A DNA stretch of 45,205 nt from Nostoc sp. TH1S01. GTDB taxonomy: Bacteria; Cyanobacteriota; Cyanobacteriia; Cyanobacteriales; Nostocaceae. The stretch covers positions 1 to 45,205 of the forward strand of contig JAGKSW010000077.1 in the NCBI GenBank assembly GCA_018993265.1, written 5' to 3'. Made by a program: the position numbers and the translations under genes. Positions 1 through 45,205 of the stretch are shown piece by piece (position 1 is the stretch's first letter; each line of letters begins with the position of its first letter). Below the pieces are notes generated by a model. That model was given only the letters and a program-made list of their open reading frames with translations. It ran no database searches and was not told where the DNA came from.

Positions 1-43
1 GGTCAGTGTAGGTAGTTCACTAAATGGTTTCTAAAATAGAAAC

Positions 44-179
44 AGGACTTACGCACAAGGCATTAAAAATCGAACCACAGAGGCACAGAGAAGCCAGTGC
101 GTTGGGCGGCTTTGCCGACTTGAAGCAACTGGCGCGACACGGAGAAATGAGGGTTTGAGAGGTTTTTTGCGTAAGTCCT
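44..179. mobile_element. MITE-like palindromic element, 12-bp perfect terminal inverted repeats
   Basis: The element begins AGGACTTACGCA (44-55) and ends with its exact reverse complement TGCGTAAGTCCT (168-179). It encloses 112 bp of non-coding DNA. Inside is a second hairpin at 93-133 (GCCAGT paired with ACTGGC, with a GGC...GCC inner stem) whose left arm AGCCAGTGCGTT recurs near the right end of the window (45049-45060). The interior also carries the 'cagaggcacagag' type motif common in Nostoc intergenic DNA. There is no ORF, so any mobility would be in trans. A decayed relative with the same left end lies at 28535-28627. Confidence 0.6.
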
Positions 180-286
180 AAGAAATTTATTTGCGTTTAT
201 CAGCAGTTAATTTTTGGTGCCTGCCATATAAAAATTACTATAAGCTAGATTTATAAAGGTTGAGGTGCGACTAGTAAAGTTAACGA

Positions 287-1183
287 ATGAAAACTATCAG
301 TACACTTTTTAATGCAGAACGTAACCAACTACAGATAGAGATTGATAATCTAACTAGTGTTGAACAAGTAGTTAAGCTAGTTCAAAACAGACTCGATAAT
401 TTAGAAAGAATTTATATTAGCGAGCTAAATTTGACGCAAGTACGTTTAGCGTCCTTTTTTCTGGAGATGTTGCGACAGTTGATCGCTACTTTGACTGTAG
501 TTAATCAGTCTCAATTTGTGCCGCCAGAACAAAAGCAAATTAGTAATTTTACTACAAATGTTTCACCCAAAAGATTAATCCTAAAACTGCTCAAGATACT
601 GATTTATGTGGGCATTTTAGGTTCTTTATTTTCCTTAAATAAAATTAGTATTAGTGCTTGGATGGGTATCTTACTAACTTCGCTGCTTCTAGGTTTAGAA
701 GTTGTATTGCAACTGGACAAAACTAATGTGACTTCTGAGGAATCAGTAGAGATATCCCAACCTTTGCTGCGGGTGGATAGCAAACTTCTTTTAGATAACT
801 TAGCTGATGCGTTGAATACTATTGATATAGCAGTGGCTAGGTTTGCAGAAGGAAACAAATTAGAAGACGATCGCACCTTAGAAGAACTACCAGAGTTGTT
901 GAACTTTCTCCAAAGGCTGATGGGTGCGTCATTTCTCGAACAGCCACAAATGGCGATCGCACTAGCCAAAATTCTGCCCCAAATTTTAATGTCTCAAGGT
1001 ATCCGCGCTCAAATTTACCAACAGCAAGCACCACAAAATGAGCGAGAATATTTTGACTTTGAACCCAGTATTGACCCAAATACCAAAGATTACGTTACCA
1101 TCACACCTGCCTTGTTAAAAGGCGATCGCTTACTCCGGCGCGGTAGAGTGATTGAGCCAGCGTACTCTGAGGTTCGGGAATAG
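287..1183 (+). CDS. Hypothetical membrane protein, partner-like gene of the downstream Hsp70-fold ATPase
   Basis: I do not recognise the 298-residue product. The N-terminal about 90 residues are predicted helical and soluble. Two hydrophobic segments follow at about residues 97-118 and 122-142, so the protein is probably anchored in a membrane by a hairpin. The rest is a soluble helical domain of about 150 residues with no cysteine cluster or catalytic motif that I can see. The C-terminal tail is basic and then acidic (a GDRLLRRGRV stretch). It ends 48 bp before the next gene on the same strand, and the gap holds only a short heptamer-like repeat, so the two genes are probably co-transcribed. 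This suggests, but does not show, that the product works with the actin-like ATPase. No strong ribosome binding site precedes the ATG. Confidence 0.75.
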   Translation: MKTISTLFNAERNQLQIEIDNLTSVEQVVKLVQNRLDNLERIYISELNLTQVRLASFFLEMLRQLIATLTVVNQSQFVPPEQKQISNFTTNVSPKRLILKLLKILIYVGILGSLFSLNKISISAWMGILLTSLLLGLEVVLQLDKTNVTSEESVEISQPLLRVDSKLLLDNLADALNTIDIAVARFAEGNKLEDDRTLEELPELLNFLQRLMGASFLEQPQMAIALAKILPQILMSQGIRAQIYQQQAPQNEREYFDFEPSIDPNTKDYVTITPALLKGDRLLRRGRVIEPAYSEVRE

Positions 1184-1231
1184 AGGCGAGAGGCTAGGGG
1201 TTAGGGATTAGAGGAAAGTTGCTGTAAAAGT

Positions 1232-3154
1232 ATGAAAATTTCAGAAACAATTGGTTTTGATTTGGGACATGGTGAGACAGCCGTAGCGAAAGCAATAGTC
1301 GAAAGCATCGAACCGCCCCAAATGTTGGAAATTAATAATAAGAAAAATCAAATTACTGCTTTAGGTTGGCATCCCAAACTTGGTTATTTGGTAGGAGAAC
1401 AAGCCTTAATTCAAGCTGGCGTAACTCAACTGACAATCTCATTCAAGCAAAAACCTAACCACGATCCTAATTACAGAAAAACAATCTCAACTTTTCTCGC
1501 TACCTACTATCACAAACTGCAAGAAAGCAAACAAATAGAAGGCGGTGAAAGTGATTATTTTTACATTGGTTGCCCTTCAGGATGGTCAATGAGCGATCGC
1601 CAAGCATACCAAAAACTACTTCAAGAAGCTGGTATTCCCCACCTCAACGTTATACCCGAATCTCGTGCAGCTTTCATGCAAGCCAAAGAAGGCGGAAAGC
1701 TGGAATATGAGAAACTTCTAGCATCGGTGCTAATTGTCGATATTGGCTCTTCCACCACAGATTTTACCTTGGTAAAAAGCTTACATGAAATTCCGTTAGA
1801 TTTCGGTAGTAATGCTTTAGGCGCATCCTTAATTGATAAAGCGATTTTTGCCATGACTCTTGCCAAACACGACCAAAAAACATTACTAGAAAAAGTATTT
1901 CAAGAATATCCTCATCATCAAGCCCGTTGTGAACTAGCTTGTCGCAAAGCCAAAGAAGATTATTTTTCTAATGAACAGTTATATAACGACCCGCAATCTT
2001 TTGCCCGTGGCTTTGAGTCCATCAATGAACAGATTTATTTTATTCCCCAGGTCAACAAAGTGATGATGGAGGAAATTCTGCACCAACCTTTACCCGAACT
2101 GGGAAATAAAAGTTGGGTTCAAGCTTTTCATGATGCTGTCAGCGAAGCCAAAGCCAAATTAGAACAACTTGATACAGTCCCAAAACTAGTGCTGATGACT
2201 GGTGGTGCATCCCGAATGAAATTTACCCACCAAATTTGTCAGCAAATGTTTCCCGAACCAGAAACTCTGCTGCGTCCTGATCCTGAACCGGAACGGTGCA
2301 TTGCACTCGGTTTAGCGCGAGTCGGAAGATGGGATTTACGGGCGACGGCTTTTCAGCAAGAAGTGAATCAACTTTTAGATTCACAAAAACTCAAAGAATT
2401 GATTGCTAGACATATCCCAGAGTTAATTGAATTGTTGGCTCAACCATTAGCTGATAATTTGATTGAACAAGCTGTCAGACCAGGAGTAAAAGACTGGCAA
2501 ACCAACAAAATCCGTACTCTGGCAGATTTAGAAATATCCATGAAAAATCGGGCAGAACAGTGGTTAAAAAGTAATGTCGCCCAACAGATAATTAACAATC
2601 AATGTATTCTTTGGTTTAACAACAAAATTCAACCAGACTTAGCAGCAGTTACAGATCCTATCTGCCGGAGGTTTCACATACCCAGAAGTAGTTTAAGGTT
2701 TGAAGATAGCATTGAACCCGCTTTCGTTAACCCAGAACTACGAATTGGTGATGCGATTCTAGCTGACACAGTAGCGTTTATCGTCAATATCGTCATTGGT
2801 GGCGGCACTGTTGCTAGTCTGATTACCCTCATTCTCACGGGACACTTGACTTGGCCGATCGCATTAGTTTACGGTGCTTCTGTGATGGCAGCAGGTATGG
2901 AACTAAACCGGAAAACTGTCCAAGAAACAATCAAGAAAAATTTCGATATCCCCAGTTGGATTCGTTCTAATTTGATGAATGATCAGAAAATTGCAGATAT
3001 GTGCATTCAAATAAAACCAGAATTAGAAAATGTCTTTCGAGAACAATTAACTAATAATCAAGCAGCTTTTGAACAACTCACCGAGAAAGTTGAACAAGGT
3101 CTACAAAAAGCACTGGCAACGAAAGTTCAAGAGGCGATTATTTTAATTCAATAA
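1232..3154 (+). CDS. Hsp70/actin-fold ATPase with C-terminal hydrophobic segment
   Basis: The 640-residue product has an actin-superfamily nucleotide-binding fold. Phosphate-1 motif IGFDLGHGETA is at residues 7-17, phosphate-2 motif LIVDIGSSTTDF at 167-178, and adenosine motif LVLMTGGASRM at 319-329. This is the Hsp70/DnaK-like arrangement, but there is no DnaK substrate-binding beta domain after it. Residues about 375-505 are helical and charged. Residues about 509-555 form a long glycine-rich hydrophobic segment that could insert in a membrane as a hairpin. A helical tail of about 85 residues, possibly coiled coil, ends the protein. Such 'Hsp70 family proteins' are common in filamentous cyanobacteria with mostly unknown roles. 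The upstream gene also encodes a membrane protein, so a membrane-bound complex is plausible. ATP binding is well supported; the function is not. Confidence 0.85.
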   Translation: MKISETIGFDLGHGETAVAKAIVESIEPPQMLEINNKKNQITALGWHPKLGYLVGEQALIQAGVTQLTISFKQKPNHDPNYRKTISTFLATYYHKLQESKQIEGGESDYFYIGCPSGWSMSDRQAYQKLLQEAGIPHLNVIPESRAAFMQAKEGGKLEYEKLLASVLIVDIGSSTTDFTLVKSLHEIPLDFGSNALGASLIDKAIFAMTLAKHDQKTLLEKVFQEYPHHQARCELACRKAKEDYFSNEQLYNDPQSFARGFESINEQIYFIPQVNKVMMEEILHQPLPELGNKSWVQAFHDAVSEAKAKLEQLDTVPKLVLMTGGASRMKFTHQICQQMFPEPETLLRPDPEPERCIALGLARVGRWDLRATAFQQEVNQLLDSQKLKELIARHIPELIELLAQPLADNLIEQAVRPGVKDWQTNKIRTLADLEISMKNRAEQWLKSNVAQQIINNQCILWFNNKIQPDLAAVTDPICRRFHIPRSSLRFEDSIEPAFVNPELRIGDAILADTVAFIVNIVIGGGTVASLITLILTGHLTWPIALVYGASVMAAGMELNRKTVQETIKKNFDIPSWIRSNLMNDQKIADMCIQIKPELENVFREQLTNNQAAFEQLTEKVEQGLQKALATKVQEAIILIQ

Positions 3155-3515
3155 TAAAGTAAAAATACGGAATGAATTTGTTTCACGCAGAGGCGCAGAG
3201 ACGCGGAGAGGAGAATGAGTTTAATATTTAAGTAAGTGAGATTTTATTTCTTAATTTAGCAACACCTCATAAAAATACCTATCTGCGTTTATCCGCGTGC
3301 ATCTGCGGTTAATTTTATTGCATTTTTTTAAGTAGGGCGTGATGATTGATAGTTCAGCAATCAAATCGTATTACTATATCAAAGACTAGAATTTTAGTTA
3401 TGGTAGTCAAAGCATAGTTTATGACTATTTTTGTGGCTAAAACTCTTGAAAATACTTAGTTATTACTCAGCACTCAGCACTCAGCACTCAGCACTTTGCC
3501 ATATCAAAAGCATCT
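3155..3515. other. Intergenic region with dispersed repeats, no gene seen
   Basis: This 361-bp gap is AT-rich and has no credible ORF. It contains three cyanobacterial intergenic motifs: a 'cgcagaggcgcagagacgcggaga' type run near 3184-3210, a 'ctgcgtttatccgcg' type run near 3280-3312, and a perfect heptamer tandem array just before the topoisomerase start. The promoter for the topoisomerase gene must lie here, but I cannot place it with confidence. Confidence 0.6.
3465..3495. repeat. Heptamer tandem repeat (ACTCAGC)x4
   Basis: Four perfect tandem copies of ACTCAGC are followed by ACT. The array sits 20 bp upstream of the topoisomerase ATG. Heptamer arrays (STRRs) are characteristic of heterocystous cyanobacteria. 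A degenerate array of the same unit occurs at 12964-12998. Confidence 0.9.
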
Positions 3516-5681
3516 ATGCCGAAACGCCTTCTAGTTGTTGAATCTCCTGGGAAAGTCAAAAAGCTCAGTCAGATTTTGGGTTCTGATTGGATTGTGCGAG
3601 CTAGTTGTGGTCACATCCGCGAACTGAGTAATACGGGGGAAGATTCTTTAGGTTTCGTCATTGATGATGGTAGTATTAAGTGCAACTATGTACCGCGTGA
3701 CCAACGATCTAAAGAAACTATCCAGCAGCTAAAGGCAGTTAGCAAGCAGGTTGATGAAGTTGTTCTCGCCACTGACCCAGATAGGGAAGGTGAAACAATT
3801 GCTTGGCATTTAAAAGAAGTGCTGGGACTGCGAGAACCGAAACGAGTTATTTATAGTGAAATTACTGCATCGGCGGTGCGGAGTGCGATCGCAAATCCTC
3901 GCAAACTAGATTCTAACTTGGTCGGCGCTGGACTCTGCCGTGATTGTCTCGATAAGTTGGTTGGTTATAAAGGTAGTCCCTTGGTTTGGGCATTAAATAA
4001 TGGTGCGAAGAGTGTCGGCAGAGTTCAAAGTGCGACGTTGCACTTAATATGTCAGCGAGAACGGGAGATTGTCACGTTTGTACCCCAAGACTATTGGAGT
4101 GTATGGGTAGACTACGCTGAAGGATTCCGGGCTTTTTATAAAGGTACAACCAATTCTCTCAGCGATGCGCCAGAACCAGAAACGGAAACCCACGACGATG
4201 CAGCAGGTAATAACACCCAAGCGCCAGAGTCCAAGCGGGTTCTTTCGGAAGCGGAAGCCATACGTTTAGTTGAAGAAGCACGTCAGCATCCCCATCAAGT
4301 AGTTCATGTTGAAGGTAAAACTGTTTATCGTCAACCACCGCCACCTTTTACTACTTCCACTCTGCAACAAGCAGCCGGTTCTAAGCTGAAATTAGCCCCC
4401 GACAAAACGATGGTTTTAGCCCAAAAGCTGTATGAGGCTGGGTTAATTACATATATGCGGACAGATTCAGTCATCTTAAGTCCTGAGTTCTGCGCTGCGG
4501 CTCGTAAGTGGTTGGAAGAACATGATCCGCAGAATGTCCCACAGCAAGTTGCCAAGCATCGCAGCGCCAAAACAGCCCAGGAAGCTCATGAAGCGATTCG
4601 CCCCACAGATGTGTTTCGTCCATCAGTCCAGCTACGGCAAGAATTACCGCCTGAAGAATTTGATTTGTATGTGATGATTTGGAAAAGAGCGATCGCATCT
4701 CAATGTCGGGCTGCTCAACTCCGCAAAACTCAGATTATCACGCAGTCTAATTCACTGTTGTGGCAAGCTAGAGGGCAAGTAGTGGAATTTTACGGTTACG
4801 CTCGCTATTGGAATAACCTCAGCAAAGATTCTGTGTTACCTGTTGTCCAGCAGGGACAACCATTAACTCTAGAAGATGCCAATTTCGAGAAAAAACAGAC
4901 TCAGCCGCCACCACGTTACAGCGAACCGAAATTAGTACAACTAATGGAGCGTAAAGGTATTGGTCGTCCTAGTACTTATGCTCCCACGGTTGCAACCTTA
5001 AAGAAGCGGGGTTATGTGCAGTTAACCAAGGGCAATCTTCAACCGACAACATTAGGGCTAGAAGTTGATGATTTTTTACAGAAAGCTTTGCCAGATTTAC
5101 TAGAAGCAGAGTTCACAGCCAAAATGGAAAGCGCCCTTGATGCGATCGCAGAAGGTAAACAAGGCTGGCAGCAATACTTAACAACTTGGAATAAAAATTA
5201 CTTCGTTCCAGCCTTAGCCAAAGCCAAAACTGTTGCTGTAAGTCCTTCAAATACTAAAAATACAGTATTTGAACGCAAATATGATACTTCTAAAACTCGC
5301 TGTCCTGAATGTAATAATTTTCTCGCTAAAATTCCCAGCAGCAAAGTCAAGAAAAAATATTTCCTCAAATGCACCAGCGGCTGTGCAAATATAGTCCTAT
5401 TTTGGAGTGACTTCAGCAAATCTTGGCAACCACCACGCACCCAAGAAAGCAAGCCAGTAAATCACTCCCCAACTCCTGCTAAATTAAGCTCATATCCCTG
5501 TCCAGTTTGTAAAAAACCACTAGAAGAGTATAACTACACCAAAGACGGACAGCAAAAAACCATGCTGCGTTGTTCTGCTGCATCTCGTCAAGATAAAAAG
5601 CATAAAGATGTAGCTTATTTTAGTACAGCCAAAGGTTGGTGGAGTCCTAAGTTTGGCGAGTTGACTCCAGTAGGGAAATGA
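3516..5681 (+). CDS. topA: Type IA DNA topoisomerase (short, divergent paralogue type)
   Basis: Type IA topoisomerases relax negative supercoils by cutting one strand and forming a 5'-phosphotyrosine link. The 721-residue product opens with the TOPRIM motif VVESPGK (residues 7-13) and has the acidic TDPDREGE motif at 86-93. The active-site tyrosine lies in ITYMRTDS (Y313, with R315 and S318). A GIGRPSTYA motif follows in the conserved core. The C-terminus has two Cys4-like zinc modules (CPECN...CTSGC and CPVCK...CSAAS). The protein is shorter than usual housekeeping cyanobacterial TopA, and residues about 211-245 form a low-complexity acidic insertion, so this may be a second topoisomerase gene rather than the main one. 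The ATG is the first residue of the TOPRIM domain, which fixes the start well. Confidence 0.93.
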   Translation: MPKRLLVVESPGKVKKLSQILGSDWIVRASCGHIRELSNTGEDSLGFVIDDGSIKCNYVPRDQRSKETIQQLKAVSKQVDEVVLATDPDREGETIAWHLKEVLGLREPKRVIYSEITASAVRSAIANPRKLDSNLVGAGLCRDCLDKLVGYKGSPLVWALNNGAKSVGRVQSATLHLICQREREIVTFVPQDYWSVWVDYAEGFRAFYKGTTNSLSDAPEPETETHDDAAGNNTQAPESKRVLSEAEAIRLVEEARQHPHQVVHVEGKTVYRQPPPPFTTSTLQQAAGSKLKLAPDKTMVLAQKLYEAGLITYMRTDSVILSPEFCAAARKWLEEHDPQNVPQQVAKHRSAKTAQEAHEAIRPTDVFRPSVQLRQELPPEEFDLYVMIWKRAIASQCRAAQLRKTQIITQSNSLLWQARGQVVEFYGYARYWNNLSKDSVLPVVQQGQPLTLEDANFEKKQTQPPPRYSEPKLVQLMERKGIGRPSTYAPTVATLKKRGYVQLTKGNLQPTTLGLEVDDFLQKALPDLLEAEFTAKMESALDAIAEGKQGWQQYLTTWNKNYFVPALAKAKTVAVSPSNTKNTVFERKYDTSKTRCPECNNFLAKIPSSKVKKKYFLKCTSGCANIVLFWSDFSKSWQPPRTQESKPVNHSPTPAKLSSYPCPVCKKPLEEYNYTKDGQQKTMLRCSAASRQDKKHKDVAYFSTAKGWWSPKFGELTPVGK

Positions 5682-5769
5682 GTAGAAATTTCAAGAAACA
5701 GTGTCTAAAACCCTTTCACCCAACTTTCACAGACAACCTTTGTGTCAGTCCTGATGACCAAGTTTATTT

Positions 5770-5798
5770 ATACTACATTCGTCTTAATTTTGTAGTAT
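5770..5798. promoter_or_regulatory. 8-bp inverted repeat upstream of the acetyltransferase gene
   Basis: ATACTACA (5770-5777) is repeated inverted as TGTAGTAT (5791-5798) across a 13-bp AT-rich spacer. It lies about 34 bp before the acetyltransferase start, where an operator or promoter-proximal hairpin would be expected. There is no T-tract, so it is not a terminator. Its function is not shown. Confidence 0.3.
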
Positions 5799-5831
5799 AT
5801 TAGGAACTTGTTGCTAATTATGGTGTAAGTG

Positions 5832-7010
5832 ATGACACCTTCATTTGAATACAAGACTCTTGTGGATTTTGAAGACGTAAAGAACTTGGGGTCAATTCTC
5901 GAACAAGCTTTTGTCACATCTGCTGATAATAGAGAAAAATTCTTCAACTCTATGGGGTTGGAGAACTTACGTGTGATTTGTCGAGACGGGAAAGTGGCTG
6001 GCGGATTAGCGACTTTATCAATGGGAATGTGGTTAGGGGGTCAATCTGTACCAATGGTAGGTATTGCTGGTGTGGGGATTGCGCCAGAATATCGTGGAGG
6101 TGGAGTTGCGATCGCACTTATCCAAAACATGTTGCAAGAATTATATGCACAGGGAACTCCTATTTCCGTTCTCTATCCTGCTACGCAACAACTTTACCGC
6201 AAAGCCGGATATGAACAAGGAGGTCATTATTGTCTTTGGGAAATTTCTACTCAAGATATCCGCTTACACAAGCCAAGTTTATCTTTACAACCGATAGCAA
6301 ACCTCAATTGTGAAATCTTGCATCATTTATACAAACAACAGGCAAAACTAATTCATGGCTATTTAGACCGAAATTCAAGTATTTGGGACACATTAATTAA
6401 ACCAGAAGAAAAAGAAACTGTTTATGGTTATTTAATTGGAAGTCAAGAACAACCCCAAGGCTATATTATCTTTAGTCAGCATTTCCAGACAGATCAGACA
6501 GTGATCAAAATTAGAGATTGGGTAGTTTTGAGTCATGCGGCGGCACAAACTTTCTGGTCTTTTCTCGCTAACCATCGTTCTACAATCAAAAAGATACTTT
6601 GGAAGAGTTCGCTTATCGATTCTCTTTCATTGTTATTACCAGAACAAACTGCCAAAATTAAACATCAAAAACGTTGGATGTTGCGGATTGTAGATGTATA
6701 CAAAGCACTGCAATTGCGCGGTTATAAATTAGGAGTAGAAACAGAATTACATTTGGCAGTTAAAGATGATTTATTAACTGCTAATAATGATAGATTTATT
6801 CTTTCTGTTGCCAATGGGCAAGGTGAAGTGAGACAAGGTGGTAAAGGAGAATTACAGATAGATATTCAAGGATTAGCCTCTTTGTATACAGGTTTATTTA
6901 CTCCTCATGATTTGAAATTAGCAGGAAAATTAGATGCTTCCGACACGGCAATATTAGCAGCGACAGAAATTTTTACTACTTCTTCGCCTTGGATGCCTGA
7001 TTTCTTTTAA
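5832..7010 (+). CDS. Eis-like GNAT N-acetyltransferase
   Basis: The product of about 392 residues has the layout of Eis-type acetyltransferases: an N-terminal GNAT domain, a second GNAT-like half, and a C-terminal SCP2 (sterol-carrier-like) domain. The acetyl-CoA loop is seen as VGIAPEYRGGGVAIAL (about residues 80-95). A conserved LYPATQQLYRKAGYE stretch follows. The protein ends in an aromatic, free C-terminus (MPDFF), as is usual in this family, where the C-terminal carboxylate helps catalysis. Eis proteins acetylate amines of diverse small molecules or peptides; the substrate here is unknown. The frame opens with GTG at 5829 directly before ATG at 5832, and I take the ATG. Cytosolic, with no signal peptide. 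It appears to be monocistronic. Confidence 0.85.
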   Translation: MTPSFEYKTLVDFEDVKNLGSILEQAFVTSADNREKFFNSMGLENLRVICRDGKVAGGLATLSMGMWLGGQSVPMVGIAGVGIAPEYRGGGVAIALIQNMLQELYAQGTPISVLYPATQQLYRKAGYEQGGHYCLWEISTQDIRLHKPSLSLQPIANLNCEILHHLYKQQAKLIHGYLDRNSSIWDTLIKPEEKETVYGYLIGSQEQPQGYIIFSQHFQTDQTVIKIRDWVVLSHAAAQTFWSFLANHRSTIKKILWKSSLIDSLSLLLPEQTAKIKHQKRWMLRIVDVYKALQLRGYKLGVETELHLAVKDDLLTANNDRFILSVANGQGEVRQGGKGELQIDIQGLASLYTGLFTPHDLKLAGKLDASDTAILAATEIFTTSSPWMPDFF

Positions 7011-7031
7011 ACCGTTTAGCTTTATGAAATA

Positions 7032-7135
7032 ATACCAATTCACTAAAATCTTGATTCAAATAAAAGAACTTGTAGGGGCGAACGGCCGTTCGCCCCTACA
7101 TCTGTATTTGCATCATTTATAAAGTGAAATGGTAT
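7032..7135. mobile_element. MITE copy 1: about 30-bp imperfect TIRs, TAA duplication, palindromic core
   Basis: The left end ATACCAATTCACTAAA is mirrored by the right end AAAGTGAAATGGTAT, giving imperfect terminal inverted repeats of about 30 bp. If the element is taken as TACC...GGTA (7033-7134), it is flanked on both sides by TAA, consistent with a 3-bp target duplication. The core is a perfect 30-bp palindrome at 7071-7100 (arms read TGTAGGGGCGAACGG). It lies between two convergent genes. The same ends and TAA flanks occur at 42999-43102 around a different core. Confidence 0.7.
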
Positions 7136-7180
7136 AAGCCGTTATCAACTTGGTATTATTTATCAGTAAAAGCAAAGTGA

Positions 7181-7218
7181 AAAAAATTGGGATAGTTCTG
7201 TTAAAAGAACTATCCCAA
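7181..7218 (-). terminator. Rho-independent terminator of ftsH
   Basis: On the minus strand a 13-bp perfect stem (plus-strand arms TTGGGATAGTTCT at 7187-7199 and AGAACTATCCCAA at 7206-7218) has a six-base loop. It is followed by a run of six T residues (six A on the plus strand, 7181-7186). It lies about 30 bp beyond the ftsH stop. Confidence 0.9.
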
Positions 7219-7248
7219 ATCCAAAGTTTAAATTATTACCGCACTTGA

Positions 7249-9087
7249 TTAAGCAAAGGCGGCAGTTTTCACATCATTATTTGCCAAAATTTCTTGCAAT
7301 TCTTCGGCATCTACTGTTTCTTTATCAACCAGCATTTGGGCTAACTGATCAAGGATGTGACGGTTGTTGACTAATACTTCTTTGGCGCGGGTGTAGGCTG
7401 TATCTACGAGTTTCCGCACTTCTTCGTCAATGGCAGCCGCAGTTTCTTCGGAGAAGTCGCGCTCTGACATGATATCGCGTCCAAGGAACATATTACCTTG
7501 TTGACGACCCAGAGCAACAGGCCCTAAGCGATCGCTCATCCCAAAGCGAGTGATCATTTGACGGGCTACTCTTGCTACTTGCTGTAGGTCGTTAGAAGCA
7601 CCTGTAGTTACTTCTTCTTCACCAAAGATAATTTCTTCCGCAAGACGACCACCTAATGCCACAGCCATCTGATTTTCCAGATAGGAGCGACTGTATAAAC
7701 CTGTGTCCATCCGGTCTTCGCTGGGGGTGAACCAAGTTAAACCACCGGCACGACCGCGAGGAATAATACTAATCTTTTGTACTGGGTCATAGTCGGGCAT
7801 CAATGCACCAACTAAAGCGTGACCAGCTTCGTGATAAGCTACCAAGGTCTTGCGTTTTTCGCTCATTACCCGGTCTTTCTTTTCTGGGCCAGCTAACACG
7901 CGATCGATGGCATCATTGATTTCATCCATCGAAATTTCGGTTAAGTTGCGGCGTGCTGCCAAAATTGCCGCTTCGTTCAACAAGTTAGATAAATCTGCAC
8001 CTGTGAAACCAGGGGTACGACGCGCGATTTTATCCAAGTCCACATCTTTGGCTAAGGTTTTGCCACGCGCATGAACTTTCAGGATTTCGCTACGTCCGGC
8101 GTAGTCGGGACGGTCTACTACAACTTGGCGGTCGAAGCGACCAGGACGTAATAAAGCTGCGTCTAATACGTCGGGACGGTTGGTAGCAGCAATGATAATG
8201 ATACCTGTGTTACCTTCAAAACCATCCATTTCGGTGAGTAACTGGTTGAGGGTTTGTTCCCGTTCATCGTTACCACCGCCTAAACCAGCACCCCGTTGAC
8301 GACCAACTGCGTCAATTTCATCGATGAAGACGATACAAGGAGCGTTAGATTTAGCTTGTTCAAATAAATCACGGACACGGGAAGCACCCACACCCACGAA
8401 CATTTCCACAAATTCGGAACCAGAGATAGAGAAGAAAGGTACACCTGCTTCACCAGCCACAGCACGAGCTAGAAGGGTTTTACCTGTACCTGGAGGGCCG
8501 ACTAATAATACTCCTTTAGGAATTTTGGCACCGACTGCGGTAAAGCGATCGGCATTTTTTAGAAAGTCTACAACTTCGTTTAATTCGAGCTTGGCTTGGT
8601 CAATCCCCGCAACATCACCAAATGTCACCTGAGTTTGAGGTTCCATTTGTACTCTGGCTTTAGATTTACCAAAGTTCATTGCTTGGCTACCAGGGCCGCT
8701 TTGAGCGCGGCGGAGTAAGAAAAATAAACCAACTAACAGCAGTACAGGGAAAAATAAACTGCTCAGTGCCTTAAACCAAAAGCCTTCGTCGGTTTGAGGC
8801 AATACAGAAATATCAACGCCTTTAGAGGTAAGAGTATTGATCAAGTCGGGGTCGTTGACTAATGTAACTTTAATATTAGTTCCATCCTGAGACTTGACGA
8901 TCGCTGTAGAACGATCTGCACTCAGCCTAACTTGTGTAACTCTACCTTTTTCAACTTCTTGAATAAATTGACTGTAGCGCCATGTTTGTGTGTTTTGTGG
9001 TTGTTTGTCAAAGAATGCTGTTCCCAGCGCAATGACAACAATAAACAGTAGCGCGTACAGCCCCGCATTTCTCCATCTTTTATTCAC
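7249..9087 (-). CDS. ftsH: ATP-dependent zinc metalloprotease FtsH (FtsH3-like)
   Basis: FtsH is a membrane-bound AAA+ protease; in cyanobacteria it works as hetero-hexamers in thylakoid protein quality control, including photosystem II repair. The 612-residue product has a membrane segment at about 9-25, a lumenal or periplasmic domain, and a second segment at about 107-126. Walker A GPPGTGKT is at 197-204, Walker B IVFIDEID at about 252-259, and the zinc site HEAGH at 419-423. The N-terminal sequence [11 protein letters not shown] matches what I recall of the Synechocystis FtsH3 type. The start is GTG at 9087, supported by an AGGAG ribosome binding site about 10 bases upstream. A strong terminator follows the stop. 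It is the last gene of a tgt / aminotransferase / ftsH minus-strand run. Confidence 0.97.
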
Positions 9088-9180
9088 TGAGGTCTATCTC
9101 CTGTATTTTCTGTGCTTTCGCGGAGCGTCTCTGTATGAGAGGGCATTATTAAGAATTATGTTAACTTATCTTAAGGTATC

Positions 9181-9999
9181 TCAAAATGGCGCGGCTGTCA
9201 TGCTAAAAAGCCTCCTAATTTGTCGAAAATTCGTATGGTAGGGATTATATTGTAGCGACCCTGAAGCTTGCTCAACGGTATGAATGGGGATAATTTGCAC
9301 CACACTATTAGTGTAGGCGATCGCTTCAAATCCCGTGACTAACTCAGGTGTCCAAGGTTCTTCTCGCACTTGTATCTGCTGATTTTGCAGCCATTGAATA
9401 ATTTGCGATCGCATAATTCCGGGTAAAATCCCGACATCTAAGGGCGGTGTCCACCAACAATTATCTCGCCATCCCCAAAGATTGCCAGTAGTGGTTTCTA
9501 GCCAATTACCCGCCACATCAACTAAAATCGCTTCTTGGGCGGCTAAAGTATGCACACTATTTTTCGCTAACCAAGCACCTAAATAATTACCTGTTTTATG
9601 AGAAGGCAAGTTGCGCGAAAATTCTGGTTGTGCAATGGCGCATTTCACCCCATATTGTTGTTTTTCTAATAAATCTGCTGGTAAATTTCTGCCAGTTATC
9701 CACTCTCTACCATCAGGAAACAAGGTAATTCTCAGAACGGGGAAATGTTGGATGAGAAATTGTGCGCCTTGATATACTCGCTGCCAATTTGGTTGTTGCC
9801 AAGCAAAGACTTGTAAACTGAATTTGAGGCGATCGCAGTGTGCCTGCCAGTTAGTTAAACTACTATCCAGGGAATTCTCATAAACCCGCAGTGTAGTAAA
9901 CACCGTCGCACCATAAAGTAACCCCGGATCGTTAATATCTAATTCCAGGGTTTGAGACTCAATTAATTTGCCGTTGTACCAATAAATAGGTTTACCCAC
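9181..9999 (-). CDS. Class IV aminotransferase (aminodeoxychorismate lyase / BCAT-like)
   Basis: Fold-type IV PLP enzymes include 4-amino-4-deoxychorismate lyase (PabC, folate pathway), branched-chain and D-amino-acid aminotransferases. The 272-residue length suits PabC-like members. The likely PLP lysine is K135 in LPSHKTGNYLGAWLAK, and the family's WLETTTGNLW motif (about 166-175) contains the conserved glutamate and asparagine. The N-terminal 'WYNGKLI' and 'DPGLLYGATVFTTLR' segments are also typical. The precise reaction cannot be read from these motifs; PabC is my best guess. It starts 54 bp after tgt and stops 93 bp before ftsH on the same strand. Confidence 0.85.
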   Translation of the reverse strand: MGKPIYWYNGKLIESQTLELDINDPGLLYGATVFTTLRVYENSLDSSLTNWQAHCDRLKFSLQVFAWQQPNWQRVYQGAQFLIQHFPVLRITLFPDGREWITGRNLPADLLEKQQYGVKCAIAQPEFSRNLPSHKTGNYLGAWLAKNSVHTLAAQEAILVDVAGNWLETTTGNLWGWRDNCWWTPPLDVGILPGIMRSQIIQWLQNQQIQVREEPWTPELVTGFEAIAYTNSVVQIIPIHTVEQASGSLQYNPYHTNFRQIRRLFSMTAAPF

Positions 10000-10053
10000 C
10001 TGTAAATAAAAACTCTGCGTACCCTTTGCGTTTGCCTCAGCGATACTCTGCGT

Positions 10054-11211
<1,158 letters not shown>

Positions 11212-11313
11212 CTAAATGATTGTCATTGGTCATTTGTCCTGTGCCCTTGGTTATAGCAATTCTTAATACTATTAGTTTAGTTCACACAAACCTAAGAATT
11301 TGCACCACTACTA

Positions 11314-11348
11314 ATGACAGATGACTAATGACAAATGACAGATGACAA
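11314..11348. repeat. Heptamer tandem repeat (ATGACAN)x5
   Basis: Five consecutive heptamers read ATGACAG, ATGACTA, ATGACAA, ATGACAG, ATGACAA. The array lies between tgt and the next minus-strand gene, just before that gene's stop. It is an STRR-class repeat. A related short run follows the glycosyltransferase stop at 28022-28045. Confidence 0.85.
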
Positions 11349-11350
11349 TT

Positions 11351-11803
11351 CTAAAACGAATCAGAGCAGTCATCATCCATTTCTGCATCCCATTTGGCAG
11401 AAAGAACTTGTTCCATCATGGCTTCAATGGCGCTAACGTTGAAGGTTTTCTCCCGACGCTCTTGTATGGGGGTAGTGAGGGGTATTAGGCGCAGACACAT
11501 TCCTTCTTGCATCAAATCAAAGCAAGTTTCTTGTTGGGATAACTGCTTCAATTCAATATAATCAAAACTATACACGTTTAAATAAAGCGCGCTGTTAGCT
11601 ACTAAAGTAGAACGTTGCGGATTAGCGAATACTTCTATGACATCTCCTTCACCCTCGCTTACTACCTTGTCTCCGTGGGTGTACATATAATGAACTCGAC
11701 CTAAATCAGACAGTAATCGCCGCATATCGAGTTTATTCACAATCACGCCCGTGTCAACAATGCACGGAGCCGGTATCCTGGTGTCGGGTAGATGATGACT
11801 CAT
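11351..11803 (-). CDS. Conserved cyanobacterial protein of unknown function
   Basis: The 150-residue product is soluble and acidic at its C-terminus (ends DAEMDDDCSDSF). I do not recognise a catalytic motif. A central block (about residues 17-80: DTGVIVNKLDMRRLLSDLG, then a THGDKVVSEGEGDVIEVF region, then ALYLNVYSFDYIEL) looks like a compact mixed alpha/beta domain, and the sequence has the style of proteins kept across cyanobacteria. There is no signal peptide. The start ATG at 11803 has a purine-rich stretch upstream. It is divergent from cobS. Confidence 0.75.
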   Translation of the reverse strand: MSHHLPDTRIPAPCIVDTGVIVNKLDMRRLLSDLGRVHYMYTHGDKVVSEGEGDVIEVFANPQRSTLVANSALYLNVYSFDYIELKQLSQQETCFDLMQEGMCLRLIPLTTPIQERREKTFNVSAIEAMMEQVLSAKWDAEMDDDCSDSF

Positions 11804-12168
11804 AGGAAATTTAAAGAGAGAGAAAAGGTGAGAACACAGCTAAAAACAACTTAGATGAATAGCTTAATTAGTTCCCTACATTTAAAAAATATCAATTTTG
11901 TGGTGCGATCGCTTCAATACTCTCGATCTAATTTACTAGCTAATGAATACACGAAATTTCGCGCTAGCCTTACGTTGTTAAATTTATTTTTTTATGCTAT
12001 TATTGCAAACTAAAAAATTTAGCTTAACGAGTCCAGCATAGCAAAATTTTTCAGAAGAGTCTGTAAACTAATAGCTATCTTATCCAAAGCTTTAAACTTG
12101 TCTCCTAGTGGTTGTACCACAGTAATCAATATTATCCCGGAAATAGCTTTTCAATAAATGTAATCAAA
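11804..12168. other. Divergent intergenic region, no gene seen
   Basis: This 365-bp AT-rich stretch separates two divergent genes and must hold both promoters. I find no cobalamin-riboswitch-like B12 box in front of cobS and no clear dyad strong enough to call an operator. A weak inverted pair (TATGCT near 11994 and AGCATA near 12037) is present. Confidence 0.5.
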
Positions 12169-12942
12169 ATGACTAATTTTTTCCAGTGGTGTAAAACACC
12201 TCTGTATAATCTGATTGCAAGTGTAATATTTTACAGCATAATTCCTTTGCCTTATATCAATGGTTTAGATTTTCGGGGAGTAGCTCGCTTAGCGCCTCTA
12301 GTTGGATTAGTAATTGGAGGAACTTTAGGAATATTTGACGCTGGTATGAATTATTTAGGATTGTCAGTATTAACCCGCACAGCTTTAGTTGTATGTGCTT
12401 GGATTGCTTTGACAGGAGGATTACATTTAGATGGTGCAATGGATACATCTGATGGTTTAGCTGTGGGTAATCCAGAAAGGCGACTGGAAGTAATGGCAGA
12501 TAGTGCTACTGGTGCGTTTGGGGCAATGGCAGCGATCGCCATAGTATTATTAAAAACGGCAGCCTTAACAGAAATAGAAGCTCACCGTTGGTTAATTTTA
12601 ATGGCGGCTTGCGGTTGGGGAAGGTGGGGACAACAACTAGCAATATGGCGATATCCTTACCTGAAACCCACGGGTAAAGGTGCATTTCACAAAGAAGCCA
12701 TTTGTTCCTACAAAGATGTCATTCCGGGACTGCTGTTACTTTTGAGTGTGAGTGGTTTACTGTGGTTAATAGATAGCCAGCACGTATTACTCGCACTAAC
12801 AATGATATTTGCTGGCAGTGCGATCGCTTTTTTCACAGGCGCATGGTTTAATCACAAATTAGGCGGACACACAGGCGATACCTACGGCGCAGTCGTCGAG
12901 TGGACAGAAGCCTTATTTCTCTGTGTGTTAACCGGCTTTTAG
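12169..12942 (+). CDS. cobS: Adenosylcobinamide-GDP ribazoletransferase (cobalamin synthase)
   Basis: CobS is an integral membrane enzyme that joins adenosylcobinamide-GDP to alpha-ribazole in the last stage of B12 (or pseudo-B12) assembly. The product has the family motif block [15 protein letters not shown] and a downstream [15 protein letters not shown] segment, with five or six hydrophobic helices. The frame opens upstream with TTG at 12112, but I choose the ATG at 12169 (257 residues, starting MTNFFQW), which matches the usual CobS length. The C-terminal [20 protein letters not shown] block is also typical. It stands alone, away from other cob genes. Confidence 0.93.
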
Positions 12943-12963
12943 AGAGAAAGAGGTAATCTAACT

Positions 12964-12998
12964 ACTCAGCACTTTCAACTCAACACTCAGCACTTTAC
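12964..12998. repeat. Degenerate heptamer array (ACTCAGC / ACTTTCA)
   Basis: Five heptamers read ACTCAGC, ACTTTCA, ACTCAAC, ACTCAGC, ACTTTAC between the convergent cobS and the PPC-domain gene. The last one overlaps the PPC gene's stop codon. The unit is the same as at 3465-3495. Confidence 0.7.
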
Positions 12999-13471
12999 TT
13001 AATCGGTTGCAATTTTGTCACCTTCAGTTTAAAGTTTCCCACTCCAGTTTCCCCAAAAGACCGAACGCGGATAATATATATTCCTGTTTCGTTAATGCGG
13101 GTAAATAGTAGAGAGTTACTAGTACCATCGGGGCCATCATCATTTTCAGCCACCGTTGAACCATCTGGTGCTAACAGGGTAATGATGCAGTCAAAGTTTT
13201 CAGAAGATAAATCAACTGCCAGATTATCACCTTTATTCAATTTAACTGTGTAGTCACGGGCGAATCCACCCTGGCCTGTGGGTATATCTTTTTCTGATAG
13301 TGTATCGGACAGTTCTGTCAGATTAGTTAAAGGAATCGGACTGTACAACTTGCTTTGTGCGGATGCTGCTGTTGCACTGATACTAATTGCCAGAAAAGTA
13401 GTAGGAACAATGATTAATCTTTTGAAACCTGCTGCAAAAGCTTTACTCATAATTTCAGGCCGTGTTGCCAT
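12995..13471 (-). CDS. Secreted PPC-domain protein
   Basis: The product has a signal peptide (hydrophobic stretch RLIIVPTTFLAISISATAASAQS) and then one bacterial pre-peptidase C-terminal (PPC) beta-sandwich domain. Typical features are the GDNLAVDLSSENFDCIITLLAPDGSTVAENDD-type block, in short LLAPDG...NDD...SLLF, and a closing GIYIIRVRSFGETGVGNF segment. PPC domains are usually appended to secreted proteases as processing or binding modules; here the domain is alone, so it is probably a small periplasmic or extracellular binding protein. The frame opens at TTG 13477; ATG at 13471 or at 13450 are both possible and no ribosome binding site decides between them. Confidence 0.82.
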   Translation of the reverse strand: MATRPEIMSKAFAAGFKRLIIVPTTFLAISISATAASAQSKLYSPIPLTNLTELSDTLSEKDIPTGQGGFARDYTVKLNKGDNLAVDLSSENFDCIITLLAPDGSTVAENDDGPDGTSNSLLFTRINETGIYIIRVRSFGETGVGNFKLKVTKLQPIK

Positions 13472-13501
13472 ACACAAGGTATTCGCTTAATTATAGATTT
13501 G

Positions 13502-14206
13502 TCAGATATGACTCGCAGAGGAATTAGTATGTTGGTCTTTGATGGCGATCGCCACCGCAGCTAACCCCAACACTGTAATTCCCGACTGGCGAAGTATTTG
13601 TACGGCAGATTTGGTAGTTGCACCAGTAGTGTAAATATCATCTATTAACAATACTGAAGTACTTGGGTAGTGACGGCGAAATTCTTTTCCAACAGCAAAA
13701 GCGTCAGCTAAGTTTTTTTCGCGTTCAGATACCGATAAACCAAACTGCGCTTGAGTTTCCCGCACCCTTTCTAAAACATTTAGATTTAATTTTAACTTAG
13801 TTGTCTGGCAGAAGCTTTCGGCAATTAACGCAGCTTGATTATAACCACGTTGCTTTTGCTTTTGTGGATGCATGGGTATAGGTACAACTAACAGTTGAGT
13901 ATGACGCTGAGGTGAGTGTAATAACCATGCTTCACCTAACCATATACCTAAAATACGCGCAATATTCGGTTGATTTTCATATTTCATCACAGCGATCGCA
14001 CGTTTTAGACTCCCACCATACACACCCCAACCAAATATCGGTATTTCACCTTGCCATGATGCAGCAGGATTTTTTTGACCACAATTGTGTAGTTGTCTGG
14101 CACAGTATACACATAAAGTATCAGATGTACTTCGCTGACACAAAGGACAATGGGACTGTAAAAACAGGTTAAGAAAATCTTGAAAATTATCCTTCCAATT
14201 GGGCAT
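13502..14206 (-). CDS. comF: ComF family phosphoribosyltransferase-like protein
   Basis: ComF proteins are needed for uptake of transforming DNA in naturally competent bacteria and have a PRTase fold. The 234-residue product has an N-terminal zinc cluster (CPLCQRSTSDTLCVYC, about residues 20-35) and the PRPP-binding loop VLLIDDIYTTGATTKSA (about 187-203). The QKQRGYNQA block in the middle is typical. It lies 5 bp downstream of the acetyltransferase gene and 30 bp upstream of the PPC gene, so the three may form one transcript. Natural competence is known in several cyanobacteria. Confidence 0.92.
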   Translation of the reverse strand: MPNWKDNFQDFLNLFLQSHCPLCQRSTSDTLCVYCARQLHNCGQKNPAASWQGEIPIFGWGVYGGSLKRAIAVMKYENQPNIARILGIWLGEAWLLHSPQRHTQLLVVPIPMHPQKQKQRGYNQAALIAESFCQTTKLKLNLNVLERVRETQAQFGLSVSEREKNLADAFAVGKEFRRHYPSTSVLLIDDIYTTGATTKSAVQILRQSGITVLGLAAVAIAIKDQHTNSSASHI

Positions 14207-14211
14207 GGAAA

Positions 14212-14694
14212 TTAGTCTAGATATTTAACATACACGCGATCGCAACGTGCAGTTTCCACACCCGTTTCTGGTTGATAACCATTACTTTCGTATAACTTGA
14301 CGGCTTCTACTAATATGCTGGCAGTTTCAATCCAAATTTGCTGAAAACCACGACTAGCGATCGCTGCTTCTAGCTGTTGTAACAAATATTTCCCCAAGCC
14401 AATACCTCTGACACTTGGTAAAAGATACATTTTGCGAATTTCCGCCGCTTTTTCTCCACGGTTGATGGGGTAATATGCCCCAGTACCGACTATCTGGCTT
14501 TGGTGTTCAATTACCCAAAACTCGCCACCTGTTGCTAAGTAACATTCCTCTACTTGCAACACATCTCGGTCAGCACCGTTGGGTTCCCAACCCAACCCGT
14601 ATTCTGATAATACATAACTGATGACTGCGGCCGCTCTGGTGCGATCGCTCTTTTCCCAGTTACGAATTAAGAAATCTCGATAATGTTCTCTCAT
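14212..14694 (-). CDS. GNAT family N-acetyltransferase
   Basis: The 160-residue protein is a single GNAT domain. The acetyl-CoA-binding segment reads IRKMYLLPSVRGIGLGKYLLQQL (about residues 85-107), with the R-G-x-G-L/K pattern intact, followed by the beta5 region IETASILVEAVKLYESNGYQP. The substrate is unknown. It is the first gene of a tight minus-strand set with comF (5-bp gap). Confidence 0.88.
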   Translation of the reverse strand: MREHYRDFLIRNWEKSDRTRAAAVISYVLSEYGLGWEPNGADRDVLQVEECYLATGGEFWVIEHQSQIVGTGAYYPINRGEKAAEIRKMYLLPSVRGIGLGKYLLQQLEAAIASRGFQQIWIETASILVEAVKLYESNGYQPETGVETARCDRVYVKYLD

Positions 14695-14832
14695 TCGGAT
14701 GTGTGGGTTAGGTTGAAACAGAAAAATTTTTTGGATATATATTTCAATTTACCCACTAGATAGCTATTCTGGCAGAAACAATATCATAGGTTATTCTTAA
14801 TTTATATATTCAGACCGTCCTAGAGCCAGGCT

Positions 14833-17484
14833 TCAATTTTTCATCTCTAACTCAGAAGCATATCTGTTTTGCAGAACTTCTGTGGCTTTTTCCACCGGTA
14901 GCGGTTTATAGAAAAAATAGCCTTGTACATCTTCGCAATTAATAGATTTTAAGAAATCCAGTTCTTCCTGCTTTTCTACACCTTCAGCCGTCAGCCTTAA
15001 ACCTAAGTTACGTCCCAAGGTAACAATTGCCTTCACAATATGAGCGACTCGCACATCTGTGGTTAACTCTTGAATAAAGGAGCGATCGATTTTCAGGTTG
15101 TGCAGCGGTAGAAGTTGCAGACGTGAAAGCGAAGAGTGACCTGTTCCAAAGTCATCAATGGAAAGGTGAACACCCATTTGTTCTAATTTTTGTAAAACAG
15201 TTCTGGTAAACTCTAAATCGGCGATCGCTGTTGATTCTGTAATTTCCAACTCTAAAAAATGCGGCTCTAATCCTGTTTCTGCCAAAATTTGCGCCACATC
15301 TTCTACCAACGTGGCTTGGCGAAACTGTTTAGGAGAAAGATTCACCGCGACAGTTAAAGGCGGTAATCCCGCTTGTTGCCAAGCTTTATTTTGCATACAA
15401 GCTGTGCGTAATACCCATTCACCAATCGGAATAATTAAGCCACTTTCCTCCGCTAAGGGAATAAACACATTCGGTGCTACTAGTCCCATGTCTGGATTTT
15501 GCCAGCGTACAAGAGCCTCCATCCCCGTAATTTTTCCCGTCATAATATTTACACGGGGCTGATAATATACTGTTAATTCTTCTCTCTCTACGGCATAGCG
15601 TAAGCTTTTTTCTAAGTTAAGCAGTTCTGGAGTTTTGGAACTGAGGGTAGTTGTGTAAAACTGATAATTATTTCTACCTTCATCTTTGGCGTAATATAGA
15701 GCCGCGTCTGCGTGTTGAATTAAAGTTTCAACATCATTACTGTGTTCATCAAACAAAGAAATACCAATACTCGCACTGATATAAAGTTCATGTCCATCAA
15801 AACAGAAAATATTTTCTAAGGCTTGCAGGATTCTTTGAGCTACTTGCGCTACTTCATCTAAATAATTAATCCGTGGAAGCAAAATTGTAAATTCATCGCC
15901 TCCCCAGCGAGCAACCGTATCTCCTTCTCTGAGAGATTGTTTCAGCCGTTCCGCCACTATTTGCAATAATCTGTCACCAAGAGTGTGACCTAAAGTATCA
16001 TTTATTACTTTAAAACGATCTAAATCCAGAAACATGACTGCTAAACTTTCACGATTGCGTGTTGCGTTTGCAATAGCTTTAGCCAGCAATTCATTAAAGA
16101 GAACACGGTTGGGTAAACCCGTTAGCATATCATGTAATGCTTGGTAGCGAATTTTTTCTTCTACTTGTTGGCGCTGCCAAGCACCGCTAATACTAGCCGC
16201 CATTGTCAACAGCGTTGATTCTTCATGCCTTGACCAAATACGCTCATGAGTACAGTCGGCTAAACCAATACAACCCCAAAACTCATCTTCTAGCCGTAAG
16301 GGGACTAACAGTAAAGATTGAATCCCATCTCTGGCCAGTAGCTTTTGTTCTGCTATGGGAAATTCTTGGATAGTGCCACTTATAGATTGCCCGCACGAGA
16401 GATTGGCATACCAACGTGCCAATTCCGAAGATTGATAAAGCTGATTTTGCCAGTGAGAACGAGCGGAGGTAAAGTTAGCTCTTGTCCATTCAAATTGCAG
16501 GCTAAGAGCCATTTCGCCTGTATCTAAATGGCGATGGTTTTTAAATAAATAGGCGCGATCGGACTGAGCCGCTTCTCCTAGTACAGCCAAAGCTTTATCT
16601 ATGCCAGTTTCGTAATTCATTTCCACTAGCAAATAATTTGCGGCTTCGGCTACTGCTTGTAATAGGCGATCGCGTTGGCGTAATTCCGCTTCTGCTTGTT
16701 TCTGCTCTGTAATATCCCTAACTATAAAAGTTCTAATTAAGTCACTTTCAGGTAAGTAATGGATACATTGTTCAAAAACTTCCTGATCAACTTTGATTTC
16801 ACGCCAAAAGGAATTGATCTTTTTATCCTCCACTGCATTGAGCAATCCTGTTAGTACAGGATGCTTGTTACCAATTTCTCGAATCTTGGGAAATTTCACA
16901 GATGCAGCTGGATTGAGATATGTGATTGTTCCTCCTAAATCCATCTCAATAATTGGGTTGGGAATAAGTTCGGGGAAAGATGCTAGGCGTGCAAGAGCGG
17001 TTTCACTAGCCGCTTCAAAATTGGGGTCAACAATCAAGGTTTGAAAAGGATTTGCTGTATTAGCCTGCTCTAACAGAAAATCAGATATGTTTTCCACATC
17101 GCAACTTTCTGAAAAAGCTTTTTCGGAAATATGAGAAATCACATAGTATTTAGCCTGGACTTGATTATTCCCAAACGCAATTACATCTCCATGCTGAAGA
17201 TTATGGGAGACGCATTTCATACCATTTACATATAAGCCATTAGTGCTAGATTTACCTTTAAAGTTGCCATCAATAATCCGAAAGCCATACTGGTCAGTTT
17301 CTGGAAGAGTTACACGCAGTAAGATTGCGTGTTGCCTAGATACCGAACGCGATCGCAGCACGATCGCATTTCTCGAATCTCGACCAATGGAATAAGTGGT
17401 TTCTTGAAGTGGGATGGTTCTTTGTCCTTGTAAATCTTGGACAACTAACAGGTGACGTATTTTTTCCCACTCATTTCCTGGCAT
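14833..17484 (-). CDS. FHA-PAS-GAF-GGDEF-EAL cyclic-di-GMP signalling protein
   Basis: This 883-residue protein probably makes and/or degrades cyclic di-GMP in response to phosphorylation and small-ligand or light inputs. An N-terminal FHA domain (about 20-110, with YSIGRDSRNAIVL and SVSRQHAIL) should bind phosphothreonine. A PAS-like domain follows (about 160-265), then a GAF domain (about 285-440). The diguanylate cyclase domain has an intact GGDEF (528-532). The phosphodiesterase domain has an intact EAL (656-658) and a DDFGTG motif, so both activities may be present. I see no conserved chromophore cysteine. An AGGAAG ribosome binding site precedes the ATG. No membrane segment, hence cytosolic. 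Confidence 0.95.
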   Translation of the reverse strand: MPGNEWEKIRHLLVVQDLQGQRTIPLQETTYSIGRDSRNAIVLRSRSVSRQHAILLRVTLPETDQYGFRIIDGNFKGKSSTNGLYVNGMKCVSHNLQHGDVIAFGNNQVQAKYYVISHISEKAFSESCDVENISDFLLEQANTANPFQTLIVDPNFEAASETALARLASFPELIPNPIIEMDLGGTITYLNPAASVKFPKIREIGNKHPVLTGLLNAVEDKKINSFWREIKVDQEVFEQCIHYLPESDLIRTFIVRDITEQKQAEAELRQRDRLLQAVAEAANYLLVEMNYETGIDKALAVLGEAAQSDRAYLFKNHRHLDTGEMALSLQFEWTRANFTSARSHWQNQLYQSSELARWYANLSCGQSISGTIQEFPIAEQKLLARDGIQSLLLVPLRLEDEFWGCIGLADCTHERIWSRHEESTLLTMAASISGAWQRQQVEEKIRYQALHDMLTGLPNRVLFNELLAKAIANATRNRESLAVMFLDLDRFKVINDTLGHTLGDRLLQIVAERLKQSLREGDTVARWGGDEFTILLPRINYLDEVAQVAQRILQALENIFCFDGHELYISASIGISLFDEHSNDVETLIQHADAALYYAKDEGRNNYQFYTTTLSSKTPELLNLEKSLRYAVEREELTVYYQPRVNIMTGKITGMEALVRWQNPDMGLVAPNVFIPLAEESGLIIPIGEWVLRTACMQNKAWQQAGLPPLTVAVNLSPKQFRQATLVEDVAQILAETGLEPHFLELEITESTAIADLEFTRTVLQKLEQMGVHLSIDDFGTGHSSLSRLQLLPLHNLKIDRSFIQELTTDVRVAHIVKAIVTLGRNLGLRLTAEGVEKQEELDFLKSINCEDVQGYFFYKPLPVEKATEVLQNRYASELEMKN

Positions 17485-17796
17485 TGCTCTTCCTCAAAAT
17501 CTCATATCCTGGATTGAATGCTGAAAAATCCTACTTGTAGTCACTTGCTTTCTATTTAATACTTTCTCAAGTATATAGAATAAAATCAATCGTATACTAT
17601 TTTACACAGTAATATTACGCATTTTGGAGGATAAAGCGAATTTACCCTACCTCAATGTTATTTTTTAAGCGAGATAGTTAAGCTAGACTTATAGTAAAAA
17701 ATATTTAGTGAAATTACTTAAAACACAATTATTAGTTAATTGTTATTAATTTTTCTCCGAAAATATTTTTTATCAGCATAACAGACTGATTTATCT
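17485..17796. other. AT-rich intergenic region, no gene seen
   Basis: This 312-bp stretch between two minus-strand genes has no credible ORF. It contains the promoter region of the FHA-GGDEF-EAL gene. A GTA-N8-TAC match (17592-17605), the NtcA half-site pattern, is present but not well spaced from a -10 box. Confidence 0.5.
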
Positions 17797-18522
17797 TTAC
17801 ATAGTTGACTGCGATTTGCCAGTCTCAATTTTTTTATCTTGAAAACCTCCAGCATAGTTAATTACACATATAGTTTTGTAGATTTTATGAGTGCCGTAAG
17901 CAACACCACTAACTTTAAATGCCGAGTTAAAGATATTTGTGCGATGACCGCGTGATGGGACTCCATCATCAATGATTAATTGCATAACAATATCTTGGGC
18001 TGTACTAGGGCCATAGCTAATATTTTCAGCCGCAATCTTCTGCCATTTTCCATAACGATTAATGCGATCAAAAGGACTGCTACCATCGCTCCCATAATGA
18101 CCTGTAGCTCCGTTACCTTGGTCTTTTACATGAGCTTTTGCGGCTAAAGACATTCCTTTAGATACACTTAATGCTCCGACAGGACGTGCTGATTTGAGAA
18201 AAGCGATCGCCTCATCAACAGCTTTGCTTCCTTCTTGCGTAATTAAGTAAGAATTTGGGGACAATTTTACACGTTTATCTTGAAATTTTTTTCTATAATT
18301 TTCCAAAATTGATATATATGCTTGAGGATTTTGTCTAACTTTGTTTGTCTCACTAATTACTTGTTGTTCTATAAGTGAAAGATAATTAACTTTTGCTACT
18401 AAATATAAACTAGCTTTTTCGTTCAAAATTAAATTTGATTTAGCTAAAGATACACTAGGTTTAAAAATTTGGGTATAACAAATAGTAATTAAAATGCTGA
18501 CGATTAAGGCTGCTAAGTTCAT
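17797..18522 (-). CDS. Secreted CAP-domain (SCP/PR-1-like) protein
   Basis: The mature protein carries a CAP domain, a fold of mostly unknown biochemical role in bacteria and often secreted. The CAP cavity residues are visible: histidine in [16 protein letters not shown], glutamate in AAENISYG, and histidine in RGHRTNIFN. The frame opens at GTG 18579, but the ATG at 18522 gives a compact signal peptide ([20 protein letters not shown]) and is my choice (about 241 residues). Neither start has a good ribosome binding site. The region between signal and domain (about 60 residues) is low in features. Confidence 0.85.
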
Positions 18523-18835
18523 GTGTTTGGTAATTGCTGCATAAATTCTATATATAAGGTACTTTTTATTACATGTCACCCTAAAAGATATGGAATGGGT
18601 TAAGTATAATAAAGTGTTTAGATTACTGAGATAAGTGTGGCATAAGGATAGTAGAAGCAGCTAGCTACAGCTATCACCCCTAAACCCAGTTTCAACAAAT
18701 AATTAATTTTTTGGCATAAGTTTTGTCATATTGAGCAATTCGGGAATTACGCCAAACTTGCATTTGAGTTTGACAGCAGTCTAATGGGCAAATCAGGTAA
18801 AGTAAAGATAAGTAAAGAAAGCGCTTTAATCATAA

Positions 18836-19516
18836 ATGGCAGCTCTACCCTTACAGGAAATTTCTGCTCAGTTAGAAAGTTCAAATTTACGCGATCGCAT
18901 GGTTGCACTTGCCAGTCTGCGCGATGTTCCCGCTGAAGATGCAGTCCCTTTAATTAAAAAGGTGTTGGATGACGATTCTCTGCAACTGCGTTCTATGGCT
19001 ATTTTTGCCTTGGGAATCAAGCAAACAGATGAATGTTATGCCATCTTGGTCAGAATTTTGCAAACTGACCCCGACTATGGCATTCGCGCAGATGCTGCTG
19101 GTGCATTGGGCTATTTAGGCGATCCCAGAGCATTTGAGGCACTAGCGAGGGCATTTTATGAAGATACTGATTGGCTAGTCCGCTTTAGTGCAGCTGTGGC
19201 TTTAGGTAATCTCAAAGATCCACGCGCCCACGAAATTCTCTTGCAGGCTTTGGATAGCAGTGAAGCAGTTTTACAAGAAGCCGCGATTTCTGCACTAGGT
19301 GAAATTGGAGACTTAGAGGCAGTTGATAATATTCTCAAATTTGCTCAATCAGATGATTGGTTAGTTAGACAACGGCTGGCTGAAGCCCTAGGCAATTTGC
19401 CAACTCCTAAGAGTATCTCAGCTTTAAAATATTTAGAGAAAGATAGCCATCCCAACGTTGCCGAAGCAGCAAGAGTCTGCCTCAAGCGAATTGAAGAAAA
19501 AGGCAAGCAAGCATAA
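18836..19516 (+). CDS. HEAT-repeat protein, phycobilisome lyase/NblB-like
   Basis: The 226-residue product is built almost wholly of HEAT-like helical repeats of about 31 residues (for example AVPLIKKVLDDDSLQLRSMA, then AFEALARAFYEDTDWLVRFSA, then AVDNILKFAQSDDWLVRQRLA). This is the architecture of the CpcE/CpcF/PecE/NblB group that attaches or removes phycobilin chromophores or helps degrade phycobilisomes. The next gene, 71 bp downstream, encodes a CpcS-type lyase, which supports a phycobiliprotein-related role. Whether it acts as a lyase subunit, as NblB, or as a scaffold cannot be read from the sequence. Soluble, no signal. Confidence 0.85.
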   Translation: MAALPLQEISAQLESSNLRDRMVALASLRDVPAEDAVPLIKKVLDDDSLQLRSMAIFALGIKQTDECYAILVRILQTDPDYGIRADAAGALGYLGDPRAFEALARAFYEDTDWLVRFSAAVALGNLKDPRAHEILLQALDSSEAVLQEAAISALGEIGDLEAVDNILKFAQSDDWLVRQRLAEALGNLPTPKSISALKYLEKDSHPNVAEAARVCLKRIEEKGKQA

Positions 19517-19587
19517 AATTTCCTTCTCCTGCTACCTTTTAATAATAAGAGGGACTTTTAATATTTCGATGCAGGGTAATTTCATTC

Positions 19588-20151
19588 ATGAATATTGAAG
19601 AATTTTTTGAGTTAAGTGCTGGTAAATGGTTTTCACACCGCACTAGCCATCATTTAGCATTTAAACAGTCTGAAGATGGTAAGTCAGATATTGTCATTGA
19701 GATGTTGGCAGCAGATCATCCCGAAGTGATTAAACTATGCCAACAGTACGAAGTTAACCCCAGTGAAGCTAGCTGTGGTGCGAGAGTCACTTGGAACGGC
19801 ACGATGGAATGGGATGAGGAGAAACACACAGGTTCAACTGTGTTAGTGACTGTACCCGATGCCGATAATCCCAATGAAGGCAGATTACTGCGAGAGATGG
19901 GTTATGCCGAAAAAGCCCCTGTCGCTGGACGCTATAAGATGGGTAGCGATGACGCATTGACTTTAACCACAGAGTACGAAACCATGTGGTCAGAAGAACG
20001 CTTGTGGTTTGCTAGTCCCAATTTAAGAATGCGCGTCAGTATTCTCAAACGCTTTGGTGGCTTTAGTATGGCTTCCTTTACTTCAGAAATTCGTATGGGT
20101 GGTAGTACAGCGGCTGCTAAAGCTGCTGAAGTTAGTAATTCAGCTTCATAG
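19588..20151 (+). CDS. cpcS: CpcS/CpeS-type phycobiliprotein lyase
   Basis: S-type lyases attach phycocyanobilin to the beta-84-type cysteine of phycobiliproteins. The 187-residue product has the family N-terminus ([25 protein letters not shown]) and a lipocalin-like beta-barrel pattern. Conserved points include the [13 protein letters not shown] block, [17 protein letters not shown], and the E(R)[13 protein letters not shown] block. Within cyanobacteria this resembles the broad-specificity CpcS-I group. It is likely co-transcribed with the upstream HEAT-repeat gene (gap 71 bp). Ribosome binding site weak. The last about 15 residues are alanine-rich and may be disordered. Confidence 0.93.
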
Positions 20152-20199
20152 ACAATACAAGGGGTAGGAGATAGAAGACCAAAAATTAAAACCAATCTT

Positions 20200-20220
20200 C
20201 CCTACTCCCTACTCCCTACT
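20200..20220. repeat. Heptamer tandem repeat (CCCTACT)x3
   Basis: Three perfect CCCTACT heptamers lie between the convergent cpcS and site-2 protease genes, followed by degenerate copies up to the protease stop. Confidence 0.75.
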
Positions 20221-20230
20221 CACCACTCCC

Positions 20231-21709
20231 CTAAATTTGGAGTAAGTTAGCGATCGCCTGCGGTAATGGCAAAATAATCATAATTAATAAAGCCATCGCC
20301 ATTAGTCCTAAAATGTCGCGTCCATTATCCAATTCGCTAACATCATTCAAGGCGGGTTCGTCAATTAGCGGCATAAATAATAAAATTAATGCCCAAACAA
20401 AAAATTCTGACTGTACCAAAGACAGTAATAGCAGTAATAAACGAGCTATTTGACCGATCATAATTGCTGTGCGTTGCCCAAACATGGCATGGACAATGTG
20501 ACCGCCATCCAGTTGTCCCACGGGCATTAAATTTAAAGCTGTGACAATTAATCCTAAAAAACCAGCCACAGCCAAGGGATGTAAGTCTATAGCAGATTTA
20601 GCAGTTAGTTGACTGCCTAAAGCTAACTTGGAAAGCAATGCTAATAAAATTGAATATTTTGGATTCAGGGCATCTGGATTGAGAATCCCGGTTTTTTCAG
20701 TCAAAGGCACTATTTCAGAATGAGCCAAACCCCAGATTAAAATCGGTAATGTTGCGATAAATCCCGCAATTGGCCCGGCAATACTGACATCAAATAAAGC
20801 TTTCCGGTTAGGAATTGGACTACGCATTTGAATGAATGCACCGAAAGTCCCCAAGAAAAAAGGCAAGGGGATAAAATATGGCAAAGTTGAACGAATTTTG
20901 TAGAACTTAGCTGTCAAGTAATGACCAAGTTCGTGAATGCCTAAAATTGTGATTAATCCCAAGGAATATGGCAATCCTTCTAATAAAGCATTTGGATTAG
21001 ACCTTAATGTTGTTAGTTCAACGCCAGCAATTCTGGCTCCCACAAAGGTAGTTGTTAAAATTGTTGTAATTAATAGTACAAATGCTAATCCTGGTCTAGT
21101 TAATTTTTCGGTTTTGTTTTGATTAACTGCTGAGGCTGCCTGTGCATTAGGTACTAAAACAAAAAAAGGCTTGCCATTCATTCCTTCTTGGAAGATTACC
21201 AAAAAGCGATCGCCAAATTGTGATTCGATGTTGGCCTTAATTCTCTGGTAAGCTTGCTGCGGCGTAGTTCTTAACTGACCTCGACAGATGATAGCTTGGG
21301 GTCGATACTCAAGATTTTGAATATAGTATACAGACCAGGGAAAACAATTTCGCAGCTGGCTTTCTTCGGTAGGTTCAATGGGACGCACTGGTACTGGTTC
21401 TGCGGTAGGATGGATAGCCGATTCTAATTTAGGAGTTTGGGGTTCAGTTTGCTTATCTGTTGGCGCTGTTCGCCCCCATTGAAATAACAGCCAGTATAAC
21501 AAAAGGCAAACAATAGAAGCACCGAGAATCAGTGATGATGGCGGAGGTTGTTTGATTCCATATCTCACTGTCCATCCAGTCAACAGAAATGCTGGTGTCA
21601 TTAACACTAGCCATAACAACCAAACAGGTGTGCGTGTGATGCCAACAGCACTGCGTTGCACCATCAGATAAGTAGCTAGTCCCAGTAGGAGGAGAAACCA
21701 AAAAGTCAT
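20231..21709 (-). CDS. Site-2 protease family (M50) intramembrane metalloprotease
   Basis: M50 proteases cut substrates inside the membrane, often to release regulators. The 492-residue product has the zinc site HELGH (H259, E260, H263) inside a membrane segment and the second metal ligand motif NLMPVGQLDGGH near residue 400. There are N-terminal membrane helices (about 1-20, 28-46, 58-78), then a soluble domain of about 110 residues, then the catalytic membrane core with about six helices. The soluble domain and lack of a PDZ are the pattern of the EGY1-like/cyanobacterial group. A second member of the same architecture is at 40313-41794. Substrate unknown. Confidence 0.93.
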   Translation of the reverse strand: MTFWFLLLLGLATYLMVQRSAVGITRTPVWLLWLVLMTPAFLLTGWTVRYGIKQPPPSSLILGASIVCLLLYWLLFQWGRTAPTDKQTEPQTPKLESAIHPTAEPVPVRPIEPTEESQLRNCFPWSVYYIQNLEYRPQAIICRGQLRTTPQQAYQRIKANIESQFGDRFLVIFQEGMNGKPFFVLVPNAQAASAVNQNKTEKLTRPGLAFVLLITTILTTTFVGARIAGVELTTLRSNPNALLEGLPYSLGLITILGIHELGHYLTAKFYKIRSTLPYFIPLPFFLGTFGAFIQMRSPIPNRKALFDVSIAGPIAGFIATLPILIWGLAHSEIVPLTEKTGILNPDALNPKYSILLALLSKLALGSQLTAKSAIDLHPLAVAGFLGLIVTALNLMPVGQLDGGHIVHAMFGQRTAIMIGQIARLLLLLLSLVQSEFFVWALILLFMPLIDEPALNDVSELDNGRDILGLMAMALLIMIILPLPQAIANLLQI

Positions 21710-21879
21710 GTTTTCTTTAATAATTTGGAAAAATGTCCCACCAGTAGTGTCAGCACCACAGCCCTCACCACACAGCAGACTTTAAAACCTCAATTTTTAA
21801 CAACTGTTAACTATTAAGGGTGAATTTTTTAGTACCAATTTGCCCAATGATTGCCACAGATGAATTGCGTCAAAGCTGA

Positions 21880-21895
21880 TAAAACAACTGTTTTA
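21880..21895. promoter_or_regulatory. 16-bp dyad in a divergent promoter region
   Basis: TAAAACA AC TGTTTTA is a perfect 7-bp inverted repeat with a two-base spacer. It lies in the 268-bp region between two divergent genes, about 83 bp before the MBL-fold gene. The size and symmetry fit an operator for a dimeric regulator, but AT-rich dyads arise by chance. Confidence 0.3.
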
Positions 21896-21977
21896 CAATC
21901 TAAAATTCAAAATGCTATCAGCAGTTCAACTCTGTTACTAAATTTTTACCACTCCTCACTTTTGTGCAGTTTTTCTC

Positions 21978-22664
21978 ATGGGTTCCTTACCTCAACAGCC
22001 TAGTCATCCTGCTAAGACACCACGGCCTGTGCTTGACAGAATTTTTGCGTTTCCGCCAAATCGGGACACATTGGGAGGAACCTCCTACTTCATTGTAAGA
22101 AATGAAGGGAATATCCTCATCGATTGTCCAGCCTTAGACCAAATGAATCTGGATTTTTTGCGATCGCATGGGGGTGTACGTTGGTTATTGATCACGCACC
22201 GTGGTGCTATTGGTAAAACAGCAGAACTTCAGTCTGCTTTAGGTTGTGAAGTTTTAATTCAAGAACAAGAAGCTTATTTATTACCTGGTTTAACCGTTAC
22301 TACCTTTAATCAAGAAATTATTCTTTCATCTACAGCCCAAATAATTTGGACACCAGGCCATTCTCCTGGCGCATCTTGCCTGTATGACAGCGAATTGGGC
22401 GGCGTGTTATTTTCTGGTCGTCATTTAGTTCCCAATCAGCAAGGTGAACCAGTCCCATTACGCACAGCTAAAACCTTTCACTGGCCTCGACAAATTGAAA
22501 ATGTTCAATCTTTACTAGAACGCTTTACTCCAGAAACCCTTGAGTATATTTGTCCTGGTGCGAATACAGGTTTTCTTAGAGGTAAACGTGTGATAGACCA
22601 AGCGTACAAGCGGCTGGCAGCATTAGATTTACCAAATTTGTTGCAGGTACAACCGATTTTATGA
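21978..22664 (+). CDS. MBL-fold protein with degenerate metal motif
   Basis: The 228-residue product has the metallo-beta-lactamase fold: an N-terminal GGTSYFIVRNEGNILIDCP strand pair, the mid-region TPGHSPGASCLYD block, and a FSGRHLVP block. The canonical THxHxDH metal motif is absent: the equivalent position reads LLITHRGAIGK, keeping one histidine. The later Asp of the usual 'FSGD' motif is replaced by Arg-His. So one of the two usual metal sites, or both, is probably lost, and the protein may be a non-catalytic or altered relative. Cytosolic, no signal. The gene is divergent from a site-2 protease and convergent with ctpA. Confidence 0.82.
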   Translation: MGSLPQQPSHPAKTPRPVLDRIFAFPPNRDTLGGTSYFIVRNEGNILIDCPALDQMNLDFLRSHGGVRWLLITHRGAIGKTAELQSALGCEVLIQEQEAYLLPGLTVTTFNQEIILSSTAQIIWTPGHSPGASCLYDSELGGVLFSGRHLVPNQQGEPVPLRTAKTFHWPRQIENVQSLLERFTPETLEYICPGANTGFLRGKRVIDQAYKRLAALDLPNLLQVQPIL

Positions 22665-22671
22665 AGGGGCT

Positions 22672-22859
22672 GGAGGCTAGAGGCTAGAGGCTAGAGTTTT
22701 GAGACTAGAAATTTAGGTTGATTCAAGGAAAAACACTCAACATTGAGTGACCCTACTCTTGGTTTGATTGTTCTGAAAGAACACACTAACCTAATGGACT
22801 TTGCCTTTAGACTCTAACCCCTAACCTCTACTCTCTAACCTCTAGCCCCTAGCCTCTAG
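22672..22859. repeat. Inverted heptamer arrays between convergent genes
   Basis: On the left (22674-22696) GGCTAGA-type heptamers repeat three times. On the right (22841-22859) the complementary pattern CTAGCC-type heptamers occurs, preceded by CTAACC-type copies from about 22813. The two arrays can pair over about 19 bp with one mismatch, forming a large hairpin between the MBL-fold and ctpA stop codons. This could act as a bidirectional terminator or be a repeat side effect. Confidence 0.65.
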
Positions 22860-24103
22860 TCCCTACTCCCTACAACTAAAGGATTTTGCGCCAATATTTC
22901 GACTGCGGCTTGATATTGTGAATCTGCTTCTGTGGCAAGTTGTTCGCGCGTAATGGGCTGTTGGGTAACTATTTTATCTGGCTTGATTCCTAATTTATTA
23001 ATATCTCGATGTTGGGGAGTTTCATATTTAGCAATGGTGACTGCTAAACCAGAACCATCTGATAATTCAAATAAAGATTGAATTAAGCCTTTACCAAAGG
23101 TAGTTTCGCCTACTAATTGGGCCCGGCCATTATCTTGCAATGCACCAGCGAGAATTTCACTAGCACTAGCAGTTCCTTGATTGACTAAAATTACTAACGG
23201 ATCGTTTGTGAGTGCTGGGCCAAAGGCTTCAAAACTGCCTTGAATGCCTTGACGATTAACTGTGTAGACAATTGTGCCAGAATCTAACCACAGCCGCGCA
23301 ATTTCCACTCCAGCTTGTAAAAGTCCCCCTGGATTGTTGCGTAAATCTAAAATATAGGCAGCAGCGCCTTTTTTCTCTAGACTATTAATAGCGTGTGCCA
23401 ACTCTGTAGACGCATTGGCGTTAAATTGAGTCAGGCGAAGATAACCAATGGATGTACCTTGAGGAGAAGTACGCAATTGGGCAACAACTGGGTTGAGTTC
23501 AATGCGATCGCGCACTATCCTAACTTCTCGCTGGGCTTCTCCATCGCGCTCAATCAACAGCGTAACTAAACTGCCAATGGGGCCACGCATCCTGGCTGCG
23601 GCCTCATCCAAAGTGAAATTCTCTGTGGAAAATCCTTCAATTTTGAGAATGCGATCGCGCGGTCTAATGCCTGCTTTCTCCGCTGGTGAACCTTCAATCG
23701 GCGAGACTACCTCTAGTTGACCTGTATGGGGATTGAGGGCAATTTGCAACCCAACTCCAGTTAATTCTCCAGAAGTATTGACCTGCAAGCTACGGTACTG
23801 TTCTGGATCTAAAAAACGGGTAAAAGGATCATCTAGACTCTTGAGCATGGACTGAATCGCCGTGTAAGCTGCTTCTGTGCTAGTCAACGGCTTCTCTAAA
23901 GCTTTTTGTCTGACGGTTGCCCAGTTTTGATGATTAAATGTGTCGTCTAAATAAGTGCGATTGACAATGCGCCAAACTTCTGAAACTAGCTTTTGCTCAC
24001 TGGTTAAAGCTGTTGCTGCTGGGGTGAATCCCCCAATCGCCAAACAAAACGCCAACAGTAGTGACAAACTTACCCGAAAAACGTACTTTTGCATGAACCC
24101 CAT
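22856..24103 (-). CDS. ctpA: Carboxyl-terminal processing protease (S41 family), CtpA-type
   Basis: S41 proteases cleave C-terminal tails; in cyanobacteria CtpA matures the D1 protein of photosystem II in the lumen. The product has a signal peptide (VFRVSLSLLLAFCLAIGGFTPAATA), a PDZ domain (GVGLQIALNPHTGQLEVVSPIEGSPAEKAGIRPRD region), and the catalytic serine in GTASASEILAGALQ with the lysine in TFGKGLIQSL. The open frame extends upstream to 24283, but that stretch contains heptamer-like repeats and no domain. I choose ATG 24103, preceded by AGGTGG with 8 bases of spacing; ATG 24094 is an alternative. It is divergent from petB, so photosynthetic genes lie head to head. Other S41 paralogues exist in such genomes, so the D1 role is inferred. 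Confidence 0.9.
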   Translation of the reverse strand: MGFMQKYVFRVSLSLLLAFCLAIGGFTPAATALTSEQKLVSEVWRIVNRTYLDDTFNHQNWATVRQKALEKPLTSTEAAYTAIQSMLKSLDDPFTRFLDPEQYRSLQVNTSGELTGVGLQIALNPHTGQLEVVSPIEGSPAEKAGIRPRDRILKIEGFSTENFTLDEAAARMRGPIGSLVTLLIERDGEAQREVRIVRDRIELNPVVAQLRTSPQGTSIGYLRLTQFNANASTELAHAINSLEKKGAAAYILDLRNNPGGLLQAGVEIARLWLDSGTIVYTVNRQGIQGSFEAFGPALTNDPLVILVNQGTASASEILAGALQDNGRAQLVGETTFGKGLIQSLFELSDGSGLAVTIAKYETPQHRDINKLGIKPDKIVTQQPITREQLATEADSQYQAAVEILAQNPLVVGSRD

Positions 24104-24636
24104 TTTCAATTCCACCTGAACCCAAATTGTATCGAACTGCCCAGTTCTCTTGTTTTTGCTGAAGAGGGAACAGGTAACTGGCAACAGGGAACAGAAGGTT
24201 GTGGTACGGGTTTCAATCCCCAACCAGAACCTGCCACTCATAGAAATATGGGTCTCTCGTTCCCAGATAGAGAACAAGTGCAATGGAGAAACTATTCCCT
24301 ATTCCCTATTCCCTATTCCCTTCTTTGATGAAATCTATCTCTCGACTATGTTACTTTTTTTATAGAAGTAGTGCATTGCTCTCATCAAATTGTTAAGGCA
24401 ATCTATGAGTACACAAGGCACTCTACAAACGATAAAATCTACTTTGGAACTGGCATTTTAGGTGTTTGGTTGCAAAGAGAACGCCATATATTTCATATTT
24501 ACAGAGTGTTAAGTTGCTGAAAATGCTCATCACTCTGACAACAAAAAACCAAACAAACAACTTTTTTGTGAAAATCCCAAAATTGCCAATTGGGAGATTT
24601 ATCAACCGCAACCGATTTTTAGGAACTTGAGATTGT
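24104..24636. other. Divergent intergenic region ctpA-petB
   Basis: This 533-bp region holds the two divergent promoters. It has a four-copy heptamer array and an 8-bp inverted pair (GTTTGGTT at 24464-24471 and AACCAAAC at 24547-24554) across 75 bp within the likely petB leader. I see no gene on either strand; ORFs that cross it contain repeats and no domain. Confidence 0.6.
24294..24321. repeat. Heptamer tandem repeat (ATTCCCT)x4
   Basis: Four perfect copies of ATTCCCT lie upstream of ctpA in the ctpA-petB divergent region. Related G-rich heptamers (GGGAACA type) lie at about 24166-24194. Confidence 0.9.
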
Positions 24637-25284
24637 ATGGCCAACGTTTACGACTGGTTTGAGGAACGCTTGGAAATTCAGGCGCTTGCTGAAGACGTAA
24701 CAAGCAAGTACGTCCCTCCCCACGTCAACATTTTTTACTGTCTGGGTGGAATTACTCTAGTTTGCTTTCTCATCCAGTTTGCTACTGGATTTGCTATGAC
24801 GTTCTACTACAGACCAACAGTTACAGAAGCTTATGCTTCTGTACAGTACATCATGAACGAAGTAAACTTCGGTTGGCTGATTCGCTCCATCCACCGCTGG
24901 TCTGCCAGCATGATGGTGTTGATGATGATTCTGCACGTTTTCCGGGTTTACCTGACCGGTGGTTTTAAAAAGCCCCGCGAATTGACCTGGGTAAGTGGTG
25001 TAATCATGGCTGTCATCACCGTTTCCTTTGGAGTAACTGGCTACTCTCTGCCTTGGGATCAGGTAGGATACTGGGCTGTGAAAATCGTGAGTGGTGTACC
25101 AGAAGCGATTCCCGTGGTTGGGACATTGATTTCTGATTTGTTGCGCGGTGGTTCTAGTGTTGGTCAAGGAACTCTAACTCGTTACTACAGCGCCCATACC
25201 TTTGTTCTGCCTTGGCTAATTGCAGTCTTCATGCTGTTCCACTTCTTGATGATCCGCAAGCAAGGCATTTCTGGGCCTTTGTAA
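24637..25284 (+). CDS. petB: Cytochrome b6
   Basis: Cytochrome b6 is the core haem subunit of the thylakoid cytochrome b6f complex, moving electrons from plastoquinol. The 215-residue product has four transmembrane helices. Haem b ligands H86, H187, H100 and H202 are all in place, and C35 is present for the covalent haem ci. The length is exactly the normal one. It lies 225 bp upstream of petD on the same strand, forming the usual petBD operon. The ATG starts on the family N-terminus [14 protein letters not shown]. Confidence 0.99.
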
Positions 25285-25423
25285 TCTCATTGTTGGTTCA
25301 GCCAAAATGTGAACAGGCGTTAGCTGTTTCCAGACAAATTTGTTTGTTTTAAACTGATGAACAATTAGATGTTGCAAATCAGCAAAAAATTACAGAAAGT
25401 TTGACTGAGAAACAATAGCTATT

Positions 25424-25445
25424 CCCTTGTCTGATTAGACAAGGG
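25424..25445 (+). promoter_or_regulatory. Intercistronic hairpin between petB and petD
   Basis: CCCTTGTCT (25424-25432) and AGACAAGGG (25437-25445) form a 9-bp perfect stem with a GATT loop. No T-run follows, so it is more likely an RNA-stability or processing element than a terminator. It lies about 65 bp before petD. Confidence 0.55.
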
Positions 25446-25509
25446 TAGCCTGAGCAAATGGCTAACATCAATGCTTTAACTGAAATTCAGCAGGAGAGCG
25501 CATTTAAAA

Positions 25510-25992
25510 ATGGCAACGCAGAAAAAACCCGATCTGAGCGATCCTACCTTAAGAGCCAAACTTGCCAAGGGTATGGGTCACAACTATTATGGTGAACCCG
25601 CTTGGCCTAATGACCTACTTTATGTATTCCCAATTGTAATCATGGGATCTTTCGCTTGTATTGTGGCTCTAGCTGTACTAGATCCAGCCATGACAGGTGA
25701 ACCAGCAGATCCTTTCGCTACACCACTGGAAATTCTGCCAGAGTGGTACTTGTACCCTGTATTCCAAATTTTGCGATCGCTTCCTAACAAATTGTTGGGA
25801 GTTTTAGCAATGGCTTCCGTACCCCTGGGACTAATTCTGGTTCCCTTTATTGAGAACGTGAATAAGTTCCAAAACCCCTTCCGTCGTCCAGTTGCAACTA
25901 CAGTATTTCTGTTTGGAACTTTCGTAACTTTGTGGTTGGGTATTGGTGCAGCTTTACCTCTAGACAAATCCTTGACCTTGGGACTTTTCTAA
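25510..25992 (+). CDS. petD: Cytochrome b6f complex subunit IV
   Basis: Subunit IV corresponds to the C-terminal half of cytochrome b in the bc1 complex and helps form the quinol-oxidation (Qo) site. The 160-residue product has the PEWY motif at residues 77-80 and three hydrophobic helices. The length is normal. A purine-rich AGGAG at 25492-25496 lies 13 bases before the ATG. It is the second gene of the petBD pair. Confidence 0.99.
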
Positions 25993-26054
25993 ATTAGATT
26001 AGTTACCGAAAAGAGCTTTGACGCTTGTGAGTTTGATTAGCATGTAAAAGGGTG

Positions 26055-26077
26055 TGAGTGGTGGGTAAAACCACTCA
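26055..26077 (+). terminator. Hairpin downstream of petD
   Basis: TGAGTGGT (26055-26062) and ACCACTCA (26070-26077) form an 8-bp stem. It lies about 60 bp after the petD stop. There is no following T-tract, so termination at this site is only tentative. Confidence 0.4.
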
Positions 26078-26240
26078 TACTCCCTAAAATATGCTATTGA
26101 AACAGTCAACAAGCGTCAATTTTAGTAATTCAGGTAGCATCTGGGATTTTTGGTTTTGGATTCACAACCATTCCACAATCAAAAATCTCTCAAAGCCAAT
26201 AACTAACAACTTTTTGTATTGAATATTCAAGTCACGGTCA

Positions 26241-26672
26241 ATGCTGAGCATGGTGGAGCGAGACCATCTGACTGTCACGAGCGACCTTACGCTCTTAAAC
26301 AAAGTTCAACAATGGTTTGAGCATTTTTGTCTGCAATATGTATTTCAATTTGGTTGGTCAGAGACTCAACTTTATCGACTTAATTTAGCATTGGCAGAGG
26401 GTTTTACTAATGCAGTTCGCCACGCTCATCGAGCTTTGCCACCGGAAACAACCATAGATATTGAAGTGAGTCTATGGGTTGACCGAATGGAAATTAGGAT
26501 TTGGGATCATGGTAAACCTTTTAATCCTGATGCGATCGCTGAACCGGAACCCGGTACTCCGCAAGTAGGCGGCTATGGATGGTTTTTGTTGCGGCGGTTA
26601 GCTGATCGCGTGGTTTATGAACGTAGTGATGACAAAAATTGTTTGCTAATTGTCAAGTACGCTAACCCATAA
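26241..26672 (+). CDS. RsbW-like anti-sigma / serine-protein kinase (HATPase_c)
   Basis: This 143-residue protein is a single GHKL ATPase domain of the RsbW/SpoIIAB type, which in known systems phosphorylates an anti-sigma-factor antagonist or binds a sigma factor. The N box is ALAEGFTNAVRHAH (E53, N57), the G1 motif is IWDHGKPF (D89, G91), and a glycine-rich G2 region is GGYGWFLLRRL (110-120). The partner (an STAS protein or a PP2C phosphatase) is not in this window. An alternative ATG lies 9 bp downstream. Cyanobacteria use such modules in stress and developmental control. Confidence 0.85.
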   Translation: MLSMVERDHLTVTSDLTLLNKVQQWFEHFCLQYVFQFGWSETQLYRLNLALAEGFTNAVRHAHRALPPETTIDIEVSLWVDRMEIRIWDHGKPFNPDAIAEPEPGTPQVGGYGWFLLRRLADRVVYERSDDKNCLLIVKYANP

Positions 26673-26842
26673 ATTTATATAGCAAAAGAAAATATAATTT
26701 TTAGCTCGTACTGCTAGAAAAGCTTGTATAAAAAAAAATACTCAGTCTAGTAAAGTCAGCATACGCTTGTAGAGAAGCTTTTGGTAAGATTTGGCAACAG
26801 CTTGGTGACTATTCAGGCTGTGCAAGAGTGGAATTTATATAA

Positions 26843-28021
26843 ATGAAAACGTCAATGCTGACTGATGTAATGGGAGAAAACCCGCAAGGAAGTAAAAAAG
26901 ATAACAAAACTCCTCGCCATGTCTTCGTTTTTATAGAAATTTTTGGCTGCGAAGGTGGGATTCAGTCTTACGTCAAAGATATTTTTCAGGCTTATGCGGA
27001 ATTGAATGCAGGTTACAAGACAGATGTCTTTGTTCTGCGAGATAGCCCAGACTGTGATAATCCTTTTGCATCTGATAGTTTAAAATTTCATTATTTTAAA
27101 AATAAGTCCCCGCAAATAGGCAGAATTGCTATGGCTGGGGCTTTGTTAAAGTTTTTATTACAAAAACGCCCCCAACAAGTATTTTGTGGTCATATTAAAC
27201 TTGCAGTCTTAATCCAAACTCTTTGTCAGCCGTTAGGTATCCCCTACACAGTCCTCACCTACGGTAAAGAAGTATGGGAACCATTAAAAAGTCTAGAACG
27301 CCGCGCACTCACCGCCGCCAGTGAAATTTGGACAATTAGCCGCTACAGCCGCGATCGCGCTTGTGCAGCCAATGGAATTGACCCGAAAAAAGTGAAAATG
27401 CTGCCTTGTGCAATTAATGGTGATAAATTTACCCCAGGAGCAAAACTACCAGAATTAGTCGAGAAGTATGGTTTAACAGATGCTAAAGTCTTGATGACAG
27501 TAGCACGCCTGTGGTCAGGAGATATTTACAAAGGTGTGGATGTGACAATTCGGGCGCTACCGAAAATCACGCAGGTTTTTCCAGAGGTGAAATATTTGGT
27601 GATTGGGCGTGGTGATGACCAACCGCGATTAGCCCAGTTAGCCAAAGATTTAGGGGTAAGCGATCGCGTGGTGTTTGCTGGTTTTGTCCCTACAGAAGAT
27701 TTAATTGCTCATTATCGCCTAGCAGATGCTTATATCATGCCTTCTCAAGAAGGTTTTGGCATTGTTTATCTAGAAGCAATGGCTTGTGGTGTCCCTGTTT
27801 TATCGGGTGATGCGGATGGTTCGGCTGATCCTTTACAAGATGGTAAACTAGGCTGGCGAGTGCCACACCGTGATGCTGATGCTGTCGCCGCCGCTTGTAT
27901 TGAAATTTTACAAAATCATGACCAACGCTGTGATGGAAGGTGGTTGCGAGAACAAGCGATCGCTCATTTTGGCACAGCAGCCTTTAAACAGCAACTTGCA
28001 GCGTTAGTAAAAACATCTTAA
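26843..28021 (+). CDS. Glycosyltransferase family 4 (GT-B)
   Basis: The 392-residue product has the GT4 architecture: an N-terminal Rossmann half opening with FIEIFGCEGGIQSYVKDIFQ (the GG-containing substrate loop), and a C-terminal donor-binding half with the MPSQEGFGIVYLEAMACGVPVL block carrying the E-x7-E motif. No signal peptide or membrane span, so it is a cytosolic, membrane-associated enzyme. Such enzymes build polysaccharide or glycolipid. Sugar and acceptor are unknown. A short stretch with ATGAC-type heptamers follows the stop. Confidence 0.9.
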   Translation: MKTSMLTDVMGENPQGSKKDNKTPRHVFVFIEIFGCEGGIQSYVKDIFQAYAELNAGYKTDVFVLRDSPDCDNPFASDSLKFHYFKNKSPQIGRIAMAGALLKFLLQKRPQQVFCGHIKLAVLIQTLCQPLGIPYTVLTYGKEVWEPLKSLERRALTAASEIWTISRYSRDRACAANGIDPKKVKMLPCAINGDKFTPGAKLPELVEKYGLTDAKVLMTVARLWSGDIYKGVDVTIRALPKITQVFPEVKYLVIGRGDDQPRLAQLAKDLGVSDRVVFAGFVPTEDLIAHYRLADAYIMPSQEGFGIVYLEAMACGVPVLSGDADGSADPLQDGKLGWRVPHRDADAVAAACIEILQNHDQRCDGRWLREQAIAHFGTAAFKQQLAALVKTS

Positions 28022-28099
28022 CCAATGACCAATAACAAATGACCCTTGACAATCTCTAAACTCGCTATCCTAGAAAGAGAGCAAGACAGTAATTAAAAA

Positions 28100-28471
28100 A
28101 TGAGCTTTAACAATTCTCAATTGAATATGCTAAATCTCCGCCCTTTGCTCACTTTATTAGCAGTTATCTGGTTGCTAGGTTCATTGGGCTTGGGTTGGTT
28201 AGTAAAGTCTTTATTTATTCTTTTTGCACTGTTGTCACTAGCGCCTGTAGTGGCCTTCTTTGGGTTTCGCTGGTGGCTACAACGCAACTTAGTGACTGAC
28301 AAGTGTCCTGTCTGCGCTTATGAATTCACTGGTTTAAATAATAGCCAATTACAATGTCCTAACTGTGGCGAACGACTATTAGTTCAAAAAGGTCACTTCC
28401 AACGCTTTGCACCAGAAGGCACAATTGATGTGACTGCGGTGGAAGTACCAGCCCAATCATTAGAAGAGTAA
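28100..28471 (+). CDS. Small membrane protein with zinc ribbon
   Basis: The 123-residue product has two close hydrophobic helices (about 15-35 and 38-54), then a C-terminal zinc-ribbon-like module with CPVC and CPNC pairs (about residues 72-95). I do not recognise the family. A zinc ribbon anchored to the membrane is a common arrangement in small cyanobacterial proteins of unknown function. The ATG follows a purine-rich leader. Confidence 0.75.
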   Translation: MSFNNSQLNMLNLRPLLTLLAVIWLLGSLGLGWLVKSLFILFALLSLAPVVAFFGFRWWLQRNLVTDKCPVCAYEFTGLNNSQLQCPNCGERLLVQKGHFQRFAPEGTIDVTAVEVPAQSLEE

Positions 28472-28534
28472 CAAAAAAGTATTCAGGAGTCAGAATTCAG
28501 AATGAAATGCTGGACGACTGGCTGATGAATAAAT

Positions 28535-28627
28535 AGGGCTTACGCACGGTGTAAGGGTATGGGGTGTAAGAGTTTTGCATACATACCACCCTCACACCCA
28601 GTCTTTACAGACAATCTTAATGCGTAA
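28535..28627. repeat. Decayed relative of the AGGACTTACGCA element
   Basis: The left end AGGGCTTACGCA (28535-28546) matches the 44-179 element at 11 of 12 positions. The right end keeps only TGCGTAA (28621-28627). The interior (about 74 bp) is unlike the first copy. It lies just beyond the dsbA-like stop. Confidence 0.4.
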
Positions 28628-28638
28628 ATTTTGTCTAT

Positions 28639-29385
28639 TTAACTAGCACTACCCAATCTAGCTTCAATATCTGCCGCTTGTACTGCACCAGTGTATTTAT
28701 CAGTGTTGATCACTAAGAATGGTGTACCACTGATACCCAATTCAGTAGCTAGTTTGAGGTCTTTGTCAATAGCTGTTTTAGCCAGCTTGCGATCGCTCTC
28801 AAACTTCGCCAAATCGAGATTTAGCTTTTTCGCAATATCCACATATAAAGTATTGCCTAGTTGCTTTTGATTTTCAAACAAAGCATCATGGTATTCCCAG
28901 AACTTACCTTGTTGTTTAGCAGCCCAAGCCGCTTGTGCTGCGGGGAATGCTTCTGGATGGACTCCAGTCAAAGGAAAATTCTTATAAACCAATGTCAACT
29001 CGTCTTTGTGCTTGTCTACTACTGACTTCAGAGTTTTATGCACTTCGGCACAGTAGGGACATTGAAAATCAGAAAATTCTACTAGCACAGTTTTGGATTT
29101 AGCCGAGCCAGTTGTTGGTGATTCACCAATGATATTTGCAGGATTAGCTTTTAAATCATCTAAAAAAGCTTGTTGAACTTTTTGTAATTTTTCTTGTTTA
29201 GCCAGTTGATACTCTTGCAGAGAGTTAATAACGAATTGTGGATTGTTACGGATAATTTCTAAAACTTGCTTTTCGAGTTTGGAGTCAATGTCGGTAGCTG
29301 CTTGTGCAGGTAATGTCCAGCCTAAGACCAAACATAGCAGGCAGACGATGACCCAGGTACGTAGATACTGAAATAATTGTCGCAT
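28639..29385 (-). CDS. Secreted DsbA-family thiol oxidoreductase
   Basis: DsbA-like proteins shuffle or oxidise disulfides outside the cytosol. The product has a signal peptide (VIVCLLCLVLGWTLPAQA), a helical linker of about 60 residues, then a thioredoxin fold with an active-site CPYC motif (FSDFQCPYCAEVHKTL) and a cis-proline loop GISGTPFLVI. The frame opens at GTG 29412, but the ATG at 29385 (248 residues) gives a normal signal peptide and is preferred. A partner DsbB/VKOR is not in the window. In cyanobacteria such proteins are periplasmic or lumenal. Confidence 0.9.
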   Translation of the reverse strand: MRQLFQYLRTWVIVCLLCLVLGWTLPAQAATDIDSKLEKQVLEIIRNNPQFVINSLQEYQLAKQEKLQKVQQAFLDDLKANPANIIGESPTTGSAKSKTVLVEFSDFQCPYCAEVHKTLKSVVDKHKDELTLVYKNFPLTGVHPEAFPAAQAAWAAKQQGKFWEYHDALFENQKQLGNTLYVDIAKKLNLDLAKFESDRKLAKTAIDKDLKLATELGISGTPFLVINTDKYTGAVQAADIEARLGSAS

Positions 29386-29592
29386 ATCAAAATACTGAAA
29401 GTGGTCTAGCACTATTTAAGTATTACCTACTGTCTGTAAAGTTAAAAAGTAGGGTATTGTAAATATTTCTTGTTGAGATAAAGCAGAATTAAAGAGGGTT
29501 ACAGCCTTGTGTTCTTTCTGGAATATTGATCTGAATTTGAAGTTTCTACTTAATTAAAAATTAAGGATTACTGATAACTCACCATATATCTC

Positions 29593-29655
29593 GGTGCGTT
29601 ACGGCTAATTCTTATGCTTTCAAAAGCTCAAATCCTTTCATCGCCGTAACACACC
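29593..29655. mobile_element. Small inverted-repeat element (GGTGCGTTACGGC type)
   Basis: GGTGCGTTACGGC (29593-29605) and GCCGTAACACACC (29643-29655) form inverted ends matching at 12 of 13 positions across a 37-bp spacer. This end sequence is one that I recall as common in Nostoc-type intergenic DNA. It lies upstream of the RNA element and the trpS gene. Confidence 0.55.
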
Positions 29656-29712
29656 CAACTTTTTTGGAGAGAGATTGCCAACTTGCCACCTTTGACGCAT
29701 AAAAAGTCTATA

Positions 29713-30029
29713 ATGCCGTGTGACACGGCATCATAGGGTTCACTAACCCCGCTCTAAAAGTGCGAGGATTGTCTAAACCAATTTAGACAACGCAAGAAGT
29801 GAATACCGCATTGAGACACAGCTTGGTACACACTTCCAGATACTTCCCTAGTCTGGACTATCTGTAAGCCTGATTGGTGAGGCGTTGGATAAAGCCAAGA
29901 CATCTTAGCTGTGTTGCGGGAAGGGACTAAAACGAGTTTACTGGTTCTCGGCTTATCAGCATTAAAAACCAGTTCCCGCCAGGAAATGTAAAGCCATCCT
30001 CAAAGGACAGGGTTTCAAACCCATTTTTC
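29713..30029 (+). ncRNA. Stand-alone HEARO / IscB-type omega RNA
   Basis: A roughly 320-nt run has many perfect helices and no protein frame. Visible stems: 29713-29720 with 29724-29731 (8 bp); GGGTT/AACCC at 29736-29749; TTGTCTAAA/TTTAGACAA at 29769-29790; GAAGTG 29796-29801 with CACTTC 29831-29836; CCGCA 29806-29810 with TGCGG 29915-29919; ACACAGCT 29816-29823 with AGCTGTGT 29907-29914; CAGATA 29837-29842 with TATCTG 29859-29864; ACTGGTT 29940-29946 with AACCAGT 29967-29973. A GC hairpin and T-run close it (30010-30029). The conserved stretches match my memory of HEARO RNAs, the omega RNAs that guide the IscB nuclease. No iscB ORF follows: trpS begins 45 bp downstream. The 5' flank (up to about 29712) would be the guide. 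Identity is from memory, so an Rfam match is the test. Confidence 0.8.
30010..30029 (+). terminator. 3'-terminal hairpin of the RNA element
   Basis: GGGTTT and AAACCC around a single C, then ATTTTTCT, form a terminator-like hairpin with a T-run. It could end the RNA element's transcript or be its conserved 3' end. It lies 45 bp before the trpS ATG. Confidence 0.6.
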
Positions 30030-30074
30030 TGATGAATACGTGCATGAACATTTAGCAAGAACTAGAGTGAATTT

Positions 30075-31082
30075 ATGGGTAAGCAGCGTGTGCTGTCAGG
30101 AGTTCAACCAACTGGTAATTTGCACTTGGGTAACTACTTAGGCGCAATTCGCAACTGGGTAGAAATCCAAGACCAGTATGAAAATTTCTTTTGTGTAGTG
30201 GATTTACACGCGATTACTGTACCGCATAATCCAGCGTCTTTGGCGGCAGATACTTACACCATCGCCGCACTTTACCTGGCCTGTGGGATTGATTTAAACC
30301 ACTCCAGTATCTTTGTCCAGTCCCACGTTTCCGCACACAGTGAACTTGCTTGGCTGCTTAACTGCATCACTCCCCTAAACTGGCTACAAGACATGATTCA
30401 GTTTAAGGAAAAGGCTGTTAAACAAGGTGAAAACGTTAGCACAGGTTTGTTAATCTACCCAGTACTGATGGCGGCTGATATTTTGCTTTATCAAGCTGAT
30501 AAAGTACCAGTGGGTGAAGACCAAAAGCAACACATAGAACTGACAAGGGATATTGTCAATAGATTCAATCACCAATTTGCCAAGGATCAAGCAGTTTTGA
30601 AGTTACCAGATCCCTTGATTCGGAAAGATGGTGCAAGGGTGATGAGCTTGACAGATGGGACACGCAAAATGTCTAAATCTGACCCGTCAGAGTTAAGCCG
30701 GATTAATCTTTTAGATCCACCAGAGCAGATTGCTAATAAAATTAAGCGATGCAAAACTGATCCTGTACGGGGGTTAACTTTTGATGAGCCAGAACGCCCA
30801 GAGTGTAATAACTTATTGACGTTGTATATGCTGCTGTCTGGCAAGACTAAAGAAGCAGTAGCAGCAGAATGCCAAGATATGGGTTGGGGACAATTCAAGC
30901 CTTTATTGACAGAAACAACAATTAATGCTTTAAAACCAATCCAAGAAAAATATCAGGCAATTATGGATGACAAAGGTTATCTGGAGTCTGTGTTGCGTGA
31001 TGGCAGGGAAAAAGCACAAGCGATCGCTAATCAAACTTTAGCAGATGTGAAAGCAGCGTTAGGGTATTCTATGCCTGTGTAA
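30075..31082 (+). CDS. trpS: Tryptophan--tRNA ligase
   Basis: TrpRS charges tRNA-Trp. The 335-residue class I synthetase has the HIGH-type motif GNLHLGNYLG (HLGN at 17-20) and KMSKS at 198-202. Length and N-terminus (MGKQRVLSGVQPTGNLHLGN) are normal for bacteria. The RNA element above sits in its immediate upstream region, so its promoter either lies upstream of that element or in the 45 bp between them. Confidence 0.98.
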   Translation: MGKQRVLSGVQPTGNLHLGNYLGAIRNWVEIQDQYENFFCVVDLHAITVPHNPASLAADTYTIAALYLACGIDLNHSSIFVQSHVSAHSELAWLLNCITPLNWLQDMIQFKEKAVKQGENVSTGLLIYPVLMAADILLYQADKVPVGEDQKQHIELTRDIVNRFNHQFAKDQAVLKLPDPLIRKDGARVMSLTDGTRKMSKSDPSELSRINLLDPPEQIANKIKRCKTDPVRGLTFDEPERPECNNLLTLYMLLSGKTKEAVAAECQDMGWGQFKPLLTETTINALKPIQEKYQAIMDDKGYLESVLRDGREKAQAIANQTLADVKAALGYSMPV

Positions 31083-31114
31083 TTAGGATTGAAGAAGGCA
31101 GAAGGCAGAAGGAC

Positions 31115-31212
31115 AATTAGAGGGGGTATGAATCCCCTTCTAATTTAAGACAACTAAATCTTAAATTTAGAGGAGGTCTTCAACCCCGTTTGGGCAAGGC
31201 AAAAGGCTTGCC
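31115..31212 (+). other. Structured intergenic RNA-like region
   Basis: Three hairpins follow one another in the region between trpS and the next gene. The first pairs AATTAGA-GGGG with CCCC-TTCTAATT (31115-31145). The second pairs AAGAC (31147-31151) with GTCTT (31176-31180) around an inner CTAAAT/ATTTAG (31154-31170). The third pairs GGCAAG (31193-31198) with CTTGCC (31207-31212). The segments TTAGAGGNGGT...CCCC occur twice as a direct repeat. I do not recognise a known RNA family; it may be a leader, an attenuator or a mobile-element end. Confidence 0.45.
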
Positions 31213-31242
31213 ATAAAAATTTAGAATAGGTGTATTTTTACT

Positions 31243-32154
31243 ATGACAAATCTAAGTTGTTCGTTGTGGATTTTTGTAGCGCGTACAGATACATCTTTTC
31301 TTTTACAGACAATTCCTCATTTAGTAAAAGTAAATAATTTTCCTTTTGAGGAGAAGGTTTTGGCAGTTGATACAGCGCCACTGATAGGGGACAAGGTCAT
31401 TCGTCCTTTTATTGGGACGATGAAAGAATTGCGTGAGTGTACAGAAAAGTTACTGCAAGCAGGTGTTGTTGATCGTGTTGTCGATATAAATTACGACGCA
31501 AATTATCATAAGCAAGTTTACAAGAAACATTTTTGTACGCCAATTCGCTTTACTCATAACTATAAAGGATATCCAATTTTAGGTTCTATTTTTTGCATTG
31601 AAGAGTGTAAAAGCGACTATATTTTGCACTTCGATAGTGATATGTTGATGTATCAACAATCCAATCATAATTGGATTGAAGAAGCAGTTAAATTAATGGA
31701 AGAAAATCCCCAAATGATGTTTGTCAGGCCACTAGCTGGCCCACCAACAAATGAGACAAAATCAGATTATTATGATGTTTTTAAAACTTTTGGCAGTAGA
31801 GTTTATTTAATAAATCGCCAGCGTTTTGATAAATTTATTCCTCTACCTGTGATTTGGCGTAATTACAACAAAAAATGGATGAATCACTTACCTACTCAAA
31901 TAAAAACTGTTCTTAGTAATCTTACAGGTAAAGGTAAGTTAGATTCCTGGGAAATTATGGTAACTCAAAGACTAAAACAGACAGATTATTTTCGGGCCAA
32001 TTTAACTAATCCTGCGGCTTGGACGCTACACCCTAAAGATAGAAGTCCAGCATTTTTGACAGCTTTACCCAACATTATTGCCAGAATCGAAGCTGGTGAT
32101 TTCCCCGCACAACAAGCTGGTAAGTATGATTTGATTCCCGAAGCTTGGTATTAA
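31243..32154 (+). CDS. Glycosyltransferase-like (GT-A) protein
   Basis: The 303-residue product has a GT-A-like pattern: an N-terminal strand-loop (WIFVARTDTSFLLQTIPHL), a nucleotide-binding-like region, and a metal-binding DxD in YILHFDSDMLMYQQ (about residues 128-136). The C-terminal half ends in a tail with WTLHPKDRSP. I take it as a GT2-like enzyme of unknown sugar. No signal peptide or clear membrane helix. It follows a structured leader and is followed by an inverted-repeat region. Confidence 0.75.
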   Translation: MTNLSCSLWIFVARTDTSFLLQTIPHLVKVNNFPFEEKVLAVDTAPLIGDKVIRPFIGTMKELRECTEKLLQAGVVDRVVDINYDANYHKQVYKKHFCTPIRFTHNYKGYPILGSIFCIEECKSDYILHFDSDMLMYQQSNHNWIEEAVKLMEENPQMMFVRPLAGPPTNETKSDYYDVFKTFGSRVYLINRQRFDKFIPLPVIWRNYNKKWMNHLPTQIKTVLSNLTGKGKLDSWEIMVTQRLKQTDYFRANLTNPAAWTLHPKDRSPAFLTALPNIIARIEAGDFPAQQAGKYDLIPEAWY

Positions 32155-32220
32155 GTAGGGTTTTTCTCGTATTGTCTGAGTGTAAAACCTTTTACTCACT
32201 TCTTCGTAAAAAGCCTACTT
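32153..32220 (+). terminator. Nested hairpins after the glycosyltransferase gene
   Basis: AAGTAGGGTTTTT (32153-32165) pairs with AAAAAGCCTACTT (32208-32220) with one mismatch, starting within the stop codon. Inside, TGAGTGTAAAA pairs with TTTTACTCA (32177-32198). This could stop or stabilise the transcript. The outer stem would put the T-rich strand on the upstream side, so termination is uncertain. Confidence 0.4.
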
Positions 32221-32308
32221 CTATCAGATTTCCTACTTCCTAATTCTACCCCTTGTTCTTTTAGGTGTAATTCGTTATACGCTTAAAAAGAACACAAAGA
32301 ATAACGTT

Positions 32309-33238
32309 ATGGAAAATAACCATAGCTGTACTGCTTTGAATTATTTCAGTAAAGCCGCGCAAGCGGGGGAATTTCTAGTTACCGCCGAGGTAGCACCACC
32401 AAAAGGGGGAAATCCCACTCACATGATTGAAATGGCGGCGACTCTTAAGGGGAGAGTTCATGCTGTCAATATTACCGATGGTAGTCGCGCTGTGCTGCGA
32501 ATGTCGTCATTGGTGGCTTCAGCGATTTTATTACAAAACGGCATTGAACCAATTTGTCAGATGGCTTGCCGCGATCGCAACCGTATCGCCTTACAAGCTG
32601 ATCTCATCGGCGCTCATGCTTTGGGTATTCGTAACATCTTAGCTTTGACGGGCGACCCGGTAAAAGCAGGCGATCATCCTGATGCAAAGGGTGTATTTGA
32701 TTTAGAGTCAGTGCGACTGCTGCAACTAATTCAAAAAATGAATCAAGGTTTTGACTGCAACGATAAACCCTTGACCGATGGCGCAACAGATTTATTTGTT
32801 GGTGCAGCCGTAGACCCCCAATGTGGTAGTTGGTCAGGTTTGCAAAGTCGCTTTGAACGCAAAATTGCAGCCGGAGCGCAATTTTTTCAAAGTCAATTAA
32901 TCACTGATTTTGAAAGACTAGAAAAGTTCATGGACAAGATAGCTTCTGTGCATAACAAACCTATTTTGGCAGGAATTTTTCTGTTGAAATCAGCAAAAAA
33001 TGCTCAATTTATTAATAGGTGTGTTCCAGGTGTAAATATACCTGAACATATTATTGCTAGATTAGCCAAAGCCAAAGACCCGCTAGATGAAGGTGTAAAA
33101 ATTGCCGCCGAACAAGTACAAATAGCACGGCAATTGTGTCATGGTGTCCACATGATGGCCGTCAAGCGGGAAGATTTAATTCCCAAGATTTTGGATTTGG
33201 CAGGAGTCAAGCCTATTGATTTGGTTGTAGCGAAGTAG
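32309..33238 (+). CDS. metF: Methylenetetrahydrofolate reductase
   Basis: MetF reduces 5,10-methylene-THF to 5-methyl-THF for methionine synthesis, using FAD in a TIM barrel. The 309-residue product has the barrel-start VTAEVAPPKGGNP, the VNITDGSRA loop, the ILALTGDPVKAGDHP block (FAD and folate region), and later FFQSQLITDFERLEKFM plus PILAGIFLLKS. Length is normal for a bacterial MetF-like enzyme. Cytosolic. It ends at a good terminator hairpin, so it is the last gene of its transcript. Related MTHFR-domain proteins with other roles exist, hence not full certainty. Confidence 0.88.
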   Translation: MENNHSCTALNYFSKAAQAGEFLVTAEVAPPKGGNPTHMIEMAATLKGRVHAVNITDGSRAVLRMSSLVASAILLQNGIEPICQMACRDRNRIALQADLIGAHALGIRNILALTGDPVKAGDHPDAKGVFDLESVRLLQLIQKMNQGFDCNDKPLTDGATDLFVGAAVDPQCGSWSGLQSRFERKIAAGAQFFQSQLITDFERLEKFMDKIASVHNKPILAGIFLLKSAKNAQFINRCVPGVNIPEHIIARLAKAKDPLDEGVKIAAEQVQIARQLCHGVHMMAVKREDLIPKILDLAGVKPIDLVVAK

Positions 33239-33261
33239 ACAGTATAGATAACTTCTTGATT

Positions 33262-33292
33262 AAAGCAGTCGGTTCATTCTGGCTGCTTTTCT
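33262..33292 (+). terminator. Rho-independent terminator of metF
   Basis: An 11-bp stem (AAAGCAGTCGG against CTGGCTGCTTT, with two G-T wobbles) has a six-base loop and is followed by TTTTCTAT. It lies 24 bp after the metF stop. It separates metF from the NACHT gene. Confidence 0.8.
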
Positions 33293-33438
33293 ATATATAA
33301 GGTTCCTTGTGGTCTTGAAAATGTAATTATTTTAACTGAACTTAATATAAGTTATTACCTGATATTATACGGGACTTTCTAGGATAAGCTAAAATTTACT
33401 TTAATTTATTAATACATTATCACTCCCGTAAATATACA

Positions 33439-36400
33439 GTGGAAAATAAAATTGGAGCTTTTATAGGGGCGATCGCACGTTTCGCAACTCCTTTCGCTAA
33501 GAAGCAAATTGATCGTAGCCAGTTGATTATTTCATTAAAGCAACAATTTCCATTTCTTGAAGATGAACATCTTCCTGATGAATTTGGCACTGTTTACGCT
33601 CGCGCTCTTTTTGATTATGCACTACTAGGAAAAGACTTAAACCTGCTGTTAGTCCAAATTTTTGATAAAGAAGAAATTAAACGTGCTTTTCGTACTGAGT
33701 TTGAGCAAAATAATCTTTCCATTCTTGAAAAAGAAATTGAAAACCTCGTTAACTGGGAAGAACTAGATTGGAATACACTAGCAGAGGAACTTCGGAACAT
33801 CGAGCAAGAGCAAAATATAAAAGTTGATATACACAAAGAAATTGAAGACTTTAGAAAAGCGTTTTATAAAGCACTGCTTCGCACATTCAAACCTAGCCAA
33901 GTCTTTCAAAATCGTCAGTTACAGGAAATATTAAATAAAATAGATAACCTAGAAAATCTAGATGCAATTCTTGCTGAAATTAAACAAATTCCCCAATTAT
34001 TATCTAACTTGCAAGCTAAATCAGAGGCTTTTCAACAGCAGAATGATAAAAAATTAGACCCCAGAATAGAAGAAACTTTAAAACTTTATCTGACTAAAAG
34101 CTTTAATGACGATAGTTTTGCCGAATTAGACCAAGCAGGTGAAACAGACCCAGAAAGACGCACACCACTTAAACAAGTTTTTACTGACCTTGATGTTAAA
34201 ACTCGCCAAGGAATACAACCTTGTAGCTTAAAGCTAGAGAATTTTCCTGATATGTTACAGAACTTACAACCTGGTTCTACTTCGGAAGAAGACAGCCTCC
34301 CTGCAATTGATTGTCTTCTAAAAGAATGCTGTTCTAAAGTTGTAATTATTGGTGGGCCTGGTCAGGGAAAATCTACTTTAGGGCAACAATTAGCCCAAGT
34401 ACATCGTGCTAAATTGCTATGCAAACCTTATGATTTTGAACCTTTAGTTGAACGTATTCCTTTTCGGGTTGTACTGAAATACTTTGCTCAGGAACTAGCG
34501 AATAAACCAGACTCAGAAGAAGATGATTTAGAAACATACCTAGCTGAGAGAGTAGGTAAATTAGCAGCACGTCCTGGCTCTATTTCCGCCAGAGATATTC
34601 AAGAAGTTCTTCGCTGCCGTCCATGTCTTTTAATTTTAGATGGCTTAGATGAAGTTTTAGTAACTGAACTGCAAAAGCGGATGCTTTCACGCATTCAGGA
34701 TTTTATAGAACGAGCCGAAGTGTTAGGTGCAAACATTATGGTAGTGGCAACTTCTCGACCTAACATTTATGAAAATCAATTTGAGCCGGAAAAATTTTGG
34801 CATCTAGAATTACAACCACTTTCAACAGCTAAGGTAAAAACATACGCAGGAAAATGGATTCAGGCAAAGAATTTAAGCGAGGAAGAGCAAAATCGTATAG
34901 TATCCACACTTGAGGAATGTCAACAGGATAGCAATATTTCTGCTTTATTGACCACTCCATTACAAGTAACTATCATCCTACTGATTATTAAAGATGGTGG
35001 TCGTCCACCATCTCAAAGAGAAGCTCTCTTTAATGAATACTGGATTACTATTTTTAGGCGAGAGAAAAGCAAAGCCAAAGGAGTGATCCAAAGCGATGAA
35101 TCAGTTCTTTTTGATCTCCATGCTTATCTAGGTTACTTGTTGCATCGTCGTGCATCTGAAGAAAACGTTCAATCACTCTTACCTGAAGAAGATTTTAGTC
35201 AGGCTATTCGCACATTTTTACGTAAAGAAGACCGACGTTCTTCAGAAGAAACTATTAATTCAAAGATGAGAACTTTACTTCAAGATGCACAAGAAAGACT
35301 TATATTAATTGTTGCGCCTGAACCTGGATTATTCGGTTTTGAACTCCGTTCTTTCCAAGAATTCTTTGCAGCAGTACACTTAGCTCAGACAGCAAGTGAT
35401 ACTCAACAACGTTTTGCACGCTTTAACGCGATCGCTTGTTCTCAACATTGGCGTAATGTTGCATTGTTTTTTGCTGGTAGAATTGCTCGTAACTTTAGAG
35501 GTGAAGCCAGCAATATTTTAGAGTTAGTGTGTCGTGTGGTAGATCGTGGAGAACCAAACCACTACTTAAAACCTGGAGCTTGGCTTGCTCTAGAAATTGC
35601 ATCTGATGGCGCTCTCAGCGATAATCGTGACCTCCAATACAATGCTGTTGATTATGGACTGGATGTCTTAGATACAGGTTTGACAGTAGAAGAACAACAA
35701 AGATTAGGCTACCTGACAAACCGATTATCTAATGAGGATAAATACGATATTTTTCTTCCAGCTTTAGAAGAAAAAATTAATTCCTTACCATTAAGTCGCT
35801 TAATGATTTCTTTAGATATTTACGCTCAACACTTTGGTTCAAACTCTTTTTTTCAAGAAAAACTAGATATCTTAATTCAGAGTCAAAGAAAAGATATTGT
35901 AAGTTCTGCCTTAAATCTTGCCCTAAAATACCAAACTACTTCTTCATGGATATTAACAAGATTAGAAAATAATTGGTTTTGTTGGGACAAAGACATATCA
36001 AATTTATGGAATACTTCACAGGAATATACAGAAAGACTACTTCATGAATTTCATCTTTCAGAAAGCCAAGCGATGGAAATAGCTAAGGCAACATATCCTC
36101 ATACTTGGTATCCTCATTTTGCTTATAATTATCAACCTGTGTGGGAACTGCCAACACCAAAGAATATATCAGAACAATTAATATTGATGATGAAGTGCAT
36201 TCAATTTGTAACTTATTTACAAAGACAGTCTTCTTTACATAAAATATTAATACCTGAAGTTGATATAGAAGTACGTTTAGTTAAGCCACAACCTCTAATT
36301 TCTATACCTGATAAAATGACAAAAGTATTGGATAATCTTTTGCAAGACTCTAATTTATTGGAATTGCCAAAGCTATATTTATGGATAATTTTCTGGTATA

Positions 36401-37689
36401 TAAATGAGCCTAACTATGAAAATATTTCTAACTTCTTTAAGTGTCTTTGCAAAAATGAACAAATATTAAAAAACACTGATATATTTCGTTATACTATTTA
36501 TAGTTTTCGGGAAAATAGACCGATTTTATATATAGCTTTTCGATACTATAAAGAACAAGGGAATAATATAATTAATAAATTACTACCTTTCTTGGATAGT
36601 AAAACTCATATATCTATTGCTCAAGAATTAGTAGATACTATTCAACAGTCTATTGAACAATCTGAACAACAAAAATTAATAGTGCCATTAGTAACTAGGG
36701 TTGGGTTAAGTGAAATTTTTCCTCAATTAGTTGCATTAGCCAATCAGATTGATATAAGTATTGACGATCTATTAGATTACCATATTAGAGGTTACAGCTT
36801 TAAAAATTTCCAATTACAGCAGCTTGAAATTACGACTAGGCAAATCCAATATTTACTCGATGCTACTGAAGATATTAATAGAAATTCCAATAAACTAATA
36901 AATTTATTATGGACTATTACTGATTTTACTCTACCATATAATCTGGAATTGTACAGACAGCTAGAGCAACTATTAGAATTAATGATTCAACGCTGGTCTT
37001 CCTCTTCAGAATTTAGTATTTATATAATTACTTGTTGGTTTTTAAAATTATTAGATTATGGCTATAAACCGGATAAATTAGCATGTTTATTATTCACTAA
37101 AATACCACAAAAAGAATTTCTAAATTTAATATATTTTAGTATTCGTGAAGGAGTTGCTAACTGGTCAATGCAGAGTTTATCTGTACTGAAATCCTTTCTT
37201 TATCATGAACAAGAAGCTGTTCGTATTGGAACTGCGATAATTGTAAAGGCATTAATCAATTTTCCAGAAAACTATCGAGGAATTGATGTAAATAAGATCG
37301 AACAATTAAAAAACATACGTTTGAGTGCAGATATGGGCTGGAATTATGCAAACAGTGATGACAGTGACAGCCGTTTAGTAGGTATTGCTCTTCTTAGCTT
37401 ATCTAATTATCCAATTGAAGATAAAAACTACCGAAATAAATTGTTACAACTATTGCAACAACATCAGAATAGTGAGGAAGAAGAAGCTTTAGCTAATTTT
37501 TTGAAAGAAATACCAATTTCTACTGAAAAACACTCAATATGGCTAAATTTTCTAGAGAAAATTTTGAGGCAACCTTGGGATTATACTAATTTAATATTAA
37601 ATGCCGCAATGGAACGCTATCAAACACTCACCAGTCCAGTCGGTAGCAAAATATCTGAAGAGAAGGAAAAGGGATTAGGTTTACTTTAA
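33439..37689 (+). CDS. Large NACHT-domain NTPase, NLR-like
   Basis: This 1416-residue protein is a STAND-type NTPase. The NACHT core has Walker A GGPGQGKST (305-313), Walker B LLILDGLDEV (397-406), the sensor-like ATSRP (437-441), and a post-core LRSFQEFFAA block (636-645). Before it lies an all-helical N-terminal region with a predicted coiled coil at about 140-215. After it come about 770 residues with no repeat family that I can name, probably a helical sensor. Such NACHT proteins sense triggers and oligomerise; some bacterial ones (bNACHT) defend against phage, others have unknown roles. The start is GTG at 33439 with no clear Shine-Dalgarno. The C-terminal half is more AT-rich than neighbouring genes. 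It stands alone, without a partner gene nearby; effector function is not seen. Confidence 0.88.
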   Translation: MENKIGAFIGAIARFATPFAKKQIDRSQLIISLKQQFPFLEDEHLPDEFGTVYARALFDYALLGKDLNLLLVQIFDKEEIKRAFRTEFEQNNLSILEKEIENLVNWEELDWNTLAEELRNIEQEQNIKVDIHKEIEDFRKAFYKALLRTFKPSQVFQNRQLQEILNKIDNLENLDAILAEIKQIPQLLSNLQAKSEAFQQQNDKKLDPRIEETLKLYLTKSFNDDSFAELDQAGETDPERRTPLKQVFTDLDVKTRQGIQPCSLKLENFPDMLQNLQPGSTSEEDSLPAIDCLLKECCSKVVIIGGPGQGKSTLGQQLAQVHRAKLLCKPYDFEPLVERIPFRVVLKYFAQELANKPDSEEDDLETYLAERVGKLAARPGSISARDIQEVLRCRPCLLILDGLDEVLVTELQKRMLSRIQDFIERAEVLGANIMVVATSRPNIYENQFEPEKFWHLELQPLSTAKVKTYAGKWIQAKNLSEEEQNRIVSTLEECQQDSNISALLTTPLQVTIILLIIKDGGRPPSQREALFNEYWITIFRREKSKAKGVIQSDESVLFDLHAYLGYLLHRRASEENVQSLLPEEDFSQAIRTFLRKEDRRSSEETINSKMRTLLQDAQERLILIVAPEPGLFGFELRSFQEFFAAVHLAQTASDTQQRFARFNAIACSQHWRNVALFFAGRIARNFRGEASNILELVCRVVDRGEPNHYLKPGAWLALEIASDGALSDNRDLQYNAVDYGLDVLDTGLTVEEQQRLGYLTNRLSNEDKYDIFLPALEEKINSLPLSRLMISLDIYAQHFGSNSFFQEKLDILIQSQRKDIVSSALNLALKYQTTSSWILTRLENNWFCWDKDISNLWNTSQEYTERLLHEFHLSESQAMEIAKATYPHTWYPHFAYNYQPVWELPTPKNISEQLILMMKCIQFVTYLQRQSSLHKILIPEVDIEVRLVKPQPLISIPDKMTKVLDNLLQDSNLLELPKLYLWIIFWYINEPNYENISNFFKCLCKNEQILKNTDIFRYTIYSFRENRPILYIAFRYYKEQGNNIINKLLPFLDSKTHISIAQELVDTIQQSIEQSEQQKLIVPLVTRVGLSEIFPQLVALANQIDISIDDLLDYHIRGYSFKNFQLQQLEITTRQIQYLLDATEDINRNSNKLINLLWTITDFTLPYNLELYRQLEQLLELMIQRWSSSSEFSIYIITCWFLKLLDYGYKPDKLACLLFTKIPQKEFLNLIYFSIREGVANWSMQSLSVLKSFLYHEQEAVRIGTAIIVKALINFPENYRGIDVNKIEQLKNIRLSADMGWNYANSDDSDSRLVGIALLSLSNYPIEDKNYRNKLLQLLQQHQNSEEEEALANFLKEIPISTEKHSIWLNFLEKILRQPWDYTNLILNAAMERYQTLTSPVGSKISEEKEKGLGLL

Positions 37690-38095
37690 AGTTGAAATTA
37701 CCTTGACTATCGCATTTCTTATTTTACCGGAGAGTGCGATCGCTTTTCCTTTAATTGCTCAATTGGAATTACTTGGTTTAGCTTTACTTTTTTCTACTAA
37801 TTCATTTTTTAGCAAACTCTGACTGAATTTTTCACATTCAATACCTCCTTTTTTGGTCTTTAATCTTAAAAATAGTTCTCAAATTCCTTGCTATTTCCTG
37901 TTTGATATTTCAGGGTGCGGAATATGGACTACAGATGAACTGCTAGAACATCGATTTTTTCACCTCTAGCAAGGGAACTATATCCAACGATAGAAATATA
38001 AACTAGCTCTCGATAGATTCTCTTTACCAAGAGCAGGATGGCATAATACCGAAGTGCAAAGAAACACATGGTAAATATTTAAATTTAAAACTTTT
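37690..38095. other. Intergenic region after the NACHT gene
   Basis: This 406-bp AT-rich stretch has no credible gene. A 7-bp inverted repeat (TGCTAGA 37941-37947, TCTAGCA 37965-37971) lies in it. A short frame near 37900-37970 reads like a protein fragment but has stops and no start, and I do not call it. The alpha-amylase promoter should lie at its right end. Confidence 0.5.
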
Positions 38096-40024
38096 ATGGT
38101 GCAAACACCTCCATCTCAATTCTCGCCAGAGCAATACAAAGTAGAATCATCTACAGCCGAAGTCGAAGCTCTCATCCAAACCCCACCATCAGATACAGAA
38201 CTTAATTTAGAATTTCTCTACACCAGAGATATTGAATTTCGCCAAGAAACAATTTACTTTATCGTTGTTGATCGCTTTCATGATGGCGACCTCGAAAATA
38301 GTGAAGGTATTAACCCAGAATTGTACGACCCCAGCGGACAAGACTGGGGTAAATATTGGGGTGGTGATTTGCAAGGTGTAATTGACAAATTAGACTATCT
38401 CAAAAATATGGGAGTTACCGCTGTTTGGTTAACTCCTTTATTCGAGCAAGTGGAAGAATTATTTGTGGGTAACGCAGCCATACATGGTTACTGGACAAAA
38501 GACTTTAAACGCATCAATCCCCGCTTTATTGCTAAAGACGAAAACCCTTCGTTAAATGAAACGCAAGAAACAAGAAATACTACCTTTGACCGCTTAATTG
38601 ATGAGTTGCACAAACGCAACATGAAGTTGGTATTGGATATTGTTTGTAACCACAGTACCCCAGATACCAGTGGTAGCAAAGGTGAATTGTATGATGATGG
38701 CGTAAAAATTGCCGATTTCAATAATGATGTAAATAACTGGTATCACCATTATGGTGAAGTGCAGAACTGGGAAGATGAATGGCAAGTTCAAAACTGTGAA
38801 TTAGCTGGTTTAGCCACCTTCAATGAAAACAACAGTGAATATCGTGAATATATTAAATCAGCGATTAAACAATGGCTAGATAGAGGCGTAGATGCGCTGC
38901 GGGTAGATACTGTGAAACACATGCCTATCTGGTTTTGGCAAGAATTCACAGGCGATATGTACAACCACAGACCAGATGTGTTTATTTTTGGTGAATGGAT
39001 TTATAGTGGCCCCAGTGACGATCGCTCTGTGGAATTTGCCAATAATTCCGGGATGACCATGCTAGACTTTGCCTTGTGCGTAGCCATTCGCGCCGCCCTC
39101 GCCCAAGGTTCAGAAAACGGATTTCAAACAATTCAATACATTTTTGACCAAGACCATCGCTATAACGGCGCAACCGAGTTAATTACCTTCATCGATAACC
39201 ACGATATGCCACGCTTTCAATCGCTGAACCCTGACCCAGCGATGTTGAGAGTTGCGATCGCCTTAATTATGACATCCCGTGGTATTCCCTGCATTTATTA
39301 CGGTACAGAACAGTATCTGCATAACGACACCGACGGCGGTAACGACCCCTACAACCGTCCCATGATGGAAAAATGGGATAACGATACAGAAATTTATCGT
39401 TACATCCGCTTACTGTCCGGCTTGCGGCGGCTCAACCCAGCCATTTCAATGGGTAGCCATTGGCAAAAATACATCACCCCCGATGTTTACTGCTATGTGC
39501 GACGTTATCGTGATTCCCTGTGTTTTGTCGCCCTCAACCGCGGCGGCGAAGTCACATTACCAGAAATCGAGACAGAATTACCCGATGGCGAACATACTTG
39601 TGTCATCACTCGCAATAAATACGAAGTCAAAGATGGCAAAATTTACGACCTGCACCTAGAAGAACGGGGAGTAATTGTCCTCAGCCACGTAGGCGAAAGA
39701 ATCAAAGGTCAAACTATTATTCGTGTACAACTCAATGGCGTACAGACCCAACCAGGGGAGACAATTGTTGTCACAGGCGACTGCCCAGAATTAGGCAATT
39801 GGGATATTAGCAAAGCTTATCCCCTAGAATACATCAACACTAATACTTGGTTTGCCGAAATTCCGTTTGATGAGAGTGCTAGCAAATTAATTAGTTATAA
39901 ATATGCCTTATGGCGTGAAGGGCGATCGCCCCTACGGGAAAACACCACACCCCGCCGTTGGGTAGTCGCCAAAGAAGGCACAGTTAAATGGCGCGACACT
40001 TGGGCAACAGGCAGAGAGTCTTAG
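38096..40024 (+). CDS. Alpha-amylase family (GH13) enzyme with C-terminal CBM20
   Basis: GH13 enzymes cleave or transfer alpha-glucans. The 642-residue product has all four conserved regions: DIVCNH (181-186), DALRVDTVKH with nucleophile D271, FGEW with acid E300, and FIDNHD with D367. The domain arrangement (A/B, then C) is followed by a starch-binding CBM20 at about 545-640 (VQLNGVQTQPGETIVVTGD, then LGNWDISKAYPL). It lacks a signal peptide, so it probably acts on cytosolic glycogen or maltodextrins. It resembles maltogenic amylase or CGTase-like enzymes but lacks the D domain of CGTases, so alpha-amylase is the safer name. The first about 45 residues are low-complexity. Confidence 0.92.
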   Translation: MVQTPPSQFSPEQYKVESSTAEVEALIQTPPSDTELNLEFLYTRDIEFRQETIYFIVVDRFHDGDLENSEGINPELYDPSGQDWGKYWGGDLQGVIDKLDYLKNMGVTAVWLTPLFEQVEELFVGNAAIHGYWTKDFKRINPRFIAKDENPSLNETQETRNTTFDRLIDELHKRNMKLVLDIVCNHSTPDTSGSKGELYDDGVKIADFNNDVNNWYHHYGEVQNWEDEWQVQNCELAGLATFNENNSEYREYIKSAIKQWLDRGVDALRVDTVKHMPIWFWQEFTGDMYNHRPDVFIFGEWIYSGPSDDRSVEFANNSGMTMLDFALCVAIRAALAQGSENGFQTIQYIFDQDHRYNGATELITFIDNHDMPRFQSLNPDPAMLRVAIALIMTSRGIPCIYYGTEQYLHNDTDGGNDPYNRPMMEKWDNDTEIYRYIRLLSGLRRLNPAISMGSHWQKYITPDVYCYVRRYRDSLCFVALNRGGEVTLPEIETELPDGEHTCVITRNKYEVKDGKIYDLHLEERGVIVLSHVGERIKGQTIIRVQLNGVQTQPGETIVVTGDCPELGNWDISKAYPLEYINTNTWFAEIPFDESASKLISYKYALWREGRSPLRENTTPRRWVVAKEGTVKWRDTWATGRES

Positions 40025-40312
40025 AGTTGTGAAGTATGAAGTGTGAAGTCTGAAGTGTAGATACTTTGAGGACGCATTAGGAGAACAAGGGTGCGACAGA
40101 GAAACTCATCCTTGTCTCCTTGCCCTCATATCCCTTCCATTGATTTGAGCGGAAAACAGGTAGCGTTATACATTAATAAAAGCATAGAGCTTCAGACAGA
40201 AAGCATGAATGCTAGGAATAGTAATACTTTTCCTCCTGCCTTCTGCCTCCTGCCTCCTGCTTCTCACACCTGACCAACTCAGGCTTGGTCGTTCACAGCG
40301 AAGGGTTTGGAA
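40025..40312. repeat. Intergenic region with two heptamer arrays
   Basis: Two heptamer arrays lie here: GAAGTNT x4 at 40031-40058 and CTCCTGC x4 (one variant CTTCTGC) at 40233-40260. Short frames crossing the region are made of repeats and are not called. The promoter of the downstream protease must lie in or near this stretch. Confidence 0.7.
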
Positions 40313-41794
40313 ATGTTTGCTTCCTCAGAGACTCCTATAATTGCAGCCATTGTATTAGTAGCTTTCGGAATTTTAGGTTGGGGCTTTTATCGCGCCAAAC
40401 CTTTTGGAAAACTGGGAATCTTAGCCTGGTTGCAGTCAGTGGTTTTAATGGCTCCCTGGCTGTTATTTTTTGGTTTGTTTGCTGCCGGCGTTTATCTCAA
40501 CATCGTCGGCATATTATTCTTAGTAGTAGCTTCTGCCGGTTTGTACATCTACCTTGGCAGACAATTGCGAGCGGCGGGGCAAGATGCCATTCTTAAGCAA
40601 CGGGCAACAGAAAGGCTAGCCGCTGATACCACACCAGAAGGTAATACTGCACAACCAGCCACCCCCGAACTCAAAATTGAAGTATTATCAATTCCCGAAG
40701 CTGACTTAAATGCCATTAAAGGCATTTTTGGACTGGATACATTTTTCGCCACAGAAACGATCGCCTACCAAGAAGGCGCTATCTTTAAAGGTAATTTACG
40801 TGGTGAACCCCAGGAAGTTCACAACCGCCTCAGCGCCAACTTAAAAGAACGTCTGGGAGAGCAATATCGCCTGTTTTTAGTAGAAAACACAGACGGTAAA
40901 CCTGTGGTAATTGTACTGCCTAGCCGTAACGATCCCCGTCCCACCACAGCAGGGCAGAAAGCCTTCGCCGGAATTTTGCTCATCGCTACCATTGCTACCT
41001 GTTTAGAAACGGCTGGGTTACTCCTCAACTTTGATTTATTTGCCGACCCAGCCAAGTTAACCCAAGCCTTACCCATCGGCCTCGGCATATTTGTCATTTT
41101 AATTGCTCACGAAATTGGTCATTGGGTACTGGCGCGGCGTTACCAAGTCCGTCTTAGCTGGCCTTTCTTTTTACCTGCTGTGCAGATTGGCTCCTTTGGT
41201 TCAATTACCCGCTTTGAATCTCTCTTACCCAACCGCACTGCATTATTTGATATTACTTTGGCAGGGCCAGCCGCTGGCGGTATCGTCTCTTTAATCATGT
41301 TAATTGTCGGCTTACTGCTTTCTCACCCAGGCAGTTTATTTCAATTACCTAATCAATTTTTCCAAGGCTCCATTTTAGTCGGCAGCTTGGCGCGAGTTGT
41401 TCTCGGTTCAGCTTTACAATCACCCTTAGTGAACGTCCATCCTTTAGTCATCATTGGTTGGCTAGGGTTAGTCATCACCGCTTTAAACCTCATGCCTGCC
41501 GGCGCTTTAGATGGTGGACGCATCGTGCAAGCAATTTATGGACGCAAAACTGCGGGAAGAGCCACATTTGCCACTTTAATTTTGCTGGCATTAGTTTCTC
41601 TCGGTAACACCTTAGCAATGTACTGGGCAATTGTTATTCTGTTGTTGCAACGTGACTTAGAACGCCCCAGCTTAAACGAAATCAGCGAACCCGATGATGC
41701 TAGAGCCGCGTTAGGTCTTTTGGCACTATTCTTAATGATTGCTACTCTTCTGCCCTTAACTCCTGCTTTGGCTGGACGTTTAGGCATTGGGTGA
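40313..41794 (+). CDS. Site-2 protease family (M50), paralogue of the gene at 20231-21709
   Basis: This is an intramembrane metalloprotease like its paralogue in this window. The zinc motif HEIGH is H266/E267/H270, and the second ligand motif is in NLMPAGALDGGR (D400). There are two N-terminal helices, a soluble domain of about 120 residues with a paired-strand pattern like the other copy, and a catalytic membrane core of about six helices. The frame opens at TTG 40307; ATG at 40313 is preferred, with AAGGG about 7-8 bases before it (493 residues). Substrate unknown. Confidence 0.93.
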   Translation: MFASSETPIIAAIVLVAFGILGWGFYRAKPFGKLGILAWLQSVVLMAPWLLFFGLFAAGVYLNIVGILFLVVASAGLYIYLGRQLRAAGQDAILKQRATERLAADTTPEGNTAQPATPELKIEVLSIPEADLNAIKGIFGLDTFFATETIAYQEGAIFKGNLRGEPQEVHNRLSANLKERLGEQYRLFLVENTDGKPVVIVLPSRNDPRPTTAGQKAFAGILLIATIATCLETAGLLLNFDLFADPAKLTQALPIGLGIFVILIAHEIGHWVLARRYQVRLSWPFFLPAVQIGSFGSITRFESLLPNRTALFDITLAGPAAGGIVSLIMLIVGLLLSHPGSLFQLPNQFFQGSILVGSLARVVLGSALQSPLVNVHPLVIIGWLGLVITALNLMPAGALDGGRIVQAIYGRKTAGRATFATLILLALVSLGNTLAMYWAIVILLLQRDLERPSLNEISEPDDARAALGLLALFLMIATLLPLTPALAGRLGIG

Positions 41795-41809
41795 TTAAGT
41801 CAAATTGTG

Positions 41810-41843
41810 AGTGGCGTGAACTAATTAATTAGCCCACGCCACT
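41810..41843. other. 9-bp hairpin after the site-2 protease
   Basis: AGTGGCGTG (41810-41818) and CACGCCACT (41835-41843) form a perfect stem with a 16-base loop just after the protease stop. No T-tract follows on the sense strand, so its role (terminator or other) is uncertain. Confidence 0.45.
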
Positions 41844-42000
41844 AAAAACTCCGCGTAACTTTGCATTTACCTATTTATTCCTCTGTGTTGAAAAACACTT
41901 AGCAACCTAAAAATTACTCAACTTCATACTGCGATCGCGTGTAAAACATCAATTACGAAAAATCACTTTTACACAACACCCAAATTATTATACTCTATAA

Positions 42001-42606
42001 ATGTTTTCTTTTATAAAGATACAGTTTATGTTCCCAATTATGCAACCAAAGCAACTGTTTGTTCATTACTTAATTTGTTTTTCTACAACCGTAGCTCTCT
42101 CGGCTTATCTGACAAATTATAATGCTAATGCCCAGAGTCAAGATTTTTACAAGCTGAAACAAGAAGTTCCATCTGAAAATAGTAACAACGTTGTTCAGGC
42201 ACGTAATATTAAATTTAATCTACAAAACTGTCAAAGAACTGGTCAAAGTAAAACAGTAAGTTGCCAACTGCTTTTTACCGCAACATCCGAGCGAGAACAA
42301 ATAATTACAATTTATGGTAACAATAAATATGGTAGTTCCAGAGTATTTGATTTAGCTGGTAATGAATATATTGCTAGCTTTGCACAAATCGGAAAGTTTA
42401 AAAGTACAGATATCTTTAACGGACAAGTTCGTAATGAACTGATTCCTAATGTTCCTACTAAAGTAATTATTAATTTTGATTTGCCTACAGATATAAATCA
42501 ATTAGCAGCATTTGTAGTTAAATACAATAGCAGAAGTAAAGCTGTATTTCGTAATATCAAAATTGTGACTGTAAAACCGCAAGCTCCAACGAATAGAAAA
42601 AAGTAA
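42001..42606 (+). CDS. Secreted protein of unknown function
   Basis: The product has a signal peptide (hydrophobic FVHYLICFSTTVALSAYLTN, likely cut after NANA). The mature part (about 155 residues) looks like a beta-rich single domain, with the pair of cysteines in LQNCQRTGQSKTVSCQLLF that could form a disulfide. I recognise no family. Three in-frame ATGs (42001, 42028, 42040) are possible; I keep the first, but none has a clear ribosome binding site. No operon partner. Confidence 0.7.
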   Translation: MFSFIKIQFMFPIMQPKQLFVHYLICFSTTVALSAYLTNYNANAQSQDFYKLKQEVPSENSNNVVQARNIKFNLQNCQRTGQSKTVSCQLLFTATSEREQIITIYGNNKYGSSRVFDLAGNEYIASFAQIGKFKSTDIFNGQVRNELIPNVPTKVIINFDLPTDINQLAAFVVKYNSRSKAVFRNIKIVTVKPQAPTNRKK

Positions 42607-42684
42607 ATTCTGCCCTTAGTTTCATCAAAGCAACATCATTGACATCTATGCAGAACATGATTGCTTGAGTTTTATCCACAAATT

Positions 42685-42715
42685 AAGGGTGTCATTCGCT
42701 CTCAACGATACCCTT
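42685..42715. terminator. Hairpin between convergent genes
   Basis: AAGGGTGTC (42685-42693) pairs with GATACCCTT (42707-42715), 8 of 9 positions plus one G-T. It lies between the secreted protein gene and the convergent small Cys-rich gene. No T-tract, so a bidirectional terminator is tentative. Confidence 0.4.
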
Positions 42716-42767
42716 GATAATAATTACTTAAAATCGCCAGATAAATAACAGCAATATAATTCATCAC

Positions 42768-42932
42768 TTAATAATCACTATCAGCGACACAAATTCCTTT
42801 ACATTTAATCCCGTTCGTAGCGGTACGCAAACAATGAGGACAGAGAATTTTTTCTGCTTCCATTTCTGGATTTATCTCTAGATTAGTGCTTGCTGGGAAT
42901 TTGTCTTTCTCTATCTGAGTTTGTCCAGTCAT
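42768..42932 (-). CDS. Small Cys-rich protein, 54 residues
   Basis: On the minus strand, ATG (42932) to TAA (42768) encodes 54 residues. The N-terminal half is polar. The C-terminal half has CPHC followed by CKGIC (Cys pattern C-x2-C ... C-x3-C), ending CVADSDY. This looks like a tiny zinc-binding or redox module. The CKG-C-ADSDY ending resembles small proteins that I recall from other cyanobacteria. There is no signal peptide. It is too short for standard ORF filters but has an uninterrupted frame and a sensible Cys pattern. Function unknown. Confidence 0.65.
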   Translation of the reverse strand: MTGQTQIEKDKFPASTNLEINPEMEAEKILCPHCLRTATNGIKCKGICVADSDY

Positions 42933-42998
42933 AACAATTGCAGAATTTTTAGAAGTTTACATTAAATGCTTGCACTATCATAAGTATAGCTTTGATTA

Positions 42999-43102
42999 AT
43001 ACCGTTTCACTTTAAGAATGATACAAATGGACAAGCAGAGGGAGCAGAGGGAGCAGAGGCGCAGAGGAAGAGATTTGTATCAGTAATTTCGTGAATTGGT
43101 AT
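42999..43102. mobile_element. MITE copy 2: same ends and TAA flank, different core
   Basis: The left end ATACCGTTTCACTTTAAG (from 42999) and the right end GTGAATTGGTAT form imperfect inverted repeats of about 30 bp, matching the 7032-7135 element. With TACC...GGTA as ends (43000-43101), TAA flanks both sides (42997-42999 and 43102-43104). The core is a GCAGAGG/GAGGGAG-rich repeat and not the palindrome of copy 1. It lies upstream of the GNAT gene. No ORF. Confidence 0.65.
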
Positions 43103-43155
43103 AAACCCTGTATTCTAGCTTCCTGATAACTTAATTTTTGAGCATTGATTTGGAA

Positions 43156-43665
43156 ATGGTCAACATTCGCCGTGAAACTTTAGCAGACTATCCAGCAATA
43201 GCTGAAGTGAATAGATTAGCCTTTGGACAAGAAAATGAGGCTAACCTAATAGATAAAATTCGCCATTCAGACCGCTATATTCCAGAACTTTCATTAGTTG
43301 CCGAGATAGATAATCTCATAGTTGGTCAAATTTTATTTAGCTATATTGACCTAGTAAATACAGAAACCCTCCAGGTAATTGGTTTAGCACCTTTAGCAGT
43401 TCATCCCCAATTTCAAAGACAAGGTATTGGCAGCGCCTTAGTAAAAGCAGGGTTAAAAATAGCTGATGTCAGAGGACAAATTTTAGTAATTGTATTAGGT
43501 CATCCCCACTTCTATAATCGCTTTGGTTTTCAGCCTTCTGTGATTTATCAAATCGAGTCTCCCTTTCCCGTACCAGATGATGTTTTTATGGTCAAACCAC
43601 TGCAAAACTATCAGCAAAAATATACGGGAAAGGTTGTTTATCCACCTGCTTTTAATGAGGTTTAA
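43156..43665 (+). CDS. GNAT N-acetyltransferase
   Basis: The product is a single GNAT domain of about 169 residues. The acetyl-CoA loop reads LAPLAVHPQFQRQGIGSALVKAGL (about residues 76-99), followed by VIVLGHPHFYNRFGFQPS, a feature of the YhbS-like acetyltransferase subgroup. The frame opens at TTG 43138; I choose ATG 43156. Substrate unknown. No signal peptide. Confidence 0.85.
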   Translation: MVNIRRETLADYPAIAEVNRLAFGQENEANLIDKIRHSDRYIPELSLVAEIDNLIVGQILFSYIDLVNTETLQVIGLAPLAVHPQFQRQGIGSALVKAGLKIADVRGQILVIVLGHPHFYNRFGFQPSVIYQIESPFPVPDDVFMVKPLQNYQQKYTGKVVYPPAFNEV

Positions 43666-43701
43666 TATCAAGCCTCATGACTAAGGGTGTGAAAATAATG
43701 A

Positions 43702-44958
43702 TTATTGACCATTAACAGCCTTATTCCAGCCTGCCAATAAATTTGGATAATTTGCTGGAGTAGGGAAAATTTTCTGTAAGCCAGCTTGACGTACTGAGGC
43801 TGATTCTTTGGTTAAGTTCCACAGACTTTCGTAGAAAAAGAAAGAGACACCAGCAAAGTTGCGATCGCGTACTTTCTGCACCTGAGTCTGGATTTGGGCA
43901 AATGGAATTGATTTGTTCTTCAAACCAGTTATAATTCCTATACTCACAGGGATATGACTACGTGCAGCTTTCACTTCTGGATACTCTAATTCTTTGATAA
44001 ATACATTCAAGTCATCCCGGTATATCTGCAACACTAATTCTTCCACTAGTCCCAAACGTTCCCATTTTTGCCAGTCGGCTAAAAAGTATTCGTAAGAAAA
44101 ACGCTGAGGATTAGGTGCAACGGAAACTAAACAGTTCTTTTTCGTGGTTTTAATTGCTGTAAAAACCCGCTTCATAAAGTCGGTAATTTTATTCGCTCGC
44201 CAACGCACCCATTCTGGATCTTTAGAACTTTTCGAGGGTGCTTTTCCACCATGTTCTTTTTTATAAAGTGCCACTGTATAAGCATCGTAGCCTAACTCTG
44301 AAGGTAAACCAAAATGGTCATCAAATTGAATCCCATCAATGTCGTAATTGCGGACAATTTCAACAATTAAATCTTGAATAAATTTCTGAACATCTGGGTG
44401 GAAGGGATTTAACCAAACTCGATCATGTATACCTTCTTTGACAATTTTTGTACCGTTGCTGCGACTTGTCAGCCACTGGGGACGATTTTTGGCTAATAAA
44501 GAATCAGCAGGAGCCATAAAGCCAAATTCAAACCAAGGAATCACCGTTAACCCTTGTTTATGTCCTGTATCAACAATTTCTTTGAGCATATCGCGTCCTT
44601 GCAACCCTGGTGTCGGATCAAGCGATCGCCCAATAACTTTAGCGGCTACTTTGCTGGGATATAATGTATATCCCCAATTCCACACCGCCGGATAAACAGT
44701 ATTAAAGTTTAATTCATCCAGCCTTTGCAAAGCATTTTTAAGACGGTTGCGTTCAAACAACACATCACTATCAATATTGGTTAACCATACTCCCCTTAAT
44801 TCGGAATTTGCTGGCAAATTCTGCGCCGCAATGGGAAATGACAGCATGACTGTAGCGATGATGCTGAGAATCACTATAACGGCAAAGAAAGCTTGTTTTC
44901 GACTTTGACGCAGATTCCAGGTAAGTAACTCAACACACCTCTTGAGAAATCTTTTCAT
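43702..44958 (-). CDS. Membrane-anchored GH10-like glycoside hydrolase (GHL10 family)
   Basis: The 418-residue product has an N-terminal transmembrane or signal segment (about 24-46), then a TIM-barrel hydrolase of the GHL10 (formerly DUF187) family. Visible family blocks are ELRGVWLTNIDSDVL near the N-terminus, TVYPAVWNWGYTLYPS, VIPWFEFGF, and IDGIQFDDHFG. The Asp-rich QFDDHFG block is the likely active-site region. Members are thought to act on glycans of the envelope or exopolysaccharide, but few are tested. No downstream gene in the window on this strand except the unrelated GNAT, which is convergent. Confidence 0.88.
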   Translation of the reverse strand: MKRFLKRCVELLTWNLRQSRKQAFFAVIVILSIIATVMLSFPIAAQNLPANSELRGVWLTNIDSDVLFERNRLKNALQRLDELNFNTVYPAVWNWGYTLYPSKVAAKVIGRSLDPTPGLQGRDMLKEIVDTGHKQGLTVIPWFEFGFMAPADSLLAKNRPQWLTSRSNGTKIVKEGIHDRVWLNPFHPDVQKFIQDLIVEIVRNYDIDGIQFDDHFGLPSELGYDAYTVALYKKEHGGKAPSKSSKDPEWVRWRANKITDFMKRVFTAIKTTKKNCLVSVAPNPQRFSYEYFLADWQKWERLGLVEELVLQIYRDDLNVFIKELEYPEVKAARSHIPVSIGIITGLKNKSIPFAQIQTQVQKVRDRNFAGVSFFFYESLWNLTKESASVRQAGLQKIFPTPANYPNLLAGWNKAVNGQ

Positions 44959-45049
44959 ATTTGGTTACAGACAATAGAAAATATAGACAAATGACTGGTA
45001 TATCTCGGCAGAAGTTGCTTGGTCATCTACTAGAGCAGAGTGCTGAGGA

Positions 45050-45116
45050 GCCAGTGCGTTCGGTCGCCAGACTTGTAGACGCGCTCTGCGCGGCTTTTCG
45101 CAGAGGTGCTACTGGC
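45050..45116. repeat. Nested hairpin repeat sharing its end with the 93-133 hairpin
   Basis: GCCAGT (45050-45055) and ACTGGC (45111-45116) close a hairpin that contains a perfect 7-bp stem (CTCTGCG 45084-45090, CGCAGAG 45099-45105). The left arm AGCCAGTGCGTT is identical to that at 92-103. It is a dispersed palindromic repeat family in this genome. No ORF. Confidence 0.6.
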
Positions 45117-45205
45117 GTTGCTGAGTATAAACAAGCTAAGTTCAGGGCTTTCAGCAATCAAAATTATCTTTGCACTCCTACACTAGACTTGTCCGAAATA
45201 TTAAC

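Follow-up and report, generated by a model that had tools for sequence, protein, structure and literature searches.

What lies in front of trpS? In the 45,205-nt stretch of Nostoc sp. TH1S01 analysed here (the window), a 335-aa frame at 30075-31082 of the plus strand, whose name trpS is taken over from the first-pass annotation, is preceded by a long structured RNA stretch without a protein frame, which that annotation had delimited as one unit at 29690-30035. We confirm the structured stretch: the interval folds at -99.6 kcal/mol, as compared to a mean of -86.2 kcal/mol for shuffled sequences (z -2.3; 0 of 100 shuffles equal it), and contains no ORF of at least 60 aa. The proposed limits, however, do not stand. 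A search of 60 relatives returned the empty site in six congeners (G001, G004, G005, G006, G008, and G009), where the sequence left of 29739 abuts that right of 30031. The inserted element comprises 293 nt (29739-30031, plus strand; its ends carry a 1-nt G ambiguity) and lies directly 5′ of an ATGA at 30032-30035 (plus strand) and 43 nt 5′ of trpS, and 29690-29738 is host DNA that is also present in the empty relatives. As proposed earlier, the comparison of close strains exposed an empty site, the insertion ends, and a motif. The empty junction reads ...CATAGGG followed by ATGAATACG... (with one change in G008) and, since it already contains ATGA, this motif was present before insertion. trpS was recovered in 11 of 11 genomes of the genus, our strain included; in alignments, six of the ten congeners have the same trpS leader type, all six being empty, and the remaining four have a different leader, likewise without the element.

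Precise insertion, an empty site, the lack of a target duplication, and a fixed short motif are hallmarks of IS200/IS605-type elements, and all four are found here, the empty-site alignment containing no target duplication at the insertion junction. HEARO RNAs reportedly insert before ATGA or GTGA, which served us only as a lead. The insertion at trpS is probably young, given that the two nearest congeners, both devoid of the element, show 98% identity to our strain across the trpS 5′ region; the closest full-length copies among the 60 relatives are three in G039 (81–82% identical). At its 3′ side, the element terminates in a transposon end (29984-30031, plus strand) that recurs, in reverse orientation (ATGA/TCAT side), on a TnpB element of the same genome (L002, 1501-2835). 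TnpB elements of the IS200/IS605 group differ from ours in their nuclease and in the location of the guide RNA at the 3′ end of the element. As an end alone, the sequence was found in ten copies, six followed by ATGA and four not. It contains the terminator-like hairpin GGGTTTCAAACCC-ATTTTTCTGA at 30010-30022, in keeping with the terminator-like 3′ end annotated before, and a hairpin at 29994-30010 that is weakened here: on either strand, this ATGA-side hairpin folds worse in the window copy than in L005 or L002, and both changed positions read as G-T wobbles on the minus strand, where the scan still counts 7 pairs. Due to the weaker hairpin, the window copy may move poorly, and its present mobility is uncertain.

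Which RNA does the element specify? Along the plus strand, the fold begins with a guide-adaptor region at 29739-29803 (stem 29739-29744/29798-29803 and two inner hairpins), coinciding with the start of the HEARO consensus, and continues into a core and 3′ module at 29804-29973, corresponding to the 172 positions of R1, our own covariance model of the family. R1 was built on seven rows and scores the window copy at 193 bits, the window being one of these training rows; in the source alignment, the 3′ end of row L005 had been wrongly cut and misaligned. Within the seven rows, 29 cells show two-sided changes as compared to 8.8 in shuffles. We applied R1 to 54 loci without a nuclease gene alongside (solo copies; 52 distinct rows), over which 96.0% of 2265 cells pair and two-sided changes affect 31 of 44 pairs and 299 cells, against shuffle means of 19.1 and 80.6, respectively, and at most 12 pairs and 47 cells in slid versions. 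This alignment was fitted to R1, so that R1 stems are favoured, and both pseudoknot stems lie outside the model. The nexus pseudoknot, spanning 29845-29926 (29845-29849, UCCCU, with 29922-29926, AGGGA; plus strand), is paired in 98.8% of cells over the 52 rows, with two-sided changes at two pairs, and the extra 3′ stem in 98.5%; inner helix 9 has two pairs that form in most rows and another that is unpaired in 45 of 52. The element family thus has a covarying fold that includes the nexus pseudoknot of IsrB-type omega RNAs. Three solo RNAs (L048, L013, and L049) have extra hairpins of ~40–60 nt in loops, their core still matching.

The solo RNAs part from their isrB-linked relatives at the 3′ end. 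When linked to isrB, the last hairpin can be closed by a 5–7 nt pairing with the first isrB codons in 17 of 22 RNAs (about 4.3 expected from shuffles), which agrees with the terminal hairpin containing the Shine-Dalgarno sequence just before isrB, as stated in section 6 of PMC9581776. In solo copies, GCTGGTT/AACCAGC together with a small stem replace this closure, forming a pseudoknot. The corresponding module of the window copy (29933-29973, plus strand; helices 7–9 of the covariation analysis) consists of the pairings 29933-29936/29947-29950, 29940-29946/29967-29973, and, inside, 29951-29953/29958-29960. Its strict pattern is present in 28 of 38 solo copies versus 0 of 22 isrB-linked RNAs, the ten solo misses including variants of the GCTAGTT/AACTAGC type, one insertion, and one contig end. 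In the window copy the module reads ACTGGTT/AACCAGT, with the outer pair 29940/29973 being A-U here and G-C in most rows.

Gene-bearing relatives point to the nuclease family. In G007:C22 (same genus) and G056:C32, an RNA ~80% identical to the scaffold over 196–201 nt is followed by a gene for a protein of 364–365 aa and then by the same element end. Both proteins match Pfam RRXRR over the cut-off, and NCBIfam guided_IscB stays below its cut-off and extends only to about position 165 of 314. In six aligned proteins, little sequence separates what we take to be RuvC motifs II and III. DtIsrB (PDB 8dmb) aligns with residues 2-362 of the G007 protein (3e-40), and IscB chains match that protein within its first 177 residues. 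Because DtIsrB matches throughout and IscB N-terminally, the RuvC II–III stretch is short, and an HNH domain is missing, we classify the protein of the coding relatives, by sequence comparison, as IsrB, an HNH-less nickase. Given that these relatives encode IsrB, the RNA in front of trpS is assigned to the IsrB type, not the IscB type: a solo omega RNA on a non-autonomous IS200/IS605-type element. The first-pass annotation was right about a stand-alone omega RNA, there being no nuclease gene in this copy, and wrong about its IscB type. As far as described in PMC9581776, the omega RNA of DtIsrB resembles ours in scaffold length class, nexus pseudoknot, and 5′ guide, in a target-adjacent motif that ATGA fits (NTGA), and in the 3′ hairpin located at the isrB start in coding relatives. 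Unlike the DtIsrB system, the element lacks isrB, closes its 3′ hairpin by RNA-only sequence, and has an extra pseudoknot stem. Stand-alone omega RNAs working with IscB have been reported (PMC9581776, section 6, citing its reference 4); they, too, lie away from the nuclease gene, whereas ours is of the IsrB type, belongs to a recurrent solo class, and has its own 3′ fold. A literature search, in which the omega sign was unsearchable and subscription journals were mostly outside, returned no paper on solo IsrB-type RNAs.

What might this RNA target? The RNA of DtIsrB consists of a 20-nt guide and a 262-nt scaffold (PMC9581776, section 6), and the target-adjacent motif of IsrB is NTGA (PMC9581776). 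From this published geometry, the would-be guide is the 20 nt of host 5′ flank at 29719-29738 (plus strand), and its target the empty trpS allele with ATGA; at empty trpS sites, the ATGA of 30032-30035 fits NTGA on the 3′ side of the target. The notion of a guide set by the 5′ flank is therefore upheld, with the flank adjoining the scaffold as the predicted guide. Of the six empty congeners, five have exactly the predicted guide sequence and G008 departs from it by one change; the last 17 nt of the guide occur a single time without mismatch in the own genome; the other guide matches there, three with 3 mismatches, equal the level of a reversed-pattern control. A hairpin at 29708-29736 belongs to the host flank, outside the element; this dyad is kept in six congeners, looks terminator-like on the minus strand, and overlaps the predicted guide region. 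We considered the TATAAT at 29709-29714, kept in six congeners, as a promoter and dropped it: the scan gives no plus-strand promoter and its bases belong to the dyad with the appearance of a minus-strand terminator. Nor do we claim a start ~18 nt before the element.

A partner for the RNA would have to be encoded elsewhere. Of the two RRXRR matches in the own genome, one (C60) is a fragment and the other (C37) a full-length frame. The product of the latter matches DtIsrB at 3.8e-44, is 47–48% identical to the IsrB of congener G007, and retains the D, E, and H/D columns invariant in the six aligned proteins, which we presume to be the catalytic RuvC residues. It is apparently an intact, if divergent, IsrB, and its gene has its own omega RNA of another subtype (35.6 bits with R1). 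A nuclease encoded elsewhere may thus use the window RNA, with the C37 IsrB as candidate. PADLOC, run on two IsrB proteins, gave nothing at 0.01. At C60 (G000:C60; L039, 1492-1728), a 78-aa frame matches the start of RRXRR and appears to be the remnant of an IscB/IsrB-type gene.

Taken together, we consider it highly probable that a non-autonomous IS200/IS605-type element, made up of a complete IsrB-type omega RNA and a transposon end, has settled before ATGA in the trpS leader, and picture its workings as follows. A Y1 transposase acting in trans would have placed the element; we infer this because the genome encodes Y1 proteins (ten Y1_Tnp matches, whose link to the element is conjectural) and because the TnpB element has the same ATGA-side end. 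Transcription running in from the 5′ flank would produce the scaffold preceded by its guide (about 29719-29738). With this RNA, an IsrB acting in trans would nick the empty trpS allele at a guide match followed by ATGA, and nicking of the empty allele would favour keeping or recopying the element. The first-pass interpretation is, in this form, partly supported.

In the present host, the nicking step hangs on the divergent C37 IsrB, so the window copy may be silent now. Alternatively, our identification could be right and the copy a fossil that jumped once and is neither transcribed nor used. This scenario, compatible with the identity part of the preferred explanation, is a serious contender that we place somewhat short of probable: it would sit well with the weakened transposon-end hairpin, with the lack of a second such copy in the genome, and with the divergence of the host's only full-length IsrB, but less well with RNA helices that are formed in this very copy (on which the structure was drawn), with an outer pair that has changed on both sides where the 3′ module departs from the other rows, and with the absence from the two congeners whose trpS 5′ regions share 98% identity with ours, which makes the insertion probably young.

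As first annotated, the RNA would instead be HEARO sensu stricto, an IscB omega RNA proper that an IscB uses; we regard this as very unlikely. Rfam HEARO (RF02033) does match over the full length of its model (1-211), which speaks for the preferred explanation as well, placing the scaffold at 29739-29933 (plus strand), albeit at 38.8 bits (E 2.2e-6) and thus under the gathering score of 83; a search at the gathering threshold gave no match anywhere in the window, and the anticipated above-threshold hit did not materialise. Rfam HEARO under-scores this class, since even the isrB-linked homologue in G007 reaches just 49.6 bits; solo copy L120 scores 42.7, and L044 and L223 give no match at 0.01. 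An RF02033 search of the own genome returned no match, as did the controls, rendering it uninformative. Some congeners have genes for proteins of IscB size that match over the first ~170 residues, yet the coding relatives examined carry IsrB without HNH, and the iscB expected elsewhere in the genome was not recovered over the cut-off (11 weaker IscB matches). Hardly credible, finally, is the element as a cis-regulatory leader of trpS, a role that the first-pass annotation had raised and that its co-directional position 43 nt before the gene and its terminator-like hairpin might suggest: the insert is missing from all ten congeners (six leader-sharing ones with empty sites, four with a different leader) and its homologues precede unrelated genes, making a regulatory role in trpS expression unlikely.

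How widespread are such solo RNAs? Among 243 genomes of the order (11 candidates scored per genome), 93 have an R1 match and at least 12 have one of 144 bits or more, which defined solo in this census; with 11 candidates per genome, solo genomes may be missed. One genome (G188) has 11 solo copies that differ in their 5′ flanks and each precede ATGA, and ATGA lies directly 3′ of 36 of 38 solo copies, the other two being one without a recognisable end and one at a contig end. IsrB is found at 1e-60 in 75 of the 243 genomes, namely in 10 of 12 solo genomes versus 65 of 231 others (Fisher p 2e-4, own genome included and kinship uncorrected), with G039 and G203 as the two exceptions. Solo copies can thus occur in genomes that lack a close IsrB: at E 1e-3, neither G039 (three solo copies) nor G035 has an IsrB match, and G203 has one of 139 residues only. 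In named genomes, some of whose records are the same genomes as in our set, the module pattern occurs at 46 loci, 31 of them with a covariance-model match and all cyanobacterial by name, and we took the other 15 as chance; 30 of the 31 supported loci have no IsrB in the DNA examined around them. The plasmid search returned three records, of which one spans 80% or more of the query, and a Gloeothece verrucosa plasmid carries a copy. In viral contigs there are three loci, all with a covariance-model match and two of identical sequence. Microcystis phage Mic1 has a solo omega RNA (L223, 2500-2799) between gp18 and gp19, its 3′ neighbour being the ATGA start codon of gp19, and the record gives no IsrB match at 1e-5; IsrB together with its RNA is present in seven phage records, of the LMM01 and MaMV types. 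According to PMC11237433, an IsrB-like gene of Microcystis (by predicted structure) entered Mic1 at ATGA in the laboratory, taking along 207 bp of upstream and 59 bp of downstream sequence. The ATGA insertion and the co-moved ~200 bp upstream and 59 bp downstream are alike to our case, but that element carries the gene and the window element does not.

From the 38 solo copies, L137 and L150 were left out and L119 is without a left end; in 18 of the 35 copies with both ends, the ATG of ATGA opens a frame of at least 60 codons, as compared to 154 of 2636 control ATGA sites overall and 154 of 741 that are intergenic or at starts. Counting a sister-genome insertion (L121 = L139) once leaves 17 of 34 (p 1.5e-4). 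Scoring required ATGA at the right end, with L049 (solo) and L151 (unclear) uncounted, and the control sites came from the window and loci of at least 3 kb, minus three window-locus copies, these loci overlapping one another and stemming from the same searches. In an NCBIfam scan of 10 of the 18 frames, leuB, MiaB, ribosomal protein S16, and gloB were over the cut-off from near the first residues, a ClpP frame, cut by the locus end, passed a subfamily cut-off, three further frames matched families below cut-off, and two matched none at 1e-5. Solo copies thus lie at gene starts more often than control sites, an excess that survival bias can also give; the window copy, 43 nt before trpS, is not at a start codon.

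Could solo IsrB-type RNAs form an independent, selected class of trans-acting guide-RNA transposons? Tentatively, and with more doubt than conviction, one may picture that, after the loss of isrB, the 3′ hairpin was remade into a pseudoknot of RNA-only sequence and the elements spread through cyanobacteria, a plasmid, and a phage; docking at ATGA, often at gene starts, would turn the host leader into the guide and make the host transcript the precursor of the omega RNA, so that IsrB would be supplied with a directory of gene starts in hosts and phages. If true, with the fold kept by selection, guide-only RNAs would work in trans, apart from the nuclease, and represent a step towards split guide systems. 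PMC9581776 describes IsrB as the likely antecedent of IscB, from which Cas9 in turn apparently descends. Strain pairs with and without the insert at trpS provide a ready test case.

Some further observations concern other sequences. In Microcystis phage LMM01 (L224, 2395-2530) and in L226-L228, about three additional, tandem truncated copies of the omega RNA 5′ start directly precede the isrB omega RNA (four in L226); the units, GTCACTAACCCCG and variants spaced by ~28–38 nt, resemble an array of guide-adaptor units. In L119 and L158 (G083), one and the same sequence, resembling the 3′ end of a group II intron, takes the place of the usual RNA 5′ end. Finally, 29600-29661 of the window is a separate, dispersed MITE-like repeat, of which partial copies, mostly 75–89% identical, populate many genomes of the genus and family.
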